Source: Streptomyces sp. 130 (GTDB lineage Bacteria > Actinomycetota > Actinomycetes > Streptomycetales > Streptomycetaceae). Taken from it: a stretch of DNA of 64,000 bases. The DNA lies in NCBI RefSeq assembly GCF_007096885.1, contig NZ_VJNO01000032.1, positions 1 to 64,000 on the forward strand, in the 5' to 3' direction. The notes beneath the pieces were generated by a model that saw nothing but the letters and a program-made list of their open reading frames with translations, did not search any database and was not told the DNA's origin. A program made the translations under genes and the position numbers. Positions 1 to 64,000 of this stretch are shown here, one piece after another; positions within the stretch are counted from its first letter, which is position 1, and each line of letters starts with the position of its first letter.

Positions 1-111
1 GTTTTGCCCTTCCCCCCTGGGGCGCGGGGGGGGGGGGGGGGGGGGGCCGCCCCTGGGGGGGCCCCGGCCCCCGGGGGGGGGGGGGCCCCCACGCCACACA
101 TCCGTACCGGA
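1..111. other. G/C homopolymer stretch at the window edge
   Basis: The first 90 bases are almost pure G and C, with G runs of more than 20. This is far beyond the normal local composition. No gene or hairpin can be read from it. It lies just downstream of the fba stop codon, where a terminator would be expected. A run this long is more likely a contig-end or base-calling artefact than real sequence, but a real GC tract cannot be excluded. Confidence 0.5.
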
Positions 112-1134
112 TTACTTCAGCTTGGTGCCGGTGGAGCGCAGGCTGGCGCACGCCTCCGTGACGCGCTTGGCCATGCCGCCCTCGGCGGACTTGCCCCAGC
201 TGCGCGGGTCGTAGACCTTCTTGTTGCCGACCTCGCCGTCGACCTTCAGCACACCGTCGTAGTTGCGGAACACGTGGTCCACGATCGGGCGGGTGAAGGC
301 GTACTGGGTGTCGGTGTCGAGGTTCATCTTCACGACGCCGTTCTCCAGCGCGGTGGTGATCTCCTCGGCGGTGGAGCCGGAGCCGCCGTGGAAGACGAAG
401 TCGAACGGCGACGTCTTGCCGTACTTGGCGCCGACGCCCTCCTGGAGGTCCTTGAGGAGCTCCGGGCGCAGGACGACGTTGCCCGGCTTGTAGACGCCGT
501 GCACGTTGCCGAACGAGGCGGCCAGCAGGTAGCGGCCCTTCTCGCCCAGGCCCAGCGCCTCGGCGGTGCGCAGCGCGTCGTCCACGGTCGTGTAGAGCTC
601 GTCGTTGATCTCGTGGGTGACGCCGTCCTCCTCGCCACCGGTCGGGGTGATCTCGACCTCAAGGATGATCTTGGCGGCGGCGGCCTTGGCCAGCAGCTCC
701 TGGCCGATGGCCAGGTTGTCGGCCAGCGTCTCGGCCGAGCCGTCCCACATGTGCGACTGGAACAGCGGGTTCAGCCCCTTGGCGACGCGCTCGGCGGAGA
801 TGTCGAGCAGCGGGCGGACGTAGCCGTCCAGCTTGTCCTTGGGGCAGTGGTCGGTGTGCAGCGCGACGGTGACGTCGTACTTGGCGGCGACGATGTGCGC
901 GAACTCGGCGAGGGCGACGGCACCCGTGACCATGTCCTTGTTGTACTGGCCGCCCAGGAACTCCGCGCCGCCGGTCGAGATCTGCACGATGCCGTCGCTC
1001 TCGGCCTCCGCGAAGCCGCGCAGCGCGGCGTGCAGGGTCTGGGTCGACGTCACGTTGATGGCCGGGTAGGCGAACTTGCCTGCCTTCGCCCGGTCGAGCA
1101 TCTCGGCGTATGCCTCGGGGGTTGCGATGGGCAT
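112..1134 (-). CDS. fba: class II fructose-bisphosphate aldolase
   Basis: This cytosolic enzyme cleaves or forms fructose 1,6-bisphosphate in glycolysis and gluconeogenesis and depends on zinc. The 340-residue product has the normal length of the long class II type. The HTDHC motif at residues 93-97 carries the catalytic Asp and a zinc His, and later FGNVHG and HGGSGS motifs bind metal and phosphate. I chose the ATG at 1132-1134 because AAGGAG lies 8 bases upstream (1142-1147); an in-frame upstream ATG would add 34 residues unlike the family. It is followed by the G-rich window edge and is separated from pyrE by a strong palindrome. It is a single-copy housekeeping gene with nothing unusual in it. 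Confidence 0.95.
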   Translation of the reverse strand: MPIATPEAYAEMLDRAKAGKFAYPAINVTSTQTLHAALRGFAEAESDGIVQISTGGAEFLGGQYNKDMVTGAVALAEFAHIVAAKYDVTVALHTDHCPKDKLDGYVRPLLDISAERVAKGLNPLFQSHMWDGSAETLADNLAIGQELLAKAAAAKIILEVEITPTGGEEDGVTHEINDELYTTVDDALRTAEALGLGEKGRYLLAASFGNVHGVYKPGNVVLRPELLKDLQEGVGAKYGKTSPFDFVFHGGSGSTAEEITTALENGVVKMNLDTDTQYAFTRPIVDHVFRNYDGVLKVDGEVGNKKVYDPRSWGKSAEGGMAKRVTEACASLRSTGTKLK

Positions 1135-1282
1135 CTGTCCGCTCCTTGGGATGTGCGGGTGTGCGTTGCTGGGTCCCTGACCTGGGGGCGACGTCATCGT
1201 CGCCCCCATCTTCCCAGACTCTGGTTCCGGCTCCACCCGGCGGTGCCTTCCGGCCCCTGCGGACCCGCTCGCCGACGTACGA

Positions 1283-1320
1283 CGAAGGGGGTCGGTTTCA
1301 CGTGAAACCGACCCCCTTCG
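1283..1320. terminator. Perfect 38-bp palindrome between fba and pyrE
   Basis: Two 19-bp arms are exact inverted copies with no loop. The palindrome lies upstream of fba and downstream of pyrE, which are on the same strand, so it probably ends pyrE transcription. A fully symmetric stem without a U-tract is a poor classical terminator, and the centre matches a ParB site (separate entry). The element may serve both purposes or only the second. Confidence 0.6.
1295..1308. promoter_or_regulatory. parS-like ParB binding site
   Basis: The 14-mer GTTTCACGTGAAAC is a perfect palindrome and equals the parS consensus known from Streptomyces, where ParB nucleates on many sites grouped around oriC. The match is seen directly; the function is inferred. 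I saw no other exact copy in the window. Confidence 0.8.
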
Positions 1321-1334
1321 GGCAAACTGCCAGG

Positions 1335-1874
1335 TCAGGCGAGGTCGAGGTCCGGGACCGAGTAGACGTGGACGTACGGAAGGCCCGCCTCGGCGATGGC
1401 CGGAGCGGCACCGCGCTCGACGATCACGGCCACGGCGACGACCTCGCCGCCGGCCTCGCGCACGGCCTCGACGGCGGTCAGCGGCGAGCCGCCGGTCGTC
1501 GAGGTGTCCTCGACGACGAGGCAGCGACGGCCCTTGACGTCCGCGCCCTCGATCCGGCGCTGCATCCCGTGGGCCTTCTGCGCCTTGCGGACGACGAAGG
1601 CGTCCAGCGCCTGGCCACGGGCCGCGGAGGCGTGCAGCATCGACGTGGCGACCGGGTCGGCGCCGAGCGTCAGCCCGCCCACGCAGTCGTAGTCCAGCTC
1701 GGCCGTCGCGTCGAGCATGACCTGACCGACCATCGGAGCGGCCTTGCCGTCCAGCGTGATGCGGCGCAGATCGATGTACCAGTCGGCCTCCAGGCCGGAG
1801 GAGAGCGTCACCTTGCCGTGGACCACGGCCTTGTCCTTGATCTGCTGCAGCAGCTCAGCACGTACGTCAGTCAT
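1335..1874 (-). CDS. pyrE: orotate phosphoribosyltransferase
   Basis: PyrE makes orotidine 5'-phosphate from orotate and PRPP in pyrimidine synthesis, in the cytosol. The 179-residue product has the usual actinobacterial length. The PRPP-binding loop VEDTSTTGGS is at residues 121-130, and the early SGLEADWYIDLRR segment is typical. The start is the ATG that gives MTDVRAELL; an upstream in-frame ATG adds 11 residues with no family counterpart. It stands alone between the palindrome and a mutarotase-like gene on the same strand, 78 bases away. Confidence 0.93.
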   Translation of the reverse strand: MTDVRAELLQQIKDKAVVHGKVTLSSGLEADWYIDLRRITLDGKAAPMVGQVMLDATAELDYDCVGGLTLGADPVATSMLHASAARGQALDAFVVRKAQKAHGMQRRIEGADVKGRRCLVVEDTSTTGGSPLTAVEAVREAGGEVVAVAVIVERGAAPAIAEAGLPYVHVYSVPDLDLA

Positions 1875-1952
1875 GGCTACGAGGATAAGGTGCGCATTTC
1901 CCGCCACAGCCCGCCCGAGGCCGGGACCGGCCCGCCGGCCCGCGCTCCGCGC

Positions 1953-2750
1953 TCAGAGCCGGCGCCAGCTCCAGGTGGCGGCGATCTCCAGCGGCTCGAT
2001 CGGGGTGACATGGCGGGGGTCGGTGTTCAGCCCGTTCGGCGGGCCCGACTGCGGCTCCACACAGACCGCCTCGTCCTGCTCGTCGTAGATCACGACCCAC
2101 TCGGACCGGCTCTTCACCGTCAGCTCCAGCCGCTCCGGCCAGGTGAGGGTGACATCGACACCGTCCGGCATCCCGAAGCAGTCGTCCCACGGGCCGGGCA
2201 GGGGCGGAATCCGGCGCCCGGTCGGCAGGTGGTTGTCGCCGCGCTCCTCCTGCCAGGCGGCGTCGAAGTCGATACGGACCTCCTCGCCGGTGTCGAGGCG
2301 GCGGCGGAACCACGGGTGCCAGCCCGCCTGGGCCGGGAACGAGTCCCCGTACGTCTCGATGCCGAACGCCAACGTGAGGGAGTCCTCGGCCAGTTCGAAG
2401 GTCTGGGTCACCCGGCCCGGGTACGGCCAGGGGTCGGCCAGGTCGTAGTAGAACGACGCCTGCGTCCCGCTCTCCAGGGCGGTGTGCCACGCCGTGTCGC
2501 GGCCGGTGCCGTGGATGGCGTGCGGCGGAGCGGTCAGCGGCAGCTGGTGGAGGACGCCGCCGTCGCGGAACTGCCCGTTCTCGGTCCGCCCGCACCACGG
2601 CACCATCGGGAAGCAGCCGTAGCGCTCCCCCTGCCGCAGCAGTTCGGTACCGCCGATCCGCAGGCTGCTGATACGGCAGCCGTTGGCGGGGTTCACGGTC
2701 AACTCTGCATCGCCGGCGGAGAGCCGGACGTCCTTCTCACCACTGCTCAC
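1953..2750 (-). CDS. aldose 1-epimerase (mutarotase) family protein
   Basis: A 265-residue soluble protein with the galactose mutarotase-like beta-sandwich signature. The family interconverts sugar anomers or acts on hexose 6-phosphates. The expected active-site residues can be read: His80 in AIHGTGRDTAW, His145 in GWHPWFRR, and Glu232 in CVEPQSGPP. No signal peptide is present. The gene ends 78 bases before the pyrE start and begins 21 bases after the end of the SRPBCC gene on the same strand, so co-transcription with that gene is likely. The actual sugar substrate cannot be told from the sequence. Confidence 0.85.
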   Translation of the reverse strand: MSSGEKDVRLSAGDAELTVNPANGCRISSLRIGGTELLRQGERYGCFPMVPWCGRTENGQFRDGGVLHQLPLTAPPHAIHGTGRDTAWHTALESGTQASFYYDLADPWPYPGRVTQTFELAEDSLTLAFGIETYGDSFPAQAGWHPWFRRRLDTGEEVRIDFDAAWQEERGDNHLPTGRRIPPLPGPWDDCFGMPDGVDVTLTWPERLELTVKSRSEWVVIYDEQDEAVCVEPQSGPPNGLNTDPRHVTPIEPLEIAATWSWRRL

Positions 2751-2771
2751 AGGACGACCCTACTGGCGCCG

Positions 2772-3980
2772 CTACCTCCGGCGCCGCAACGCCCGGCTCA
2801 GGACCACCGCCGAGGCGAGGGCCAGCGCCGCCGCCGGGGCGACCCAGCGCAGCGTCGCACCCGCACCGCCCGCGTCCGGCGAGGGCACCGGGGCGTACCG
2901 GCCGCGCGGCGGGGCGTGGTCGACCTCCTCCGCACTGCGCCCGATCATGGTGCGCCGGGCATGCGCGGCCTCGGCGGGAGGCCCGTCCGGCACGCTGAAC
3001 TCGATCCCGGCGACCGGGTCGAGCGACGACGGTGGAATGGGCGCGTCGAACAGAGCCTCCCGGTCCTGCGCCGGGTCCCCGCCCCGCTCCCCCGGCTGTT
3101 CCCTGCCCGGCTCCGCACCCCGCTCCCCCGGCTGCTCCACGCCCGGCGCCTCGTCGGGGGCGGCCTCGTGCGTCGGCAGCGACTCCTCGGCGCCGCCCAG
3201 GGGGCCGGAGCCGCTGAGCGGGGAGCCGGCCGAGGGCCCGGGGCCGCTCTGGTCCGCTTCCTCGGCGGCCTCTTCGAGCGCCTTCTCCACGGCCTCCCCG
3301 ACGGCCAGCTCATCGGCGGTGACCTCGGCGGCGCCCGGCGTCTCCGGCGTCTCCGGCGTCCCGGCGGAGGCCCCGTCGGCAACGGCCCCATCGCCCGAGG
3401 CCCCGCCTTCCGAGGCCCCGCCGTCCGAAGCCACGCCGTTCGAAGCCCCCGCGCCCGGGGCCGTGCCGCTGCCGGGGGCCGGCGCTCCGCCGCTCCACGC
3501 CTCGTCGGCCGCGCCTTCGCCCTGGGCGGCCAGCGACTCCGTCACGAGCTGCTGGGCGAACCGGTCCAGCAGCCGGTGGGCCGTCGACAGCGCCGCCGCC
3601 GGCTCCAGGTCCCGCAGGCGGCCGTCACCGGTCGCGCCACCCTCGAAGGCGATCGATGTGCCCTCGTCGCCCTCCGCCAGCCGGAGGGTCAGCGAGAGCC
3701 GCGCCGAGCCGCCGCCCCGGGCCTCCGCGCCCTCGCCCTCCACCAGGACGGCGTGCACGGAGTCCACGTCCGGGTCGCCCGGCAACGGCGTGAGCCGCAG
3801 CGTGCCCCGGTACGTGATGGTGTGGCCGCCCGCCCGGATTCTGAGCCGGCCCGTCAGGGGACCCGCCGACGCGTCGGCGTCCTGCTGGAACCCCGGTACA
3901 CAGCGGGCGACCCGGACGGGGTCGCCCAGCGTCCGCCGCAGGGCCGGGACCGGAACCGGAACGAACACCTCATGCTCCAT
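2772..3980 (-). CDS. SRPBCC-fold (CoxG-like) protein with C-terminal membrane anchor
   Basis: The first ~150 of 402 residues resemble the carbon monoxide dehydrogenase subunit G/SRPBCC fold: MEHEVFVPVPVPALRRTLGDP, then VARCVPGFQQ and strands around RIRAGGHTITYRGTLRL. A long low-complexity Glu/Pro/Ala/Gly stretch follows (about residues 155-360). The C-terminus has one hydrophobic helix (WVAPAAALALASAVVLSR) ending in RRRR, which suggests tail anchoring with the SRPBCC domain in the cytosol. The ligand is unknown. It probably forms a short operon with the mutarotase-like gene. The repeats in the disordered region may vary between strains. Confidence 0.7.
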   Translation of the reverse strand: MEHEVFVPVPVPALRRTLGDPVRVARCVPGFQQDADASAGPLTGRLRIRAGGHTITYRGTLRLTPLPGDPDVDSVHAVLVEGEGAEARGGGSARLSLTLRLAEGDEGTSIAFEGGATGDGRLRDLEPAAALSTAHRLLDRFAQQLVTESLAAQGEGAADEAWSGGAPAPGSGTAPGAGASNGVASDGGASEGGASGDGAVADGASAGTPETPETPGAAEVTADELAVGEAVEKALEEAAEEADQSGPGPSAGSPLSGSGPLGGAEESLPTHEAAPDEAPGVEQPGERGAEPGREQPGERGGDPAQDREALFDAPIPPSSLDPVAGIEFSVPDGPPAEAAHARRTMIGRSAEEVDHAPPRGRYAPVPSPDAGGAGATLRWVAPAAALALASAVVLSRALRRRR

Positions 3981-4084
3981 GGTGAACGAGCCTACTCAGC
4001 CCCGGCCGTCCCGTCAGCGCTTCCGCACCCGCGAAGCCGCCGCGCCCGGCCCCCGCGACCCCCGCGACCGCCCGCCGGCCCACC

Positions 4085-5683
4085 TCACCGCGCCTCCCAG
4101 TAGCGCGGGTGCACCAGCGTCGACGGCGGGAGGCCGGAGCGCCGCCCGGCCTCCGCCCCGCGCCCCGCGGCCAGCAGCCCCGGCACGGTCAGGGAGCGCA
4201 GCGGGGGCGCGTCCGGGGCCAGGCCGAGCGTGGGGGTGGCGGCCGTCCCGGCCAGCAGGAACCCCCAGCCGCGGTCCCCGTCCGCACCGCCCTCGGGCCG
4301 GTCGGGACCGACCGCGGAGCCCGGCCGGCGCCCGCTGATCCGATAGGGGCGCGGACGCAGCCCGGCGGCCCGCATGGACGCGTCGACCGTCCAGTAGGTG
4401 CGCGGCCGGCCGACGGGCGGGCCCGCGTGCACCACCAGCCGTCCGTGCGGTGCGAGGGCCCGGGCGACCAGGCCGTAGAACTCCGCCGAGTAGAGCTTCG
4501 TGCCGGCGGAGATCCCGGGGTCGGGGAGGTCGGAGATCACCACGTCGTAGCGGTCGCGGGCGGTCCGCAGCCAGGTGAACGCGTCGGCGGTCACCGTCGT
4601 CACGCGAGGGTCGTCCAGCGCGTGCGCGTTCAGCGCGGAAAGCGCCCGGTCCGTACGGGCCAGTCGGGTGACGGCCGGGTCCAGCTCGACCAGGGTCACG
4701 CCGCGCACGTCCGGGTAGCGCAGCACCTCCCGCGCAGCCAGCCCGTCCCCGCCGCCCAGGATCAGGACCCGGGCGTGCGTCCCGTTCATCGCCGGGTGCA
4801 CCAGCGCCTCGTGGTAGCGGTACTCGTCGCGGGAGCTGACCCGCAGCCGCCCGTCCAGATAGAGGTCCAGGGAGCTGCGGCCGGCCCCGGTCAGCACGAC
4901 CTCCTGCACGTCGGTCCGCACGGCGACCCGCACCTGGTCCCCGTACACCGCGCGCCGCGCCGCCCGCTCGAAGTCGGCGGCCAGCAGCGCGGCCGCGGCC
5001 AGCACCGCGATCACCGTGACATTGGCGGCGATCAGCAGCCACCGCGCCCTGCGGCCCACGTCCCGCCGGAACACCCACAGCACCAGCGCCCCGCCCGCCG
5101 CCGCGTTCACCGCACCGGTCAGCAGCGCGCCGGTGAGCTGGCCGAGCGTCGGCAGCAGCAGGAAGGGAAAGGCGAGGCCGCCGACGAGCGCGCCCACGTA
5201 GTCCGCCGCGAACAGATCGGCGACGGCCCCGCCCGCGTCCTGCCGGTCCACCCGCTGGATCAGCGTCATCAGCAGGGGGATCTCCGCGCCGATCAGGACG
5301 CCGATCGTCAGCGAGAACCCGACCAGCGCGTACCGCGACTCACCGAACCAGGCGAACGACGCGTAGAGCACCAGCGCCGAGAAACCGCCCACCAGGGCCA
5401 GCGCCGCCTCGATCAGGCCGAAGCCCACGGCCGCCCGGTTGCGTAAACGTTTCGCGAGCAGCGATCCGATCCCCATCGCGAACACCATCACGGAGAGCAC
5501 GACGGACGCCTGGGTGACCGAGTCACCGATCAGGTAGGAGGCGAGCGCCACCAGTTCGAGCTCGTACACCAGTCCGCAGGCGGCACAGACGAAGACGGCG
5601 GCCAGCACGAGGTACCGACCGGTCCTCGGCCGGACGGGAAGCCGCGCCGCGCCCCCTCGCAGCGACACCTGCTGGTCGATCAT
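4085..5683 (-). CDS. membrane-embedded spermidine synthase-like aminopropyltransferase
   Basis: The 532-residue protein has about seven hydrophobic segments in the first 215 residues, then a spermidine-synthase/methyltransferase fold. The nucleotide-binding signature [18 protein letters not shown] is followed by LVELDP, and VISDLPDP carries the acidic active-site loop. Soluble SpeE enzymes move the aminopropyl group of decarboxylated AdoMet to putrescine. The membrane-fused actinobacterial forms are poorly characterised and the true acceptor is uncertain. The start [10 protein letters not shown] is the only good candidate. Downstream it lies 104 bases from the SRPBCC gene on the same strand. 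Confidence 0.82.
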
Positions 5684-5767
5684 GCCGCGAACGCTACGTC
5701 ACCGGTCGCTCGCCGCCTGTCACCCACAAGGGTGCGACTGGCGCACCTGACGCGCGGTCGGAGCGCG

Positions 5768-6289
5768 TCACAGCGCCACCGCGGGAGTCCGCACGCCCAC
5801 CCGGGTCCGCGTCGCCACGAGCTGGCCCTCCTGCGGGTACGCGTGCCAGGTACGCCACCGCACCTGGCCCTCGGTCCGCTGGGCGAGCATGGCCGTGAAG
5901 GCGTGCGGGCTGCCCGGAAACGTTCCGGCGAGGCCGTGCGGATGGTCGGCGACGAGCGCCAGCAGCTCCTGCGCGCGCCCGGCGAAGGACCCCGCGTTCA
6001 GCGTCTCGACGCGGGCCGCGAACTCGTACTCCCAGCCGCCGATCCGCTTGGCGACACCCAGCGGCAGCGGGGTGCTGCTGCCGGGCATGCAGGCGACGGT
6101 CTCGGAACAGCTGCCGTGCTCCTCCTCCAGGAGCACCTGGTGGGAGGCGCCGAGCAGGCGCAGCTGCATGGTGGCGCCGGCGAGTTCGAGATCGAGGACG
6201 GCCAGCGCCGGGAGCGGCTCGCGCCCCAGCGCCCAGGCCAGATCGGCGGCACGGGTATCGGAATAGGCCGTATGAAGGGTCGTGAGCAT
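5768..6289 (-). CDS. DUF2617 family protein
   Basis: A 173-residue soluble protein that I recognise as the actinobacterial DUF2617 family (starts MLTTLHTAYSDT, ends TRVGVRTPAVAL). It has a mixed alpha/beta composition, no signal peptide, membrane segment or known catalytic motif, and an unknown function. I chose the ATG at 6287-6289 because GGAG (6297-6300 on the opposite strand) is 7 bases upstream; an ATG five codons earlier lacks a site. It lies 84 bases before the spermidine-synthase-like gene on the same strand and may be transcribed with it. Confidence 0.8.
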   Translation of the reverse strand: MLTTLHTAYSDTRAADLAWALGREPLPALAVLDLELAGATMQLRLLGASHQVLLEEEHGSCSETVACMPGSSTPLPLGVAKRIGGWEYEFAARVETLNAGSFAGRAQELLALVADHPHGLAGTFPGSPHAFTAMLAQRTEGQVRWRTWHAYPQEGQLVATRTRVGVRTPAVAL

Positions 6290-6530
6290 GGGTCGGCTCC
6301 GCAAACACGCATGGACACATGGACAGGGGACGCCCCCGCGTCGTGCGCGTGGGAGGTGGGAAGCGCCCGATCAGGTCCAACTGGGGTCCGAGGGCTGAAT
6401 GTTCTCTCCAACGAGGGAATCACGAACTACGCCGCACTCACAGCGTTTTTGCCCAACTTGCCGGGGTTTCCATCCCGCTCGGGGGTCCTTCCGCTCACCT
6501 GTTCACCGCAGACCCGTGAGAGGCCCCAAC

Positions 6531-6580
6531 AAAAAGGAACCCGGCGGGACTTGGCGCTCGCGCCGCGCTTCCCGCCGGGC
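6531..6580 (-). terminator. rho-independent terminator
   Basis: Arms 6541-6549 and 6570-6578 pair around a GC-rich loop. On the minus strand the hairpin runs into TTCCTTTTTG. It is placed to end transcription of the small gene at 6628-6936. The rest of the 338-base gap to the DUF2617 gene shows nothing recognisable. Confidence 0.65.
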
Positions 6581-6627
6581 CCCGGGGCGTGTTCGCGAAC
6601 ACGCCCACGCGGACCAACTGCCCCGTG

Positions 6628-6936
6628 TCAGCTGCCTCCGCCGCATCCGCCCCCGCCACCGCCTCCGCCGCAGGAGGAACCCCCGCCGCACGAGGACCCC
6701 CCGCCGCAGGAGTGGCCGCCCGAGTGCCCACCGTCGCCGCCGGACGAGCCACCGTCACCGCCGGACGAGCCACCGCCGTCCCCGGCCCACCAGCTGCCCC
6801 CGGCGGCCGAGCCCCCCGCCGTGCCACGCCGCCTGCTGCGCGCCGGCGCACGCCCCCGGCCGCCGGCCCCCGCCACCATCCCGACGAGCAAGAACACCAC
6901 GATGATCAGAATCGCCCCTGCCAGCACTCCGTCCAT
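6628..6936 (-). CDS. small membrane-anchored Gly/Cys/His-rich protein
   Basis: The 102-residue product starts with a hydrophobic helix (VLAGAILIIVVFLLVGMVAG). An Arg-rich juxtamembrane stretch follows, and the second half is Gly/Ser with regularly spaced Cys and His (SCGGGSSCGGGSSCGGG). The ATG at 6934-6936 has a GGAAGGA site upstream. Similar Gly-Cys tails occur in Streptomyces TIGR04222-type membrane proteins; here the tail comes without that domain. Metal binding or surface display are only guesses. The gene is divergent from the aminotransferase and is followed by its own terminator. Confidence 0.6.
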   Translation of the reverse strand: MDGVLAGAILIIVVFLLVGMVAGAGGRGRAPARSRRRGTAGGSAAGGSWWAGDGGGSSGGDGGSSGGDGGHSGGHSCGGGSSCGGGSSCGGGGGGGGCGGGS

Positions 6937-7070
6937 GACCCCACGTCCTTCCGTCCCCCGAAGCGAGGCCCCCGCTCCGCGCCCTTCCGGCGTGCAGACG
7001 AGATGCCCCCGCCGCCGTGCGGCCAAAGCAGACTTGAGCAAGTCCAGAGCTTGCGCGCAGGATGACGGCC

Positions 7071-8252
7071 ATGACACACGGACGACCGCTGCTCAACCGC
7101 CGCCTCGCCGAGTTCGGCACGACGATCTTCGCGGAGATGTCCGCGCTGGCCGTCCGCACCGGAGCCATCAATCTCGGCCAGGGCTTCCCGGACACCGACG
7201 GCCCCGAGGAGGTCCGCGAGGCCGCGGTCCGTGCCCTGCGCGCCGGGCACGGAAACCAGTACCCGCCCGGCCCCGGCGTCCCCGAGCTGCGCACCGCGAT
7301 CACCGGCCACCAGCAGCGGCGCTACGGCCTGGCGTACGACCCCGACACCGAGGTGCTGGTCACCGCGGGCGCCACCGAGGCCATCGCCGCCTCGCTCCTG
7401 GCACTCCTGGAACCCGGCGACGAGGTGATCGCGCTGGAGCCGTACTACGACTCGTACGCCGCCTGCATCGCGATGGCGGGCGCCACGCGCGTTCCCGTCA
7501 CACTGCGCCCCGACACCTCCGCGGGCACCTTTCGGCTGGACCTCGACGAGCTGCGCGCGGCGGTCACCCGGCGGACCCGGCTGCTGCTGATCAACACCCC
7601 GCACAACCCGACCGGCACGGTGCTGAGCCGCGAGGAACTGCAGGCGATCGCGGAGCTCGCCTGCGAGCACGATCTGCTCGTCGTCACCGACGAGGTCTAC
7701 GAGCACCTGGTCTTCGAGGGCGAACACCTGCCGCTGGCCGGCTTCCCCGGCATGCGCGACCGCACGGTCACCATCTCGTCGGCCGGCAAGACGTTCTCCT
7801 TCACCGGATGGAAGGTCGGCTGGGCCACGGCGGACGCTCCGCTGATCGCCGCCGTACGGGCCGCGAAGCAGTATCTGACCTACGTCAGCGCGGGCCCCTT
7901 CCAGTACGCGATCGCCGAGGCGCTCAACCTGCCGGACACGTACTTCGACGGCTTCCGTGCCGATCTGCGGCTCAAGCGCGACCTGCTCGGCGACGGTCTG
8001 CGGGCCGCCGGCTTCGAGGTCTACCAGCCGGCGGGCACGTACTTCATCACCACCGACATCGCCCCCTTCGGTGAGGAGGACGCCCACACCTTCTGCCGCA
8101 CCCTCCCCGAACGCTGCGGCGTCGTCGCCGTCCCCAACTCCGTCTTCTACGACGACCCCGACGCCGGCCGCACCCAGGTCCGCTTCACCTTCTGCAAGAA
8201 GCACGACGTCCTCGCCGAGGCCGCCACCCGCCTGCGGCGCTTGCGGTCCTGA
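7071..8252 (+). CDS. PLP-dependent class I/II aminotransferase
   Basis: A 393-residue fold-type I aminotransferase. Key features are LGQGFPDTDGP near the start, NTPHNPTGT (substrate carboxylate loop), VTDEVYEHLVF, and SSAGKTFSFTGWKVGW, where the Lys forms the PLP Schiff base. The pattern is that of the kynurenine/methionine/glutamine transaminase-like (DapC/YbdL) group, so the donor may be methionine, glutamine or an aromatic amino acid. Two ATGs are available (7062 and 7071). I prefer 7071 because AGGA (7059-7062) sits 8 bases before it. It ends at a bidirectional terminator facing the YbjN-like gene. Confidence 0.87.
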   Translation: MTHGRPLLNRRLAEFGTTIFAEMSALAVRTGAINLGQGFPDTDGPEEVREAAVRALRAGHGNQYPPGPGVPELRTAITGHQQRRYGLAYDPDTEVLVTAGATEAIAASLLALLEPGDEVIALEPYYDSYAACIAMAGATRVPVTLRPDTSAGTFRLDLDELRAAVTRRTRLLLINTPHNPTGTVLSREELQAIAELACEHDLLVVTDEVYEHLVFEGEHLPLAGFPGMRDRTVTISSAGKTFSFTGWKVGWATADAPLIAAVRAAKQYLTYVSAGPFQYAIAEALNLPDTYFDGFRADLRLKRDLLGDGLRAAGFEVYQPAGTYFITTDIAPFGEEDAHTFCRTLPERCGVVAVPNSVFYDDPDAGRTQVRFTFCKKHDVLAEAATRLRRLRS

Positions 8253-8362
8253 ACTCCTTCGCGGATCACCCCACGTGGTCGGAGGCTCGGGGGGGGTGCG
8301 AACGGGCCGGCAGGCAGGCGTGTTCCACGGGCGCGGGCCCCTTCCTCCGGGCCGGGCGACAT

Positions 8363-8400
8363 GAAGAGGCCCGGCCGGGTTCCCCCGGCCGGGCCTCTTC
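8363..8400. terminator. bidirectional terminator
   Basis: A 17-bp GC-rich stem (GAAGAGGCCCGGCCGGG and its complement) with a 4-base TTCC loop lies between two convergent genes. The ends read as AAGA/TCTTC, giving short U-tracts on both strands. Confidence 0.8.
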
Positions 8401-8417
8401 ACACGTGCGCAGAAGAC

Positions 8418-8981
8418 TCAGGCGTCCGGAGCGGACTGCTCCGTGCCGTCCTCGGACTTCTGCTCGGCCGGGGCCAGGCCCAGCCGCTCCAGCAGCCACT
8501 TGTCGAACTCGATGGAGGCGCGCACCCAGCTCACCGTCGAGGAGACGAAGTGCTCCAGGGAGACGCCGGTGCCGATGAGCATCTGCGCCTCACCGATCAG
8601 GCGGACCGAGGGGCCGCCCTCCTCCGAACCCTCCTCGGGCTCGTGGGTGTGCGTGTAGACCTTGGGCCACAGGGTGCGGCGGTTCCAGTCGTCGATCGCG
8701 TCGAGCAGGACCGGGCGCTGGTCCGTGGCGTGCGGGCGGTCGTAGAACGTGCGGACCGAGAAGACCTGCTGCTCGTTCTCGCCGCGGAACATGAAGTACG
8801 TGCGGAATTCCTCCCACGGCGCGGCGAGGTCGCCCTCGTCGTCGACGACGTACTTCAGCTCCATCTGGTCCAGCAGCTGCTTGACGAGGTCCTGGTCAGG
8901 GACGACGGGGCCCTCCGGTCCTGCCGCCTGCGGTCCGGGCTGAGCCCCGAAGTTAGGAATCGAGGACGGATCGATGCTCAC
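8418..8981 (-). CDS. YbjN domain-containing protein
   Basis: The 187-residue protein has the YbjN (sensory transduction regulator-like) fold. Typical segments are LLDQMELKYVVDDEGD, FMFRGENEQQVFSVRTFYDR and IGEAQMLIGTG followed by FDKWLLERLGL. The N-terminal 45 residues are Pro/Gly/Ala-rich and the C-terminal tail is acidic. I chose the GTG at 8979-8981 (VSIDPSSIPN) because AAGGGA precedes it; an upstream ATG gives a Pro/Arg-rich extension of poor quality. The molecular role of this family in actinobacteria is unknown. It is convergent with the aminotransferase and upstream of the clpB end. Confidence 0.72.
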   Translation of the reverse strand: MSIDPSSIPNFGAQPGPQAAGPEGPVVPDQDLVKQLLDQMELKYVVDDEGDLAAPWEEFRTYFMFRGENEQQVFSVRTFYDRPHATDQRPVLLDAIDDWNRRTLWPKVYTHTHEPEEGSEEGGPSVRLIGEAQMLIGTGVSLEHFVSSTVSWVRASIEFDKWLLERLGLAPAEQKSEDGTEQSAPDA

Positions 8982-9149
8982 CGTTATTTCCCTTCGTGCG
9001 GTTGGCTGCCATCCTCTCCTATCGCGGGCGGGGCATGGCAAGCCCGGAAGGCCCCGATCCGCCACGAGCTGATATTCAGCCGGTGGGGACGGGGCCAGGG
9101 CGTTCCGGTTGAGCCGTACGGGTTCCGCTCGCGGCGTCGCGGTCCGCTC

Positions 9150-11744
<2,595 letters not shown>

Positions 11745-11810
11745 GTGCGCTGTCTCCTCCTCGCGATGACGGGTCCGTTCCCATTACTGACACGGTCAAC
11801 GTGCACAAAG

Positions 11811-11830
11811 TTGAGTCTATTCCACTCAAG
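11811..11830. promoter_or_regulatory. HAIR operator (HspR site) upstream of clpB, proximal
   Basis: TTGAGT, 7 bases, then ACTCAAG: this matches the HspR-associated inverted repeat CTTGAGT-N7-ACTCAAG except for the first base. HspR is encoded at 16388-16834 in this window. Confidence 0.88.
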
Positions 11831-11847
11831 CCCGGACGAGGCTGGGG

Positions 11848-11867
11848 TTGAGTGTCTTCCACTCAAG
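11848..11867. promoter_or_regulatory. HAIR operator (HspR site) upstream of clpB, distal
   Basis: TTGAGT, 7 bases, then ACTCAAG. It is 37 bases (3.5 helical turns) from the proximal copy, so dimers on the two sites would lie on opposite faces. It also lies 92 bases before the divergent PPOX gene and could influence it. Confidence 0.86.
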
Positions 11868-11958
11868 GCGAAACGCGGCCCCGCCCCTCTTCCGAGTCAA
11901 CCGGCCGCCGCGGGCACCCGCCACCGCAGGCCGTACCCGCCCGCATACGCTGGGGCCC

Positions 11959-12363
11959 ATGGCAGTCGACGTACACCAGCCGAGCCCCGAGTACCTCGCG
12001 TTCTGGCGCGAGAGCCACGTGTGCACCCTCACCACACCCCGTCCCGACGGCACGCCGCACGTGGTCCCGGTATGCGTGACGTACGACCCCGAGGCCGGCC
12101 TCGCCCGGGTCATCACCAACAAGCACAGCCGCAAGGTGGCCAACATCCTGGCCGCCGGACCGGACGGCGCCCGCGTCGCGGCGTGCCAGGTGCACCGCCG
12201 CCGCTGGGCGACCCTGGAGGGCGTGGCCCGGGTCAGCACGGACCCCGAGCGGGTCGCGGAGGCCGTACGCCGCCACACGGAGCGTTACGACCGGGTGCCG
12301 TCGCCCAACCCGGACCGGGTCGTCATCGAGATCACCCTGGACCGGGCGCTCGGCCGCGGCTGA
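11959..12363 (+). CDS. PPOX-class F420/flavin-dependent enzyme
   Basis: A 134-residue split-barrel flavoprotein of the pyridoxamine 5'-phosphate oxidase superfamily, closest by eye to Rv1155-type F420-binding enzymes. The strand LAFWRESHVCTLTTPRPDGTPHVVPV and the KHSRKVANI segment are characteristic. The substrate is unknown. The ATG at 11959 is preceded by TACGCT (11945-11950) 8 bases upstream and no ribosome site, so the message is probably leaderless. Longer in-frame starts would overlap the HAIR operators. It is divergent from clpB and ends at a strong terminator. Confidence 0.78.
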   Translation: MAVDVHQPSPEYLAFWRESHVCTLTTPRPDGTPHVVPVCVTYDPEAGLARVITNKHSRKVANILAAGPDGARVAACQVHRRRWATLEGVARVSTDPERVAEAVRRHTERYDRVPSPNPDRVVIEITLDRALGRG

Positions 12364-12384
12364 GCGCGCCGCCCGCCGGCACAG

Positions 12385-12427
12385 CACAACGGCGCCACCG
12401 TGTTCAGGTCACGGTGGCGCCGTTGTG
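12385..12427. terminator. bidirectional terminator
   Basis: An 18-bp stem (CACAACGGCGCCACCGTG and complement) with a 7-base loop lies between the convergent PPOX gene and the small Rieske-like gene. Confidence 0.8.
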
Positions 12428-12468
12428 TGGGGGAAGTGACTGAGCGACGTGGAACGACGGGGGATCGC

Positions 12469-12789
12469 TCAGGCACTGTGGGGGGTGGCGGCAATGGTTT
12501 CCGGTTCGAACAGCTGATGGTCACGCTGTGCGAGATTCACAAAGATCATGTCGTACCGAATGGCGCAGCGCACCGGCTGCGGCGCGCCCCGCGGCTTGCG
12601 CAGGCACCGATAGGCACGGACCTCACCGTCGTCCTCGCGGGCGACGACGACCGGGTCGCCGAACAGGGTGACCATCAACGAGTCACCACGGTGGGGCAGC
12701 GCCGTGACGAGGTCGATGAAATGCCACCCTGACCGGTAGGCGGTCGCCATCTCACGCCGAAAGGTGCGATCGTCCGGCGGGGTGGTCAT
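12469..12789 (-). CDS. small Rieske-like domain protein lacking the cluster ligands
   Basis: The 106-residue product looks like the front half of a Rieske domain of ring-hydroxylating oxygenases. SGWHFIDLVTALPHRGDSL is followed by GDPVVVAREDDGEVRAYRC, the usual run up to the first Cys-x-His pair. Where that pair and the second CxxH should stand it reads LRKPRGA and PVRCAIRYDM, so the [2Fe-2S] ligands are missing. Its ATG overlaps the stop of the DVSWD peptide gene (ATGA at 12786-12789), so the two are translationally coupled. It may be a binding or scaffold protein rather than a redox enzyme. The family assignment is by eye and could be wrong. Confidence 0.55.
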   Translation of the reverse strand: MTTPPDDRTFRREMATAYRSGWHFIDLVTALPHRGDSLMVTLFGDPVVVAREDDGEVRAYRCLRKPRGAPQPVRCAIRYDMIFVNLAQRDHQLFEPETIAATPHSA

Positions 12790-13067
12790 GCGTCCGCGGC
12801 CTTACGTGCGGGCGCGACGTCCCAGGACACGTCACCTGCGGGCAAGACGTCCCAGGACACGTCGCCTGCGGGCAGGGCGTCCCAGGACACGTCGCTCGCG
12901 GGCAGGACATCCCAGGACACGTCCGCCGTTCCGAGCTTGGACGCCAATGTGCTGTCCCAGGACACATCGCCTCCGGCCGGACTCGAAAGATCGGCCTGAA
13001 CCGCCACGGCAAAAGCCGTGGCTGCAAAGGCGACGGCGAGAACCGAGCGAAGCAATTTGTTGTACAT
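12786..13067 (-). CDS. secreted DVSWD-repeat peptide
   Basis: The 93-residue product has a clear Sec signal peptide (MYNKLLRSVLAVAFAATAFA, then VAVQA as probable cleavage site). Five copies of the pentapeptide DVSWD follow, four of them in a 10-residue unit of the form x-DVSWD-V/A-LPA, ending in ARKAADA. The mature part is about 67 residues, acidic, and has no Cys. The ATG at 13065-13067 is favoured because it starts the signal peptide; an upstream ATG would add 32 polar residues. It is coupled to the Rieske-like gene and divergent from the first LuxR-type regulator. The function is unknown; a multi-core peptide precursor or an exported adhesive repeat are possibilities. Confidence 0.65.
   Translation of the reverse strand: MYNKLLRSVLAVAFAATAFAVAVQADLSSPAGGDVSWDSTLASKLGTADVSWDVLPASDVSWDALPAGDVSWDVLPAGDVSWDVAPARKAADA
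12811..12930. repeat. 30-bp tandem repeats inside the DVSWD gene
   Basis: Four units of 30 bp (12811-12840, 12841-12870, 12871-12900 and a partial unit from 12901) share the core GTCCCAGGACACGTC. A fifth, isolated core is near 12953-12965. They encode the 10-residue protein unit. The near-identity at DNA level suggests recent expansion by slippage or recombination. Confidence 0.85.
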
Positions 13068-13198
13068 GGTCGGCTTCGTCCTCACTTGATAGTCCCTCTC
13101 CCCCGGCTCTACCAAGACCATGGCGCAAGTGAGCACGTCCAGGCCACAGAAGCGATGCATCATGTTCCTGTACGTTCAGGACCCTGGGGGGCGGAGAT

Positions 13199-14182
13199 TT
13201 GCTCACAACAAGTGCGAAACCTACGCATCCTCACCTCATCACGGAGCTCTGCGACGCGGGCGCCCGGCTGTACGCCAGCGCCCTGGGCGCCGGCCGCATC
13301 GCCCGCTCCGAAATAGGCCCGGCGCCCTGCCTCCTGGAGTTCGGGCTGCTGCGCCCCGACCCGGACGACGCGAGCTGGCTGCGTCCCGTTCCACCGTCGG
13401 CCGTACTCGCCCAGCGACTGCAGCCCCTGGAACGCGAGATCCGTGACCGGCGACGCACGACGATCGAACTCACCGATGCATTCGAGCCGTTCATGGCGAT
13501 CAGCACGCAGCCCTCGGTGAGCACACACGCGATCACCGTGCTGGAAGGGCTCCAGACGATCAACGCCACGCTCGACACCGCCACCGCCCAGTGCACCCAG
13601 GAGATCCTGACGATCCAGCCCGGCGGAGTCCGCAACCCCGACGTACTCACCCAGTCGCTGGAGCGCGTGGAAGGCCCCCTCAGCCGCGGCGTCCGGCTGC
13701 GGACCCTCTACCAGCACACCGCCCGTCATGGCGCCGGCGTCTTCGCCTACTTGGAACGCCTGCACTCGGGAAACGTCGAAATCAGGACACTCGAAGAGCT
13801 GATCGACCGCATGATCATCTTCGATCGCTCCGTCGCCGTCATACCGGCGCGCCGCGACAGGCAGGTCGCGCTCGAACTGCGCCACCCGGGACTGGTCGAG
13901 TACCTCGTCTCGGTGTTCGACCAGTTCTGGCAGCTGGCGACACCCCTTGACGAAGAGGCTCCGTACACTCCGCCGAACGACGGCATCACCGGTGTCCAAC
14001 GGTCCATAGCGAAACTCCTCGTCGAGGGCTACGTCGACGAGGCGATCGCCCGTCGCCTGGGCATGAACGTACGCACCTGCCGCGCCCACGTCGCCAAGCT
14101 CAGCGCCGCCCTCGGCAGCACCAGCCGCGCCCAGCTCGGCTATCTGATCGCCCGGTCAGGAATCCTGGACCAGGATTCCTGA
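13199..14182 (+). CDS. LuxR-type regulator with PLD-like effector region, paralog 1
   Basis: The 327-residue protein has three parts. The N-terminal segment is LCDAGARLYASALGAGRI with PAPCLLEFGLLRPDP and RPVPPSAVLA. The middle part is RTLYQHTARH, then ELIDRMIIFDRSVAVIP and RHPGLVEYLVSVFDQFW, like the PLD-like/TrmB-type sensor part of Streptomyces LuxR regulators. The C-terminal LuxR helix-turn-helix is about 265-320 (LLVEGYVDEAIARRLGMNVR TCRAHVAKL, split here). The start is probably TTG at 13199, with GGAG only 2 bases upstream, so it is uncertain; paralog alignment supports it. It is divergent from the DVSWD peptide gene (131-base gap), its likely target. Confidence 0.72.
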   Translation: MLTTSAKPTHPHLITELCDAGARLYASALGAGRIARSEIGPAPCLLEFGLLRPDPDDASWLRPVPPSAVLAQRLQPLEREIRDRRRTTIELTDAFEPFMAISTQPSVSTHAITVLEGLQTINATLDTATAQCTQEILTIQPGGVRNPDVLTQSLERVEGPLSRGVRLRTLYQHTARHGAGVFAYLERLHSGNVEIRTLEELIDRMIIFDRSVAVIPARRDRQVALELRHPGLVEYLVSVFDQFWQLATPLDEEAPYTPPNDGITGVQRSIAKLLVEGYVDEAIARRLGMNVRTCRAHVAKLSAALGSTSRAQLGYLIARSGILDQDS

Positions 14183-14368
14183 CCGGCGGCCGGCTCCGAA
14201 GTCCCCCGCCCTCGGGCCGGGCGGGCGGGCCACGCAATGGGGGAGAGCATGGCCACGCCCCTGACCAGCCGGGGGAGTTCCCGGCTCCCCCGACACCTCC
14301 ACACTGGCCCGGCAACTACGCTGGCACCACCGTCATCTTGCTGCACTGCCAAAAGTGGGGGGTCACGA

Positions 14369-15349
14369 ATGGGCAGGGACGAGGGCATATCGCATCAGCC
14401 GCACGGCGATCTGGAACTGTGCGAAGCCGGTGTCAGGACGTACACCGAAGCGCTCCGAGCAGGTCGGCTCCCCCGCTCCGCACTCGAACCCGCCCCCTGC
14501 CTCACCGAGTTGGCGCTTGTCCACCCCGACCCCCAGGATGATGGCTGGATCCGGCCGGTGCCACCGTCCTCGGCTCTCGCCCATCTGCTGCAGCCCGTCA
14601 CCCGGGAGATCCACGAGCGCATCCGGCTCTCCGCCGCCCTGGCCGACGCCCTGGCACCCCTGGCCTCCGTCGCCACAACCGACCCCGACCACGCGATCAC
14701 CGTCCTCGAAGGTCTCCCGCTGATCGACACGGCCATCGAGAACGCTCTGGTCAACACGCGGGAAGAGGTCCTGACGCTGCAACCGGGGGGAACCGGTCAG
14801 GAGGAGGAGAGGCTTTCGAAGGCGTTGGGCCGTGCCCTGGCGATGGCCGAACGCGGCGTGTCACTGCGCCACATCTACCAGCACCCCGCGCGCTACAACC
14901 CGCCCATCAAGGCGTATCTGGAAGAGATCCCGCCCGGCAACATCCAGGTCCGCACCATCGAGCAGACGGCCGAACGGCTCATCGTCTTCGACCGCACCGT
15001 CGCCCTGATCCCCGCCAGCGCCAACCGCGACGCCGCCCTGGAGATCCGCCATCCCGCCCTCGTCCGCTACCTGGTCCAGGTCTACGAGGTGCTGTGGGCC
15101 CAGGCCATGCCGCTGACCTCCCCCCTCCAGCCGCCCGCGCACGACACCCCGATCACCGCCACTCAGCTGAGCGTCGCCCGCCTCCTCGTCGAGGGCAACA
15201 CCGACCAGATCGTGGCCCGCAAGCTCGGCATCAGCGTCCGCACCTGCCGCGCCCACATCGCCAGACTCATGCACACCCTCGACGCCACCAGCCGCACCCA
15301 CCTCGGCGCCCTCCTCGTCCAGTCGGGCGTCATGGAACCGACTCGGTGA
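14369..15349 (+). CDS. LuxR-type regulator with PLD-like effector region, paralog 2
   Basis: A 326-residue paralog of the preceding regulator with the same three-part layout. The N-terminus is LCEAGVRTYTEALRAGRLPR with RPVPPSSALAHLLQP, the sensor segment HIYQHPARYN and LIVFDRTVALIPA, and the C-terminal HTH reads KLGISVRTCRAHIARLMHTL. I chose the ATG at 14369 because the paralogs align from there. A TACGCT box (14317-14322) about 47 bases upstream could be its -10; longer starts give a low-quality extension. Its stop overlaps the start of paralog 3 (GTGA, 15346-15349), so both are made from one message. Confidence 0.75.
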   Translation: MGRDEGISHQPHGDLELCEAGVRTYTEALRAGRLPRSALEPAPCLTELALVHPDPQDDGWIRPVPPSSALAHLLQPVTREIHERIRLSAALADALAPLASVATTDPDHAITVLEGLPLIDTAIENALVNTREEVLTLQPGGTGQEEERLSKALGRALAMAERGVSLRHIYQHPARYNPPIKAYLEEIPPGNIQVRTIEQTAERLIVFDRTVALIPASANRDAALEIRHPALVRYLVQVYEVLWAQAMPLTSPLQPPAHDTPITATQLSVARLLVEGNTDQIVARKLGISVRTCRAHIARLMHTLDATSRTHLGALLVQSGVMEPTR

Positions 15350-16314
15350 CGGCCCCCCACGAGCACGGCCACGGCGTGGCCGCACTGTGCGAGGAGGCGG
15401 TCGGCCTCTATGCGCAGGCCCTGTCACAGGGCCGCATACCCCGGTCCGCCGCCGAGGAAGTGCCGTGCCTGGCCGGGCACGCCCTCCTCACCGCCGATCC
15501 CCGCGACGACACACGGCTGAGGCCGGTGGCGCCCACGGCCGCTCTGGCTCAGCTGCTGCATCCGCTGGCCCGGGAGATCCTGGACCAGGTGCGCACCGCC
15601 GATCTCCTGGGCAGGACCCTGGGCACACTGAGCGCGCTCGCGGACGAACTCCCGGATCCCGCCATCAGGGTCGTCACCGGGCAGCCCTCCATCCAGGAGG
15701 CCATCGACGCCGCCGTGCGCGAGGCGAACGACGAAGTCCTCACCGCCCAGCCCGGCAGCACCCGCTCGCCGGAGATCGTCCGGGTGGCCCTGGCCAGCAC
15801 GCTGCCGATCGTCAAGCGCAACGTCCGGCTGCGCCACCTCTACCAGCACTCGGCGCGTTACGGTCCCGGGCTCAAGGCGTATCTGGCCCAGCTGCCCGGC
15901 GACCTCCTCCAGGTCCGCACGACGGAGCGCGCGGTCGACCGCCTGATGATCTTCGACCGCAAGGTCGCGTACCTCCCGGCCAACCCGGACCGCAGCGCCG
16001 CCCTGGAGATCCGCCACCCCGCCCTCGTGCGCTACCTGGCGCAGCTGTACGACGTGCTCTGGGCCCTCGCCACCCCCCTCGACGATCCCCTCCCCACCGC
16101 CGGCCCCGGCGCCCCCGTCACCGCCGTCCAGCAGAGCATCGCCCGCCTCCTGGCCGACGGATGCACCGACCGGGCCGCCGCCGAGAAGCTCGGCATCAGC
16201 GTCCGCACCTGCCGCGCCCACATCGCCAAACTCATGCACACCCTCAACGCCACCAGCCGCACCCACCTCGGCGCCCTCCTCGTCCAGTCGGGCCTCACCG
16301 AGCCCGACCGATGA
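15346..16314 (+). CDS. LuxR-type regulator with PLD-like effector region, paralog 3
   Basis: A 322-residue third copy, closest to paralog 2: the HTH region is nearly identical (KLGISVRTCRAHIAKLMHTL, then NATSRTHLGALLVQSG), while the N-terminal half has drifted (LCEEAVGLYAQALSQGRIPR, AEEVPCLAGHALL). The GTG at 15346 overlaps the stop of paralog 2. Strong identity of the DNA-binding part with a divergent sensor part suggests shared targets but different inputs. It ends at a terminator facing hspR. It has no catalytic PLD HKD motif, so the fold would be sensory only. Confidence 0.75.
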   Translation: MTAPHEHGHGVAALCEEAVGLYAQALSQGRIPRSAAEEVPCLAGHALLTADPRDDTRLRPVAPTAALAQLLHPLAREILDQVRTADLLGRTLGTLSALADELPDPAIRVVTGQPSIQEAIDAAVREANDEVLTAQPGSTRSPEIVRVALASTLPIVKRNVRLRHLYQHSARYGPGLKAYLAQLPGDLLQVRTTERAVDRLMIFDRKVAYLPANPDRSAALEIRHPALVRYLAQLYDVLWALATPLDDPLPTAGPGAPVTAVQQSIARLLADGCTDRAAAEKLGISVRTCRAHIAKLMHTLNATSRTHLGALLVQSGLTEPDR

Positions 16315-16338
16315 CCTCGTCCGCCGCGAGACGCGAAA

Positions 16339-16375
16339 CGGCCCGCCACTCCGGGGACACCGGGGTGGCGGGCCG
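16339..16375. terminator. bidirectional terminator
   Basis: An 11-bp GC stem (CGGCCCGCCAC/GTGGCGGGCCG) lies between the regulator genes and the convergent end of hspR. Confidence 0.7.
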
Positions 16376-16387
16376 CTTGGCGCGGGG

Positions 16388-16834
16388 TCAGTCCTTGGGG
16401 CGCTTGGGGCGCCAGACCACCAGGGCGCTGGTCTGCTGCACGTCCTGGTAGGGGACCAGATCGCGCCGGTACGACGCGTGGACCTGGGCCTCGCGCTGCT
16501 GCATGGCCGCCGCGGCTCCGTCCACGGCCGCCGAGAGTTCGGCGACGCGCTGCTGGAGCGCCGCGACCTGGTTCTCCAGCTCGATGATGCGCTTGATGCC
16601 GGCGAGGTTGATGCCCTCGTCCTGCGACAGCTGCTGCACCGTACGCAACAGCTCGATGTCGCGGGCCGAGTAGCGCCGGCCGCGGCCGGCCGTGCGGTCC
16701 GGGGAGACCAGGCCGAGGCGGTCGTACTGGCGCAGTGTCTGCGGATGCAGGCCCGAGAGCTGGGCCGCGATCGAGATCACGTACACCGGGGACTCGTCGG
16801 TCAGTTCGTAAGGATTACGCCGTCGGCCGTCCAC
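16388..16834 (-). CDS. hspR: HspR, MerR-family heat-shock repressor
   Basis: HspR represses the dnaK and clpB units and uses DnaK as co-repressor. The 148-residue product shows the MerR winged helix (VYVISIAAQLSGLHPQTLRQ), the YDRLGLVSPDRTAGRGRRYS turn, and a coiled-coil segment (residues ~75-105). The GTG at 16832-16834 gives VDGRRRNPYEL, the family N-terminus, with GGGAG 6 bases upstream; it begins one base after the dnaJ stop. As the last gene of the dnaK operon it represses its own promoter. HAIR sites are present at both expected targets. Confidence 0.95.
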   Translation of the reverse strand: MDGRRRNPYELTDESPVYVISIAAQLSGLHPQTLRQYDRLGLVSPDRTAGRGRRYSARDIELLRTVQQLSQDEGINLAGIKRIIELENQVAALQQRVAELSAAVDGAAAAMQQREAQVHASYRRDLVPYQDVQQTSALVVWRPKRPKD

Positions 16835-16835
16835 C

Positions 16836-18020
16836 TCAAGCTCCCTTCGCCGCCTGGAACAGCTCCGCCCTCGGGTCATGCCCCGCGGTCGCCTCGCGGT
16901 ATGCCTCCAGTGCGTCCCTGGCCTCGGTGCCGAGGTCGGTGGGCACGGTCACCTCGACGGTGACCAGGAGGTCGCCCCGGGTGCCGTCCTTGCGGACCGC
17001 GCCCTTGCCACGGGCCCGCATCGTACGCCCATTCGGCGTACCGGCCGGTAGCTTGAGCGTGACGGGCGGACCGCCGAGCGTCGGCACCTTCACCTCGCCG
17101 CCGAGCGCCGCCTCCGTGAAGGTGACGGGCACCGTGACGGTGAGGTTGTCGCCCTTGCGGCCGAAGACCGGGTGGGCGTCGACGTGGACGACGACGTAGA
17201 GGTCGCCGGCCGGTCCGCCGCGCTCGCCCGGGGCGCCCTTGCCGCGCAGCCGGATGCGCTGCCCGTCCGAGACGCCCGCGGGGATGCGCACCTGCATGGT
17301 CTTCGAGGAGCGGGCCCGGCCGCTGCCCTTGCAGACGTCGCAGGGGTCCTGGGCGATGAGGCCGCGGCCCTTGCAGTCCACGCACGGGTCGGTGAGCGAG
17401 AAGCCGCCGCCGCTGCCGCGCGAGACCTGGCCGGTGCCGACACAGGTCGGGCAGACCCTGGGGGTGCCGTTCTTGTCGCCGGTGCCGGAGCACGCCTTGC
17501 AGGGCGCCTGGCTGGACATCCGGAGCGGGACCGTGGCCCCGTCGACCGCCTCGGTGAAGCTCAGCGTCACCTCGGACTCGATGTCCTGGCCGCGCCGCGG
17601 CTGCACCCTCGTACCGGCGCCGCCGCCGCGGTTGAAGAGGCCGCCGAACACATCGCCGAGGCCGCCGCCGCCGAAACCGCCGGCGCCGCCCTGGCCCCCG
17701 CCCTGGGCGCCTCCGAAGAGGTCCCCCAGGTCGAAGTTGAAGTTGCCCTGGGCGCCGCCGGGCCCGGCGCGGAAGCCGCCGTTGCCGAAGAGGGCACGCG
17801 CCTCGTCGTACTCCTTGCGCCTCTTGGAGTCCCCGAGGACGTCATTCGCCTCGGAGATCTCCTTGAAGCGCTCCTCCGCCTTGTCGTCGCCCTTGTTGGC
17901 GTCCGGGTGGAACTCGCGGGCGAGCTTCCGGTACGCCTTCTTGATCTCGGCGTCGGTGGCGTCCTTGGGGACGCCGAGAACCTTGTAGTAGTCCTTCTCG
18001 ACGAAGTCCTTCGTACTCAT
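16836..18020 (-). CDS. dnaJ: DnaJ co-chaperone
   Basis: The 394-residue type I Hsp40 has the J domain with HPD at residues 38-40 and a Gly/Phe-rich linker (about 85-145). Four zinc-finger repeats follow (CKACSGTG, CPTCVGTG, CVDCKGRG, CDVCKGSG) and then the two substrate-binding domains. It stimulates DnaK ATPase and delivers clients. It is third in the dnaK-grpE-dnaJ-hspR operon, with 132 bases between grpE and dnaJ and one base between dnaJ and hspR. The start MSTKDFVEKDYYKVLG is typical. Confidence 0.96.
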   Translation of the reverse strand: MSTKDFVEKDYYKVLGVPKDATDAEIKKAYRKLAREFHPDANKGDDKAEERFKEISEANDVLGDSKRRKEYDEARALFGNGGFRAGPGGAQGNFNFDLGDLFGGAQGGGQGGAGGFGGGGLGDVFGGLFNRGGGAGTRVQPRRGQDIESEVTLSFTEAVDGATVPLRMSSQAPCKACSGTGDKNGTPRVCPTCVGTGQVSRGSGGGFSLTDPCVDCKGRGLIAQDPCDVCKGSGRARSSKTMQVRIPAGVSDGQRIRLRGKGAPGERGGPAGDLYVVVHVDAHPVFGRKGDNLTVTVPVTFTEAALGGEVKVPTLGGPPVTLKLPAGTPNGRTMRARGKGAVRKDGTRGDLLVTVEVTVPTDLGTEARDALEAYREATAGHDPRAELFQAAKGA

Positions 18021-18152
18021 CGACGTCCCTCCTTCCGGACGACCGGCCGGGAGCCCCCCGTCCGGGCGGTGCCGGGCCCGCAGGCCCTGGTACCGGCCGG
18101 ACGGGAGGCCCTGGTGGCCGGGCGGTGTGCTGCCAGGTGATCGGACGGAATG

Positions 18153-18803
18153 TCAGACCTCCTCGCCGCCACCGCTCTCCTCGTCGTCTGCCTTCTCTTC
18201 CTTCGCGGCCGCGGGGGCCGCCCCCGGCTGGGGCTCGGCGACCGCGACCCGCGCGGGGCGGATGGTGCGCTCGCCGATCCGGTAGCCGGGCTGCAGGATC
18301 GCCACGCAGGTCGTCTCCGTGACGTCCGGCGCGTAGCTGTGCATCAGGGCCTCGTGGACCGTCGGGTCGAAGGGCTCGCCCTCCTTGCCGAACTGCTGGA
18401 GGCCCAGCTTCGCGACGACCGTCTCCAGCGATTCGGCCACCGACTTGAACCCGCCCACGAGCTCGCCGTGCTCCCGGGCCCGCCCGACGTCGTCCAGGAC
18501 GGGCAGCAGCTCGGACAGGAGGTTCGCGACGGCGATCTCCTTGACCGTGACCCGGTCCCGCTCCACGCGGCGGCGGTAGTTCTGGTACTCGGCCTGAAGC
18601 CGCTGGAGGTCGCCGGTGCGCTCGTTGAGCGCGCTGCGCGCCTGGTCCAGCTGCGCGGTCAGGGCCGTGGTCTCGTTCGCGTCCCCGGCCGGGGCCGCCG
18701 CCTCCTCCTCGGAGGGGGTGGCGTCCTTCGGCTCGGCGTCGTCAGAGGTGGCGCCGGAGGGGACGTCGGGCTTCTCCTCGAAGCCCGGAGTCTCCTCGGT
18801 CAC
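18153..18803 (-). CDS. grpE: GrpE nucleotide exchange factor
   Basis: The 216-residue product has an acidic disordered N-terminus (to about residue 65), a coiled coil ([20 protein letters not shown]), and the C-terminal beta-wing with [12 protein letters not shown] and [18 protein letters not shown], which contacts DnaK and releases ADP. The GTG start overlaps the dnaK stop (GTGA, 18800-18803), so it is translationally coupled. Length and motifs are normal. Confidence 0.95.
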
Positions 18804-20659
18804 GCCGCACCGCCCTTGGAGTCCTTCTCGTCGTCGACGATCTCGGCGTCCACGACGTCGTCCTGGGCGTCGCCCTGGGCCTGCCCGGCACCCGGCTGCG
18901 CGTCACCCTGCGGGCCGCCCTCGGCCTGGGCGTTGGCGTACATCGCCTGGCCCAGCTTCTGGGAGACGGCCGCGACCTTCTCGGTGGCCGTGCGGATCTC
19001 GGCGGAGTCCTCGCCCTTGAGCTTCTCCTTCAGCTCGCCGACCGCGGTCTCCACCTCCGTCTTCACGTCGGCCGGGACCTTGTCCTCGTTGTCCTTGAGG
19101 AACTTCTCCGTCTGGTAGACGAGCTGCTCGCCCTGGTTGCGCGACTCGGCGGCCTCGCGGCGGGCGTGGTCCTCCTCCGCGTACTTCTCGGCCTCCTCAC
19201 GCATCCGGTTGACCTCGTCCTTCGGCAGCGAGGAGCCGCCGGTGACGGTCATCTTCTGCTCCTTGCCGGTGCCGAGGTCCTTGGCCGTCACGTGCATGAT
19301 GCCGTTGGCGTCGATGTCGAAGGAGACCTCGATCTGCGGGACACCGCGCGGGGCCGGCGGCAGACCGGTCAGCTCGAACATCCCGAGCTTCTTGTTGTAC
19401 GCCGCGATCTCGCGCTCACCCTGGTAGACCTGGATCTGCACGGACGGCTGGTTGTCCTCGGCCGTGGTGAAGATCTCGGACCGCTTGGTCGGGATCGTGG
19501 TGTTGCGCTCGATGAGCTTGGTCATGATGCCGCCCTTGGTCTCGATGCCGAGGGACAGCGGGGTGACGTCGAGGAGCAGGACGTCCTTGACCTCGCCCTT
19601 GAGGACACCGGCCTGGAGCGAGGCGCCGATGGCGACGACCTCGTCCGGGTTCACACCCTTGTTGGCCTCCTGGCCGCCGGTCAGCTCCTTGACGAGCTCG
19701 GCGACGGCCGGCATGCGGGTGGAGCCACCGACGAGAACGACGTGGTCGATCTCGGAGAGCTGGATGCCCGCGTCCTTGATGACGTTGTGGAACGGGGTCT
19801 TGCAGCGGTCCAGGAGGTCCGCGGTGAGCTGCTGGAACTGCGAGCGCGTGAGCTTCTCGTCCAGGTGCAGCGGGCCCTCGGCGGAAGCCGTGATGTACGG
19901 CAGGTTGATCGTGGTCTCCGTCGAGGAGGACAGCTCGATCTTCGCCTTCTCCGCGGCCTCGCGGAGACGCTGGAGAGCCATCTTGTCCTTGGACAGGTCC
20001 ACGCCGTGCCCGTTGGCGAACTGCTTCACCAGGTAGTCGACGACGCGCTGGTCCCAGTCGTCACCACCGAGGTGGTTGTCACCGTTGGTGGCCTTCACCT
20101 CGACGACGCCGTCACCGATCTCCAGGAGGGACACGTCGAAGGTGCCGCCACCGAGGTCGAAGACGAGGATCGTCTGGTCGTCCTTGTCGAGCCCGTACGC
20201 CAGCGCGGCGGCGGTCGGCTCGTTGACGATGCGCAGGACGTTCAGGCCCGCGATCTCGCCGGCCTCCTTGGTCGCCTGGCGCTCGGAGTCGTTGAAGTAC
20301 GCCGGGACGGTGATCACCGCGTCGGTGACCTTCTCGCCCAGGTAGGACTCCGCGTCGCGCTTCAGCTTCTGCAGGATGAAGGCGCTCATCTGCTGCGGGT
20401 TGAAGCTCTTGCCGTCCAGGTCGATCTTCCAGTCAGTGCCCATGTGGCGCTTGACGGAGCGGATGGTCCTGTCGACGTTGGTCACAGCCTGGCGCTTGGC
20501 GACCTCGCCGACCAGCACCTCGCCGTTCTTCGCGAAGGCGACGACGGACGGCGTGGTCCTGGCGCCCTCTGCGTTGGTGATGACGGTGGGCTCGCCGCCT
20601 TCGAGAACGCTGACGACGGAGTTAGTCGTGCCCAGGTCGATGCCGACCGCACGTGCCAT
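18800..20659 (-). CDS. dnaK: DnaK chaperone (Hsp70)
   Basis: The 619-residue protein opens [20 protein letters not shown], has the phosphate loops ([22 protein letters not shown]) of the ATPase domain to about 360, the linker [18 protein letters not shown], and the substrate-binding domain and lid. The C-terminal tail is Gln/Gly/Ala-rich. It folds proteins and is the co-repressor of HspR. It is first in a four-gene operon. A perfect HAIR operator is 21-42 bases upstream of the start codon. Confidence 0.97.
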
Positions 20660-20680
20660 TTCGATTCCTCCAACTGACTA

Positions 20681-20701
20681 CTTGAGTGGATCTGACTCAA
20701 G
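20681..20701. promoter_or_regulatory. HAIR operator upstream of dnaK
   Basis: CTTGAGT-GGATCTG-ACTCAAG is an exact match to the HspR inverted repeat. A degenerate copy (CTGAGT-N7-GCTCAAC, 20734-20753) lies 53 bases further upstream, in line with multiple HAIR sites known at Streptomyces dnaK promoters. Confidence 0.92.
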
Positions 20702-20908
20702 GATGCACGACTGCCCTTCCGGAGTCAACAGACCTGAGTCGGCCCGGCTCAACTTAGATGCCCCCACCATCCGCCATCGGCGACACCTGGCGTCCCCCGC
20801 GCCGCACAGCCCTCTCCCATCATGGCCGCGTGGGATCGTTCTGTCACAAAATGCCGCGAGCCGAACAAAAGCGGCATTCGATTCGCCGATTGCAGGCAGG
20901 TGCGAGCG

Positions 20909-21589
20909 ATGCGTACGCAGAATCCATGGGGAAGAGGACCCCGGCCGCGCCCCTGGCGCCCGTCCCGGGCGCCCCGGGGCTCCCGCCCGACGGCCGCGCG
21001 CCTCTCCCTGCGGGCCCTGCCGGCCGGGCCCCTTCCCCGCCCGACCGCCAAACGCACCCTCGATCTGGCCCTCGGCTCGGCCCTGCTGCTCCTCGCCTCC
21101 CCCTTGCTGGCCGCCGCCGCCCTGGCGCTCGCCGTACGGGGCCGCCGCGTGACGCGGCACTCCCCGCGCACCGGCCTGCACGGCAGCCCCTTCGTCCTGC
21201 GCTCCCTGAACACCCGGTGGCTGAGGCTGGACGTGGTTTCGCGTCTGCACCACGTGGTACGCGGTGAGCTCTCCCTCGTCGGTCCGGCACCGCTCGCCCC
21301 CGGCGACGCACGGAACGGCGCCGCTGGGGCCCGGCGCTGGCGCCAGGAGCTGAAGCCCGGACTGACCGGCCTGGCCCAGGTGCGCCACCGCTCGGGGATG
21401 CCGTGGGACGAGGCGGACCTGCTGGACCAGCACTACGCCGAGCACCAGGGGCTGCGGCTGGACCTCGCGGTCCTCGCCGAGGCCGTGCGCGTACCCCTGC
21501 GCCGGGCCGCCCACACCCTGCCGTGGCCCGGCAAGGCACGCCTGAGCGACACAGATCACCGCCTGCCCGGCTACAGGACGGCGGAATAA
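20909..21589 (+). CDS. degenerate bacterial sugar transferase (WbaP/PglC-like)
   Basis: The 226-residue product has the core of the polyprenyl-phosphate glycosyl-1-phosphate transferase family. The membrane helix is LDLALGSALLLLASPLLA, then HHVVRGELSLVGPAPL, and KPGLTGLAQVRHRSG with the LDLAVLAEAVRVPL end. The usual Lys-Phe-Arg-Thr-Met region is shortened, and the catalytic Asp-Glu dyad before the NVLRG-type segment reads Asp-Val (RLDVVSRLHHV). It is therefore probably inactive or altered. The start at 20909 is chosen because upstream codons look non-coding; the first 50 residues are Arg/Pro-rich. It faces dnaK divergently across 249 bases. Confidence 0.62.
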   Translation: MRTQNPWGRGPRPRPWRPSRAPRGSRPTAARLSLRALPAGPLPRPTAKRTLDLALGSALLLLASPLLAAAALALAVRGRRVTRHSPRTGLHGSPFVLRSLNTRWLRLDVVSRLHHVVRGELSLVGPAPLAPGDARNGAAGARRWRQELKPGLTGLAQVRHRSGMPWDEADLLDQHYAEHQGLRLDLAVLAEAVRVPLRRAAHTLPWPGKARLSDTDHRLPGYRTAE

Positions 21590-21727
21590 GTGGGTAGTGT
21601 CGGCTCGGACTGATTAAGTTACTGCTTAGTAGTAGCGATACTCGTAAGTCCCGGTGGTCACTGGAAGACCCAGTACTCGCCAGTAGTCGCTGGACCGATC
21701 CCACCTCGCAGGCCCGAGGAGCCCCCA

Positions 21728-23995
21728 ATGCAACTCGCCGCGATCATCGTGTCGCTGGTGCTGACCGTGGTCGGCGTTGCGCTCATCGCCCGAGCCGTCG
21801 CGCAGATCTACCGGTTCGTCACGCTCGGCCAGCCGGTCCCGGCCGGCAGCCGCACCGACTCCGTGAAACAGCGCACGATCACCCTGGCCAGGGAGTTCGT
21901 CGGCCACACCAGGATGAACCGATGGGGCATCATCGGCATCGCCCACTGGTTCGTCGCCGTCGGCTTCCTGACCCTGGGCCTGACCATCGTCACGGCGTAC
22001 GGCCAGCTGTTCAAGGCGGACTGGGTCCTGCCCGTCCTCGGTGGCTGGCTGCCGTACGAGGTGTACACGGAGTTCATCGCGCTCGCGACCACCGTGGGCA
22101 TCATCGTCCTCATCGCGATCCGCCAGCTGAACCTGCCCTCCCGGGCCGGCCGCAAGTCGCGTTTCGCGGGTTCGAAGATGGGCCAGGCGTACTTCGTCGA
22201 GGCCGTCATCCTCGTCATCGGCCTCGCGATCATGACGCTGCGCGGGCTCGAGGGCGCGCTGCACCACGTGGACGGCTACGAGGCCGCGTACTTCGCCTCG
22301 TACCCGCTGGTCGCGGCCTTCAAGGGGCTCAGCCTCGGCACGCTCCAGAACCTCGTCTACCTCACCGCGATGATCAAGCTCGGCGTCACCATGGCCTGGG
22401 CGATCACCGTCGGCCTCAACACCAACATGGGTGTCGCCTGGCACCGCTTCCTGGCCTTCCCGAACATCTGGTTCAAGCGGAACGCGGACGGCGCGGTGGC
22501 GCTGGGCGCGCTGCAGCCGATGACCACGGGCGGCAAGGAGATCGACTGGGAGGACCCGGCCGACGACGCGGTGTTCGGTGTCTCCCAGGTCGAGCAGTTC
22601 TCCTGGAAGGGCATCCTCGACTTCTCCACCTGCACCGAGTGCGGCCGCTGCCAGTCGCAGTGCCCCGCCTGGAACACCGGCAAGCCGCTCTCCCCGAAGC
22701 TCCTGATCATGTCCCTGCGCGACCACGCGCACGCCAAGGCCCCCTACCTGCTGGCCGGCGGCGGCAAGGACATGGAGGGCGAGGAGAAGGCGTCGGCCGA
22801 GCAGCTGAAGGACGTCCCCGCGGCCGCCCTCGCGGAGGCCGAGCGCCCGCTGATCGGCACGGTCGAGGAGAACGGCGTCATCGACCCGGACGTCCTCTGG
22901 TCCTGCACCACCTGCGGTGCGTGCGTGGAGCAGTGCCCGGTCGACATCGAGCACGTCGACCACATCGTCGACATGCGCCGCTACCAGGTGATGATCGAGT
23001 CCGCGTTCCCGTCCGAGGCCGGGACCATGCTCAAGAACCTGGAGAAGAAGGGCAACCCCTGGGGGCTCGCCAAGAAGCAGCGGGTCGAGTGGACCAAGGA
23101 GGTCGACTTCGAGGTCCCGATCGTCGGCAAGGACGTCGAGGACCTCACCGAGGTCGACTACCTCTACTGGGTCGGGTGCGCCGGCGCCCTGGAGGACCGC
23201 GCCAAGAAGACCACCAAGGCCTTCGCGGAGCTGCTCCACATCGCGGGCGTCAAGTTCGCGATCATGGGCGGCGACGAGAAGTGCACCGGTGACTCGGCCC
23301 GCCGTCTGGGCAACGAGCCGCTGTTCCAGCAGCTCGGCGCGGAGAACGTCGCGATGCTGAACATGGCGTTCGGCGAGGACGACGAGGACGACTCGACCAA
23401 GAAGGCCAAGTCCGCGAAGAAGATCGTCGCGACCTGCCCGCACTGCTTCAACACGATCGCGAACGAGTACCCGCAGCTCGGCGGCGAGTACGAGGTCATC
23501 CACCACACCCAGCTGCTCCAGCACCTCGTCGACGAGGGCAAGCTGATCCCGGTGACCCCGGTCGAGGGCCTGATCACGTACCACGACCCCTGCTACCTGG
23601 GCCGTCACAACAAGATCTACACGCCCCCGCGCGAGATCATCGCGAAGGTCCCGGGCCTCCGGAACGAGGAGATGCACCGCCACAAGGAGCGCGGCTTCTG
23701 CTGCGGCGCCGGTGGTGCCCGGATGTGGATGGAGGAGCGGATCGGCAAGCGCATCAACAACGAGCGCGTGGACGAGGCCCTCTCCCTCAACCCGGACATC
23801 GTCTCCACGGCCTGCCCGTTCTGCCTGGTCATGCTGACCGACTCGGTCAACGGCAAGAAGAACGACGGCAAGGCGAAGGAGTCCGTCCAGGTGGTGGACG
23901 TGTCCCAGCTGCTGCTCGACTCCGTGAAGACCCCGGCCGACCCGGCGGGCGAACCGGAGGCGGCGGACGAACCGGAGCCGGAACCGGCGAAGTAG
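21728..23995 (+). CDS. membrane-bound (Fe-S) oxidoreductase of the heterodisulfide-reductase/CCG type
   Basis: The 755-residue protein has about five membrane helices in the first 240 residues, resembling a respiratory cytochrome-b-like (NarI/DsrM) part. Two 4Fe-4S motifs follow (CTECGRCQSQCP and CTTCGACVEQCP). Two cysteine-rich CCG modules come next (GCAGALEDRAKK and CPHCFNTIANEYP..DPCYLG, then GFCCGAGGARMWMEE). Such proteins pass electrons between the quinone pool and an unknown partner such as ETF or a thiol-disulfide couple. The acidic tail is disordered. Two Fe-S motifs plus CCG in one chain represent a fusion of HdrB/C/E-like parts. A terminator follows. Confidence 0.85.
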   Translation: MQLAAIIVSLVLTVVGVALIARAVAQIYRFVTLGQPVPAGSRTDSVKQRTITLAREFVGHTRMNRWGIIGIAHWFVAVGFLTLGLTIVTAYGQLFKADWVLPVLGGWLPYEVYTEFIALATTVGIIVLIAIRQLNLPSRAGRKSRFAGSKMGQAYFVEAVILVIGLAIMTLRGLEGALHHVDGYEAAYFASYPLVAAFKGLSLGTLQNLVYLTAMIKLGVTMAWAITVGLNTNMGVAWHRFLAFPNIWFKRNADGAVALGALQPMTTGGKEIDWEDPADDAVFGVSQVEQFSWKGILDFSTCTECGRCQSQCPAWNTGKPLSPKLLIMSLRDHAHAKAPYLLAGGGKDMEGEEKASAEQLKDVPAAALAEAERPLIGTVEENGVIDPDVLWSCTTCGACVEQCPVDIEHVDHIVDMRRYQVMIESAFPSEAGTMLKNLEKKGNPWGLAKKQRVEWTKEVDFEVPIVGKDVEDLTEVDYLYWVGCAGALEDRAKKTTKAFAELLHIAGVKFAIMGGDEKCTGDSARRLGNEPLFQQLGAENVAMLNMAFGEDDEDDSTKKAKSAKKIVATCPHCFNTIANEYPQLGGEYEVIHHTQLLQHLVDEGKLIPVTPVEGLITYHDPCYLGRHNKIYTPPREIIAKVPGLRNEEMHRHKERGFCCGAGGARMWMEERIGKRINNERVDEALSLNPDIVSTACPFCLVMLTDSVNGKKNDGKAKESVQVVDVSQLLLDSVKTPADPAGEPEAADEPEPEPAK

Positions 23996-24018
23996 CCGGA
24001 CCGGCGTCACGGCGCGGT

Positions 24019-24060
24019 GAAGCGGCCGGACCTGCCTCGGGGGCAGGACCGGCCGCTTTC
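24019..24060 (+). terminator. terminator after the Fe-S oxidoreductase gene
   Basis: 17-bp arms (AAGCGGCCGGACCTGCC and complement with one mismatch) around a short loop, ending in CTTTC. Confidence 0.75.
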
Positions 24061-24190
24061 GCGTTGCCCCTCCACATGCTGGGGAAAACCCCCCGGGGTC
24101 CCCTTAGGGGATGTCACATCTACGCGTCAAAGGCCGGCACTTCCCCGGCCCCGGGCCCCCGTGACCGGCGGACCGGGTACGTTCGATGAC

Positions 24191-25183
24191 GTGGCTGGAT
24201 TCAGGATCGGACGCGGCCGGGACAACCGCACCCCGCAGCAAGGGCAACAGCAACCGCGGCAGCAGCCGTACGGCAATCAGGCACCGCCGCCGTACGGGCA
24301 GCAGCCATGGCCGCCGTCGGGAGGACAGGGCGCCCCTCACCACGCCGCACCGGGCTACCACGCGGGACACCAGGGGAACGGCGGACAGGGGAACGGCGGC
24401 TACCCGGGGAACGGCGGACACCACGGGAACGGCGGCTACCCGGGCGGCGGCTACACCGGCGCCGGCCCGGACGAGCCGGAGTACTTCACCGACCCGACGC
24501 CCTACCCGTATCCCCAGAGCCCCGGCCACGGAGACCCGTACGCGAACAATCCGGGTCACACGCAGGCGTTCCGCGTCGACGAGGAGCCGTACAGCGACGG
24601 CAGCGCCTACCGCGCCGGCCACGCTCCCGCGGCCCCCATGGGCCCGCGCCTGCCCTGGAAGCAGCTGCTGAGCGGCATCGTGACGCGCCCCGGCGCGACG
24701 TTCTGGCAGATGCGCGACTACGCGGTCTGGGGCCCCGCCCTGACCGTGACGTTCCTCTACGGCCTGCTGGCGCTCTTCGGCTTCGACCAGGCCCGCGACG
24801 ACGCGATCCACTCCCCGGTCTCCACGGCCGTCCCCTACGTGATCCTCACCGGCGTCTGCTTCGTGCTCGGCGGCCTGGTGCTGGGCGCGGTCACCCACAC
24901 GCTGGCCCGCCAGCTCGGCGGCGACGGCGCGTGGCAGCCCACGGTGGGCCTGTCCATGCTGATCATGTCGATCACGGACGTCCCGCGCCTGGTCTTCGCG
25001 ATGTTCCTGGGCGGCGAGAACGCGCTGGTCGTCATCCTCGGCTGGGTCACCTGGCTGGCCGCGGCGGCGCTCCTCACCTCGATGGTCAGCAAGTCGCACG
25101 ACCTGCCGTGGCCGAAGGCACTGGGCGCGTCGGCGATCCAGCTGCTGGCCCTGGTGTCGATCCTGAAGCTGGGCACGATCTAG
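24191..25183 (+). CDS. Yip1-domain membrane protein with Gly/Pro/Tyr-rich N-terminus
   Basis: The 330-residue product begins with about 150 disordered residues rich in Gly, Gln, Pro, Tyr and His (GNGGYPGNGG-type repeats). Five hydrophobic helices of the Yip1 fold follow (WGPALTVTFLYGLLALFGF, VPYVILTGVCFVLGGLVLGA, and others). The role of bacterial Yip1 proteins is unknown. The GTG at 24191 is preceded by TACGTT (24178-24183) 7 bases upstream, suggesting a leaderless message. The gene ends at a bidirectional terminator; before the element inserted, its convergent neighbour was the phosphoribosyltransferase gene. Confidence 0.72.
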   Translation: MAGFRIGRGRDNRTPQQGQQQPRQQPYGNQAPPPYGQQPWPPSGGQGAPHHAAPGYHAGHQGNGGQGNGGYPGNGGHHGNGGYPGGGYTGAGPDEPEYFTDPTPYPYPQSPGHGDPYANNPGHTQAFRVDEEPYSDGSAYRAGHAPAAPMGPRLPWKQLLSGIVTRPGATFWQMRDYAVWGPALTVTFLYGLLALFGFDQARDDAIHSPVSTAVPYVILTGVCFVLGGLVLGAVTHTLARQLGGDGAWQPTVGLSMLIMSITDVPRLVFAMFLGGENALVVILGWVTWLAAAALLTSMVSKSHDLPWPKALGASAIQLLALVSILKLGTI

Positions 25184-25200
25184 ACGGCCGCGCCGCGCAC

Positions 25201-25238
25201 ACGCCGAAGGGCCCCGGACGACCGGGGCCCTTCGGCGT
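25201..25238. terminator. bidirectional terminator, originally shared by two convergent genes
   Basis: A perfect 17-bp stem (ACGCCGAAGGGCCCCGG) with a 4-base loop. It follows the Yip1 gene and, on the other strand, the displaced native end of the phosphoribosyltransferase gene. Confidence 0.85.
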
Positions 25239-25252
25239 TCGTCACGCGTCGC

Positions 25253-25306
25253 TCAGGAGTCGAGAACCTGGCCGCTGCGCCGTACGACGGGCGGCTCCAC
25301 GCTCCA
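25253..25306 (-). pseudogene. displaced native 3' end of the phosphoribosyltransferase gene
   Basis: On the minus strand this reads W-S-V-E-P-P-V-V-R-R-S-G-Q-V-L-D-S and then TGA (stop at 25253-25255). It continues, in frame through the shared TGGAG, the FP-WSV ending of the phosphoribosyltransferase gene at 31662-32174, now 6.4 kb away. It is directly followed by the terminator at 25201-25238. It has no start codon and is a fragment separated from its gene by the integrated element. Confidence 0.85.
25302..25306. other. attL core of the integrated element
   Basis: CTCCA (TGGAG on the minus strand) is the only sequence shared at both junctions in the right reading frame. A very short common core is normal for large serine integrases. 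The exact crossover dinucleotide within it is not resolved. Confidence 0.7.
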
Positions 25307-25374
25307 GGGTGAATTGACTGTATGACAGTTGTAGTCTGGCCTCACTCTGAGATGCAGGAGGAGGCCCGCTCGTC

Positions 25375-26808
25375 ATGGCGCGCAAGGTGGGGATCTACAC
25401 CCGAATCTCTCGGGATGACGAGGGCGATGCGTTGGGCGTGGCCCGCCAGCGGCAAGACTGCGAACGTCTGGCGGATCTCAGATCCTGGCAGGCTGTGAAG
25501 GTCTACGAGGACAACGATGTGTCTGCATTCAAACGGAACGTCGTCCGCGACGAGTTCGAGCTGATGCTCAGGGACCTCGGGGCCGGCCTCATCGACGGCA
25601 TCGTCGCTTACGACCTTGATCGCCTGGCACGGCAGCCCCGCGATTTGGAACGATTGATCGAGATCTTCGACGAGCGTCCTCGGCTGTCCTTTGCCACCGT
25701 CACAAACGACATCAACATTGCGACGCCAGACGGCCGGACCATGGCACGCATCATGGTCGCCTTCGCTAACAAGTCGTCTCATGACGCGTCACGGCGAATC
25801 AAGCGTAAGCACCTGGAGCTAGCTCAACAGGGCAAGGATAGCGGCGGACCAGCGCCCTACGGGTGGCGAAAGGATGCCCGCAACCAAGTCGACCCGGAGG
25901 CAGCTCAAGCAATCCGCCAAGCTCAACGGGAGATTCTGGCTGGCGTGCGCATCGGGACAATCCGCCAGCGGTGGTGGGACGAAGGCTTGGGAAATCCGCG
26001 CGCCGGCACCAAGCGCATGGCGCACCATCACGTGGAACACATTCTCACCAACCCCCGGCTCGTCGGTTACCGGACCTATCACGGCGAGATTCTGTACGGG
26101 GAGGATGGAAAGCCAGTATCGGGCGAGTGGGAAACAATCAACACACTCGAAGAGTGGGAAGCGGTCTGCGCCGTGGTTGCAGAACGCAAGCTGGACTACC
26201 CGAACAAAAATCGAGCCCGAAAGTATCTACTTTCCGGAATCGCTCGATGCTCTCTCTGCAAGACGAAGATCCGAGGCCAAGCGAACCACAAATGGAAGCC
26301 CGAATCCAAGGCTTCTAGGTACAAGTACCAGTGCTCAGTGGTCAATGGGGGATGTGGCAAGGTCGGGCGCGTCGGCGAGCCGCTAGACCGACTCATCGTG
26401 CAACTCGTCCTGGAGGAGCAGCGCGAGCGGGCATCCGCCGCCACTGCGCCTGGCGACCAGCGATGGCCACAAGAAGACGAGCTAGAGCTTGTCTCACAGG
26501 AGATTGCGCAACTTATCGACGCCGAGAAGGCCAAGCAAATCTCAGTCTCGACACTCCTTCAAATGTTGCCTGCGAAGGAGCGGCAGCGGGACGAACTGAG
26601 GCTTTCCCGGACACGCTTCTACAAGGAGAAGAGGCAGGCCCAAGCCCAGGCCGGGGCCGGGAATCTCACCCCTGACGAATTTTTTGATCTTCCCATCGAG
26701 CGCCAACAAGAGATTATCCTGCACAGCCTCTCGGCCGTTATGATCAGTCCAGCAGGCAGGGGAAAACGAGTATTTGACCCCAGTCTTATCGAACCGGTGT
26801 GGCGCTAA
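25375..26808 (+). CDS. int: large serine recombinase (integrase)
   Basis: The 477-residue protein has the resolvase catalytic domain with Ser12 in YTRISRDDEG and the YDLDRLARQPRD segment, then the recombinase domain, a zinc ribbon (CSLC then CSVVNGGC spacing), and a coiled-coil C-terminal part. It would integrate and excise the element at the TGGAG core. The ATG at 25375 has AGGAGGAGG upstream. It starts 69 bases inside attL, the usual place for a serine integrase beside attP. Between core and gene is the palindrome ACTGT-ATG-ACAGT (25317-25329), possibly an operator. The 3' end overlaps the convergent small gene at 26786-26965. The gene looks intact. Confidence 0.93.
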   Translation: MARKVGIYTRISRDDEGDALGVARQRQDCERLADLRSWQAVKVYEDNDVSAFKRNVVRDEFELMLRDLGAGLIDGIVAYDLDRLARQPRDLERLIEIFDERPRLSFATVTNDINIATPDGRTMARIMVAFANKSSHDASRRIKRKHLELAQQGKDSGGPAPYGWRKDARNQVDPEAAQAIRQAQREILAGVRIGTIRQRWWDEGLGNPRAGTKRMAHHHVEHILTNPRLVGYRTYHGEILYGEDGKPVSGEWETINTLEEWEAVCAVVAERKLDYPNKNRARKYLLSGIARCSLCKTKIRGQANHKWKPESKASRYKYQCSVVNGGCGKVGRVGEPLDRLIVQLVLEEQRERASAATAPGDQRWPQEDELELVSQEIAQLIDAEKAKQISVSTLLQMLPAKERQRDELRLSRTRFYKEKRQAQAQAGAGNLTPDEFFDLPIERQQEIILHSLSAVMISPAGRGKRVFDPSLIEPVWR

Positions 26809-26965
26809 TAGCTCCAGTTCGCCCCTGGAGCAGGAGCGCCCGGCGCACCCATTCTTCATCCCGAGCCGGGGCGCGACGAAGATGGAGGCGCATCCACTCG
26901 TCCGTTGACATCACGCCGTGCTCCGCGTCCGGCTGCCGGGCCCGTGAACTAGTCGTCGTACTCAT
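26786..26965 (-). CDS. small ICE protein downstream of rep (excisionase position)
   Basis: A 59-residue gene that would be missed by a length cut-off. Its ATG (26963-26965) lies inside the end of the rep gene with GGGGGA 8 bases upstream. It reads MSTTTSSRARQPDAEHGVMS and then TDEWMRLHLRRAPARDEEWV, a charged, helix-rich segment; it ends ISATPVR-TAA and overlaps the convergent integrase end by 23 bases. In pSAM2 the slot between rep and int is occupied by xis. No HTH can be recognised with confidence, so an excisionase/directionality-factor role is only positional inference. A start at the GTG-ATG of residues 18-19 is also possible. Confidence 0.55.
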   Translation of the reverse strand: MSTTTSSRARQPDAEHGVMSTDEWMRLHLRRAPARDEEWVRRALLLQGRTGAISATPVR

Positions 26966-28373
26966 CGAACATTCCCCCCAGTCGCGCCTCGCGGGCGGTC
27001 TCGCGTCCGGTTTGGATGTCGCGGTGAATGGTGGCGGCGAGCCAGGATTCGCCGGGGGTGTGGCCGTGTCCGGCGTAGGTCCAGTGGGCGAGGGTGAGTG
27101 TGGAGCCCTCCGGGGCGTCGTCGGGGTCGGGTAGTCCGCGTTCGCGGCGTTCTTGGCGGGCGCGGTAGTCGGCGCGGATCTGGCGCAGGGCGCCGAGGGT
27201 GGTGGAGTAGGCGCGGGATTTGGTGGAGAAGTGGCCGCGGAAGCCGAGCATGTGGGCCCAGCGCCACAGCATCCGGTCGGGGTAGGCGTCGTCCAGGGCG
27301 TAGCAGGCTTCGATCAGGTGCCGGGCGTGGTCGGGCAGGTCGGTGAGCCTGTCCAGTTCGCCGAGTTCTCCGATGCGGCGGTCTACGGTGCCGGTGGTCT
27401 CGGCGGCTTTGGTGGCGTACTTCGCCACATACGCCGCCACCGCTTTCTCCGACAGGTCTTCGTTCGCGCTTCCCGCGCCAATGGGGCGTACGTCCACCTG
27501 CGTGCCCCACGCTAGCGTCCGGGCCGGATGGCCGCCCGAGCCGGGCAGCGGGACCGTTGCGCGGGCGGCTGCCGCCTGGATTGCGTCGGAGACCAGAGCC
27601 GTGCTGGCCCAGCTGGGGGGCGGGGTGTCGGGGCCTTCGGGGCCGTCGAGGCGGACGATGGCGTGGAAGTGGACCGCGCCGCGCTTCTGGAACTCTGCGA
27701 CCTTGCCGAAGGAGACTCGGCATACCTCGGAGGCGGCCTTCTGTGAGAGGCCGGCGCGGGTGGCGATTTCGCGGCGGAGGTAGATGGTGAAGCGTCGCCA
27801 GAGGTCGCCTGCGTGGTTGTTCCACAGCACCGCGCCCGCGTAGTCGTACGTGCCGGGGTTCAGGGCCGTGCCGAGGAGCGGGGAGTCTTCGGGGTGGTCG
27901 GTGCCACACCGGCAGACACCCCGAGCGGGGCGGTTGTGGACCGGGCCGAAGCTCGGGGCGGTGAGGGTGGCGAAGACCTTGGGGTGCGTGCGCACCGTGA
28001 CCGGGGTGCCCTTGCTGATGTCGCCGGTGAGTCCGGCGCGGATGAGGTGGAAGGTGTCGCCTGCGTAGGTCCAGGCGCAGGAGGGGCAGCGGGAGGCCCG
28101 CCGGTTCCCGCACGCGACGCGGAGGCGTCCGCCGGGTTCGCCCTGGGTGCTGTAGGAGTAGAGCACCTGCCCCGATTTGGCGTCGCGGGTGGTGGTCATC
28201 CCTTCCAGGTGGATCGGGTCCGAGCAGCCACCGGTCCGGCGGACCTGCTCCTGCCAGCGGTCGAAGCCGGGGGCGTTGGCGACGCGTAAGAGGTCGGCCA
28301 GGGTCAGCGGGTCCGTGCCCACGACCGCAGCAGCACCGGCCACGGCCGAGGGCTCGACGGGGAACGTGGTCAC
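26949..28373 (-). CDS. RepSA-like replication initiator
   Basis: The 474-residue product resembles the pSAM2-family rolling-circle replication initiator. CGNRRASRCPSCAWTYAGDT carries a Cys pair, VFATLTAPSFGPVH is a strand motif, and RGAVHFHAIVRLDG is the His-hydrophobic-His metal-binding motif. AVAAYVAKYATKAAE carries the Tyr/Lys (KYATK) motif with the putative nicking tyrosine. It would nick a double-strand origin to replicate the excised circle; the origin itself is not identified. It is the second gene of a leftward unit after a zinc-ribbon protein (2-base gap) and overlaps the small downstream gene. The upstream operators suggest KorSA-type repression. Confidence 0.87.
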   Translation of the reverse strand: MTTFPVEPSAVAGAAAVVGTDPLTLADLLRVANAPGFDRWQEQVRRTGGCSDPIHLEGMTTTRDAKSGQVLYSYSTQGEPGGRLRVACGNRRASRCPSCAWTYAGDTFHLIRAGLTGDISKGTPVTVRTHPKVFATLTAPSFGPVHNRPARGVCRCGTDHPEDSPLLGTALNPGTYDYAGAVLWNNHAGDLWRRFTIYLRREIATRAGLSQKAASEVCRVSFGKVAEFQKRGAVHFHAIVRLDGPEGPDTPPPSWASTALVSDAIQAAAARATVPLPGSGGHPARTLAWGTQVDVRPIGAGSANEDLSEKAVAAYVAKYATKAAETTGTVDRRIGELGELDRLTDLPDHARHLIEACYALDDAYPDRMLWRWAHMLGFRGHFSTKSRAYSTTLGALRQIRADYRARQERRERGLPDPDDAPEGSTLTLAHWTYAGHGHTPGESWLAATIHRDIQTGRETAREARLGGMFDEYDD

Positions 28374-28375
28374 GT

Positions 28376-28642
28376 TCAGACCTCCACCACGCGGCTACCG
28401 GCGCAGACCGGGCACCAGATGTCGAAGCCGGTCGTGTCGTAACCGGAGCCGCCGCAGTCGGCGCACTCGGCCCAGGCCCCGGACGCGAACTCGGCCGCAC
28501 AGTCGGCAGGCTCGGGGCAGTGGCGTTCGGCGCACACCGGGCAGAAACGGCCACCCCGTACCAGGCGAACCGGGGCCGACGACACAGGCGGAGCAGAGGC
28601 AAGGGCAGGCACGGCGTGCGGGATGGCGAGCGTTGCGGGCAT
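28376..28642 (-). CDS. small zinc-ribbon protein of the element
   Basis: The 88-residue product has an Ala/Pro-rich start, then FCPVCAERHCPEPADC and CADCGGSGYDTTGFDIWCPVC, giving four CxxC-like pairs as in DnaJ-type zinc ribbons. It is the first gene of the rep unit, ending two bases before the rep start, and is preceded by two KorSA-like operators. Such small zinc-ribbon proteins are common in Streptomyces ICEs without a known role. Confidence 0.65.
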   Translation of the reverse strand: MPATLAIPHAVPALASAPPVSSAPVRLVRGGRFCPVCAERHCPEPADCAAEFASGAWAECADCGGSGYDTTGFDIWCPVCAGSRVVEV

Positions 28643-28725
28643 GATGGGGCTTCCCTTCGTGGGAACCAGGAGGCGCGACGACTTGCTTGGCGGTAGGGCG
28701 TCGCGCCTCTCTTACGGCCACTTCA

Positions 28726-28780
28726 ACTTGTCTATGCAAGCTGAAACCACCGTACGGACCGCGACTTGCATATACAAGTC
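28726..28780. promoter_or_regulatory. two KorSA-like operators upstream of the rep unit
   Basis: ACTTGTCTATGCAAG (28726-28740) and GACTTGCATATACAAGTC (28763-28780) share the dyad CTTG-N6-CAAG. They are 38 bases apart, upstream of the zinc-ribbon and rep genes. The first is identical over 15 bases to the site before the GntR gene at 29621-29635. Confidence 0.75.
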
Positions 28781-28836
28781 GCTTCCCGCAAAAAATCGGG
28801 GCCAACCATCAGGTTGACCCCAGGCGTGACGGTTCG

Positions 28837-29607
28837 TCAGGGAATGTCGATTACATACCGAAAGACGTGCCGATCACAGGGCACCCGAGAATCCAGCACC
28901 TCGACCGCCACGCCGCTTGACGTGTGGGCAGTCCGCAGGACCCTGGCCAATGGAACCCCCGGAGGGATTGCAAGATCACTGGCCTCTGCTGGTGTGGGCA
29001 TCCTGATGTCCAGGTCCTCCACGAACTGGGTGATCCGCTCCCCGACTGGACCGTCAGGGTCTTCGATCAGCGCACTGACTCCACCGCGAATCCGGCGAAC
29101 ATCCTCGACCGCCGTTCCGCCGAACAGCTCCGCTGAGTAGTAGCCGTCAACGAGCTGCATCGGCTGATCGTTGACGTAGAAGGCGCGCCGCCGTGCGATC
29201 ACGGGAGTGTCCCCCGGAAGGCCGAGGCGACTCGCCACCTCCGGAGGCGCCGGCACCCTCTCAACGCTCAAGATTCGCTGTTCCGGCTTCAATCCCTGCG
29301 CTACGGCCTCGGCGTTGAAGTTGCTGACGCCTGTATTGCGGCGCTCGCGGTAGTTGGCTCCCGTGGTGAGCATCTGAACATTGGGACGCGGTCGGACCAG
29401 TGCCCCCTTGCCCTGTGAACTGATCACAAGACCCTCGGCCTTAAGGAGCGCGAGCCCTTTTCCAACGGTCACACGGGTAGTGCCGTATCGGTCCTTGAGT
29501 ACGTTCTCGGACGGGAGCTTGGTGCCGGGCTCCAGCTCGCCCGCCAAGATCGAAGCGCGTAGATCATCTGCGATTCGCTGATAGAGAGGACGAGTATCGC
29601 CCGTCAT
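28837..29607 (-). CDS. GntR/HutC-family repressor (KorSA-like)
   Basis: The 256-residue regulator has an N-terminal GntR winged helix (PLYQRIADDLRASILAGELE, then GTKLPSENVLKDRYGTTRVT) and a C-terminal UTRA effector domain (from about residue 95, with ARRRAFYVNDQPMQLVDGYY). In pSAM2-type elements KorSA keeps replication and transfer genes silent. The ATG at 29605-29607 is chosen; an upstream ATG would lie inside the operator at 29621-29635. Autoregulation through this operator and control of the rep unit through the two matching sites are inferred from the shared sequence. Confidence 0.83.
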   Translation of the reverse strand: MTGDTRPLYQRIADDLRASILAGELEPGTKLPSENVLKDRYGTTRVTVGKGLALLKAEGLVISSQGKGALVRPRPNVQMLTTGANYRERRNTGVSNFNAEAVAQGLKPEQRILSVERVPAPPEVASRLGLPGDTPVIARRRAFYVNDQPMQLVDGYYSAELFGGTAVEDVRRIRGGVSALIEDPDGPVGERITQFVEDLDIRMPTPAEASDLAIPPGVPLARVLRTAHTSSGVAVEVLDSRVPCDRHVFRYVIDIP

Positions 29608-29620
29608 GAAGTTCACCTCG

Positions 29621-29635
29621 ACTTGTCTATGCAAG
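29621..29635. promoter_or_regulatory. KorSA-like operator upstream of the repressor gene
   Basis: ACTTGTCTATGCAAG is an exact copy of the operator at 28726-28740 and lies 13 bases before the repressor start, consistent with autoregulation. Confidence 0.72.
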
Positions 29636-29663
29636 CAAGCATAGGGCTAGCCGCCGACAGGCG

Positions 29664-30083
29664 TCACCCAGTGAACTTCCACCCAGACCAACGCCCAACC
29701 TCAATCGCTACAACTGGACCTTCCGGGGCGTTCTCGCGGTACTGGTGATACTTCCGCCGTAGCAGCTCAACCGGGTCTTTCCGTCGCACACCATCCGACC
29801 AGACCTCTGCATGACCGTCCGCTCTAGCCCACCAGAGGCGCGACCAGTCATCGGCGTAGTGGTCGACAAGGACAGCCACTTGATCGTTCTCATGAATGTT
29901 GCGCAGCCGCCGCAAGTTCCAGGTGTCCTTGGGTTTGTGATCAACGGCGAAATAGATCATGTCCTCTTGGACCGCAAAGGTCACGGGCACGATGTGTGGC
30001 ACGCCACCGCCGCTTGTCGTTGCCAGCCGGGCGACCGGAGATCTAGCGAAGAGTTCGCGAGCCCCGCCGGGGGAGAGCTTCAT
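29664..30083 (-). CDS. PPOX-class F420-dependent oxidoreductase carried by the element
   Basis: A 139-residue split-barrel protein: PVARLATTSGGGVPHIVPVT, YFAVDHKPK, NDQVAVLVDHYADDWSRLWW and the C-terminal W-SGW-KFTG. It resembles the TIGR03668-type F420/flavin-binding family. No signal peptide is present. Its relaxed codon bias matches the rest of the element, so it looks like cargo that arrived with it. Its substrate and any benefit to the host are unknown. The gene begins next to the repeat-rich segment and lies 56 bases before the repressor gene. Confidence 0.75.
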   Translation of the reverse strand: MKLSPGGARELFARSPVARLATTSGGGVPHIVPVTFAVQEDMIYFAVDHKPKDTWNLRRLRNIHENDQVAVLVDHYADDWSRLWWARADGHAEVWSDGVRRKDPVELLRRKYHQYRENAPEGPVVAIEVGRWSGWKFTG

Positions 30084-30184
30084 GCCTGGGACGGTACCCG
30101 TGATCCTCCGTGTTCCACGGAGCCGGTTACAGGTTTCTCTACCTCATCAAGCCCCGCCCCTCCGGGCGGGGAGGGGGCTTCCTG

Positions 30185-30747
30185 CACCACGGTCCGCATG
30201 ATCCAACGAAGCCCGAACCGTCGCGCACCGGGATGAACAGCACTCGACAGCTCTCCCATGGCACCCTCAGCTCTCCCACGCTTCGCAAGCCCTCAGAGCT
30301 TCGGCCTCCATCTCTCGCGGCCGCCGGCCCACAACGTCAGGGCCTCTGGTCAGGGCATCACGCCTTCGGCTTCCGGTCGCCCCGGCCCCTTCGACTCTCG
30401 GCCGTTGCTGCGTCGATCACACCCCACCGGCCCCCACGGGGGCCGGCGCGGGCGCGGGGCTCGGGGCTCCGCTCCTGCCTTCGGCCCGCGCCGCCCCGGC
30501 CCCGGCCCCGCGCCACTCACAACGCCCCGAGGTGATCACGCCCCACTCCCCGATCCCACCGAGGGACCTACGCACCGGGCCGGTCCCGATACCCCTCCCC
30601 AGCCCACACCATCAAGGCTCGCCCACAGAGAGACGGCACCGCACACAGGCCCGCACGCATGGTGCCGCCACGACCCAAAAGACGCTTTGAACTCCAAAAG
30701 CAGGTGCGCGACGGTTCGGGCTTCGTTGGATCATGCGGACCGTGGTG
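30185..30747. repeat. perfect 45-bp inverted repeats flanking 473 bp
   Basis: The 45 bases at 30185-30229 are the exact reverse complement of 30703-30747; identity stops at both ends. The enclosed 473 bp are C-rich with internal hairpins (for example CGGCCCCCACGGGGGCCG near 30430). No transposase is present. A MITE-like insertion, an invertible segment or an origin-related structure are possible. Confidence 0.88.
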
Positions 30748-30881
30748 GGCGGAATCTTGGAGGCTGGACAAGTCCGATCACACGTAACGGTCACAACGAT
30801 GCCTCCGGCGGGGGCGCTCAGACTCCGGGATGGCAGGGGCGCCGTTCGCGAGTGCCGGCCGGAGCGTGGCGAGCGTCGTGG

Positions 30882-31033
30882 GGCTCCCATCCCGACCACC
30901 TTCGACCCAGGCAGAGCCGAGCAGTCGCGGCCCAGGGCGTCAAGGTCGTTCGTACAGTGGCGCGCTCCACCTTGACGCCCTGAACCACGACCGCTCCACG
31001 GTGTGTGGGTCGAAGGCGGACGGGATGGGAGCC
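30882..31033. repeat. 152-base imperfect palindrome with 65-base arms
   Basis: Arms 30882-30946 and 30969-31033 align without gaps around a 22-base centre. The outer 28 bases match at 26 positions, the inner 14 (CAGGGCGTCAAGGT and complement) match fully, and the middle 23 match at 12. Two conserved blocks with a drifted middle suggest paired protein-binding sites or two ancient inverted copies. Confidence 0.8.
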
Positions 31034-31124
31034 GAGGTGAGTGGTGGGTAAGGGAAGGACGGAGAGTTACGCATCGTCGGTCCACAGGGCCACCGGGGAC
31101 CAGATGGGGCCAGCCAGGACCTGC

Positions 31125-31201
31125 GGGCTATAGTCTGGGCTATAGACCTGCAAACTATGTTCTCAGTGTGCAGCATTCAACGGACAGAGTTTGCGCAGGT
31201 C
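31125..31201. repeat. short direct and inverted repeats (iteron-like)
   Basis: GGGCTATAG occurs at 31125-31133 and 31137-31145, 12 bases apart. GACCTGCAAACT (31145-31156) is mirrored by AGTTTGCGCAGGTC (31188-31201) with two inserted bases. The A/T content is well above that of the flanks. A promoter/operator or replication site is possible. Confidence 0.55.
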
Positions 31202-31224
31202 ACACAGGCTGGCTCCAAGCAAGA

Positions 31225-31314
31225 AGCCCAGCCTCGGTGGGCAAGACCGAGGCCGGGCTCGTCGCGTGGAGTCGTTAAGCGGGTCCGGCCGACTAAGTAA
31301 CGGCCGGGCCCGCT
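31225..31314. terminator. two tandem terminator-like hairpins
   Basis: The first stem is AGCCC-AGCCTCGGT with its near complement (31225-31259). The second is AGCGGGTCCGGCCG paired with CGGCCGGGCCCGCT (31279-31314), followed by TTTG. They lie just downstream of the small minus-strand gene at 31364-31504. Confidence 0.6.
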
Positions 31315-31363
31315 TTGCTGCCCGTGCCACACCGTCCGGCTCACCGCCTAGCGTTTGACGCGC

Positions 31364-31504
31364 TTACCGCGCCAGCTGCTCCACACAGCCTGCGAGTGCC
31401 GCGATCGCGGAGAGTGCTGCGATCAAGATCTCGGCCTTCGTCGGGCTTCGCCTTGGTTCGCGCGGTTGCTCTTCTTGATCATCTGGCTTTCGCAGATCTG
31501 CCAT
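31364..31504 (-). CDS. 46-residue membrane-associated small protein of the element
   Basis: This short gene reads MADLRKPDDQEEQPREPRRS, a charged cytosolic-type segment, then PTKAEILIAALSAIAALAGC and VEQLAR-TAA. The C-terminal half forms one hydrophobic helix. Codon third positions are only moderately GC-rich, as in the other element genes. The ribosome site is weak (GGAAG, 6-10 bases upstream). Terminator-like hairpins flank it on both sides, which supports an independent unit. No family is recognised. Confidence 0.45.
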   Translation of the reverse strand: MADLRKPDDQEEQPREPRRSPTKAEILIAALSAIAALAGCVEQLAR

Positions 31505-31530
31505 GTCGACTTCCGATCCGGTGAAACCAA

Positions 31531-31547
31531 CCCCGCGTTAGCGGGGC
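31531..31547 (-). terminator. hairpin ending the phosphoribosyltransferase gene
   Basis: CCCCGC-GTTA-GCGGGG; on the minus strand it is followed by TTGGTTT. It is supplied by the element and replaces the native terminator now left at 25201-25238. Confidence 0.6.
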
Positions 31548-31661
31548 CTTCGGCTCTAAGGTCCGAAGCTCAGGATGGACCGGAAGTGGACGGCAGAAGC
31601 ATATCGGTCGGCACCGACAAACCACGTACACACGGAGAGCCGTACCGACGCTGGAACTCCC

Positions 31662-32174
31662 CTAGAGCGCCTCCCTGTTGGGCTTGGAAGCCTCACCCGA
31701 CTTGTGTACTGGAGGCAAGACACTCCACGGGAAGTTGATCCAGCGGTCGGTCTTCTTCCACACGTACTCGCACTTCACGAGCGAGTGGGACTTCTCGAAG
31801 ATGACCGCGGACCGCACCTCCGCGACATGGTCGACGCAGAAGTCGCGCACCAGCTTCAGCGTCTTGCCGGTGTCGGCGACGTCGTCCGCGATCAGGACCT
31901 TCTTGTCCGAGAAGTCGATGACGTTGGGCACGGGCGCCAGCATGACCGGCATCTCCAGGGTGGTGCCCACGCCGGTGTAGAACTCCACGTTCACCAGGTG
32001 GATGTTCTTGCAGTCCAGCGCGTACGCCAGACCGCCCGCGACGAACACCCCGCCGCGCGCGATGCTCAGCACCACGTCCGGCTCGTACCCGTCGTCGGCC
32101 ACGGCCTGCGCCAGCTCCCGCACGGCGTGCCCGAAGCCGTCGTACGTCAGGTTCTCCCGTACATCGTCGGTCAT
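31662..32174 (-). CDS. phosphoribosyltransferase with element-supplied C-terminus
   Basis: The 170-residue enzyme has the type I PRT fold with the PRPP loop VLIADDVADTGKTL and VVLSIARGGVFVAGGLAYAL. It resembles the small xanthine/guanine or hypoxanthine-like PRTs that follow dcd in actinobacteria; the base is not certain. After FPWSV the native tail EPPVVRRSGQVLDS has been replaced by LPPVHKSGEASKPNREAL, encoded inside the integrated element. The catalytic core is complete, so activity is probably kept. It begins 7 bases after the dcd stop, so the two share a message. The native end is at 25253-25306. Confidence 0.87.
   Translation of the reverse strand: MTDDVRENLTYDGFGHAVRELAQAVADDGYEPDVVLSIARGGVFVAGGLAYALDCKNIHLVNVEFYTGVGTTLEMPVMLAPVPNVIDFSDKKVLIADDVADTGKTLKLVRDFCVDHVAEVRSAVIFEKSHSLVKCEYVWKKTDRWINFPWSVLPPVHKSGEASKPNREAL
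31723..31727. other. attR core of the integrated element
   Basis: CTCCA here (TGGAG in the gene strand) joins host sequence CTTCCCG to element sequence TGTCTTGCC. Joining the host flanks across the core restores an uninterrupted reading frame (see attL at 25302-25306). Confidence 0.7.
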
Positions 32175-32181
32175 CGGGTCC

Positions 32182-32757
32182 TCACACCTGCGTCCGGTGG
32201 AAATTCATGAAGGAACGCGACGCGGTGGGTCCGCGCTGCCCCTGATATCGCGACCCGTACCGCTCGGAGCCGTAAGGGAACTCCGACGGAGAACTCAGCC
32301 GGAACATGCACAGCTGGCCGATCTTCATACCGGGCCAGAGCTTTATCGGAAGCGTCGCGAGATTCGACAGCTCCAGGGTCACGTGGCCGGAGAAGCCCGG
32401 GTCGATGAAGCCCGCCGTGGAATGCGTGACCAGCCCGAGCCGGCCGAGCGAGCTCTTCCCCTCCAGCCGCGACGCGAGATCGTCGGGCAGCGAGATGACC
32501 TCGTACGTCGACGCCAGCACGAACTCCCCGGGGTGCAGGATGAACGCGTCGTCCCCCTCCGGCTCGACGGTGCGCGTCAGGTCCACCTGCTCGACGGCGG
32601 GGTCGATGTGCGGGTAGCGGTGGTTCTCGAACACCCGGAAATAGCGGTCGAGCCGCACGTCGATGCTCGACGGCTGCACCATCGACGCGTCGAATGGATC
32701 AATGCGTACGCGTCCGGCGTCGATCTCGGCGCGGATGTCCTTGTCTGAGAGAAGCAC
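32182..32757 (-). CDS. dcd: dCTP deaminase
   Basis: Dcd converts dCTP to dUTP (or to dUMP in bifunctional forms) in deoxynucleotide supply. The 191-residue product has the family length and motifs: [54 protein letters not shown] (active site) and QLCMFRL. The GTG at 32755-32757 gives the canonical N-terminus. TATCCT (opposite strand of 32764-32769) lies 6 bases upstream and no ribosome site is seen, suggesting a leaderless message. It is followed after 7 bases by the phosphoribosyltransferase gene. Confidence 0.94.
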
Positions 32758-32833
32758 CCACCGAGGATACGCAGAACGCGCGGGCCCGCCCTCATCGGGC
32801 ACCCGCGCGCCTGTCGTCCGTCACCCGCCGCCA

Positions 32834-33007
32834 CTACCGCCGCTCGAACACCACGGGCACGGCATGCCGCAACCGAGCGCACCGGGGACACCGGATGAGC
32901 CGCCCGGGCCCGATCCGCCCTGCCCCGAGCTGCTGCATCGGAAACGAGCTGGTAGCGAAAACGTGCCCTTCGGCACAGCGGACGACGGTGCGCTCCATGG
33001 AGTCCAT
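32834..33007 (-). CDS. 57-residue zinc-ribbon-like protein conserved in Streptomyces
   Basis: A short gene: MDSMERTVVRCAEGHVFATS, a middle SSFPMQQLGAGRIGPGRLIR, and CPRCARLRHAVPVVFERR-TAG. Cys11 with His15 and the CPRC pair could form one zinc ribbon. AAGGGA lies 4 bases before the ATG at 33005-33007; the ATG three codons later is an alternative. I recognise near-identical small proteins from other Streptomyces, but no function is known. It lies 77 bases upstream of dcd on the same strand. Confidence 0.7.
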   Translation of the reverse strand: MDSMERTVVRCAEGHVFATSSFPMQQLGAGRIGPGRLIRCPRCARLRHAVPVVFERR

Positions 33008-33209
33008 CAAGTCCCTTCCCCATCAAGCCGTGGACGAGACCGCCACATTAGGGGATGAACAGGACCCGCCTCCACGCGGCACTCCGACCCCCACGCTACG
33101 CCCCCAACTCCCGCCCCCCGCCCACGCGATCCGGGACGCCGCCGCGACGGGACCACCATGGGGTACAGTGTCCGAGGATGCCCCGCTGGATACGGCGGTC
33201 GGCATTTTC

Positions 33210-33280
33210 GCGGGTGTAGTTTAATGGTAGAACATGAGCTTCCCAAGCTCAGAGCGCGAGTTCGATTCTCGTCACCCGCT
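33210..33280 (+). tRNA. tRNA-Gly (anticodon CCC)
   Basis: The 71-base gene folds as a cloverleaf: acceptor GCGGGTG/CACCCGC, D-loop with TTTAATGGTAGA, anticodon stem GAGCT/AGCTC around TTCCCAA, and T-arm GCGAG-TTCGATT-CTCGT. The anticodon is CCC. CCA is not encoded (the gene is followed by CCG). Its 3' half is duplicated 1.05 kb downstream. A terminator (AAGGCCC..GGGCCTTTTT, 33286-33315) follows. Confidence 0.93.
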
Positions 33281-33282
33281 CC
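33240..33282 (+). repeat. att-type direct repeat, copy 1 (tRNA-Gly 3' half)
   Basis: 43 bases covering the anticodon loop to the end of tRNA-Gly recur at 34289-34331 with one mismatch (A/G at 33245/34294). The last 37 bases are identical. This is the form expected of an attachment site used by a tyrosine integrase. Confidence 0.88.
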
Positions 33283-33473
33283 GCTTAAGGCCCAGGTCAA
33301 TGACCGGGCCTTTTTGCTTGCCGCCCAACGGCACTGGTCCGAAGCATCCCTCGCCAGGGACAGCCCGTGAATGTTCGCCCCCATGCCGTCACCCGGAGCA
33401 TGCAACCGAAGGCGTCAACGCTGCGGACCAGAGACCCGAGCCAATGTGTGCCTACTCCAGTATGCTTGGACTC

Positions 33474-33722
33474 ATGTCCTCAACGACTCGCATCACCGTC
33501 ACGCTGCCCAGCGACCAGGTGGCGGAGCTCCGCAAGCTCACGGACAACGTCTCCGGGTACGTGGCGGAAGCCGTGGCCCGCCAGATCCGGCACCAGCTCC
33601 TGGGCGACGACCTCCGCCGTCACGAGGAGGAGCACGGGCCGTTCAGCGACGAGGAGCTCGTCGAGGCCCGCGCGAAGATCTTCGGCTCCGCCGGCACCTC
33701 CACGGGCGCGGATGCCGCGTGA
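33474..33722 (+). CDS. vapB: ribbon-helix-helix antitoxin (VapB-like)
   Basis: The 82-residue product begins MSSTTRITVTLPSDQVAELR, a ribbon-helix-helix DNA-binding start, and has an acidic C-terminus (EEEHGPFSDEELVEARAKIF) suited to binding a toxin. The ATG at 33474 is preceded by TATGCT (33461-33466) 7 bases upstream, so it is probably leaderless. Its stop overlaps the toxin start (GTGA, 33719-33722), the usual coupling in such operons. Expected role: neutralise the PIN toxin and repress the operon. Confidence 0.85.
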   Translation: MSSTTRITVTLPSDQVAELRKLTDNVSGYVAEAVARQIRHQLLGDDLRRHEEEHGPFSDEELVEARAKIFGSAGTSTGADAA

Positions 33723-34120
33723 GCGAACGCGTCGAAACCGTCGTCCTGGACTCGGAAGGGCTCTCCGCCTGGATCGCGCAGGATCGCAGGCTGCTCGCGA
33801 TGCTTCAGGTCTTCCATGACATGGGAGCCGACCTCGTCATCGGGGCCAACACCATCGTGGAAGTCACTCACTCCCGCACCAACATGCCCCGCCTGAACTG
33901 GGCCCTGTCCCGCGTCAAGGTGGAGCCTGTCACCGAACAGGCGGCGAAAGCAGCAGCGGAACTCCTCAAAGCTGCCGGACTGCACGGACACAAGTACGCC
34001 ATCGACGCCACAGTCGCCGAGGTCGCGCTCCGCCAGCCGAAACCCGTCGCCCTGTTGACGTCCGACAGCGACGACATGATCAAGCTCTGCGGCAACCAAG
34101 TTCGCATCATCTCCCTCTGA
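33719..34120 (+). CDS. vapC: PIN-domain ribonuclease toxin (VapC-like)
   Basis: The 133-residue product has the PIN-domain acidic residues: Asp11 in VVLDSEGLSAW, Glu in NTIVEVTHSR, Asp in YAIDATVAEVA and the LLTSDSDDMIKLC end. VapC toxins cut specific RNAs, often initiator tRNA or rRNA. The GTG at 33719 overlaps the antitoxin stop. The gene appears intact, unlike the homologous fragment at about 34405-34625 outside the repeat. Its RNA target is unknown. Confidence 0.87.
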   Translation: MSERVETVVLDSEGLSAWIAQDRRLLAMLQVFHDMGADLVIGANTIVEVTHSRTNMPRLNWALSRVKVEPVTEQAAKAAAELLKAAGLHGHKYAIDATVAEVALRQPKPVALLTSDSDDMIKLCGNQVRIISL

Positions 34121-34288
34121 CCAGTCGGCCCGCCCGGGTGCGCGTCGCGCTCCTGGCTCTCATGCCCTATCCGTGCCCAGCGGAGCGGACAACAGCGGTC
34201 GGATGCGGCGCCCAGAGGCCCAGAGCCATTCACCTGCCCAATCCGAAGCCGCAGGTCAGACCATCCGTAACAACCTGAGGACCGCTGA

Positions 34289-34331
34289 TTCCCGAGCTCA
34301 GAGCGCGAGTTCGATTCTCGTCACCCGCTCC
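34289..34331 (+). repeat. att-type direct repeat, copy 2 (tRNA-Gly 3' fragment)
   Basis: A second copy of the tRNA-Gly 3' half without the 5' half, so it is not a functional tRNA. It is followed by a different terminator hairpin (AAGCCCCAGGCC..GGCCCGGGGCTT, about 34336-34365), which may be the original tRNA terminator. Confidence 0.85.
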
Positions 34332-34404
34332 ATATGAAAGCCCCAGGCCATTGGCCCGGGGCTTCTTCGTTTGGGTCAGTGAGCTTGCCTTTCCACCTGG
34401 CGTG

Positions 34405-34625
34405 GTCGGGACTGACCACGTTCGACCTCGACCAGCCCGGCTGCGAACGAGCTACTACCGCATCCCTCCGGCACGACGTGGGTGCTACCTGATGGCCGGG
34501 ACGCACACCGTCGTGGAAGTCAGACACTCGCGCACCAGCACGCGCCGTCGGGCGAAACCCGTCGCCGTCCTGACATCCGGCAGCGGCGACATGGTCAGGC
34601 TCTGCGGCAACCAGGTCCGCGTCAC
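34405..34625 (+). pseudogene. decayed vapC-like fragment
   Basis: Readable pieces line up with the vapC at 33719-34120: LRHDVGAT, then a stop and frame change, MAGTHTVVEVRHSRTSTRR for NTIVEVTHSR, and AKPVAVLTSGSGDMVRLCGNQVRV for PKPVALLTSDSDDMIKLCGNQVRI. The middle third of the gene, including one acidic catalytic residue, is deleted. No antitoxin remains. It lies just outside the att repeat, as if from an earlier insertion at the same tRNA. Confidence 0.72.
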
Positions 34626-34632
34626 TCGGGAG

Positions 34633-35066
34633 TCAGCTCCGCAGGGTGGTGATGGCTTTCTCGATGCGGCGTTGGCGGGTTTCGGGCTTCTTGGCGCTTT
34701 CGATGGCGCGTACGTGTTCGCGCTTTCGGCTGTAGGAGAGGCTGTCGTACGCCTCGCGGGCGGCCGGGTGATCGTCCAGGGCGCGGGCGAAGTCCGCGGG
34801 CTCGACCACGACGCGCGGCTCGGTGTCGAGCTCCAGGTGGACCTCGACCTCCTCGCCGACTCGACGCCGGCGGCCCGCCGGTTGGCGTTGCTCAGGCCGA
34901 GCAGGTGGCGGCCGCGCAGGAGGGCGACCCGGCTCCTCCAGGAGTGCCCGTTGACCGTGATGGTCACGGGAGGCCGGGCGCCCCCGCCGAGCGCCGCCAC
35001 CACCTCGGGCGGTACCTCAAGGCCCCGCATGGGCTCAGGGGGCTCGACGTGCGTACGGAACTTCAT
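34633..35066 (-). pseudogene. DUF1905/YdeI-like protein, single-base frameshift
   Basis: The first 70 codons give MKFRTHVEPPEPMRGLEVPP with VTITVNGHSWRSRVALLRGR and LLGLSNANRRAAGVE, a DUF1905 start. The frame then turns to nonsense. Shifting by one base near 34858-34862 restores GEEVEVHLELDTEPRVVVEP with YSRKREHVRAIESAKKPETR and a stop at 34633-34635, the typical YdeI/DUF1905 C-terminus. A single G appears to be missing. This may be a true mutation or a sequencing error; total length (434 bases) is one base short of 145 codons. Confidence 0.8.
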
Positions 35067-35184
35067 GGTGCTCCTCCTGTTGTCCGGCCGGCTCACACTG
35101 CTCCGTACCGGGACCATCGCCCCGTCCTGGACCTACGCGCCACGCGCCACGCCGTCCTGGGCGGCTACCGGGCCGGAGATCGCG

Positions 35185-35823
35185 CTACGCGGCGGGCTCC
35201 CAGGCGAAGCCGTCCGGGTCGGTGAAGGCGCCGGCGGTGCTGCCGAGGACGAGGCGGTGCGAGCCGGTGCCGTCGACGGGTACGCCGAGGTCCTTCGCCA
35301 GGGCGCGGCGCTTGTACAGCGCGAGCCTGACGGGGCTGGACGGGCCGGCGGCGAACTCGGCGTACTTGCCGCCGAAGCTCTTGGCCACGGACAGGCCCCG
35401 GCCGACGTAGAACTGCCTGATGGCCTTCACGTCCTCGACGCCGATCAGCAGGACGATCTGGTCGATCTCGCGGGTGTCCGGACCGGTGTCCTTCTTCTCC
35501 GAGGTCGCGATCTTCCAGATCGTGCCGTCGGGGGCCTGGACGACGCCGCTGTAGCCCCACAGGGACTTCGCGGCGGGCTTCAGGACGGTGGCGCCGGCGT
35601 CGACGGCGGCGCCGATGAAGCCGTCGACGATGGCCGGGCGGGACACCGTGAGCGCCAGGGTGAAGCCGCGGAATCCGGTGGAGTGCGCCTCGGACGCCCT
35701 CAGGGTTACGTACGTGTCCACGCCGAAGGCACAGTAGAAGCGGCGAGCGGCCTCGACGTCGGCCACCTCAAGGGTGACGGATGCGAGGGACGTGACGGCT
35801 GCGGTGGAAGCGGTGGTTGCCAT
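35185..35823 (-). CDS. VOC-family (glyoxalase-fold) protein
   Basis: A 212-residue protein with two tandem vicinal-oxygen-chelate half-modules. The first (SLASVTLEVADVEAARRFYC) ends with the strand VVQAPDGTIWKIA, and the second (EIDQIVLLIGVEDVKAIRQF) ends TDPDGFAWEPAA. Glyoxalases and resistance or dioxygenase-like proteins share the fold. The metal-binding His/Glu positions are not clearly present, so no reaction is proposed. The ATG at 35821-35823 is chosen because the preceding in-frame region is Arg/Gly-rich. Confidence 0.78.
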   Translation of the reverse strand: MATTASTAAVTSLASVTLEVADVEAARRFYCAFGVDTYVTLRASEAHSTGFRGFTLALTVSRPAIVDGFIGAAVDAGATVLKPAAKSLWGYSGVVQAPDGTIWKIATSEKKDTGPDTREIDQIVLLIGVEDVKAIRQFYVGRGLSVAKSFGGKYAEFAAGPSSPVRLALYKRRALAKDLGVPVDGTGSHRLVLGSTAGAFTDPDGFAWEPAA

Positions 35824-36372
35824 GCACCTCACGCTAGGGGCGGCGGCGCGGCCGGGGCTTCTCGATTCCTGACCGGACGTGCGACCTGATTCGCCGCGCG
35901 CGCCGGCATGCCGCCCGCGCCAGCGCCCCAGGGGCCGCCCCCAGCCGGCGGCGGCGCTGAGCACGGAGTGGGGTCAAGCCGCCCGGAGACCGTACGGCGC
36001 GCAGAGGGTGCGGCAGGTCCGCAGGGCGCGGTGCCGGCCGGGCATCGGGCGGGCTCCGGGGCCGGGCTCCAGGTCCAGTGCCCGCGCCGGGGAGCGAGCG
36101 GCGGCGGTGGCGATTTCCCGCCGATGTGGCACACGGCAACTCCCCTGACTCGGCGGGCGGGTGGGGCCTGCCGTGGGCCGACGAGGTCTCCCAGGGCACG
36201 TGTCCCCACCCGCCGCGCTCCGCGACGGATCGCCGTACGGTGTCGCGTCGCGTGCGTCGCGCCTTCGCGCGTGGGTGAGTGCGACGGACACCGGGCAGCC
36301 GACGGCCTCCGGTGCGCCCCGGCCGCGTGCGAGCATGGGGTGTTGTCCGTCGTCGGCCGGGGGTCAGTCGTC
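35824..36372. other. 549-base gap without a recognisable gene
   Basis: Open frames exist on both strands but are Arg/Pro/Gly-rich and show no family resemblance. No tRNA, hairpin array or repeat stands out. It would hold the promoters of the divergent VOC and GPP34 genes. Confidence 0.5.
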
Positions 36373-37119
36373 GTGTTCGTGTCGCACTTCACGCTTCCCG
36401 AGGAGCTGTCGCTGCTCGCACACGATCCCGTCGAGGGGCGGATCGTGTGCCGGCCGTACGCTCTGCGGCTCGGGATCGCGGGGGCCGTCGCCGCCGAGCC
36501 GGTGCTGGCCGGGCGGGTCGTCGTGGCGGACGGGAAGATCACCGCGTCCGGTGGGCCGCCGCTCGGGGACTCGTTCCTGGACGCGGCGCTGGCCGGGGTC
36601 GCCGGCCGCCGCAAGGGCCACAAGCTCCAGCGGTGGCTGCGCGACACCGCGGGCGTGAAGACCGGCGCGGGCAGAACGGACGAGGTGTGGCGCCACCGGC
36701 TCGTCGCGCGCGGGGCCCTGCGCGAGGAGCGCGCCCGGGCCCTGGGGGTCATCGCGCAGCGCCGCCACCGCGCGGGTCCGGACGACCGTACGTCCGCCGC
36801 GCGCGCCCGGGTGTCCGCCGTGGGGCACGGGGCGGTCGGCGACGAGCGCGCCCGGCTGCTGGCCGCGCTCGTCGGCGCGACGGGGCCGGCCCGGAACGTA
36901 CTGCCGGGGGACGAGCTGTTCCGGCCGCGCAGCGAGGTGACGGCGTCCGCCGGGCGGGACCCCATAGCCCGGACCGTGCGCGACCTGATCCGCGAGCGGG
37001 CGGGGGGCACGCCGGGGCGCGCACGCGGCGGCGAGCCGCTGCCCGAGGGTCCGGGCTGGAATCCGCTGAGGTGGATCTTCGACGGCGACGGCGGAGACGG
37101 TGGCGGTGGCGGGGACTGA
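36373..37119 (+). CDS. GPP34 (GOLPH3-like) family protein
   Basis: The 248-residue product resembles the actinobacterial GPP34 family related to eukaryotic Golgi phosphoprotein 3: FTLPEELSLLAHDPVEGRIV, then LRLGIAGAVAAEPVLAGRVV and a WRHRLVARGALRE-type helix. Its C-terminal 25 residues are Gly/Asp-rich. Eukaryotic members bind phosphatidylinositol-4-phosphate; in bacteria the role is unknown. The start is uncertain: GTG 36373 is used, GTG 36340 in the same frame is possible. It overlaps the next gene by 20 bases. Confidence 0.72.
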   Translation: MFVSHFTLPEELSLLAHDPVEGRIVCRPYALRLGIAGAVAAEPVLAGRVVVADGKITASGGPPLGDSFLDAALAGVAGRRKGHKLQRWLRDTAGVKTGAGRTDEVWRHRLVARGALREERARALGVIAQRRHRAGPDDRTSAARARVSAVGHGAVGDERARLLAALVGATGPARNVLPGDELFRPRSEVTASAGRDPIARTVRDLIRERAGGTPGRARGGEPLPEGPGWNPLRWIFDGDGGDGGGGGD

Positions 37120-37507
37120 GGCCGAGGCCGGACACGGTCCGCGTCGTGATCACGCGTCCACGCACAGCAGCCTGGCGGCACACGCGCGGTGCCTGTACGG
37201 GGACGAGTACCGGCCCGCCCCGGCGTGCGGGCTCGAACACCGAGAGCACTACTTCATCGAGGAGCTGACGTTCGCCGATGCGGACGCCGTCCTCTCCATG
37301 CTGCGCGAGCTCTGCCCGAACATCGTGGACGGTCTGCTGCCCGTGTGGGTACGCAACCTGGCCTACCGGCTGGTGCTGCTGCAGCGGCCGGACGAACCGG
37401 ACCTGCTGCGGGAGGCGGCGCAGAACCTCTGGCTGCACGGACCGGACTGGGACGGTGTGGCCGCCGGGCTGGTGGAGCGGGCCGAGGCGCTGGAGCGGCG
37501 CGGCTGA
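37100..37507 (+). CDS. conserved hypothetical protein
   Basis: The 135-residue product is unrecognised. It contains ARCLYGDEYRPAPACGLEHR, an EELTFADADAVLSMLRELCP helix pair and LVLLQRPDEPDLLREAAQNL. It is soluble, acidic-helical and carries a C-terminal ERAEALERRG. A GTG at 37100 with GGAG just upstream is the likely start, overlapping the GPP34 gene, so the two are probably co-expressed. GTG 37106 is an alternative. Confidence 0.6.
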   Translation: MAVAGTEAEAGHGPRRDHASTHSSLAAHARCLYGDEYRPAPACGLEHREHYFIEELTFADADAVLSMLRELCPNIVDGLLPVWVRNLAYRLVLLQRPDEPDLLREAAQNLWLHGPDWDGVAAGLVERAEALERRG

Positions 37508-37582
37508 CCCGCCCTCAGCCGCGGCCGGTGACGGTGTTGTCCGTCTCTGGTCATGATCACACCGTGCGTTTAGCCTACGGGC

Positions 37583-38362
37583 ATGGTGTTCAAGCGTCTG
37601 CGGCGCATAGGCGGGGGCGGCTCGGTGCCGCTGGAGGTCGACACACAGGTGGCGGCCGGTTTCGTACGACCCGGCGAGACGCTCCAGGGCGAGGTCCTGG
37701 TGCGCGCGCTCGACCGCGACGTCGACCTGCGCGGCATCGAGCTGAAGATGTTCGCCGAGGTGAGGCCCTCGTACGAGGGAGCCGACACCCAGGAGACGAT
37801 CTGCTGGCCCAGCACCTCGGCCTACTTCAAGCTCGCCAAGGGTGAGGAGCGGCGGGTGCCCTTCGAGCAGCGGCTGCCGTGGGACGTTCCGGTGACCGAG
37901 GTGTCCGGACAGGCTGTCGGGGCCGTACTCGGGCTCAGCACGAAGGTGCGGGTCGGGGACGACGAGGCCGTCGGCGACCACGACCTCGTGCACGTCGCCG
38001 CGCTTCCGCTGCACGAGGCGGTCTTCGACGCGTTCGCCGCCGAGGGCTATCTGTGCGATGCCTGCGAGGTCACGGACGACCGCATTCCCACGGTCGAGTA
38101 CGGGCTGTACCTGACGCAGACCTTCCTGCTCGCCGACCGGGTCGGCACCGGAGGCCGGCCCTCCCGGCTGGAACTGAGCTTCGTCACCAACCGGGTCGGC
38201 TGCGAGATCTATCTGCGCCGGGCCGCGCCCGCCCAGGACGACTGGGAGGACAAGCCGCCGGCCGGCAGCTGGGTCGCGGCCCACCATGACATCGGGCGGG
38301 TCGACTTCGCGGACCAGGCCAGGGCGTGGATCGACCTGGTCACCAAGATGCCCGCCTCCTGA
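37583..38362 (+). CDS. Spo0M family (sporulation control) protein
   Basis: The 259-residue protein has the arrestin-like Spo0M fold: EVDTQVAAGFVRPGETLQGE, then DLRGIELKMFAEVRPSYE and the FEQRLPWDVPVTEV segment. In Bacillus Spo0M affects sporulation and cell shape; its role in Streptomyces is not established. The ATG at 37583 follows TAGCCT (37571-37576) by 6 bases and lacks a ribosome site, so it is probably leaderless. It converges with the PASTA-like gene, 21 bases apart. Confidence 0.83.
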   Translation: MVFKRLRRIGGGGSVPLEVDTQVAAGFVRPGETLQGEVLVRALDRDVDLRGIELKMFAEVRPSYEGADTQETICWPSTSAYFKLAKGEERRVPFEQRLPWDVPVTEVSGQAVGAVLGLSTKVRVGDDEAVGDHDLVHVAALPLHEAVFDAFAAEGYLCDACEVTDDRIPTVEYGLYLTQTFLLADRVGTGGRPSRLELSFVTNRVGCEIYLRRAAPAQDDWEDKPPAGSWVAAHHDIGRVDFADQARAWIDLVTKMPAS

Positions 38363-38383
38363 CGCGTCGTCGGCGCAGAGCCT

Positions 38384-39166
38384 CTACGGGCAGCTCTCCT
38401 CGAACTTCACCGCCGTGAGCTCGACGGGCTGCCCGTTCAGCTTCGTGCCCGCCGCCGGCACCTGGGTGCAGACCTTCCAGTTGCTCTCCAGCAGCACCAT
38501 GCGGCCCTCGGCGGCGTCCTTCACCGTGAGCGAGGTGCCGGAGTCGAGCGCGTCGCGCGCGGTGTTCACCGACTTGCCCGCGAAGTCGGGCATCCGGCCG
38601 CCCACCACCTTCGTGGGCTCCCGGTCCTCGGCCGGGCAGCTCTCCTCGGTCTTCACGGCGCCGAAGTCCAACTCGGTGCTCGTGGGCACCGACTTGCCCG
38701 CCGCCACGTTCTGGGAGCAGACCTTCCAGTTCCGGTCGAGCAGCTGCATCCGGTCCCGTCCCGCGCTGTCGTGCGAGGTCAGGGCGGAGAAGCCCTTGGC
38801 CTGGGCCGCGTCCTGCGCGGACTGCAGGCCCATGCCGACGAAGTCGGGTACGGAGGCCTTCGCTCCGGAGTCGTCGTCGGCCGGCCGGGTCGTGCCCTTC
38901 GGCGCGGGCGGCTCGGCGGCGGGCGTGGTCCCGGCCTTCGGTGACGCGGTCACGGTGACCGTGGCGAGGGGCGCGGGCGTCGCGCTGCCGGCGTTCTCCG
39001 TGCCGCTGCCGCCCGCGCTCCCCGCGACGGCTCCGGCGACGAAGAGGCCGGCCGCCGCCGGGAGCAGAACGCGCTTGCGCGCCCAGGCGGGCAGCCCGGA
39101 GGCCGCTCCGGACGGCTTCTCCGGGGCCGGGCCCCAGGGTTGTTGGGTGCTGTTGTTCCAGTTCAT
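38384..39166 (-). CDS. membrane-anchored protein with two PASTA-like domains
   Basis: The 260-residue protein has a short cytosolic start (MNWNNSTQQPWGPAPEKPSG), one membrane helix (VLLPAAAGLFVAGAVAGSAG), a Thr/Pro/Ala linker, and two PASTA-like repeats (VPDFVGMGLQSAQDAAQAKG and MPDFAGKSVNTARDALDSGT). Each repeat ends with a NWKVC segment and a later Cys (EESCP), so each probably has a disulfide. PASTA domains bind peptidoglycan or lipid II fragments. There is no kinase domain, so this is an extracellular sensor or binding protein. Confidence 0.72.
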   Translation of the reverse strand: MNWNNSTQQPWGPAPEKPSGAASGLPAWARKRVLLPAAAGLFVAGAVAGSAGGSGTENAGSATPAPLATVTVTASPKAGTTPAAEPPAPKGTTRPADDDSGAKASVPDFVGMGLQSAQDAAQAKGFSALTSHDSAGRDRMQLLDRNWKVCSQNVAAGKSVPTSTELDFGAVKTEESCPAEDREPTKVVGGRMPDFAGKSVNTARDALDSGTSLTVKDAAEGRMVLLESNWKVCTQVPAAGTKLNGQPVELTAVKFEESCP

Positions 39167-39313
39167 TCGTCCCCCCAAGGTGCGATTGGTGGAGGCATGA
39201 CCGTATCCGGGCCCTCCGACGCAAGGGGAGGCAGGGCTTCCATAAGTGATGAACTCGTGACGGCCCCCGAGGCTCTACCATCGGGGCCCTGTCGATCAGT
39301 GAGGTGAGCCGCC

Positions 39314-40225
39314 GTGCCGTTGCCGCGTATCGGGGTCGTCATCGTGACCATGGGGAACCGCCCCCGGGAACTCGAGGCGCTGCTCGCGTCCGTGGCGAAG
39401 CAGGACGTCCCGGCCGCCCGCGTCGTGCTGGTGGGCAACGCGACGCCGCTGGACGACGTCTCGACCGATGTCCTCGACGCGGCGGGCACCCCCGGCGCGA
39501 CCGCGGTGACCAAGGTGCCGCTCACCGGGAATCTGGGGTGCCCCGGCGGCCGGAACGTGGGCCTTGAGCTGCTGCGGGACGCGGACGAGGTCGATGTCGT
39601 GGTCGAGCTGGACGACGACGGGCTGCTCATCGCGACGGACGTGTTCCGCGAGGTGCGGCGGCTGTTCGCGGAGGACCCGGGGCTGGGAATCATCGGGTTC
39701 CGGGTCGCCGACGAGCACGGGCGGACCGAGCGGCGCTGGGTGCCCCGGCTGCGGGCGGGCGATCCGATGCGCGGGGGGCCGGTGACCGCGTTCCTGGGCG
39801 GAGGGCACGCGTTTTCGATGCCGATGCTCCGCCAGGTCGGACTGTGGCCCGCGGAGTTCTTCTTCGGCCACGAGGAGTCGGACCTCGCCTGGCGGGCGCT
39901 GGACGGCGGGTGGGAGATCCGTTATGTGCCGACGCTCGTTCTCCAGCATCCCCGGACGTCACCGGCCCGGCACGCCGTCTACTACCGGTTCACGGCGCGG
40001 AACCGGGTGTGGCTCGCGCGCCGACGGCTTCCGGCACCGCTGGTCCCGGTCTATCTCGGCGTGTGGATCGCGCTGGCCATGCTGCGGATGCGCTCGGTGG
40101 CCGGGCTGAAGGCGTGGTGGGGCGGGTTCGTCGAGGGGGTCAGGGGGCCGGCCGGGCGGCGGGCGCCGATGAGCTGGGGGACGGTGTGGCGGATGACCCG
40201 GCTGGGAAGGCCGCCGGTGCTGTGA
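39314..40225 (+). CDS. glycosyltransferase family 2 protein
   Basis: The 303-residue enzyme has the GT-A fold: IGVVIVTMGNRPRELEALLA, ELDDDGLL (DxD-like nucleotide-sugar site), FLGGGHAFSMPMLRQVGLWP and FFGHEESDLAWRAL (the ED acceptor motif). It resembles rhamnosyl- or galactofuranosyltransferases. The C-terminus has a membrane-associating helix (VPVYLGVWIALAMLRMRS). The GTG at 39314 has GAGGTGAG upstream. Donor and acceptor are unknown; a cell-wall polysaccharide is likely. Confidence 0.82.
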   Translation: MPLPRIGVVIVTMGNRPRELEALLASVAKQDVPAARVVLVGNATPLDDVSTDVLDAAGTPGATAVTKVPLTGNLGCPGGRNVGLELLRDADEVDVVVELDDDGLLIATDVFREVRRLFAEDPGLGIIGFRVADEHGRTERRWVPRLRAGDPMRGGPVTAFLGGGHAFSMPMLRQVGLWPAEFFFGHEESDLAWRALDGGWEIRYVPTLVLQHPRTSPARHAVYYRFTARNRVWLARRRLPAPLVPVYLGVWIALAMLRMRSVAGLKAWWGGFVEGVRGPAGRRAPMSWGTVWRMTRLGRPPVL

Positions 40226-40282
40226 GACGGGTGGACGGCTGGAGCGCTCCGGGGTGGCCGCCGCCGCCCCGGAGCGCCCGGA

Positions 40283-41296
40283 TCACGCCGTGCAGGAGAC
40301 GGTCGGCCAGGTCCAGTTGCCGTTGGTCTGGATGGTGACGCCGAAGTTGTTGCCGCTGCCGTTGGGCTTGGCGGTCAGCACTTGGGCGCTGGGGTAACTG
40401 GCGCTGATGTTCCAGGTGGAGAGGATCTTCTCCGGGGACGGGACGTTCATCGTCACGGTCCAGTTGCTGGAGCCGGAGACCGCGACGTTGAGGTTGTAGC
40501 GGTCGCCCCACTTCTCGCCCGCGGAGAGGGTCGCGGTGCAGCCGTTGCTGCCGCCGCCGGTGTTGCCGCCCCCGTTGTCGCCGCCGCCGGACGTGCTGCC
40601 CAGCGTGATGCTGGAGCTGCCGCTGCTCTGGTAGCCCTCGGTGGCCATGATCATGTAGTTGAAGCTGCCGAGGTTCATCCCGTGCTGGGCCCAGGCGTCG
40701 AAGTGGTTGCCGGTGGTGATGGTGCCCCCGGTCCGCTTGGACTGGCGGACGCTCCAGTACTGCTTGAACGTCTTGGTGCCCTCGATCGAGGGGGCGTTGG
40801 TCCGGGTCGTCTCGTAGATGTCGTACGTGCCGCCGTCACTGGTGACCGTGCCCTTGAAGGTGCCGGTGGGCCGGTACGTACCCCAGTTGTCGACGATGTA
40901 GTACTCCACGAGCGGGTTCTGCGACCAGCCGTAGAGGGCCAGATAGGCGTTGCCCGACGGGTTGAAGGAGCCGGAGTACGTCACGGTGCGGCGGCCGCCC
41001 GTGCTCCAGCCCTTGCCCGCGACGAAGTTGCCGGTGTTGCGCCAGGACGTTCCGTAACTGCCGCCGGAGCCGAGGTTCATGGAGACGGTGCCCTGGCTGT
41101 CGGTCCAGAACGAGTAGTAGTAGCCGTTGTTGGTGCCCGTCTGGTTCGAGGTGACGGTCGTGTCGGCGGTGGCCGTGCCGGGCAGGGCGATCGCCGCGAC
41201 GACCGCGATCACCAGGGCGAAGGCGCTGCGGATGAACAGCCGTAGACCGTTCGGGCGTCCGGTGCGGCTCGTCGGATGTGCGGGGGTTGCGTACAT
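40283..41296 (-). CDS. secreted endo-1,4-beta-xylanase (GH11) with CBM2
   Basis: The 337-residue exoenzyme has a long Arg-containing signal peptide (about 45 residues, ending PGTATA), a GH11 catalytic domain with nucleophile Glu131 ([13 protein letters not shown]) and acid/base Glu220 ([10 protein letters not shown]), a Gly/Ser/Asn linker, and a C-terminal family 2 carbohydrate-binding module ([20 protein letters not shown], ending [10 protein letters not shown]). It degrades xylan outside the cell. I chose ATG 41296, with GAGGAGGA 10 bases upstream. Two xylanase-type operators precede it. Confidence 0.93.
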
Positions 41297-41406
41297 GGGG
41301 GGATGTCCTCCTCGTCCCGTGAGCAGGTGGGCGTCGGCGGGGGCCTGCCGACGGCGCTCAGTGTTGGACCGGCCCCTGGGGGTGTCAATGGTTTCGACGT
41401 GAGTTG

Positions 41407-41417
41407 CGAAACCTTCG
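41407..41417. promoter_or_regulatory. xylanase-type operator, imperfect
   Basis: CGAAACCTTCG differs by one base from the palindrome CGAAACTTTCG. It lies 111 bases upstream of the xylanase start. Confidence 0.55.
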
Positions 41418-41538
41418 ATTGCCGTTTGCCGCACGGGAGTTGACGATCAGAGCAGTTCAAGGGGCATGGCCCCGGCCGCGGCCGGGGCGGAATTCGGGCG
41501 GAGTCGAGCCCTCCCCTCGAACCGAATGGCAGCCGTTT

Positions 41539-41549
41539 CGAAAGTTTCG
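41539..41549. promoter_or_regulatory. xylanase-type operator, exact
   Basis: CGAAAGTTTCG is the reverse complement of CGAAACTTTCG, the short palindrome found before Streptomyces xylanase genes. It lies 243 bases before the xylanase and 40 bases before the divergent membrane-protein gene, so it could act on either. Confidence 0.65.
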
Positions 41550-41588
41550 GGTCGGTTGGGCCGCGGGTCAGGCTCTAGGGTTTGGCAC

Positions 41589-43205
41589 GTGGTGGTCGGT
41601 GAAGAAGTACGGTCGGGCGCGGGCGAGTCGGTGTGCGAGCCGTGGTGGCGGGTCCACCGTGTCCCGCTGGTCTCCGTGGCGGCGGTGCTGCCGCTGTACG
41701 CCGTGTGGACGGCCTTCCTGGCCACCGGCGCCGGCGACCTCGCCGCGCAGCTGGCCTGGGCCGGGTTCACCGCGCGCCACCCGGGATCGGCGTACAACCT
41801 GTCCTGGTACGGGGGGACGCACACCGCGAACTACAGCGTCTTCTCCTCGTACGTCATGGCCCTCGTCGGCGTCCGCACGGTCTCCGTCGCCTCCGGGCTC
41901 GCCGCCACCTGGCTGCTGGCCCGCCTCTTCGTCCGTACGGGCATGCGCCGCCCGCTCCCGCCCGCGCTGCTCGGCGCCTTCGCGCTGTGGTGCAACGTGG
42001 CGTCGGGGCGTACGACCTTCGCGCTCGGCGTGGCCGTCGGGCTCGTCGCCTGCCGGTACGCCCACCGGGCCGCCGTGGCCGTCGTCGCGGGGGCCCTGGC
42101 CACCATGGCGAGTCCGGTGGCCGGGCTCTTCCTGGTCGTCGTGGGCGCGGCGTACCTGCTCGACCGGAGGTGGCGCACGGGCGCGGTCCTGATGGTGCCG
42201 TTCTTCGCGGTCGTCGGCGCGACGACGCTGCTGTTCCCGTTCCGGGGCGAGCAGCCGATGCACGCGGACCGGGTGTGGCTGCCGGTCCTCGTCTGCGCGG
42301 TGTTCGCGCTCGCGGCGCCCCGGACGCGGCAGTGGCGGCTGACGCGGTACGGGGCCGTGGTGTACGCGGTCGGCGTGGTGCTGACGTTCCTCGTCGCCTC
42401 CCCCGTCGGTACGAACGTCGAGCGGCTGCTCGGCCTGGTCGCCGTGCCCGTGCTGTGCGCGGCGGTCCTCGACACGGTGCGCGCCGGGGCGCGGGTGCGT
42501 ACGGGGTTCCTGGCCGCCGTCCTCGTGCTCTCCGGGCTCTGGCTCGTCGACAAGACCGTGGACGACCTGCGCGTGTCCACCGCCGTGCCGGCCTGGGCGT
42601 CCCGCACCGAGGGTGTCGTCGCCGCGCTCGACCGCCTCGGCGCCGGCCGGGTCCGCGTCGAGGTCGTCCCCGCGCGCAACCACCGCGAGGCCGCCCTCCT
42701 CGCCCCGCACGTGAACATGGCCCGGGGCTGGAACCGCCAGCTGGACGTGGAGCGCGGGCGCCTCTTCTACGAGGGGGAGCTCACCCCGGACCGCTACCGG
42801 GCCTGGCTCGACCGCTGGGCCGTGGGCTTCGTCGTCCTGCACCACGGGCGGCCGGACGGACCCGCCGAGGCCGAAGCCGCCCTGGTCAGGGGCGGGTTGC
42901 CGTGGCTGGAGCAGGTCTGGGAGGACGACGGCTGGACGGTCTACCGGGTCCGGGAGGCCACCCCGCTCGCGCCCCCGCCCGCCACGGTCACCGGGGGCGG
43001 CGACGCGGATCTGGTGCTGCGCATGGAGCGGGCCGGCTCGGTGACCGTACGGATCGCGTACTCGCCGTGGCTCCGGGTGCGGGGGGCGGGCGCGGCCTGT
43101 CTGGGGCAGGACGGCGAATGGACGCGGCTGACCGTGCGGAAGGCGGGGACGTACCGGCTGGACTCGGCGTACGGGCCGGCCCGTTTCACGGAGCGCGGCT
43201 GCTGA
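41589..43205 (+). CDS. polytopic membrane protein (MFS-annotated family)
   Basis: The 538-residue protein has about ten hydrophobic helices in its first 340 residues (VPLVSVAAVLPLYAVWTAFL, VVAGALATMASPVAGLFLVV) and a soluble C-terminal part. The segment NLSWYGGTHTANYSVFSSYV between early helices resembles polyprenol-dependent glycosyltransferase membrane domains more than a transporter. The family is commonly labelled MFS in Streptomyces. The GTG at 41589 follows TAGGGT (41576-41581) by 7 bases, so it is probably leaderless. It is divergent from the xylanase gene. Confidence 0.7.
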   Translation: MVVGEEVRSGAGESVCEPWWRVHRVPLVSVAAVLPLYAVWTAFLATGAGDLAAQLAWAGFTARHPGSAYNLSWYGGTHTANYSVFSSYVMALVGVRTVSVASGLAATWLLARLFVRTGMRRPLPPALLGAFALWCNVASGRTTFALGVAVGLVACRYAHRAAVAVVAGALATMASPVAGLFLVVVGAAYLLDRRWRTGAVLMVPFFAVVGATTLLFPFRGEQPMHADRVWLPVLVCAVFALAAPRTRQWRLTRYGAVVYAVGVVLTFLVASPVGTNVERLLGLVAVPVLCAAVLDTVRAGARVRTGFLAAVLVLSGLWLVDKTVDDLRVSTAVPAWASRTEGVVAALDRLGAGRVRVEVVPARNHREAALLAPHVNMARGWNRQLDVERGRLFYEGELTPDRYRAWLDRWAVGFVVLHHGRPDGPAEAEAALVRGGLPWLEQVWEDDGWTVYRVREATPLAPPPATVTGGGDADLVLRMERAGSVTVRIAYSPWLRVRGAGAACLGQDGEWTRLTVRKAGTYRLDSAYGPARFTERGC

Positions 43206-43240
43206 GCCCGGGTCGCCGGGTGACGGTGACCGGACGCGAT

Positions 43241-43881
43241 CACGACGCCCGCGCCTCCGCCCATACGGCCTTGCCGAACGGGACGCCGTGCACGCCCCAG
43301 GCCCCGGGCGTACCGGCTCGCCCACTTCACGGGCGACGGCTACTGCGCGTCCCAGCGCACCCGTCCTCGCCGACGCCCGCGCCTCCGCCCGCGCCTCCGC
43401 CCATACGGCCTTGCCGGACGGGACGCCGTGCACACCCCAGGCCCCGGGCGTACCGGCTCGCCCACTTCACCGGGGAACGGCTACTGCGCGTCCCAGCGCA
43501 CCCGTCCTCGCCGGACGCCGGGCGACGCGACGCGATCACGGCGCCCTCACCCCCGCCCAAACGGCCTTGCCGAACGAGACGCCGTGCACACCCCAGGCCC
43601 CGGGCGTACCGGCCCGCCCGCCTCACCGGGGAACGGCTACTGCGCGTCCCAGCGCACCCGTCCTCGCCGGCGCCCGCGCCTCCGCCTGTACGGCCTTGCC
43701 GAACGAGACGCCGTGCACACCCCAGGCCCCGGGCGTACCGGCTCGCCCACTTCACCGGGGACGGCTACTGCGCGTCCCAGCGCACCCGTCCTCGCCGGAC
43801 GCCGGGCGACGCGACGCGATCACGGCGCCCTCACCCCCGCCCAAACAGCCTTGCCGAACGCTATGCCGTGGGCGCCCAGGC
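43241..43881. repeat. tandem array of five 129-156 bp repeats
   Basis: Copies of a unit with the core CCTTGCCGAACG..ACGCCGTGCAC..CCCCGGGCGTACCGG, ending CAGCGCACCCGTCCTCGCCG, begin near 43267, 43407, 43563, 43692 and 43847 (the last partial). Spacing alternates (140, 156, 129, 155) because of two spacer types: one with CGCGATCACGGCGCCCTCAC, one with CCCGCGCCTCCGCC. The core is over 90% identical between copies. The array fills the gap between two convergent genes. No convincing protein is encoded, although one minus-strand frame stays open through several units. Confidence 0.9.
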
Positions 43882-43884
43882 CCG

Positions 43885-44529
43885 TCAGCGGCGGTTCAGC
43901 AGGCCCGTGTCCAGGGCCACCACCACCGCGCGGGTGCGGTCGTTGACGTCCAGTTTGGCGAAGATGCGGAGCAGGTGCGTCTTCACCGTGGCTTCGCCGA
44001 TGAACAGCCGGCGGCCTATCTCCGCGTTCGACAGGCCGTCCGCGACCGCTTCCAGGACGTCCGACTCGCGGGCGGTCAGGGCGACCGGGGCCGGGCGCCG
44101 CATCTTGGCGACCAGGCGCTGGGCGACGCGCGGGGCCAGGACCGTCTCGCCGCGTGAGGCGGCGTGGATGGCGTCCACCAGCTGCTCCCGGGTGGCGTCC
44201 TTGAGCAGGTAGCCGGTGGCGCCCGCCTCCACGCCGCGTTCGATGTCCGCGTCGGTGTCGTACGTGGTGAGGATCAGCACCCGGGTCGGGGCGGGGCCCG
44301 CGACGATCTCCGTGGTGGCGCCGACGCCGTCGAGGACCGGCATGCGCAGGTCGAGCAGGGCCACGTCCGGGCGGAGGCGCTCGACCAGGGCGACCGCCTC
44401 GCGGCCGTCGCTCGCCTCGCCGACGATGTCGAGCGACGGTTCGGAGCCGAGCAGGGCGACCAGCCCCGCACGCATCACGGTGTGGTCGTCGGCCAGGATG
44501 ATGCGCAGGGGCGCGGGGGTGGGCGTCAT
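43885..44529 (-). CDS. NarL/FixJ-family response regulator
   Basis: The 214-residue regulator has a receiver domain (acidic pair Asp14-Asp15, phospho-acceptor Asp60, Thr/Lys switch with Lys110) and a LuxR-type HTH (LTARESDVLEAVADGLSNAE, then IGRRLFIGEATVKTHLLRIF). Its start overlaps the kinase stop (ATGA, 44526-44529). It is the last gene of an MMPL-kinase-regulator operon and probably controls the exporter gene. It ends next to the repeat array. Confidence 0.93.
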   Translation of the reverse strand: MTPTPAPLRIILADDHTVMRAGLVALLGSEPSLDIVGEASDGREAVALVERLRPDVALLDLRMPVLDGVGATTEIVAGPAPTRVLILTTYDTDADIERGVEAGATGYLLKDATREQLVDAIHAASRGETVLAPRVAQRLVAKMRRPAPVALTARESDVLEAVADGLSNAEIGRRLFIGEATVKTHLLRIFAKLDVNDRTRAVVVALDTGLLNRR

Positions 44530-45716
44530 GGCACCTGGGGCCTCTCGTGCAGCGGGATGGTGGCGAGGACGCGGGTGCCGTCGCCGAGGGAGCTGGTGAC
44601 CGTGAGCCCGCCGCCGAACTCGGCGAGGCGCCGGCGCATGCCGTCCAGGCCGAAGCCCCGGGACTCCGCCACCACGAATCCGCGCCCGTCGTCGGTGATC
44701 TCCAGCTCGGCGCCGCCGGGGTGGGCGGTGAGGACGACGCCCACGGTGGTGGCGGCGGCGTGCTTGCGTATGTTGGCCAGGGACTCCTGGGTGCAGCGGA
44801 GCAGGGCGACCCGGGTCGGCTGGTCGCAGTCGATGTCCGCGAGTTCGGCGGTGACCGTGAGGCCGGTGTCCTCGGTGAAGCGGTCCAGCGTGCGGCGGAG
44901 CGTCGCGGCGACGGACCCCGCGGCGACCCCGCTGCTGGGGGCGGACCCGACGAGGACCCGGGCCTCGGCCAGGTTCTCCCGGGCCGTCTGCTCGATGGAC
45001 TGCAGCTGCTGGGCACTGCGTGCCGGGTCCGCGGCGAGCTGGGCCCTGGCCGCCTCGGCGAGCACGATGATCGACGCGAAGCCCTGGGCGAGGGTGTCGT
45101 GGATCTCCCGGGCCAGGCGTTCGCGCTCCTCGGCCGCGCCCCGGCGCTTCTGGCTCTCGGCCAGTTCGAGCTGGGTGCTCTGCAACTCGGCGCGCAGGGC
45201 CGCCCGTTCGTCGCGCTGGGCCAGGGCCCTGGGGGTGAGTACGGCCATCAGGACGGCGACCGCCCAGACGGGGAGCGAGGAGAGGGCGTTGTGGAGGAAG
45301 TCCTCCGGCCGCCCGCCCTCCCTGAGGCTCCCGCCGACCGTGATCCCCAGCGCGCCGAGCCCCGCGAAGAGGACGGCGCCCCGGGGGCTGTCCACGAAGA
45401 CGATGAACTGGGCGAGCATCACGGTGTAGAGGGCTCCGAACCCGTCGCCCAGGTGGGCGAGGAGCCCGAGCCCCGCGGCGAGCACCGACAGATAGCCGTA
45501 CGGGCCCGGCACCCGGCTTTCGGGGCGCAGCCGCACCCGCGCGTAACAGGCGGCGATGAGGAGGGTCAGGGCGAGGATGCCGAGCTTCCGGTCCCCGGGC
45601 GACCCGCCCGCCATCGTGACCAGGGTGACGAGGGCGACGAGGCCCCAGGACAGGGCCTCCCAGCCGTGGAGCACCCAGATCCAGAGCGGGTCGCCGCGTT
45701 GGGGCCGTTGAAGCAT
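44526..45716 (-). CDS. NarX-type sensor histidine kinase
   Basis: The 396-residue kinase has four to five membrane helices in the first 160 residues and no large external domain, so it probably senses within the membrane. A coiled coil leads to the HisKA_3 motif with His206 (LAREIHDTLAQG). The ATPase domain has N- and G-boxes (ESLANIRKHA, ITDDGRGF, GFGLDGMRRRL). It starts 5 bases after the MMPL stop. This intramembrane-sensing plan next to a membrane exporter suggests it responds to membrane-active compounds. Confidence 0.9.
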   Translation of the reverse strand: MLQRPQRGDPLWIWVLHGWEALSWGLVALVTLVTMAGGSPGDRKLGILALTLLIAACYARVRLRPESRVPGPYGYLSVLAAGLGLLAHLGDGFGALYTVMLAQFIVFVDSPRGAVLFAGLGALGITVGGSLREGGRPEDFLHNALSSLPVWAVAVLMAVLTPRALAQRDERAALRAELQSTQLELAESQKRRGAAEERERLAREIHDTLAQGFASIIVLAEAARAQLAADPARSAQQLQSIEQTARENLAEARVLVGSAPSSGVAAGSVAATLRRTLDRFTEDTGLTVTAELADIDCDQPTRVALLRCTQESLANIRKHAAATTVGVVLTAHPGGAELEITDDGRGFVVAESRGFGLDGMRRRLAEFGGGLTVTSSLGDGTRVLATIPLHERPQVP

Positions 45717-45721
45717 GCCGG

Positions 45722-47920
45722 TCAGCCTACGGGGAGGGGTTCGGCGACGACGGTGGCGTGACGCTTCCGGGGCCAGGCGCGCTCGCCGAGGAGCAGCAGG
45801 AGCGACGGCAGGATCATCATCCGGATCACCACGGCGTCCAGGAGGACGGCGACCGCGAGGCAGAAGCCCATCTGCTTCATCTCCGTGAGGTGCAGGAAGA
45901 CGAAGGCCGCGAAGATGGTGACCATGACGAGGGCGGCGCTCGTGACGACCTTCGCCGAGCGGGCGATGCCTTCGAGGACGGCTTCCCGGGCGGTCATGCC
46001 GTGGTCCATGGCCTCCCTGATCCGGCTGACGACGAAGACCTGGTAGTCCATCGAGAGCCCGAAGAGCAGGACGAAGAGGAAGAGCGGTACGCGGGAGGCG
46101 ATGGCGCCGAGCGAGTCGAAGTCCAGCAGCCCTTCGGCCCAGGTGCCCTGGAAGACCAGGACGAGCGCGCCGAGCGCGGCGGCGGCCGAGAGCAGGTTGA
46201 GGGCGACGCCGATCAGGCCGATGACCGCCGAGCGGAAGGCGACCGCGGTGGTGATGAAGGTGAACAGCAGCAGGAAGCCGATGACCAGCGGCAGCTTGCC
46301 GCGTTCGTGGTGCACGTAGTCCTGCCCGCGTGCCACGTCACCGCTGACCGCCGTGTCGGCGCCGGTCAGCCTGCCGACGGTGGCGGGGATGTAGCGGTCG
46401 CGCAGGTGGTCCAGGGAGGCGATGGCCTCGTCGGAGGGCGCGGGGTGCGGCACGGCCAGTTCGAGCACGGTGACGCGGCCGTCGGCGGAGGTGCGGAGGA
46501 CGGGCTTTCCGGTGCGGGCGAAGAGCGGGTCGGCCTGGGCGCGCCGGCCGAGTTCGGCCAGCGCCGCCCTGGCCTCGGGCGCCCGGCCGGGGGTCGTACG
46601 GGTCACCACCTCGTGTTTCACGAGGAGTTCGGGGTAGGCCGCGGTCAGCCGGTCGTACACCCGCATGGCCGGGATCGAGCGGGAGAAGGTGTCCTTGCCG
46701 GGGTCGACGAGCTTGAGGCCCAGGGCGGGCGCGGCGACGGCGAGCATGACCAGGACCGAGGCGCACAGGGTGGCCGCGGGGTGGCGCCGGGCGGGGCGCA
46801 GGAGGGCGGTGAAGATCCGGCCGTTCTCGGGCTTCGGGGGCTTGGTGGCGGCCGGGGCACCGCGCTTCGCGCGCCGGGCGGCCTTGTTCGCGGCGCGGCG
46901 CTCGGCGCGGTGGCCCAGCTTGACCAGCAGGGCGGGGAGCACGGTGAGCGAGCTGAGCACGGCCGCGGCGACGACCAGGATCGTGCCGGTGGCCAGCGAG
47001 GAGAAGATGACGTCCGTGGCGAGGTAGAGGGTCGCGGTGCAGACGATCACCGCGAGCCCGGAGACCACCACGGCCCGGCCGGCGGTCGCCGACGCGAGTT
47101 CCACCAGCGCCTCCGGGCCGAGCCGGCCGCCCGCGCGGGCCCGTTCCTCGCGTTCGCGCTTGAGGTAGAAGAGGGTGTAGTCGACACCGACCGCGAGGCC
47201 CATGAGCAGGAGCATGTTGGTGCCGACGCCCGGGTCGGGCAGCAGGTGCGAGGCCAGCATGGACAGGCCCATGGCCGCGGCGATCGAGGAGAGCGCGAGG
47301 AGCAGCGGCACCCCGGCCATGACCGCCGAGCCGAAGACGGCCAGCAGGATGACGAGCGTGACCGGCAGGGAGAGCCGTTCGGAGAGCGCGAGGTCGTCGC
47401 CGCGCTGGTCGTTGACGCCCTTGCTGATGGCCGGCGAGCCGGTCTCCTCCACGACGAGCTCCGGGTGGGCACCGGCCACCTCGGCGGTCTCGGCGAGGAG
47501 CGGGACGACGTTCTTCCTGCCGTCCAGCTCGGGGCCCTCCATGACGACGCTCACCCGCAGGGCGGTGCCGTCCTTCGAGGCGACCGGGGCCGCCACGTCG
47601 CGCACCTCGTCCAGGGCGCGCATGCGGGCGGTGAGTTCGCGGGCCGCCTCGGCCGCCCGGGCGGTGTCCAGGGGGCCGGAGGCGGACCGGATCAGGATGT
47701 GTTCGGTGGGCCGGCGCTGGAGCCCGGCGTCGGTGGCCATCGACTCGGCGTGACCGGCCTCGCCGACCCAGAAGTCTTCCGTGGTGGCCGCGTTGGAGCC
47801 CGCCGCGATGCCGGCGCCGAGGCAGAGGAGGACGAAGAGGAACCATCCGGTGATCGCGCGCCAGGGGTGCCGGGCGCTCCACCGGGCCAGGTGTACGGGT
47901 CGAAGTCTCATGCCCTCCAT
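45722..47920 (-). CDS. MMPL-family RND exporter
   Basis: The 732-residue transporter has twelve membrane helices in two halves, each with a large external loop, and the MMPL signatures AVGVDYTLFYLKREREE and FGLSMDYQVFVVSRIREA carrying the Asp-Tyr proton-relay pair. It may export lipids or membrane-active compounds. Two starts are possible (ATG 47920 and ATG 47911); neither has a well spaced ribosome site. It is the first gene of the MMPL-kinase-regulator operon, so the two-component system probably tunes its own exporter. Confidence 0.9.
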   Translation of the reverse strand: MEGMRLRPVHLARWSARHPWRAITGWFLFVLLCLGAGIAAGSNAATTEDFWVGEAGHAESMATDAGLQRRPTEHILIRSASGPLDTARAAEAARELTARMRALDEVRDVAAPVASKDGTALRVSVVMEGPELDGRKNVVPLLAETAEVAGAHPELVVEETGSPAISKGVNDQRGDDLALSERLSLPVTLVILLAVFGSAVMAGVPLLLALSSIAAAMGLSMLASHLLPDPGVGTNMLLLMGLAVGVDYTLFYLKREREERARAGGRLGPEALVELASATAGRAVVVSGLAVIVCTATLYLATDVIFSSLATGTILVVAAAVLSSLTVLPALLVKLGHRAERRAANKAARRAKRGAPAATKPPKPENGRIFTALLRPARRHPAATLCASVLVMLAVAAPALGLKLVDPGKDTFSRSIPAMRVYDRLTAAYPELLVKHEVVTRTTPGRAPEARAALAELGRRAQADPLFARTGKPVLRTSADGRVTVLELAVPHPAPSDEAIASLDHLRDRYIPATVGRLTGADTAVSGDVARGQDYVHHERGKLPLVIGFLLLFTFITTAVAFRSAVIGLIGVALNLLSAAAALGALVLVFQGTWAEGLLDFDSLGAIASRVPLFLFVLLFGLSMDYQVFVVSRIREAMDHGMTAREAVLEGIARSAKVVTSAALVMVTIFAAFVFLHLTEMKQMGFCLAVAVLLDAVVIRMMILPSLLLLLGERAWPRKRHATVVAEPLPVG

Positions 47921-48005
47921 GCTGTTTCGGAGGGGGGTGCGCCCGGCAGCCTCGACCGGTGGAACTCGGCGTCCACCGGTCGGTGGACAAGCCCCCGGGT
48001 CGTGG

Positions 48006-48587
48006 TCAGAGCCGCGCCGCCAGGCGCGCCTTCGCCTGCGGCCACTCGTCCGCGAGCAGCGAGAAGTACACCGTGTCGCGCCAACTGCCGTCCGGGCGGC
48101 GGCGGTGGCGGCGATGGACGCCCTCCTGGCGGGCGCCGAGGCGGGCTATCGCCTTCCGGGAGCGGTCGTTGAGGTGGTCGGTCTTCAGCTGGACGCGGCC
48201 CATGCCCAGGTCCTCGAAGGCGTGGGCGAGCAGGAGCAGCTTGGTCTCCGTGTTGACCGCCGAGCGCCAGTAGGCACGGCCGTACCAGGTCCAGCCGATC
48301 TCCAGGCGCTCGTTCGCCACGTCGATGTCCATGTACGCCGTCCAGCCGACCGCCCGCCCGGTCTCCCGGTGGACGACGGCGAACGGGACGTACGACGGGT
48401 CCGCGAGCAGGGCGGAGAGGGTGGCCCCCAGCGCCTCGGAGGTGCGGGGCGTCGGACGCAGCCAGCGCCACACCTCGTCGTCGTCCCCGCCGGCGGCGAA
48501 GAGGTCGTCCAGGTGGGCGTGGGCGAGCGGTTCGAGGCGAACGTGGCGGCCGGTCAGGGTCACGGGGCCGGGTGGCGTGGCGGTCAT
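48006..48587 (-). CDS. GNAT-family acetyltransferase (RimJ/RimL-like)
   Basis: The 193-residue protein has the GNAT fold of the ribosomal-protein N-acetyltransferase type: VTLTGRHVRLEPLAHAHLDD, IGWTWYGRAYWRSAVNTETK and NDRSRKAIARLGARQEGVHR. The acceptor is unknown. The ATG at 48587 is preceded 7 bases upstream by TAGGGT and a good -35 box, with no ribosome site, so the message is probably leaderless. It lies 85 bases upstream of the MMPL gene on the same strand but has its own promoter. Confidence 0.85.
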   Translation of the reverse strand: MTATPPGPVTLTGRHVRLEPLAHAHLDDLFAAGGDDDEVWRWLRPTPRTSEALGATLSALLADPSYVPFAVVHRETGRAVGWTAYMDIDVANERLEIGWTWYGRAYWRSAVNTETKLLLLAHAFEDLGMGRVQLKTDHLNDRSRKAIARLGARQEGVHRRHRRRPDGSWRDTVYFSLLADEWPQAKARLAARL

Positions 48588-48594
48588 GCCCGCC

Positions 48595-48622
48595 ACCCTA
48601 CCCTCGTACGTACTAGCGTCAA
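48595..48622 (-). promoter_or_regulatory. housekeeping-type promoter of the acetyltransferase gene
   Basis: On the minus strand TTGACG (48617-48622) and TAGGGT (48595-48600) are separated by 16 bases, a near-consensus HrdB-type promoter. The -10 box is 7 bases before the ATG. Confidence 0.75.
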
Positions 48623-48634
48623 GTGATTTACGCA

Positions 48635-49411
48635 CTAGTGCATATTGCCCGCGTCTTCCGTGTCCGTCTCGCCCTCGCGTCCGGCCGCCGCGCGCATGGC
48701 CGCCGCCATCGACCGGATCTCCGGCAGCTCGTCGTAGAGCGCCTGGCCGGGGCAGCGGGTCTGGTACGTGTCGCGGTGGCCGGAGATGACGTTCAGCACG
48801 GCCACCTCGCCCTTGGGGTAGCGGCTCGCGTCATTGGTCGAGCGCAGCCTCACCTTGCCGCGCGGGTCCTCGCCCGGCCGCAGCTTCCAGGCCGCGATCG
48901 AGGCCAGCGCCCGGACCACGGGGGCCGGGACCCTCTCGCCGTCGCGGTAGTCGCCGAGCACCGCGATCCCCACGCTGTCCGCGTTGAAGCCGGTGGTGTG
49001 GGCGCCGCGCACCGAGCGCGTGATGCCCCCGGCCCGGCCCTCGTAGATCGTGCCGCACCGGTCGACCAGGAAGTTGTAGCCGATGTCGTCCCAGCCGCGG
49101 CCCTTGATGTGGGCCTCCTCGACGTTCCGGATCAGCTCCGGGGCCTGCGCGCACGCGTAGTCGCTGGTCTCGCCCGTGTGGTGGACGAAGACCGCGCGGA
49201 CGGCGCCCGTGTAGGCGGCGCGCTCCCGGACGATGGACTCGTCCGCGTGCCAGGCGGTCCGGCTGACGATCACCGGCTGCGGCGCGGCCACCGCCCACGT
49301 GCGGGGGGCGGCGGGCGGCTCGGCCAGGACGTGGGGCACCGGGGCGTCCCGCGGGACCAGCAGAGCCAGCGGGAGGACCGCGGCACCCAGCCATATTCGG
49401 TGGGGCCACAT
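48635..49411 (-). CDS. secreted PGRP-type N-acetylmuramoyl-L-alanine amidase
   Basis: The 258-residue protein has an N-terminal signal or anchor (IWLGAAVLPLALLV), then a PGRP/amidase_2 domain: VFVHHTGETSDYACAQAPEL, GWDDIGYNFLVDRCGTIYEG, and SGHRDTYQTRCPG with the zinc His and Cys ligands. It cleaves the lactyl-alanine bond of peptidoglycan outside the membrane. The start is the ATG at 49409-49411, with GGTGGAG close upstream. The 264-base gap to crcB shows nothing that I can identify; I looked for and did not find a fluoride riboswitch. Confidence 0.88.
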   Translation of the reverse strand: MWPHRIWLGAAVLPLALLVPRDAPVPHVLAEPPAAPRTWAVAAPQPVIVSRTAWHADESIVRERAAYTGAVRAVFVHHTGETSDYACAQAPELIRNVEEAHIKGRGWDDIGYNFLVDRCGTIYEGRAGGITRSVRGAHTTGFNADSVGIAVLGDYRDGERVPAPVVRALASIAAWKLRPGEDPRGKVRLRSTNDASRYPKGEVAVLNVISGHRDTYQTRCPGQALYDELPEIRSMAAAMRAAAGREGETDTEDAGNMH

Positions 49412-49675
49412 GGCTCCACCCTGCGGCTTTCCCGCCCGGCCCGCAGATGAGGTGGCCGATCGGGTGAAACCGCCCCGGACGGGGAACAGCCCAGGGCCGT
49501 GTCCGGAGCGGCCCCCTCCGGCGATATCCTGGGGGAGCGGCGGACCGGTCACGGCCGCTGCGCGGCGGTGGGGCCCGCCGTACCCGAACCGCGGACGCGT
49601 CACGCGCCGCCAACGGTCCCTACTTGCGCAGACGCGCGCCCGTGACCGGCGGGCGCCCCGGCAGGTAGGAGACGT

Positions 49676-50095
49676 ATGCCCGGCACCCTCACCAAGACCC
49701 CGCAGACCGCCGTCGTCGCCGCGGTCGCGCTCGGCGGCGCGGCCGGCGCCTCCGCCCGCTACGGCGCCTCGCTGCTCTGGCCCGCCGCGGCCGGCGGCTT
49801 CCCCTGGACGACCTTCGCCGTCAATGTGACCGGCTGCGCGGTCATCGGGGTGTTCATGGTGGTGGTCGGTGAGGTGTGGGCGGCGCACCGGCTGGTGAGG
49901 CCGTTCTTCGGGACCGGGGTCCTCGGCGGCTTCACCACCTTCTCGACCTACGCGGTGGACGTCCGGCAGCTGGTGGCGGGCGGCCGGACCGGGACGGGAC
50001 TGGTCTACCTCGGAGTGACGCCGCTCGCGGCCCTCGCGGCGGTGTGGGGCGCGGTGCGGCTGACGCGCCGCGTACTGGCGTGGAGGCAGGCATGA
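49676..50095 (+). CDS. crcB: CrcB/Fluc fluoride channel subunit 1
   Basis: The 139-residue membrane protein has four helices and the Fluc motifs [20 protein letters not shown] (channel Asn) and [11 protein letters not shown] (Phe-box and Na+ site). Fluc channels are dual-topology dimers that expel fluoride; Streptomyces has a heterodimer made by paired genes. Its stop overlaps the ATG of the DUF190-like gene, and a second crcB follows. Confidence 0.92.
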
Positions 50096-50370
50096 CGACA
50101 CCCGTGACCGGACCGGGGCCGCGGCTGACCGGGCCGGGCGGCGCCGGCGTCCTCCGGGACACCGGGGGCCGCGGCGCCTCCGCGGTGATCCGCACCCGGC
50201 GGCTGCCGTCCCGGGGCGAGGACCGGCCGGCGGCGGCGGTGATCGTGGACGCGGAGGGGAGCGTACGGGCGCTCCTGCCGGAGGCCGCCGGGCTGACCGG
50301 CGGCGGCCCGGGGACACCGGCCGCCCGCACGCTCGCACGGAGCCCGGGGACACAGGGGGATGCGGAGTGA
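50092..50370 (+). CDS. truncated DUF190 (PII-like) protein between the crcB genes
   Basis: The 92-residue product keeps the second half of the DUF190 fold: [20 protein letters not shown], then [20 protein letters not shown]. The usual N-terminal segment LTIFVGEDD..H..PLYHEIV, with its first strand and helix, is missing and replaced by a short Pro/Gly stretch. DUF190 genes commonly sit between or beside crcB genes. The reading frame is coupled to both neighbours (ATGA and GTGA overlaps), so the small protein may now serve mainly to carry ribosomes to crcB2. Confidence 0.72.
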
Positions 50371-50741
50371 ACTGGCTGCTCGTGATCGCCGGTGCGGCGG
50401 TCGGCGCTCCGCTGCGCTATCTGACCGACCGGGCGGTGCGGTCCCGCACCGACACCGTCTTCCCGTGGGGGACGTTCACCGTCAACACGGCCGGCTGCCT
50501 GATCCTGGGCACGCTGACCGGCGCGGCGGCGGCCGGGGCGGCCTCCCCGCACCTTCAGCTGCTGCTCGGGACCGGGCTGTGCGGGGCGCTGTCCACGTAC
50601 TCCACCTTCAGCTACGAGACGCTGCGGCTCGCGGAGGACGGGGCCGGCCTCCAGGCGGCGGCCAACGTCGTGCTCAGCGTCGTCGTGGGCCTCGGCGCGG
50701 CCTTCGCGGGCGTCACGCTCGCCGAGGCCCTCTGGGCCTGA
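50367..50741 (+). CDS. crcB: CrcB/Fluc fluoride channel subunit 2
   Basis: The 124-residue protein has four helices and the motifs GAAVGAPLRYLTDR, TFTVNTAGC and GALSTYSTFSYET. It is the partner of the first CrcB, probably as an antiparallel heterodimer. The GTG at 50367 overlaps the preceding stop. Its last 29 bases overlap the end of the convergent DEAD-box helicase gene. Confidence 0.9.
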   Translation: MNWLLVIAGAAVGAPLRYLTDRAVRSRTDTVFPWGTFTVNTAGCLILGTLTGAAAAGAASPHLQLLLGTGLCGALSTYSTFSYETLRLAEDGAGLQAAANVVLSVVVGLGAAFAGVTLAEALWA

Positions 50742-52155
50742 CCCGGCGCTCCGAGGGCGGCGCGGTGATGGTGACGGGCACCCCGGAGGGGGCTCGCGCG
50801 CCGGTGATGCGGCTCAGCTCCTCGCCGCCGGAGCGGACCTCCGCGATCCGCGGGGTGATGCCCGCGTCGGCCATCAGCCGGGTCATGTCGCGGCGCTGGC
50901 TGGGCAGCACGAGCGTGACGACGCTGCCGGACGCCCCGGCCCGGGCGGTCCGGCCGCCCCGGTGCAGGTAGTCCTTGTGGTCGGCGGGCGGATCGACGTT
51001 GACGACGAGGTCCAGGTCGTCGATGTGGATGCCGCGCGCCGCGACGTTGGTGGCCACCAGGACCGTGACGTGCCCGGTCTTGAAGCGTTCCAGGGTGCGG
51101 TTGCGCTCCGGCTGCGACTTCCCGCCGTGCAGGGCTGCCGCCCGGACTCCGCTGTTGAGGAGATGGGCGGTCAGCTCGTCCACGGCGTGCTTGGTGTCCA
51201 GGAACATCAGCACCCGGCCGTCGCGCGCCGCGATCTGCGTCGTGGCGGCGAACTTGTCGGAGGGCCGTACGTAGAGCACGTGGTGCTCCATCGTCGTCAC
51301 CGCGCCCGCGGCCGGGTCCACCGAGTGGACGACCGGGTCGTTCAGATAGCGGCGGACGAGCAGATCGACGTCGCGGTCCAGGGTCGCCGAGAACAGCATG
51401 CGCTGGCCGCCCACCGGGATCTGGTGCAGCAGCTGAGTGACCTGGGGCATGAACCCCATGTCGGCCATCTGGTCCGCCTCGTCCAGCACCGTCACCTCGA
51501 CCCGGTCCAGGACGCAGTCGCCGCGCTCGATGAGGTCCTTGAGGCGGCCCGGCGTGGCGACGACGACCTCGGTGCCGCCGCGCAGCGCCGCCGTCTGGCG
51601 GCCGATCGACATCCCGCCGACGACGGTCGCCAGGCGCACCCGCAGCGGCTTCGCGTACGGGGTCAGCGCGGCGGTCACCTGCTGGGCCAGCTCCCGGGTG
51701 GGGACCAGGATCAGGGCGCGCGGGTGCCGGGCCTCCGCGCGGTGTCCCGCCGTGCGCGCCAGCACCGCCAGGCCGAAGGCGAGGGTCTTCCCGGAACCGG
51801 TGCGTCCCCGGCCCAGCACATCGCGCCCGGCCAGCGAGTTCGGCAGGGTGGCCGCCTGGATCGGGAACGGCTCGGTGACGCCCTGTGCGGTGAGCGCCGC
51901 CAGCACGGCGTCGGGCAGGTCCAGGTCGGCGAAGGCCGCGACGGGGGGCAGCGCCGGGGTGACGGTCCGCGGCAGCTCGTACTCCCCCTGCCGCGCGACG
52001 GGCCGCCGGCCCTTGCCGCCGAAGCGGCGGTCGGGGGCTCCGGAGCGGCCGGCGCCCCGGGTGCGGAAGCCGCCGCCCGCGCGGGAGCCCGCGGCGCCCT
52101 GGCCACGGGAGCGGGCGGAGCGGTCGGAGGAGCGGGGGGTGCGGTCGCGGCTCAA
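50713..52155 (-). CDS. DEAD-box RNA helicase
   Basis: The 480-residue protein has all core motifs: Q-motif (FPIQAATLP), Walker A GRGRTGSGKT, PTRELAQQ, DEAD (VLDEADQM), SAT (LFSATLD), and the second RecA domain with ARGIHIDDLDLVVN and HRGGRTARAG. An Arg/Gly/Ser-rich N-terminal tail (about 55 residues) could bind RNA. It unwinds short RNA duplexes in ribosome assembly, decay or cold response. The start is a TTG at 52153-52155 (LSRDRTPRSS) with AAAAGG upstream; no ATG or GTG fits. Its 3' end overlaps that of crcB2. Confidence 0.88.
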   Translation of the reverse strand: MSRDRTPRSSDRSARSRGQGAAGSRAGGGFRTRGAGRSGAPDRRFGGKGRRPVARQGEYELPRTVTPALPPVAAFADLDLPDAVLAALTAQGVTEPFPIQAATLPNSLAGRDVLGRGRTGSGKTLAFGLAVLARTAGHRAEARHPRALILVPTRELAQQVTAALTPYAKPLRVRLATVVGGMSIGRQTAALRGGTEVVVATPGRLKDLIERGDCVLDRVEVTVLDEADQMADMGFMPQVTQLLHQIPVGGQRMLFSATLDRDVDLLVRRYLNDPVVHSVDPAAGAVTTMEHHVLYVRPSDKFAATTQIAARDGRVLMFLDTKHAVDELTAHLLNSGVRAAALHGGKSQPERNRTLERFKTGHVTVLVATNVAARGIHIDDLDLVVNVDPPADHKDYLHRGGRTARAGASGSVVTLVLPSQRRDMTRLMADAGITPRIAEVRSGGEELSRITGARAPSGVPVTITAPPSERRVRPRGPRRA

Positions 52156-52261
52156 GCGGAACCTTTTCGTCTGGGGATGCGCGGCGGCCCGCGGCTCTTT
52201 TCCGATGGTAACCGGGGCGGGCGCGGCCCGCCGGGCCCGTAAAACCGGCCCGGACAAGGAC

Positions 52262-52348
52262 ACTGACCGGCCGGTCAGTTGATGACTGCCCCAGGAGGGG
52301 CCATAATGTGCGGGTAGCCCTTCACGCATCCCCCGTCGTGAAGGGCTA
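52262..52348. promoter_or_regulatory. operator-like palindrome and hairpin in a 478-base gap
   Basis: ACTGACCGGCCGGTCAGT (52262-52279) is a perfect 18-bp palindrome of the kind TetR-type repressors bind. A 13-bp hairpin (GTAGCCCTTCACG with its complement, 52313-52348) follows. Further on, CATGTTTTTTCGAGTTAACAG (about 52427-52447, here 20 bases of it are A/T-rich) may be a promoter for the XRE operon. Confidence 0.55.
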
Positions 52349-52633
52349 CACCCCTTTGCGGGCACGCGAAGCGGCGGCGCGCACCGGAGTCTTCACGGGC
52401 AAGGGACTCCCCTCGTGGCCCCCTGCCCATGTTTTTTCGAGTTAACAGTGACGTAGAGTGTTTGCGCAAGCCCGCTCCGGGCACCGGATCAGATTCTTCC
52501 GCTTCCTGCCCGCTTCGGCGGCCCGACCGGAAGGCCGCGGTCCGCGGTTCGTTACAGTACGAGCCCGTTGACCGAATCGAGCGCCGCCCGGGGCCGGACA
52601 GGGGTCTGCGGCGGACGTGAACGTGGGGGCCGG

Positions 52634-53080
52634 ATGGACAACGGCGTAGAGCGCGCGCCGGAGCTGCGGACGCTGCGCCAGAAGGTCGAGTACATGGTCG
52701 AGAAGACCTTTCCCGGCCGCAGGATCTCGGGGCGGTTCTTCGCCGACCTGGTCAAGGAGCGCGGCGGATCGCTCTCCCACAGCTACTTCTCCAACATCCT
52801 GGCCGGCAAGGTGACCCAGCCGTCCGAGGAGATCCTGAAGGCGCTCGGCCTGGGCTTCGGCGTGGACTGGCGGTTCTTCAAGGAGGAGTCCGAGGTCGTG
52901 GACGACGTCGTGGCCGGGCTCCAGTTCCTCGCCAAACGGCGGACGGGGGAGATCAGCGGGCTCGCCGGGCGCGGCATCGACGAGGACGGACTGCCGCCGG
53001 AGCTGCTGCGGTTCGCGATGTCCCTGCTGCGGGACGCCGAGGAGCGCACGCCCCCGGCCGGTGGCGGACAGCAGGGCTGA
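52634..53080 (+). CDS. XRE-type helix-turn-helix regulator
   Basis: The 148-residue protein has an HTH of the XRE/EspR type (LRTLRQKVEYMVEKTFPGRR, then SHSYFSNILAGKVTQPSEEI), with a helical C-terminus. It is first in an operon with an ImmA-like metallopeptidase gene (3-base gap), a MAB_1171c-type membrane protein and a PAP2 protein. In ImmA/XRE pairs the peptidase cleaves the repressor. The ATG at 52634 is preferred; an upstream ATG gives a Gly/Arg-rich extension. Confidence 0.78.
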   Translation: MDNGVERAPELRTLRQKVEYMVEKTFPGRRISGRFFADLVKERGGSLSHSYFSNILAGKVTQPSEEILKALGLGFGVDWRFFKEESEVVDDVVAGLQFLAKRRTGEISGLAGRGIDEDGLPPELLRFAMSLLRDAEERTPPAGGGQQG

Positions 53081-53083
53081 GCC

Positions 53084-53644
53084 ATGTCCATGCGGAAGTT
53101 GCGGAGGGAGTGCGAGGAAGGGCTCGCGGAGCTGCCGCTGCCCTCCCCGTTCTCCATACCCGGCCTGGTGGCCAACATGGAGGCGGCCCGGGGCCGGACC
53201 ATCGTGCTGCACGAGATGCCCGACCGGCTGGCGCGCGTCAACGCCGCCTGCGGGCTGCGCCTGAAGACCGGGGACACCAGCTTCGTGCTGTACCGCAGGC
53301 GCCCCACCGCGTACCAGACCCAGCACGTCATCCTGCACGAGCTGTGCCACGAGTGGTTCGACCACGGCACCTCCCTCGACGCCGAGCAGCTCCAGCGGCT
53401 GATGCCCGTCTTCGACACCTCGCTCATCTCCCGGATGGTCGGCCCGGACGCGGTGCTCGCCCCGGACGCCGTGCAGGCACGCGCGCAGTACGACACCCAT
53501 GACGAACGCATGGCCGAATTCGGTGCCTCACTGATCCCCCGGATGGCCCGGGACATCACGAGTGATGACATGGTGGGGCGGCTCGCCAACTCGCTCTCGC
53601 GTCCGGTCGCCCACCGCCGCGGCGGCCTGTTCCGGCGTACGTAG
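53084..53644 (+). CDS. ImmA/IrrE-like zinc metallopeptidase
   Basis: The 186-residue protein has the zincin motif HELCHEWFDHG (His85, Glu86, His89) in a predicted helix, with a likely third ligand in DERMAEFGASLI. The family includes ImmA and IrrE, which cleave XRE repressors in response to a signal. It probably processes the XRE protein encoded just upstream, releasing expression of the operon. It has a basic C-terminus and no signal peptide. Confidence 0.8.
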   Translation: MSMRKLRRECEEGLAELPLPSPFSIPGLVANMEAARGRTIVLHEMPDRLARVNAACGLRLKTGDTSFVLYRRRPTAYQTQHVILHELCHEWFDHGTSLDAEQLQRLMPVFDTSLISRMVGPDAVLAPDAVQARAQYDTHDERMAEFGASLIPRMARDITSDDMVGRLANSLSRPVAHRRGGLFRRT

Positions 53645-53693
53645 CCTCCGTACCGCCCGACCGCACTTCCCCCCACTCCCGAGGACTTCCGCC

Positions 53694-54941
53694 GTGACCC
53701 CGCTCGACCTCGCCGGCTATCTCGTGGCCGGCCTGATGACAGCCGTCGCCCTGTGGCGCATGCCGGCCGCCCTGTGGGGCGACGAGGAGGACCGGCGCCG
53801 CCGGGCGCTCTGGGGGTGTTACGCGGGATTCGCGCTGGCGCTCTGGACGAAGACCCGGTTCGTGCGCGTCGGGCTCAACGACAGCCCGGTGACCGACCTG
53901 GCGGTCCTCATCAAGCACTACACCGCGACCGTCGCGATCCTGGCCATTCTCAGCTACATCGTGGCGATCTACGGCCGGTACGCGGACGAGGGCGCCGTCC
54001 CCCGGCACGTACGGTTCGCCCGGCTCGTCCAGCGGATCGCGGCCAAGGCGTCGGTCGCCACGCTGGTGCTGCTCACCGTGCTCTTCTTCACCGTGGTCGA
54101 CCGCTCCACGCCCTCGGACCGCTTCGTCGCCGACCACGCCGGGCAGTGGGGCGCCACGCTGTACATGAGCGTCTTCTACCTCTACCTCGGCGCCGCGTCC
54201 GCCGTCTGCGCGTACCAGTGGGCGCTGGCCACCGGGAGCGCCCGGATGCGCCATCTGCGCGTCGGGCTCGGGATGATGACGTTCGCCATGTTCATCGGCG
54301 TCGGGTACACCGTCAGCCGGACGCTGTTCCTCTGGGCCAGCGTCGTGGACCGGCCGAGCGAGTCCTTCGCCCTGGGCTTCGACAAGGCCACCGAGGCCGC
54401 CCAGGTCGTCCTCTTCCTCTTCTTCGCGGTCGGCGCCTCCATCCCCGCCCTGGGCAACGTCCGCCGCCGCGCCAAGCTCTGGCGGGCGCAGGCCCGGCTG
54501 CACGGCCTCTGGTACGAGCTGATGACCGCCTTCCCGGACCAGCCCTTCGAGCCGCCGCGCCCGTTGGCGCGGGAGCTGACGCGCTTCGACACGCCCGCCG
54601 ACCTGCGCGTGGACCGCTGGACGGCGGACATCGCGGACGCGGTCGAGAAGCTGCGCCACTACGTGCCGGACACCCTGCTGCCCGCCGCGGAGGCCGCCGC
54701 CGGGGCCGGTTCCGGCTCACCGCTCGCCGACGCGTACTGGATCAAGGCGGCCCTGATCGCCCGGGCCGGCGGGGCACCGGCCGGCGAGGCGGCGGCCGTC
54801 TCCGCCCAGCACGCCACCGACCAGGACGGCGAGGTCGCCTGGCTGGTCCGGGTCGCGGCGGCGTATCGCACGGTCACGCCGGAGCGGGCCCGCCAGGTCC
54901 TCGACACATGTGACGCGACGGGCAAGGAGCAGCCGGCATGA
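53694..54941 (+). CDS. MAB_1171c-type integral membrane protein
   Basis: The 415-residue protein has seven to eight membrane helices (DLAGYLVAGLMTAVALWRM, TVAILAILSYIVAIYG, VGLGMMTFAMFIGVGYTVSR and others) and a C-terminal cytosolic part of about 135 residues. I recognise it as the family labelled MAB_1171c putative transporters, which usually sit next to XRE/ImmA-like genes. The GTG at 53694 has GAGGAC about 6 bases upstream. Its stop overlaps the PAP2 gene start by 4 bases. The substrate is unknown. Confidence 0.75.
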   Translation: MTPLDLAGYLVAGLMTAVALWRMPAALWGDEEDRRRRALWGCYAGFALALWTKTRFVRVGLNDSPVTDLAVLIKHYTATVAILAILSYIVAIYGRYADEGAVPRHVRFARLVQRIAAKASVATLVLLTVLFFTVVDRSTPSDRFVADHAGQWGATLYMSVFYLYLGAASAVCAYQWALATGSARMRHLRVGLGMMTFAMFIGVGYTVSRTLFLWASVVDRPSESFALGFDKATEAAQVVLFLFFAVGASIPALGNVRRRAKLWRAQARLHGLWYELMTAFPDQPFEPPRPLARELTRFDTPADLRVDRWTADIADAVEKLRHYVPDTLLPAAEAAAGAGSGSPLADAYWIKAALIARAGGAPAGEAAAVSAQHATDQDGEVAWLVRVAAAYRTVTPERARQVLDTCDATGKEQPA

Positions 54942-55552
54942 CCGCCACCGACACCACCGACACCACCGACCCCACGGCCGCCCCCGACCACGCCCTCGCG
55001 CGGCGGGTCACCGACGTCCTCCAGCCCCGCAACCTGCTGCTCGTCGGCATGCTCGCCATCGGCCTCGCGGCGGCCGGGGACTGGACCGGAATCCCCTGGG
55101 GGCTGCTCGGCGCGCTGTGCGCCGGGATCGTGCCCGCCGGGTACATCGAGTGGGAGCGGGGGCGCGGCACCTGGGGCGACCGGCATGTCGTGGACCGCAC
55201 CAAGCGGGCGCCGATCTTCTTCGTGATCCTGGGCTCCATCGGCGCCGGTTCGGCGGTCATGGTGCTGGGCGGGGCGCCCGCCGGCATCCTGGCCGCGATG
55301 CTCGCGCTGTGGGCGATGACCGTCGTGCTGCTCGCGGTCAACACGGTGTGGAAGATCTCCGTGGACGCCTCCGTGGCCTCGGCCGTGGTCGCCCTGCTCG
55401 CCGCCGTCCACTCGCCGTGGTGGCTCCTCGGGTACGCGATGGCCGCCGCCGTCTCCTGGTCGCGGGTGGCCCTGGGCTACCACACGGCCGGCCAGGTCAC
55501 GGCGGGGACGGCGCTGGGCGCGGCGACGGCAGCGGCGTTCCTGTTCGTGTGA
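54938..55552 (+). CDS. PAP2-type membrane protein with altered active site
   Basis: The 204-residue membrane protein is laid out as a PAP2 phosphatase. DRTKRAPIFF (about 86-95) is the first motif, KISVDASVAS (139-148) stands where relatives have a His, and WSRVALGYHTAGQVTAG (174-190) is the third motif with His182. The residue equal to the acid/base His of the second motif is Asp143. Classic PAP2 enzymes dephosphorylate lipid phosphates such as undecaprenyl diphosphate. This one may be inactive or altered. It is last in the XRE-ImmA-like operon. Confidence 0.75.
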   Translation: MTATDTTDTTDPTAAPDHALARRVTDVLQPRNLLLVGMLAIGLAAAGDWTGIPWGLLGALCAGIVPAGYIEWERGRGTWGDRHVVDRTKRAPIFFVILGSIGAGSAVMVLGGAPAGILAAMLALWAMTVVLLAVNTVWKISVDASVASAVVALLAAVHSPWWLLGYAMAAAVSWSRVALGYHTAGQVTAGTALGAATAAAFLFV

Positions 55553-55558
55553 TCCGGC

Positions 55559-57268
55559 TCAGGGCCCCGGGGCGGCGGCGTCCCGGCCGTCCCGGGCCCG
55601 CGAGGCCATGACCGCGATGTCGTCCTCGGCGTTGGGTCCGAAGCGTTCGAGCACCCGGTCCAGGAAGGTCTCCAGGTCGCCGTCGTCCGGCAGGGTCAGC
55701 TCCCCCAGCCGGGCGACGCACGTGTCGATGTCCTCGCCGCGCCGCTCCACGAGCCCGTCGGTGTACATGAACAGCACCGTGTCCGGGCCCCCTTCCACCA
55801 CGGTGGACCGATAACCGCCGAATCCGGTGCCGAGCGGCGGGGCCGCCGGTACGTCGCAGATCCGGGTGCCCGCCGGGCCCGGGTCGAGGAAGACCGGCGG
55901 CAGGTGGCCCGCGCTCGCCACCTCGCACTGCCCGCCGTCCGCGTCCACCACGGCGAGCAGGCAGGTGGCGGCCCGGTCGATCCCGGACCGCTCCACCATC
56001 CGGTCCAGCTGTTCCAGGATGCGGTGCGGGGGCAGTTCCTCGTCGGCGAGGAGGCGCAGCAGCGAGCGGTAGTGGCTCATCGCGACGGCCGCCTCGACGC
56101 CGTGCCCCATGACGTCGCCCATCGCCTTCAGGTGGCGCCCGTCGGGCAGCGGGATGACGTCGAACCAGTCGCCGCCCACCAGGACGCTGCGGTCGGCCGG
56201 CAGATAGCGGGTGGCGATCTCGATGTGCGGGTGGGGCGGCCGGGGCTCGGAGAGCAGGGAGCGCTGGAGCTCCAGGGCGATGGTGTGCTCGTGGGTGAAG
56301 CGGCGGGCGTGGTCGAGATGGACGGCGGCCCGCCCGGCGAGCTCCCGGGCCACCACCACGTCGTCGTCCGAGAAGACGGGCGAGCCGCCGGCCCGGAGCA
56401 GCCCGAGCACGCCGATCGGGGCCCCGCGCACCGCGATCGGCACGGCGACCGCCGAGTGCAGTCCGAGCTCCCGGTAGGCGTCGACGCGCTCCGGGCTGGG
56501 CGCGGCGCGGCTCAGCCGCTCGGTGTCGGTGAGGTCCTCGACGACGGGCTGACCGGTCGCCAGGCAGCGCGGTACGGCGGCCTCCTCCTGGTAGTCGATG
56601 TAGTCGCCGGCCACCCCGAACCGGGCGACGCCACGGCTCAGCGCGCGTACCGCCGACATGGCCGCACGGCGCAGCCGGACCACGTCGGGCGGTGCGGGGC
56701 GCACCGGCGGGGCGACGTCCGGCGGGAAGACCTCGACGGTGGCGACGTCGGCGAGACCGGGGACGACGAGGTCGGCCAGCTCGGCGCAGGTGGTGTCCAT
56801 GTCGAGCGTGGTGCCGATGCGGGTGTTCGCGCTGTCGAGGAGGGAGAGGTGGCGCTGGGCCTGGGCGAGCCGGCGCTGTTCGTCGTCGGCCATGACCTCC
56901 AGCACGATCCCGACGACGCCGGCGACCCGGCCGTCCGCCTCCAGGCGGTGGTAGGCCCCGTGCCAGTAGACCCGGGCGGTCCCGGACTCGGCGGGCAGCC
57001 GGCCGCTGGAGGTGACCTCGCGGGCCCGGCCGTCGGCGAGCACGGCGCGCATCAGGTCCTCGCGGGCGTCGATGTCGGGCATGACCTCGCTGGGGCGGCG
57101 GCCGATGTGGGCGGCGGGCGGGATGCCGTTGTGGCGTACGAGGGACGGGTTGACGTACAGATAGCGCAGCTCGGTGTCGAACACGGCCACGCCCGCCGTC
57201 GTGCCGTCGAGCACGGCGGCGAGCGCCGTGACGTCGATGGACGGCGGATGGTCGGCGTGCACCGGCAA
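55559..57268 (-). CDS. PAS-GAF-SpoIIE (PP2C) phosphatase
   Basis: The 569-residue protein has a PAS domain (TTAGVAVFDTELRYLYVNPS), a GAF domain (TCAELADLVVPGLADVATVE up to GLLRAGG), and a C-terminal PP2C/SpoIIE phosphatase domain (VGGDWFDVIPLPDGR, MGDVMGHGVEAAVAM, ASAGHLPP, FMYTDGLVERR) with the metal-binding Asp residues. Such enzymes act on phosphorylated anti-sigma antagonists and steer stress sigma factors. The likely start is TTG 57266-57268 with AGGAGG 6 bases upstream. No anti-sigma gene is nearby. It converges with the PAP2 gene, 6 bases apart. Confidence 0.85.
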   Translation of the reverse strand: MPVHADHPPSIDVTALAAVLDGTTAGVAVFDTELRYLYVNPSLVRHNGIPPAAHIGRRPSEVMPDIDAREDLMRAVLADGRAREVTSSGRLPAESGTARVYWHGAYHRLEADGRVAGVVGIVLEVMADDEQRRLAQAQRHLSLLDSANTRIGTTLDMDTTCAELADLVVPGLADVATVEVFPPDVAPPVRPAPPDVVRLRRAAMSAVRALSRGVARFGVAGDYIDYQEEAAVPRCLATGQPVVEDLTDTERLSRAAPSPERVDAYRELGLHSAVAVPIAVRGAPIGVLGLLRAGGSPVFSDDDVVVARELAGRAAVHLDHARRFTHEHTIALELQRSLLSEPRPPHPHIEIATRYLPADRSVLVGGDWFDVIPLPDGRHLKAMGDVMGHGVEAAVAMSHYRSLLRLLADEELPPHRILEQLDRMVERSGIDRAATCLLAVVDADGGQCEVASAGHLPPVFLDPGPAGTRICDVPAAPPLGTGFGGYRSTVVEGGPDTVLFMYTDGLVERRGEDIDTCVARLGELTLPDDGDLETFLDRVLERFGPNAEDDIAVMASRARDGRDAAAPGP

Positions 57269-57357
57269 GACGAACCTCCTGAGACAGGGCGCGGGCCGCC
57301 TGCTGCCCGGCCCTTCATCCTCGGTCGCCCCGCCCGCTCCCGCATCCGCAGCACCGC

Positions 57358-57640
57358 CTACGGGGTGCCCGCCGCGAGCAGGGTCAGCGCGTGGTGCACC
57401 ACGTCGCGCCGGCGGCGCGCGTCGCCGGTGAGCACGGTGTCGTCGATCAGGCAGGCGACGGCCCCGCGCGGCAGCGGGGTGACGGCGAGGACGGCCGGCC
57501 GGTCGAGCCGGAGCGGATTGCCGGCCGGGGCGAAGCTGACCGCCCGCAGCCCGGTCGGCCCGTATCCGCAGTGCGCGTGGACGACACCGGCGGGAATCCA
57601 TACCGCCCGGTGCGGGGAGGGCTGCCTGCCGGGGCGTCCG
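57358..57640 (-). pseudogene. N-terminal fragment of an AraC-type regulator
   Basis: The minus strand reads PSPHRAVWIPAGVVHAHCGY and SFAPAGNPLRLDRPAVLAVT and ends HALTLLAAGTP-TAG, resembling the cupin-like start of AraC regulators. The HTH region after it is absent. The 5' end stops where the remnant of an MFS gene begins on the other strand, so the original gene start is lost. Confidence 0.65.
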
Positions 57641-57644
57641 GGCA

Positions 57645-57838
57645 CGGCGGCCGGGGTCACGCTGGGCCTCGCCGTCAGCGTCGGGGGCGTGATCACCCCG
57701 GCGCTGGGCGCGGCGGCGGAGGCGTACGGACCGCAGGGTGTGTCCACCATCCTCTGCGCCCTCCCCGTGCCGGCCGTGCTCCTCGGACTGTTCCTCACCG
57801 AGCCGGAACCGCCCTCGGTGGCTGGGCGTCCCCTGTGA
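57645..57838 (+). pseudogene. C-terminal fragment of an MFS exporter
   Basis: The plus strand reads GVTLGLAVSVGGVITPALGA, AAEAYGPQGVSTILCALPVP and AVLLGLFLTEPE, the last one or two helices of a drug-exporter-type MFS protein, with a proper TGA at 57836-57838. All preceding helices are missing. It faces the AraC fragment divergently, as in an intact AraC-MFS pair. Confidence 0.68.
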
Positions 57839-57907
57839 CGGAGGCATGCTGTACGCGACACGGGCGGCACGAACGCCGCCCGGGCGCGGCACACCGAAGG
57901 GCACCCC

Positions 57908-58393
57908 ATGGGATCGTCACCGCAACTCGGATCGCCGGTACCGGACTTCACCCTCGCGGGCGGCGTCCTCGGCGGGGACGCCTTCGAGCGGCGCGACTAC
58001 TCGCTCGCGGACGCGCGCGGGCGGGCCCTGGTCCTCGCCTTCTACCCGGGCGACAACACCACCGTGTGCACGAGGCAGTTGTGTTCGTACTCCTCGGGCA
58101 GGGAGGCCTTCGAGGCGCTCGACGCCACGGTGTGGGGGATCAGTCCGCAGGACGTGGACAGCCATGAGTCGTTCGCCCGCGCCCATGGGCTGCGCATGCC
58201 GCTGCTGGCGGACCCGGGCCGGGAGACCGCCCGGGCCTTCGGCGTCGCGGCGCCCGGGATCGGGGTGCGGCGCGCCGTCTTCCTGATCGACGCGGAGGGG
58301 GTGCTGCGGTGGAAGCACGTGGCGCTGCTGGGGGCGACGTTCCAGTCCCTGGACACCCTGTCCGGCCAATTGTCCGGCATCAAGAGCACGTAA
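57908..58393 (+). CDS. peroxiredoxin (AhpC/TSA, BCP-like)
   Basis: The 161-residue thiol peroxidase has the active-site motif YPGDNTTVCTRQLC, with peroxidatic Cys54 and a second Cys59 four residues on, as in atypical 2-Cys BCP enzymes. The strand VWGISPQDVDSHESFARAHG and FLIDAEGVLRWKHV complete the fold. It reduces peroxides with thioredoxin. It stands alone just after the deletion scar and may have lost or gained its promoter there. Confidence 0.88.
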   Translation: MGSSPQLGSPVPDFTLAGGVLGGDAFERRDYSLADARGRALVLAFYPGDNTTVCTRQLCSYSSGREAFEALDATVWGISPQDVDSHESFARAHGLRMPLLADPGRETARAFGVAAPGIGVRRAVFLIDAEGVLRWKHVALLGATFQSLDTLSGQLSGIKST

Positions 58394-58501
58394 AAGACTG
58401 CCGGATTCCTGCAATGTCGCTTCGGGGGAACGTATGCGACCATCCAGCCAGTTCGACGGAGAAGCAGCGCAGGGGGCGGCGGGGCCGGGAGGGGTGATCG
58501 G

Positions 58502-59011
58502 ATGACCTTGTTCCTGGGTCTCGGCATCGCGGGGATCGCCCTGCTCGCTCTGTCGCTGATCTTCGACGGGATTCTGGAGGGCCTTTTCGGGGGCCTGCTG
58601 GAGGGCCTGTTCAGCGGGCTCGTCTCCCTTCCGGTGATCGCGGGCTTCCTCTCGATGCTCGGCTTCGGCGGCGCCATCGTGCTGGGCACGACCGGTGCGG
58701 GCACCCTCGTCGCCACCGTGGCGGGGGTCGCGGCCGGACTGGTCGCCGCCCTGCTGACCTGGAGGTTCAGCCGCGCCCTGATGCGGGACCAGACCGACGC
58801 GACACCGCGCAACGAGGACCTGGTCGGCACGTCGGGGTCGGTGGTCACCGCGATCCCGGCCGACGGCTACGGCGAGGTCCTGCTCCGCCTCGGGGGCCAG
58901 CTCGTGAAGCTGTCCGCGAGGAGCACCGTGCCGGTCGCGCGCGGCGCCGAGGTCTGGGTCGAGGCGTCGCTCTCCAGCACGTCGGTGTCGGTCCGTCCGG
59001 TCGAACGCTGA
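58502..59011 (+). CDS. NfeD-like membrane protein
   Basis: The 169-residue protein has three to four helices (LFLGLGIAGIALLALSLIFD, FLSMLGFGGAIVLGTTGAGT, ATVAGVAAGLVAALLTW) and a C-terminal OB-fold domain (EDLVGTSGSVVTAIPADGYG, then VWVEASLSSTSVSVRPVER), as in NfeD1b proteins. NfeD proteins pair with flotillins; a flotillin-like gene follows after 69 bases. Probable role: membrane microdomain organisation. GGGAGGGG lies upstream of the ATG at 58502. Confidence 0.8.
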   Translation: MTLFLGLGIAGIALLALSLIFDGILEGLFGGLLEGLFSGLVSLPVIAGFLSMLGFGGAIVLGTTGAGTLVATVAGVAAGLVAALLTWRFSRALMRDQTDATPRNEDLVGTSGSVVTAIPADGYGEVLLRLGGQLVKLSARSTVPVARGAEVWVEASLSSTSVSVRPVER

Positions 59012-59080
59012 CCGGTACGCCCGGCCCCATCACCGCTCGTCTCACGACTGCCCCCGTCAGGAGGCAGAGGGGGAAACCGC

Positions 59081-60529
59081 ATGAGTCCCGTAATGATCGC
59101 GATCGTCGGAGTCGTCGTACTCCTCTTCCTGCTCGCCCTCGCCGTGATCACCCGTTACAAGGTGGCCGGCCCCAGTCAGGCGTTCATCATCACCGGCCGC
59201 CGGGGCAAGAAGTCCGTCGACCCGGTGACCGGCCGGACCAGCATCGACAACAGCGGCCAGAAGGTCGTCGTCGGCGGCGGCGTCTTCGTCGTGCCGTTCG
59301 TCCAGCAGAAGTTCACCCTGGACCTGTCCAGCCGGCAGATCCCGGTCGCCGTGCGCGGCGCCGTCACCCTGCGCGGCATCAAGGCTCATCTCGAAGGCGT
59401 CGCGATCGTCAAGGTCGGGGGCAGCGAGGACACCATCCGGGCCGCCGCCCAGCGCTTCCTGCGCCAGCAGGACGGCATCGTCGGCTTCACCCAGGAGGTG
59501 CTGTCCGGCGCGCTGCGCGCCATCGTCGGCCGGATGTCTGTGGAGGACATCATCCGCGACCGCGCCGCGTTCGCGAGCCAGGTGGCGGAGGAGGCCGAGG
59601 CGAGCCTGTCCGGCCAGGGCCTGATCCTGGACGCCTTCCAGATCCAGGACATCACCACCGAGGGCTCCTACCTGGAGGACCTGGGCCGCCCCGAGGCCGC
59701 ACGCGCCAAGCAGGAGGCCGACATCGCGGAGGCCATCGCCCGCCGCGCCTCGGAGCAGGCCCGGCTGAAGGCGGCCGAGGAGATCGCGATCGCCGAGCGG
59801 ACGTTCTATCTGAAGCAGGCCGAGATCAAGGTCGAGACCGAGGCCGCCGCGGCCAAGGCCAACGCCGCCGGTCCGCTCGCCGAGGCCGCCCGCCGGCAGG
59901 AGGTGCTCACCGAGCAGGAGAAGGTCGCCGAGCGCCAGGCCGCGCTGACCGACCGCGAGCTCGACACCAAGGTCCGCAAGCCCGCCGACGCCGCCCGCTA
60001 CCAGGCCGAGCAGGAGGCGGAGGCCCGCCGCATCGCCCAGGTCAAGGAGGCCGAGGCGGCGGCCGAGCGCGCCCGGCTCACCGGTCAGGGCGAGAAGCTG
60101 CACCGCTCCGCGCTCGCCGAGGCGGTCCGCATCGAGGGTGAGGCGGACGCCGCCGCCATCGCGGCGCGCGGTTCCGCCGAGGCCGAGGCCATGCGGAAGA
60201 AGGCCGACGCCTTCGCGCAGTACGGCGACGCGGCCGTGCTCCAGATGCTCGTCGAGGTGCTGCCCCAGGTCGTCGCCAAGGCCGCCGAGCCGCTGAGCGC
60301 GGTCGACAAGATGACCGTGATCTCCACGGACGGCGCGAGCCGGCTGTCCCGTACGGTCACGGACAACGTCGCCCAGGGCATGGAGCTGCTCTCCTCCACC
60401 ACCGGCGTCGACCTGGCCGCGCTGCTCCAGAACCTCAAGGGCGCGGTGCCGAAGCCGGCCGAGCCGGTCGCTCCGGAAGCCCCGGCGGCCCCGGCCGAGA
60501 AGAACGGGAAGATCGAGATCGGCGACTGA
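59081..60529 (+). CDS. flotillin-like (SPFH/YqiK) protein
   Basis: The 482-residue protein has an N-terminal membrane helix (IAIVGVVVLLFLLALAVITR), an SPFH domain (about 30-190, with ISTDGA-like pieces later), and a long Ala/Glu-rich coiled coil (about 195-370, AKQEADIAEAIARRASEQAR). Flotillins assemble into large membrane scaffolds. It follows an NfeD-like gene, the standard partner, and both were probably transcribed together. Its tail is Pro/Ala-rich. A terminator follows. Confidence 0.9.
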   Translation: MSPVMIAIVGVVVLLFLLALAVITRYKVAGPSQAFIITGRRGKKSVDPVTGRTSIDNSGQKVVVGGGVFVVPFVQQKFTLDLSSRQIPVAVRGAVTLRGIKAHLEGVAIVKVGGSEDTIRAAAQRFLRQQDGIVGFTQEVLSGALRAIVGRMSVEDIIRDRAAFASQVAEEAEASLSGQGLILDAFQIQDITTEGSYLEDLGRPEAARAKQEADIAEAIARRASEQARLKAAEEIAIAERTFYLKQAEIKVETEAAAAKANAAGPLAEAARRQEVLTEQEKVAERQAALTDRELDTKVRKPADAARYQAEQEAEARRIAQVKEAEAAAERARLTGQGEKLHRSALAEAVRIEGEADAAAIAARGSAEAEAMRKKADAFAQYGDAAVLQMLVEVLPQVVAKAAEPLSAVDKMTVISTDGASRLSRTVTDNVAQGMELLSSTTGVDLAALLQNLKGAVPKPAEPVAPEAPAAPAEKNGKIEIGD

Positions 60530-60551
60530 CCCGCGTACGACCCGACCCGCG

Positions 60552-60581
60552 TGCCCGGCCGGTTGCGCAACCGGCCGGGCA
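60552..60581 (+). terminator. terminator after the flotillin-like gene
   Basis: TGCCCGGCCGGTTGC and its complement form a perfect 15-bp stem with no loop, followed by ATTCGTG. Confidence 0.7.
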
Positions 60582-60723
60582 TTCGTGTGCCGCGCCCGGG
60601 GCCGTCACGGGCCGGTGGCCGGAAACCGCCCCTCGGGGATGGCGCATACCTCCGGATAAGGTAATGCGGACCTAAAGAGATCGCCAAGTGCCTCGCGCGT
60701 ACCGCGCCCCTCGGGAGGAAGCC

Positions 60724-61194
60724 ATGGGAACCCACCGCACCACGCTGCCCGGAGTCGGCGTCCAGTACGACTACACGACCGAGTCGGGGCAGCACATCTC
60801 CGTGGTGGTCCACCACGACGGGCGGCGGTTCATCGGCTTCTACGACCAGGACGACCCTGATTCGTGCCTGCTCTCCGTCCCCCTGACTCCACAGGAGGCG
60901 ACCGGTCTCGCCCACCTCATCGACGCGGCGCCCATCGACGCCGTACGGACCGAGGGCATCGATCTGGTCACCGAGCACATCCCGCTCGGCACCCGCTCGC
61001 CGTACGGCGGCCGGCTGCTCGGCGACACCAAGGCGCGGACCCGGACCGGCGCCTCGATCGTGGCGGTGCTGCGCACCCACAGCGCGCACCCGTCACCCGG
61101 GCCGGACTTCCGGCTGGCCATCGGCGACACGCTCGTCGCCGTCGGAACACGCGAGGGCGTCGACACGCTCTCCGAGATCATCGCGGAGGGCTGA
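60724..61194 (+). CDS. TrkA-C/KhtT-like regulatory subunit of a K+/H+ antiporter
   Basis: The 156-residue soluble protein has an N-terminal part (LPGVGVQYDYTTESGQHISV) and a C-terminal TrkA-C (RCK_C) domain (TKARTRTGASIVAVLRTHSA, RLAIGDTLVAVGTREGVDTL). KhtT-like subunits bind a nucleotide or respond to pH and gate the antiporter subunit. The ATG at 60724 has GGGAGGA upstream; a longer start lacks a site. The antiporter gene starts two bases after its stop, so both form one unit. Confidence 0.85.
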   Translation: MGTHRTTLPGVGVQYDYTTESGQHISVVVHHDGRRFIGFYDQDDPDSCLLSVPLTPQEATGLAHLIDAAPIDAVRTEGIDLVTEHIPLGTRSPYGGRLLGDTKARTRTGASIVAVLRTHSAHPSPGPDFRLAIGDTLVAVGTREGVDTLSEIIAEG

Positions 61195-61196
61195 CC

Positions 61197-62432
61197 GTGC
61201 ACGACACGACCGCACTGCTGGTGGAGCTCGGCTCCGTCATCCTGGGACTCGGCATCATCGGGCGGTTCGCCGGCCGGATAGGGCTCTCGCCGATCCCCCT
61301 CTATCTGCTGGCCGGGCTGGCCTTCGGCGAGGGCGGGCTGCTGCCGCTCGGGGCCAGTGAGGAGTTCACCGCCGTCGGCGCCGAGATCGGCGTCATCCTG
61401 CTGCTGCTCCTGCTCGGCCTGGAATACAGCGCCTCCGAGCTGGTGACCAGCCTGAAGACGCAGTACCCGTCCGGTGCCGTGGACTTCGTGCTCAACGCGA
61501 CCCCGGGCGCGGTCGCCGCGCTGCTGCTCGGCTGGGGCCCGGTCGGGGCCGTCGCGCTCGCCGGTGTGACCTGGATCTCCTCTTCCGGCGTGATCGCGAA
61601 GGTCCTCGCGGACCTGGGACGGCTCGGCAACCGGGAGACCCCGGTCATCCTCGGGGTGCTGGTCATCGAGGACCTGTCGATGGCGGTCTACCTGCCGCTG
61701 CTCACCGCGATGCTCGCGGGCGTCGGCTTCGCCGGCGGCAGCATCGCCCTGCTGATCGCGCTCGGCACGGTCGGCCTGGTGCTCTACCTCGCGCTGCGGC
61801 ACGGCCGGCTGATCAGCCGCGCGGTCTCCTCCGACAATCCGGAGATGCTGCTGCTCGTCGTGCTCGGGCTGACCGTCCTGGTCGCCGGCGTGGCCCAGCA
61901 GCTCCAGGTGTCGGCCGCCGTGGGCGCGTTCCTCGTCGGCATCGCGCTCTCCGGTGAGGTCGCGGAGGGCGCGCGCAAGCTGCTGACCCCGCTGCGGGAC
62001 CTGTTCGCCGCCGTCTTCTTCGTGTTCTTCGGGCTCTCCACCAATCCGGCCGAGATCCCGCCGGTGCTGCTGCCGGCCGCGCTGCTCGCCGTCGTCACCG
62101 TCTTCACGAAGATCGGCACCGGCTGGTACGCGGCCCGGCGCGCCGGCATCGGACCGCGCGGGCGCTGGCGGGCGGGCGGCACGCTCGTCGCGCGCGGCGA
62201 GTTCTCCATCGTCATCGCCGGCCTGGCCGTGGCGACGGAACCCCGCATCGGCCCCATCGCCACCGCGTACGTCCTGATCCTGGTCATCGTCGGCCCGCTC
62301 ACCGCGCGCTGGACCCAGCCGGTGGTCGAGCGCGTCCGGAAGTGGCGCGGCAAGGACGGTGCGTCCGCCGCGTCCACGGGCACCGCGCCGGTCCCCCCGG
62401 CCCGGGAAGAGGTCTCGGCCTCGTCCGAGTGA
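61197..62432 (+). CDS. CPA2-family K+(Na+)/H+ antiporter (KhtU/KefB-like)
   Basis: The 411-residue protein has 12 to 13 membrane helices of the CPA2 type: GLSPIPLYLLAGLAFGEGG, GVTWISSSGVIAKVLADLG, VVLGLTVLVAGVAQQLQVSA and VFFVFFGLSTNPAEIP. It exports K+ or Na+ in exchange for protons and is gated by the preceding TrkA-C subunit. The GTG at 61197 has GGAGGG upstream. It lacks the fused RCK domain of KefB, as expected for a two-gene system. Its last codons lie in a short tandem repeat. Confidence 0.88.
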   Translation: MHDTTALLVELGSVILGLGIIGRFAGRIGLSPIPLYLLAGLAFGEGGLLPLGASEEFTAVGAEIGVILLLLLLGLEYSASELVTSLKTQYPSGAVDFVLNATPGAVAALLLGWGPVGAVALAGVTWISSSGVIAKVLADLGRLGNRETPVILGVLVIEDLSMAVYLPLLTAMLAGVGFAGGSIALLIALGTVGLVLYLALRHGRLISRAVSSDNPEMLLLVVLGLTVLVAGVAQQLQVSAAVGAFLVGIALSGEVAEGARKLLTPLRDLFAAVFFVFFGLSTNPAEIPPVLLPAALLAVVTVFTKIGTGWYAARRAGIGPRGRWRAGGTLVARGEFSIVIAGLAVATEPRIGPIATAYVLILVIVGPLTARWTQPVVERVRKWRGKDGASAASTGTAPVPPAREEVSASSE

Positions 62433-62530
62433 GGCAGCCGCCTCTCCCCGCCTCGTCCGAGTGAGGCAGCCGCCTCGCCCGAGTGAGGCAGCCGCCTCGT
62501 CCGGCCTCCGAGTAGGCAGCCGCCGCGTCC
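62419..62530. repeat. short tandem repeats spanning a stop codon
   Basis: Four copies of CCGAGTGAGGCAGCCGCCTC, imperfect, recur every 23-31 bases from inside the antiporter gene end through its TGA and 100 bases beyond. Each copy contains the same GAGTGAG, so the stop codon is itself repeated. No gene follows in frame. Confidence 0.75.
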
Positions 62531-62552
62531 GGGCAGCCGGGTCCGCGTGGTG

Positions 62553-63098
62553 TCAGGCCCTCGCCGGCAGGTCCGGCGCCCAGCCCAGCGGGTAGGCGTC
62601 GGTGCCCTCCGCGGGGGCCGCCGCCTCGCCGCCCGCGTCGGTGAACGCCCGCAGCGCGTCGATCAGCGCGGCGCGCTGCTCGGGCGCGATGCGCTCCACG
62701 ATCGAGGCGACCTCCCGGCGGCGGCCCGCCGTGACCTCCTCGACCAGGCGGTGGCCCTCGGGCGTCACCCGCAGCACCGTCTCGCGGCGGTTGGCCGGAT
62801 TGACCTGCCGCTCGGCGAGGCCCGCCGCGATCAGCCGGTCGAGCATCCGCATCGCGGTCGAGGGGTTCACGCCGAGGCGCTCGGCGAGGGTGACGAGCTT
62901 GGCCTCCCCGTGGGTGGAGAGCACCACGAGCAGCCGGAACTGGGGCAGCGTCACCCGGTCCTCGACCGCCGCGAGCGACCGGGCGGACACCGCGACCAGC
63001 AGTCGCGACGCGGTCAGCACCGCGCGCGTCACCGCGTCGACGTCGTCCCGGTCCGGGGCGGTCGGGGGGTCATCGGGTGCCTGTCCGTGCGCGGCCAT
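62553..63098 (-). CDS. MarR-family transcriptional regulator
   Basis: The 181-residue regulator has the MarR winged helix: LTLPQFRLLVVLSTHGEAKL-like segment, then LAERLGVNPSTAMRMLDRLI and AGLAERQVNPANRRETVLRV, followed by dimerisation helices. MarR proteins respond to small aromatic compounds or oxidants. The ATG at 63096-63098 faces the divergent oxidoreductase gene across 131 bases with a repeated operator-like motif. Regulation of that neighbour and of itself is likely. Confidence 0.85.
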   Translation of the reverse strand: MAAHGQAPDDPPTAPDRDDVDAVTRAVLTASRLLVAVSARSLAAVEDRVTLPQFRLLVVLSTHGEAKLVTLAERLGVNPSTAMRMLDRLIAAGLAERQVNPANRRETVLRVTPEGHRLVEEVTAGRRREVASIVERIAPEQRAALIDALRAFTDAGGEAAAPAEGTDAYPLGWAPDLPARA

Positions 63099-63200
63099 GC
63101 CCCTTTCTACCGCGCCCGGCGCGCGTACTCGAACCCGCGGTCATCCGATGCGGAAACGCGGCCCAACCGGTACCGGACCGACAGCGGCGCACACTGGCAC

Positions 63201-63225
63201 CAACGTTTGTTTTGTGCAACGTTTG
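63201..63225. promoter_or_regulatory. repeated operator-like motif in the MarR/oxidoreductase gap
   Basis: CAACGTTTG occurs at 63201-63209 and 63217-63225, 16 bases apart, each containing the dyad AACGTT. The stretch is A/T-rich for this genome and lies 5 bases before the oxidoreductase start. Confidence 0.55.
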
Positions 63226-63229
63226 CATA

Positions 63230-63742
63230 GTGACGCATGAACCCGCGGCTTCGCCCGCTCCCCGGCGCCCGGCCCCGCCGACCGGCTGGCGGCGCACCGC
63301 CTTCCGGCTGCCCGTCCACATGTTCCGCATGGGGCTCGGGCCGCTCTTCGGGGGCCGGCTGCTGCTGCTCGTCCACACCGGCCGCGTCTCGGGCCTCCCC
63401 CGCCGGACCGCCATCGAGGTCGTGGAGGCGGGCACCCACGAGGGCCGGGCCTGCTGGACCGTCGCCTCCGGCTTCGGCCCCGGCGCGGACTGGTTCCGCA
63501 ATCTGGAGCGCACCCCGCACGCCACGGTGCAGGTCGGCCGCCGGTTCCACGCGGTGACCGCGCAGGTGCTGACCGCCGAGGAGGGCGGCGAGCTGATGGC
63601 ACGGTACGCGCCCCGCCACCCCAGGGTCGCCCGCCGGCTCTCCGCGTACATGGGCTTCGAGGTGGACGGCGGTACGGAGGACTACCGGCGGGTGGGCAGG
63701 TCGATCCCGTTCGTCCGGCTCACCGAGGGCGCGAAGCGCTGA
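63230..63742 (+). CDS. deazaflavin-dependent nitroreductase-family oxidoreductase
   Basis: The 170-residue protein belongs to the DDN/F420H2-dependent split-barrel family: RLPVHMFRMGLGPLFGGRLL, LVHTGRVSGLPRRTAIEV, TVASGFGPGADWFRNLERTP, and HAVTAQVL. It would reduce substrates with F420H2. The GTG at 63230 is the only start that gives a family-like N-terminus; ATG 63237 is in another frame. The -10-like CATAGT overlaps the start, so the message may start at the GTG. It is divergent from a MarR gene. Confidence 0.77.
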   Translation: MTHEPAASPAPRRPAPPTGWRRTAFRLPVHMFRMGLGPLFGGRLLLLVHTGRVSGLPRRTAIEVVEAGTHEGRACWTVASGFGPGADWFRNLERTPHATVQVGRRFHAVTAQVLTAEEGGELMARYAPRHPRVARRLSAYMGFEVDGGTEDYRRVGRSIPFVRLTEGAKR

Positions 63743-63749
63743 CCCTCCC

Positions 63750-64000
63750 TCACTCCCGCGCCGGTCCGGGTTCCCCCACGGGGTGCGGGCGGGGCGCTCC
63801 CGGCCGGTACAGGAACAGGGTGACGACGAGGCCGAGGGCGAAGAAGCCCGCGGACCACCAGTACGCGGTGGCGTAGCTCTCCAGCTGGGCCCGGGCGACG
63901 ACGGGCGGGGTCGGCCTGCGGCACACCAGGTAGTTCGTGGCGGCGCTGGTCGCGAGGGTGTTCAGCAGGGCCGTGCCGATGGAGCCGCCGACCTGCTGGC
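63750..64000 (-). CDS. MFS exporter (DHA2-type), C-terminal part, cut by the window
   Basis: The visible 83 codons read QQVGGSIGTALLNTLATSAA, then YWWSAGFFALGLVVTLFLYR and end GEPGPARE-TGA. QQVGG(S)IGTA is the conserved motif of the 14-helix EmrB/QacA exporters. The rest of the gene lies beyond the window. Confidence 0.8.
   Translation of the reverse strand, partial: QQVGGSIGTALLNTLATSAATNYLVCRRPTPPVVARAQLESYATAYWWSAGFFALGLVVTLFLYRPGAPRPHPVGEPGPARE

Follow-up and report, generated by a model that had tools for sequence, protein, structure and literature searches.

Relics of tandem and partial gene duplication occur in intergenic DNA. In Streptomyces, paralogs of abaA (orfA), which carry a HATPase domain, lie near whiJ (XRE) and bldB paralogs, as described in the parts of one report that bear on them (PMC10294661). 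A narrow search of the literature on intergenic repeats found no earlier report of an array such as the one described here. It lies in a window of 64,000 nucleotides, the whole stretch of Streptomyces sp. 130 DNA that was analysed, and each of its units joins the ends of two facing genes: some 39 bp from the 3' end of a gene that we call gene A are joined tail to tail, across a spacer, with the last 22 or so C-terminal codons of a minus-strand HATPase gene.

The array fills positions 43233-43884, between the convergent gene A and a LuxR-type response regulator that is followed by its histidine kinase; the interval between the two genes, from stop codon to stop codon, is 43206-43884. These two are the ORFs that directly adjoin the array, and both are intact at its borders. 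The gene A protein matches no Pfam family above cut-off, and we read it as a membrane protein. The anchor sequence GCCTTGCCG recurs at 43268, 43408, 43564, 43693 and 43848, with spacings of 140, 156, 129 and 155 bp. Tandem Repeats Finder reports 1.9 copies of a 156-bp period at 43386-43674 and 2.2 copies of a 284-bp dimer at 43233-43860, in agreement with the two alternating spacer types that an earlier note on this DNA had pointed out. One unit aligned against another scores 192, the maximum among 500 dinucleotide shuffles being 35 (one unit pair). The array between convergent genes, first noticed in that note, is thereby confirmed, as are its cores of over 90% identity: the four full cores are 91-97% identical, differing pairwise at 4, 11, 6, 9, 4 and 9 of 127-128 sites, with 0-1 gap column besides the substitutions. 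Of the five copies then counted, four are full and the fifth is partial (59 bp at 86%). The head of the array is a degenerate copy, namely the genuine 3' end of gene A.

The copy count depends on a draft assembly of 7,138,554 bases in 142 contigs, and near-identical copies may possibly have been miscounted. That the array as such is an assembly artefact, its true copy number being different or one, is very improbable all the same: between the copies there are 4-11 substitutions as well as spacer indels, variation that faulty assembly would hardly produce.

Table 1. Features of the array and of the genes at its borders (window coordinates).
Feature	Position	Strand	Remarks
Gene A	41466-43205	+	579 aa, intact; its final ~40 bp (43166-43205) form the head of repeat copy 1
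Unit 1, HATPase C-terminal codons (PGAWGVHGVPFGKAVWAEARAS, then stop)	43240-43308	-	stop codon 43240-43242
Copy 2 head, duplicated gene A 3' end	43307-43345	+	35/39 identical to the gene A end of L020
Unit 2, HATPase C-terminal fragment, short (type-1) spacer	43381-43448	-	limits approximate
Copy 3 head, duplicated gene A 3' end	43447-43485	+	from alignment; limits approximate
Unit 3, HATPase C-terminal fragment (GAWGVHGVSFGKAVWAGVRAP, then stop), long (type-2) spacer	43536-43604	-	stop codon 43536-43538
Copy 4 head, duplicated gene A 3' end	43603-43641	+	from alignment; limits approximate
Unit 4, HATPase C-terminal fragment, short spacer	43667-43733	-	limits approximate
Copy 5 head, duplicated gene A 3' end	43732-43769	+	from alignment; limits approximate
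Unit 5, outer, partial and divergent HATPase C-terminal fragment (GLGAHGIAFGKAVWAGVRAP, then stop)	43820-43884	-	86% over 59 bp; translation
LuxR/NarL-type response regulator	43885-44529	-	intact; Pfam; 98% identical ortholog in G140

The origin of the unit emerges from comparison with relatives of gene A, for which 50 named loci were fetched. BLAST of the array against them (E <= 1e-3) matches four: in L020 the match is the 3' end of gene A, and in L022, L023 and L027 it is the 3' end of a minus-strand gene that encodes a HATPase_c_2 protein (PF13581 in L022 and L027). The HATPase gene of L027, downstream of gene A, has as its neighbour an XRE gene whose product carries HTH and DUF5753 domains. 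On the strength of this domain and this neighbour we assign the HATPase gene an AbaA-like name, which should be taken as putative.

Translated on the minus strand, the array yields GAWGVHGVPFGKAVWAEARAS-stop and variants of it, so the units hold the C-terminal sequence of the AbaA/RsbW-like HATPase family. Unit 1 matches at the protein level with E 5e-5 and 65% identity, and its DNA is 85% identical over 74 bp to the L022 gene. Searched against its own genome, the window's draft, the L027 HATPase protein finds 33 matches, 30 of them outside the array at 30-43% identity; the remaining three are array units, at 63-65% over 23-24 residues. In a profile search of six-frame window pieces, the array fragments rank second to fourth (E 0.00034, 0.0038 and 0.039). 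This profile came from ORFs picked automatically, and its best match in the window is a long other protein, so multidomain sequence probably entered it.

The fragments sit in short frames closed by stops. In unit 2 the usual stop position holds no stop, and a 12-bp tandem repeat occupies 43374-43402; unit 4 lacks the usual stop as well, and a Trp codon has become Gln. Both missing stops and the Trp change fit decay. Unit 5 is cut at the stop of the response regulator and would represent the outer end of the former HATPase gene. No further HATPase gene sequence was seen at the array locus. An intact HATPase_c_2 reading frame is also absent: the three array ORFs, of 142, 289 and 172 aa, gave no Pfam family above cut-off, and a coding repeat was rejected on this ground. 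The protein-family match envisaged in the earlier note for the open minus-strand frame did not appear in these ORFs either. Its statement that the repeats hold no clear protein stands as regards a long gene and falls as regards the HATPase codons, which lie in frames other than those considered there; the long open minus-strand frame, 43327-43755, is a different one.

For the gene-A-like part, the relative with 35 of 39 identical positions is Streptomyces sp. col6 (L020). In each of the four units this part aligns with the gene A ends of L018, L019, L020 and L054 better than 300 of 300 shuffles, and the window's own gene A end aligns with unit 3 better than 1000 of 1000; for the gene A ends of L022 and L027, most alignments of the gene-A-like part do not exceed those of shuffled sequence. 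The array's gene-A-like part is nearer to the gene A of relatives than to the window's own. All five copies align in register with the L020, L022 and L027 ends.

Whole-genome searches lead to the same two places. Of six whole genomes, four have their best place for the array at the end of gene A or in the HATPase gene downstream of it: in G451, G452 and G453 it is the HATPase gene (E 1.2e-16, 1.8e-14 and 2.3e-16), at places that coincide with L022, L023 and L027, and in G454 it is the last 39 bp of gene A (E 3.9e-7; the L020 locus). The other two, G455 and G456, offer weak and apparently unrelated places only. A close HATPase gene downstream of gene A is present in 3 of 50 loci, and the best whole-genome place of the array falls exactly there; if HATPase paralogs are as many in these genomes as in the array's own, this points to a common origin of the junction.

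Elsewhere the array is scarce. In its own genome, BLASTN finds the array itself and one 35-bp stretch (86%, E 8.4e-4), the full unit being absent from the rest of the 7.1 Mb draft. Among 392 genomes of the genus, own included and taken as Streptomyces from the names of the gene A loci, four match at E <= 1e-6: the own genome and three with partial matches of ~48-58 bp, among which the L071 match falls on the 3' end of a different HATPase gene. The full unit is absent from the 391 others, and the BLASTN check proposed in the earlier note accordingly places full units at the array locus only. In a sample of relatives (61 genomes, own included), 12 match at E <= 0.001, over 23-62 bp outside the own genome; a second sample, around G140, gives none of 150 at E <= 1e-7, without a positive control, the own genome (G000) not being among the matches listed. 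The partial matches L069, L070, L007, L165, L167 and L168 lie at or near ORFs of unrelated appearance and were set aside; at L166 the filter used left no ORF.

These searches bear on the idea of a mobile or REP/MITE-like repeat, or of a CRISPR-like array, which the repeats with alternating spacers call to mind. Its probability is negligible: but for the 35-bp match the repeat has a single locus in the draft, the plasmid and phage collections hold no match to the array, and the spacers are shared rather than unique, in units of 129-156 bp. A repeated non-coding RNA element, as proposed in the earlier note, would agree with units that are long, well conserved and endowed with stems, yet it too is extremely unlikely. 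Rfam gives three matches, one of them touching the array edge, at 20.5-24.5 bits against gathering thresholds of 52-83 (E 0.12 to 0.7); folding z-scores of ten stretches range from -2.1 to +0.9; full units occupy one locus in the own genome and none in the other genomes of the genus; and ancestry from gene ends accounts for the conserved parts.

What follows gene A differs among its relatives, so the slot is variable. Our comparison of it covers window positions 43206-43884, loci L018-L027, L054, L066, L076 and L080, and G195 near 3659600-3661400. In the near relatives L018, L019, L054 and G195 the order is gene A, amtB, glnK, regulator; G140 (L074) has amtB and glnK beside the regulator, with gene A beyond the fetched piece, and in G454 gene A and amtB (L020) lie on a different contig from the regulator, glnK and amtB (L156). 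In the closest relatives, amtB-glnK occupies the slot of the array. The amtB genes found elsewhere in the own genome are only 55% identical. Other loci have a hydrolase-like gene after gene A (L021, L080), two small genes (L025, L076) or the XRE/HATPase set (L022, L023, L027), and the query genes were not seen there in most of the 50 loci. No genome in which gene A directly adjoins the HATPase gene was found: in L027 the two are separated by a short ORF, in L022 and L023 by two genes. At E <= 1e-60, response regulators in the genomes of these three loci do not exceed 58% identity.

We conclude that the array is very probably the relic of a convergent pair of gene A and a HATPase gene, whose junction was duplicated in tandem and whose HATPase body was lost, leaving a neutral spacer. 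The ancestor would have carried gene A tail to tail with the HATPase gene. A junction of 130-155 bp may then have been tandemly duplicated, through slippage or unequal recombination; a deletion of ~27 bp from one spacer could have brought about the two spacer types that came to alternate, with more duplication after it and homogenisation of the inner copies. Finally, a deletion reaching to the stop of the response regulator would have removed the HATPase gene body. Divergence is greatest at the two outer ends of the array, as would be expected if the inner copies were homogenised. The steps may have come in another order, since the substitution counts single out no duplicated dimer: there are 11 differences between units 1 and 3, 4 between units 2 and 4, and 4 again between units 1 and 2. 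This pattern lends no clear support to a simple duplication of the 284-bp dimer. The recombination product that the earlier note had listed among its options gains support from these units, which resemble tandem duplications of a two-gene 3' junction.

The same note had also proposed a terminator bank. In that reading a GC-rich hairpin in each full unit would terminate transcription from both sides, and the repeats would insulate the two convergent genes. A hairpin, TGCGC-gtccca-GCGCA within a longer GC-rich stem, is indeed kept in 4 of 4 full units. On the plus strand its folding energy over 48 nt is -21.4 to -24.2 kcal/mol, modestly better than shuffles (5 to 17 of 300 equal it); on the minus strand it is poorer, with 35 to 139 of 300 shuffles as good. 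Against a bank of terminators, 6-15% of the 48-nt stretches sampled from the window fold at least as well, the longer stretches have the z-scores given above, and the inner hairpin, being the same in each of the four units, offers no covariation support. No T-tailed terminator was found in 43100-44000, nor any promoter-like site. We consider this proposal unlikely.

Structured transcript ends that lack U have been reported in S. clavuligerus, in a part of one study (PMC8269248), and for that reason duplicated U-less terminators are possible. Amplification of the junction could in that case have been kept by selection, each unit adding a two-way U-less terminator and the array acting as an adjustable insulator that shields the two-component operon from read-through. 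We regard this as a long shot; if true, it would provide a natural series of terminator copy numbers, and a wider sign of it would be that tandem repeats are in excess where gene ends converge, specifically in this genome.

Counts of such repeats were made with crude gene calls and post hoc. For gaps up to 800 bp, tandem repeats occur in 20 of 90 convergent against 28 of 426 other gaps in the own samples (window included), and in 5 of 101 against 24 of 456 in G195 and G454; for gaps up to 400 bp the figures are 11 of 73 against 16 of 357, and 4 of 82 against 14 of 379. By sample, and for the 400-bp and the 800-bp limit in turn, p is 0.00056 and 0.0012 in the first own sample, which holds the array, 0.19 and 0.0085 in the second, and 0.22 and 0.14, not significant, in the third; G195 gives 0.54 and 0.66, and G454 0.45 and 0.67. 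As the gene calls are crude, we keep the excess merely as a remark.

Together, the window and a further 400 kb of its genome contain four arrays with a period of 60 or more, namely the present one and three others that lie in or overlap ORFs; 369 kb of the 50 relative loci contain one. Two further own-genome samples of ~400 kb each contain more arrays, some of them intergenic and including those of a different intergenic repeat. In the window itself, at 62418-62531, the last codons and stop of the ORF 60864-62432 are tandemly repeated in two to four imperfect copies that run into the gap before the convergent ORF 62553-63098, a small second repetition of a gene end. Intergenic arrays with cores like CGCCGGCGGGGCTGG or CGCCGGACGGGCTTGATTTCAC lie at 4370-4750 and 16985-17315 (L220) of own-genome contig C23 and near 3791228 of G195 (L183); with units of 22 to ~100 bp, they seem to be a recurrent intergenic element in both genomes.

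Altogether, the array is striking for its length and its two-gene composition, yet it is no new kind of thing: most likely it is a neutral spacer between two genes and, the insulator reading aside, an ordinary genomic scar. It documents a variable gene slot in Streptomyces, which a HATPase regulatory gene has apparently entered and left again. The lesson is that the ends of neighbouring genes can explain a striking intergenic array once relatives are compared.

With the CGCCGGACGGGCTTGATTTCAC-type array of its own genome (C23 16985-17315), the present one shares the placement of a tandem array between genes; that type differs in sequence and in its shorter units, and recurs at two places in C23 with a similar one in G195. 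With the abaA (orfA) paralogs near whiJ-type XRE genes, as far as the cited parts describe them (PMC10294661), the likeness is the match of the unit's minus-strand part to the HATPase_c_2 C-terminus, but the array keeps only the ~22 C-terminal codons and lacks the HATPase domain.

The closest likeness in build is to relics of tandem and partial duplication: the unit stems from local gene sequence and is repeated head to tail, with spacer indels and divergent outer copies. Where the array departs from them is that its unit spans the ends of two facing genes, so that a whole convergent junction is repeated.
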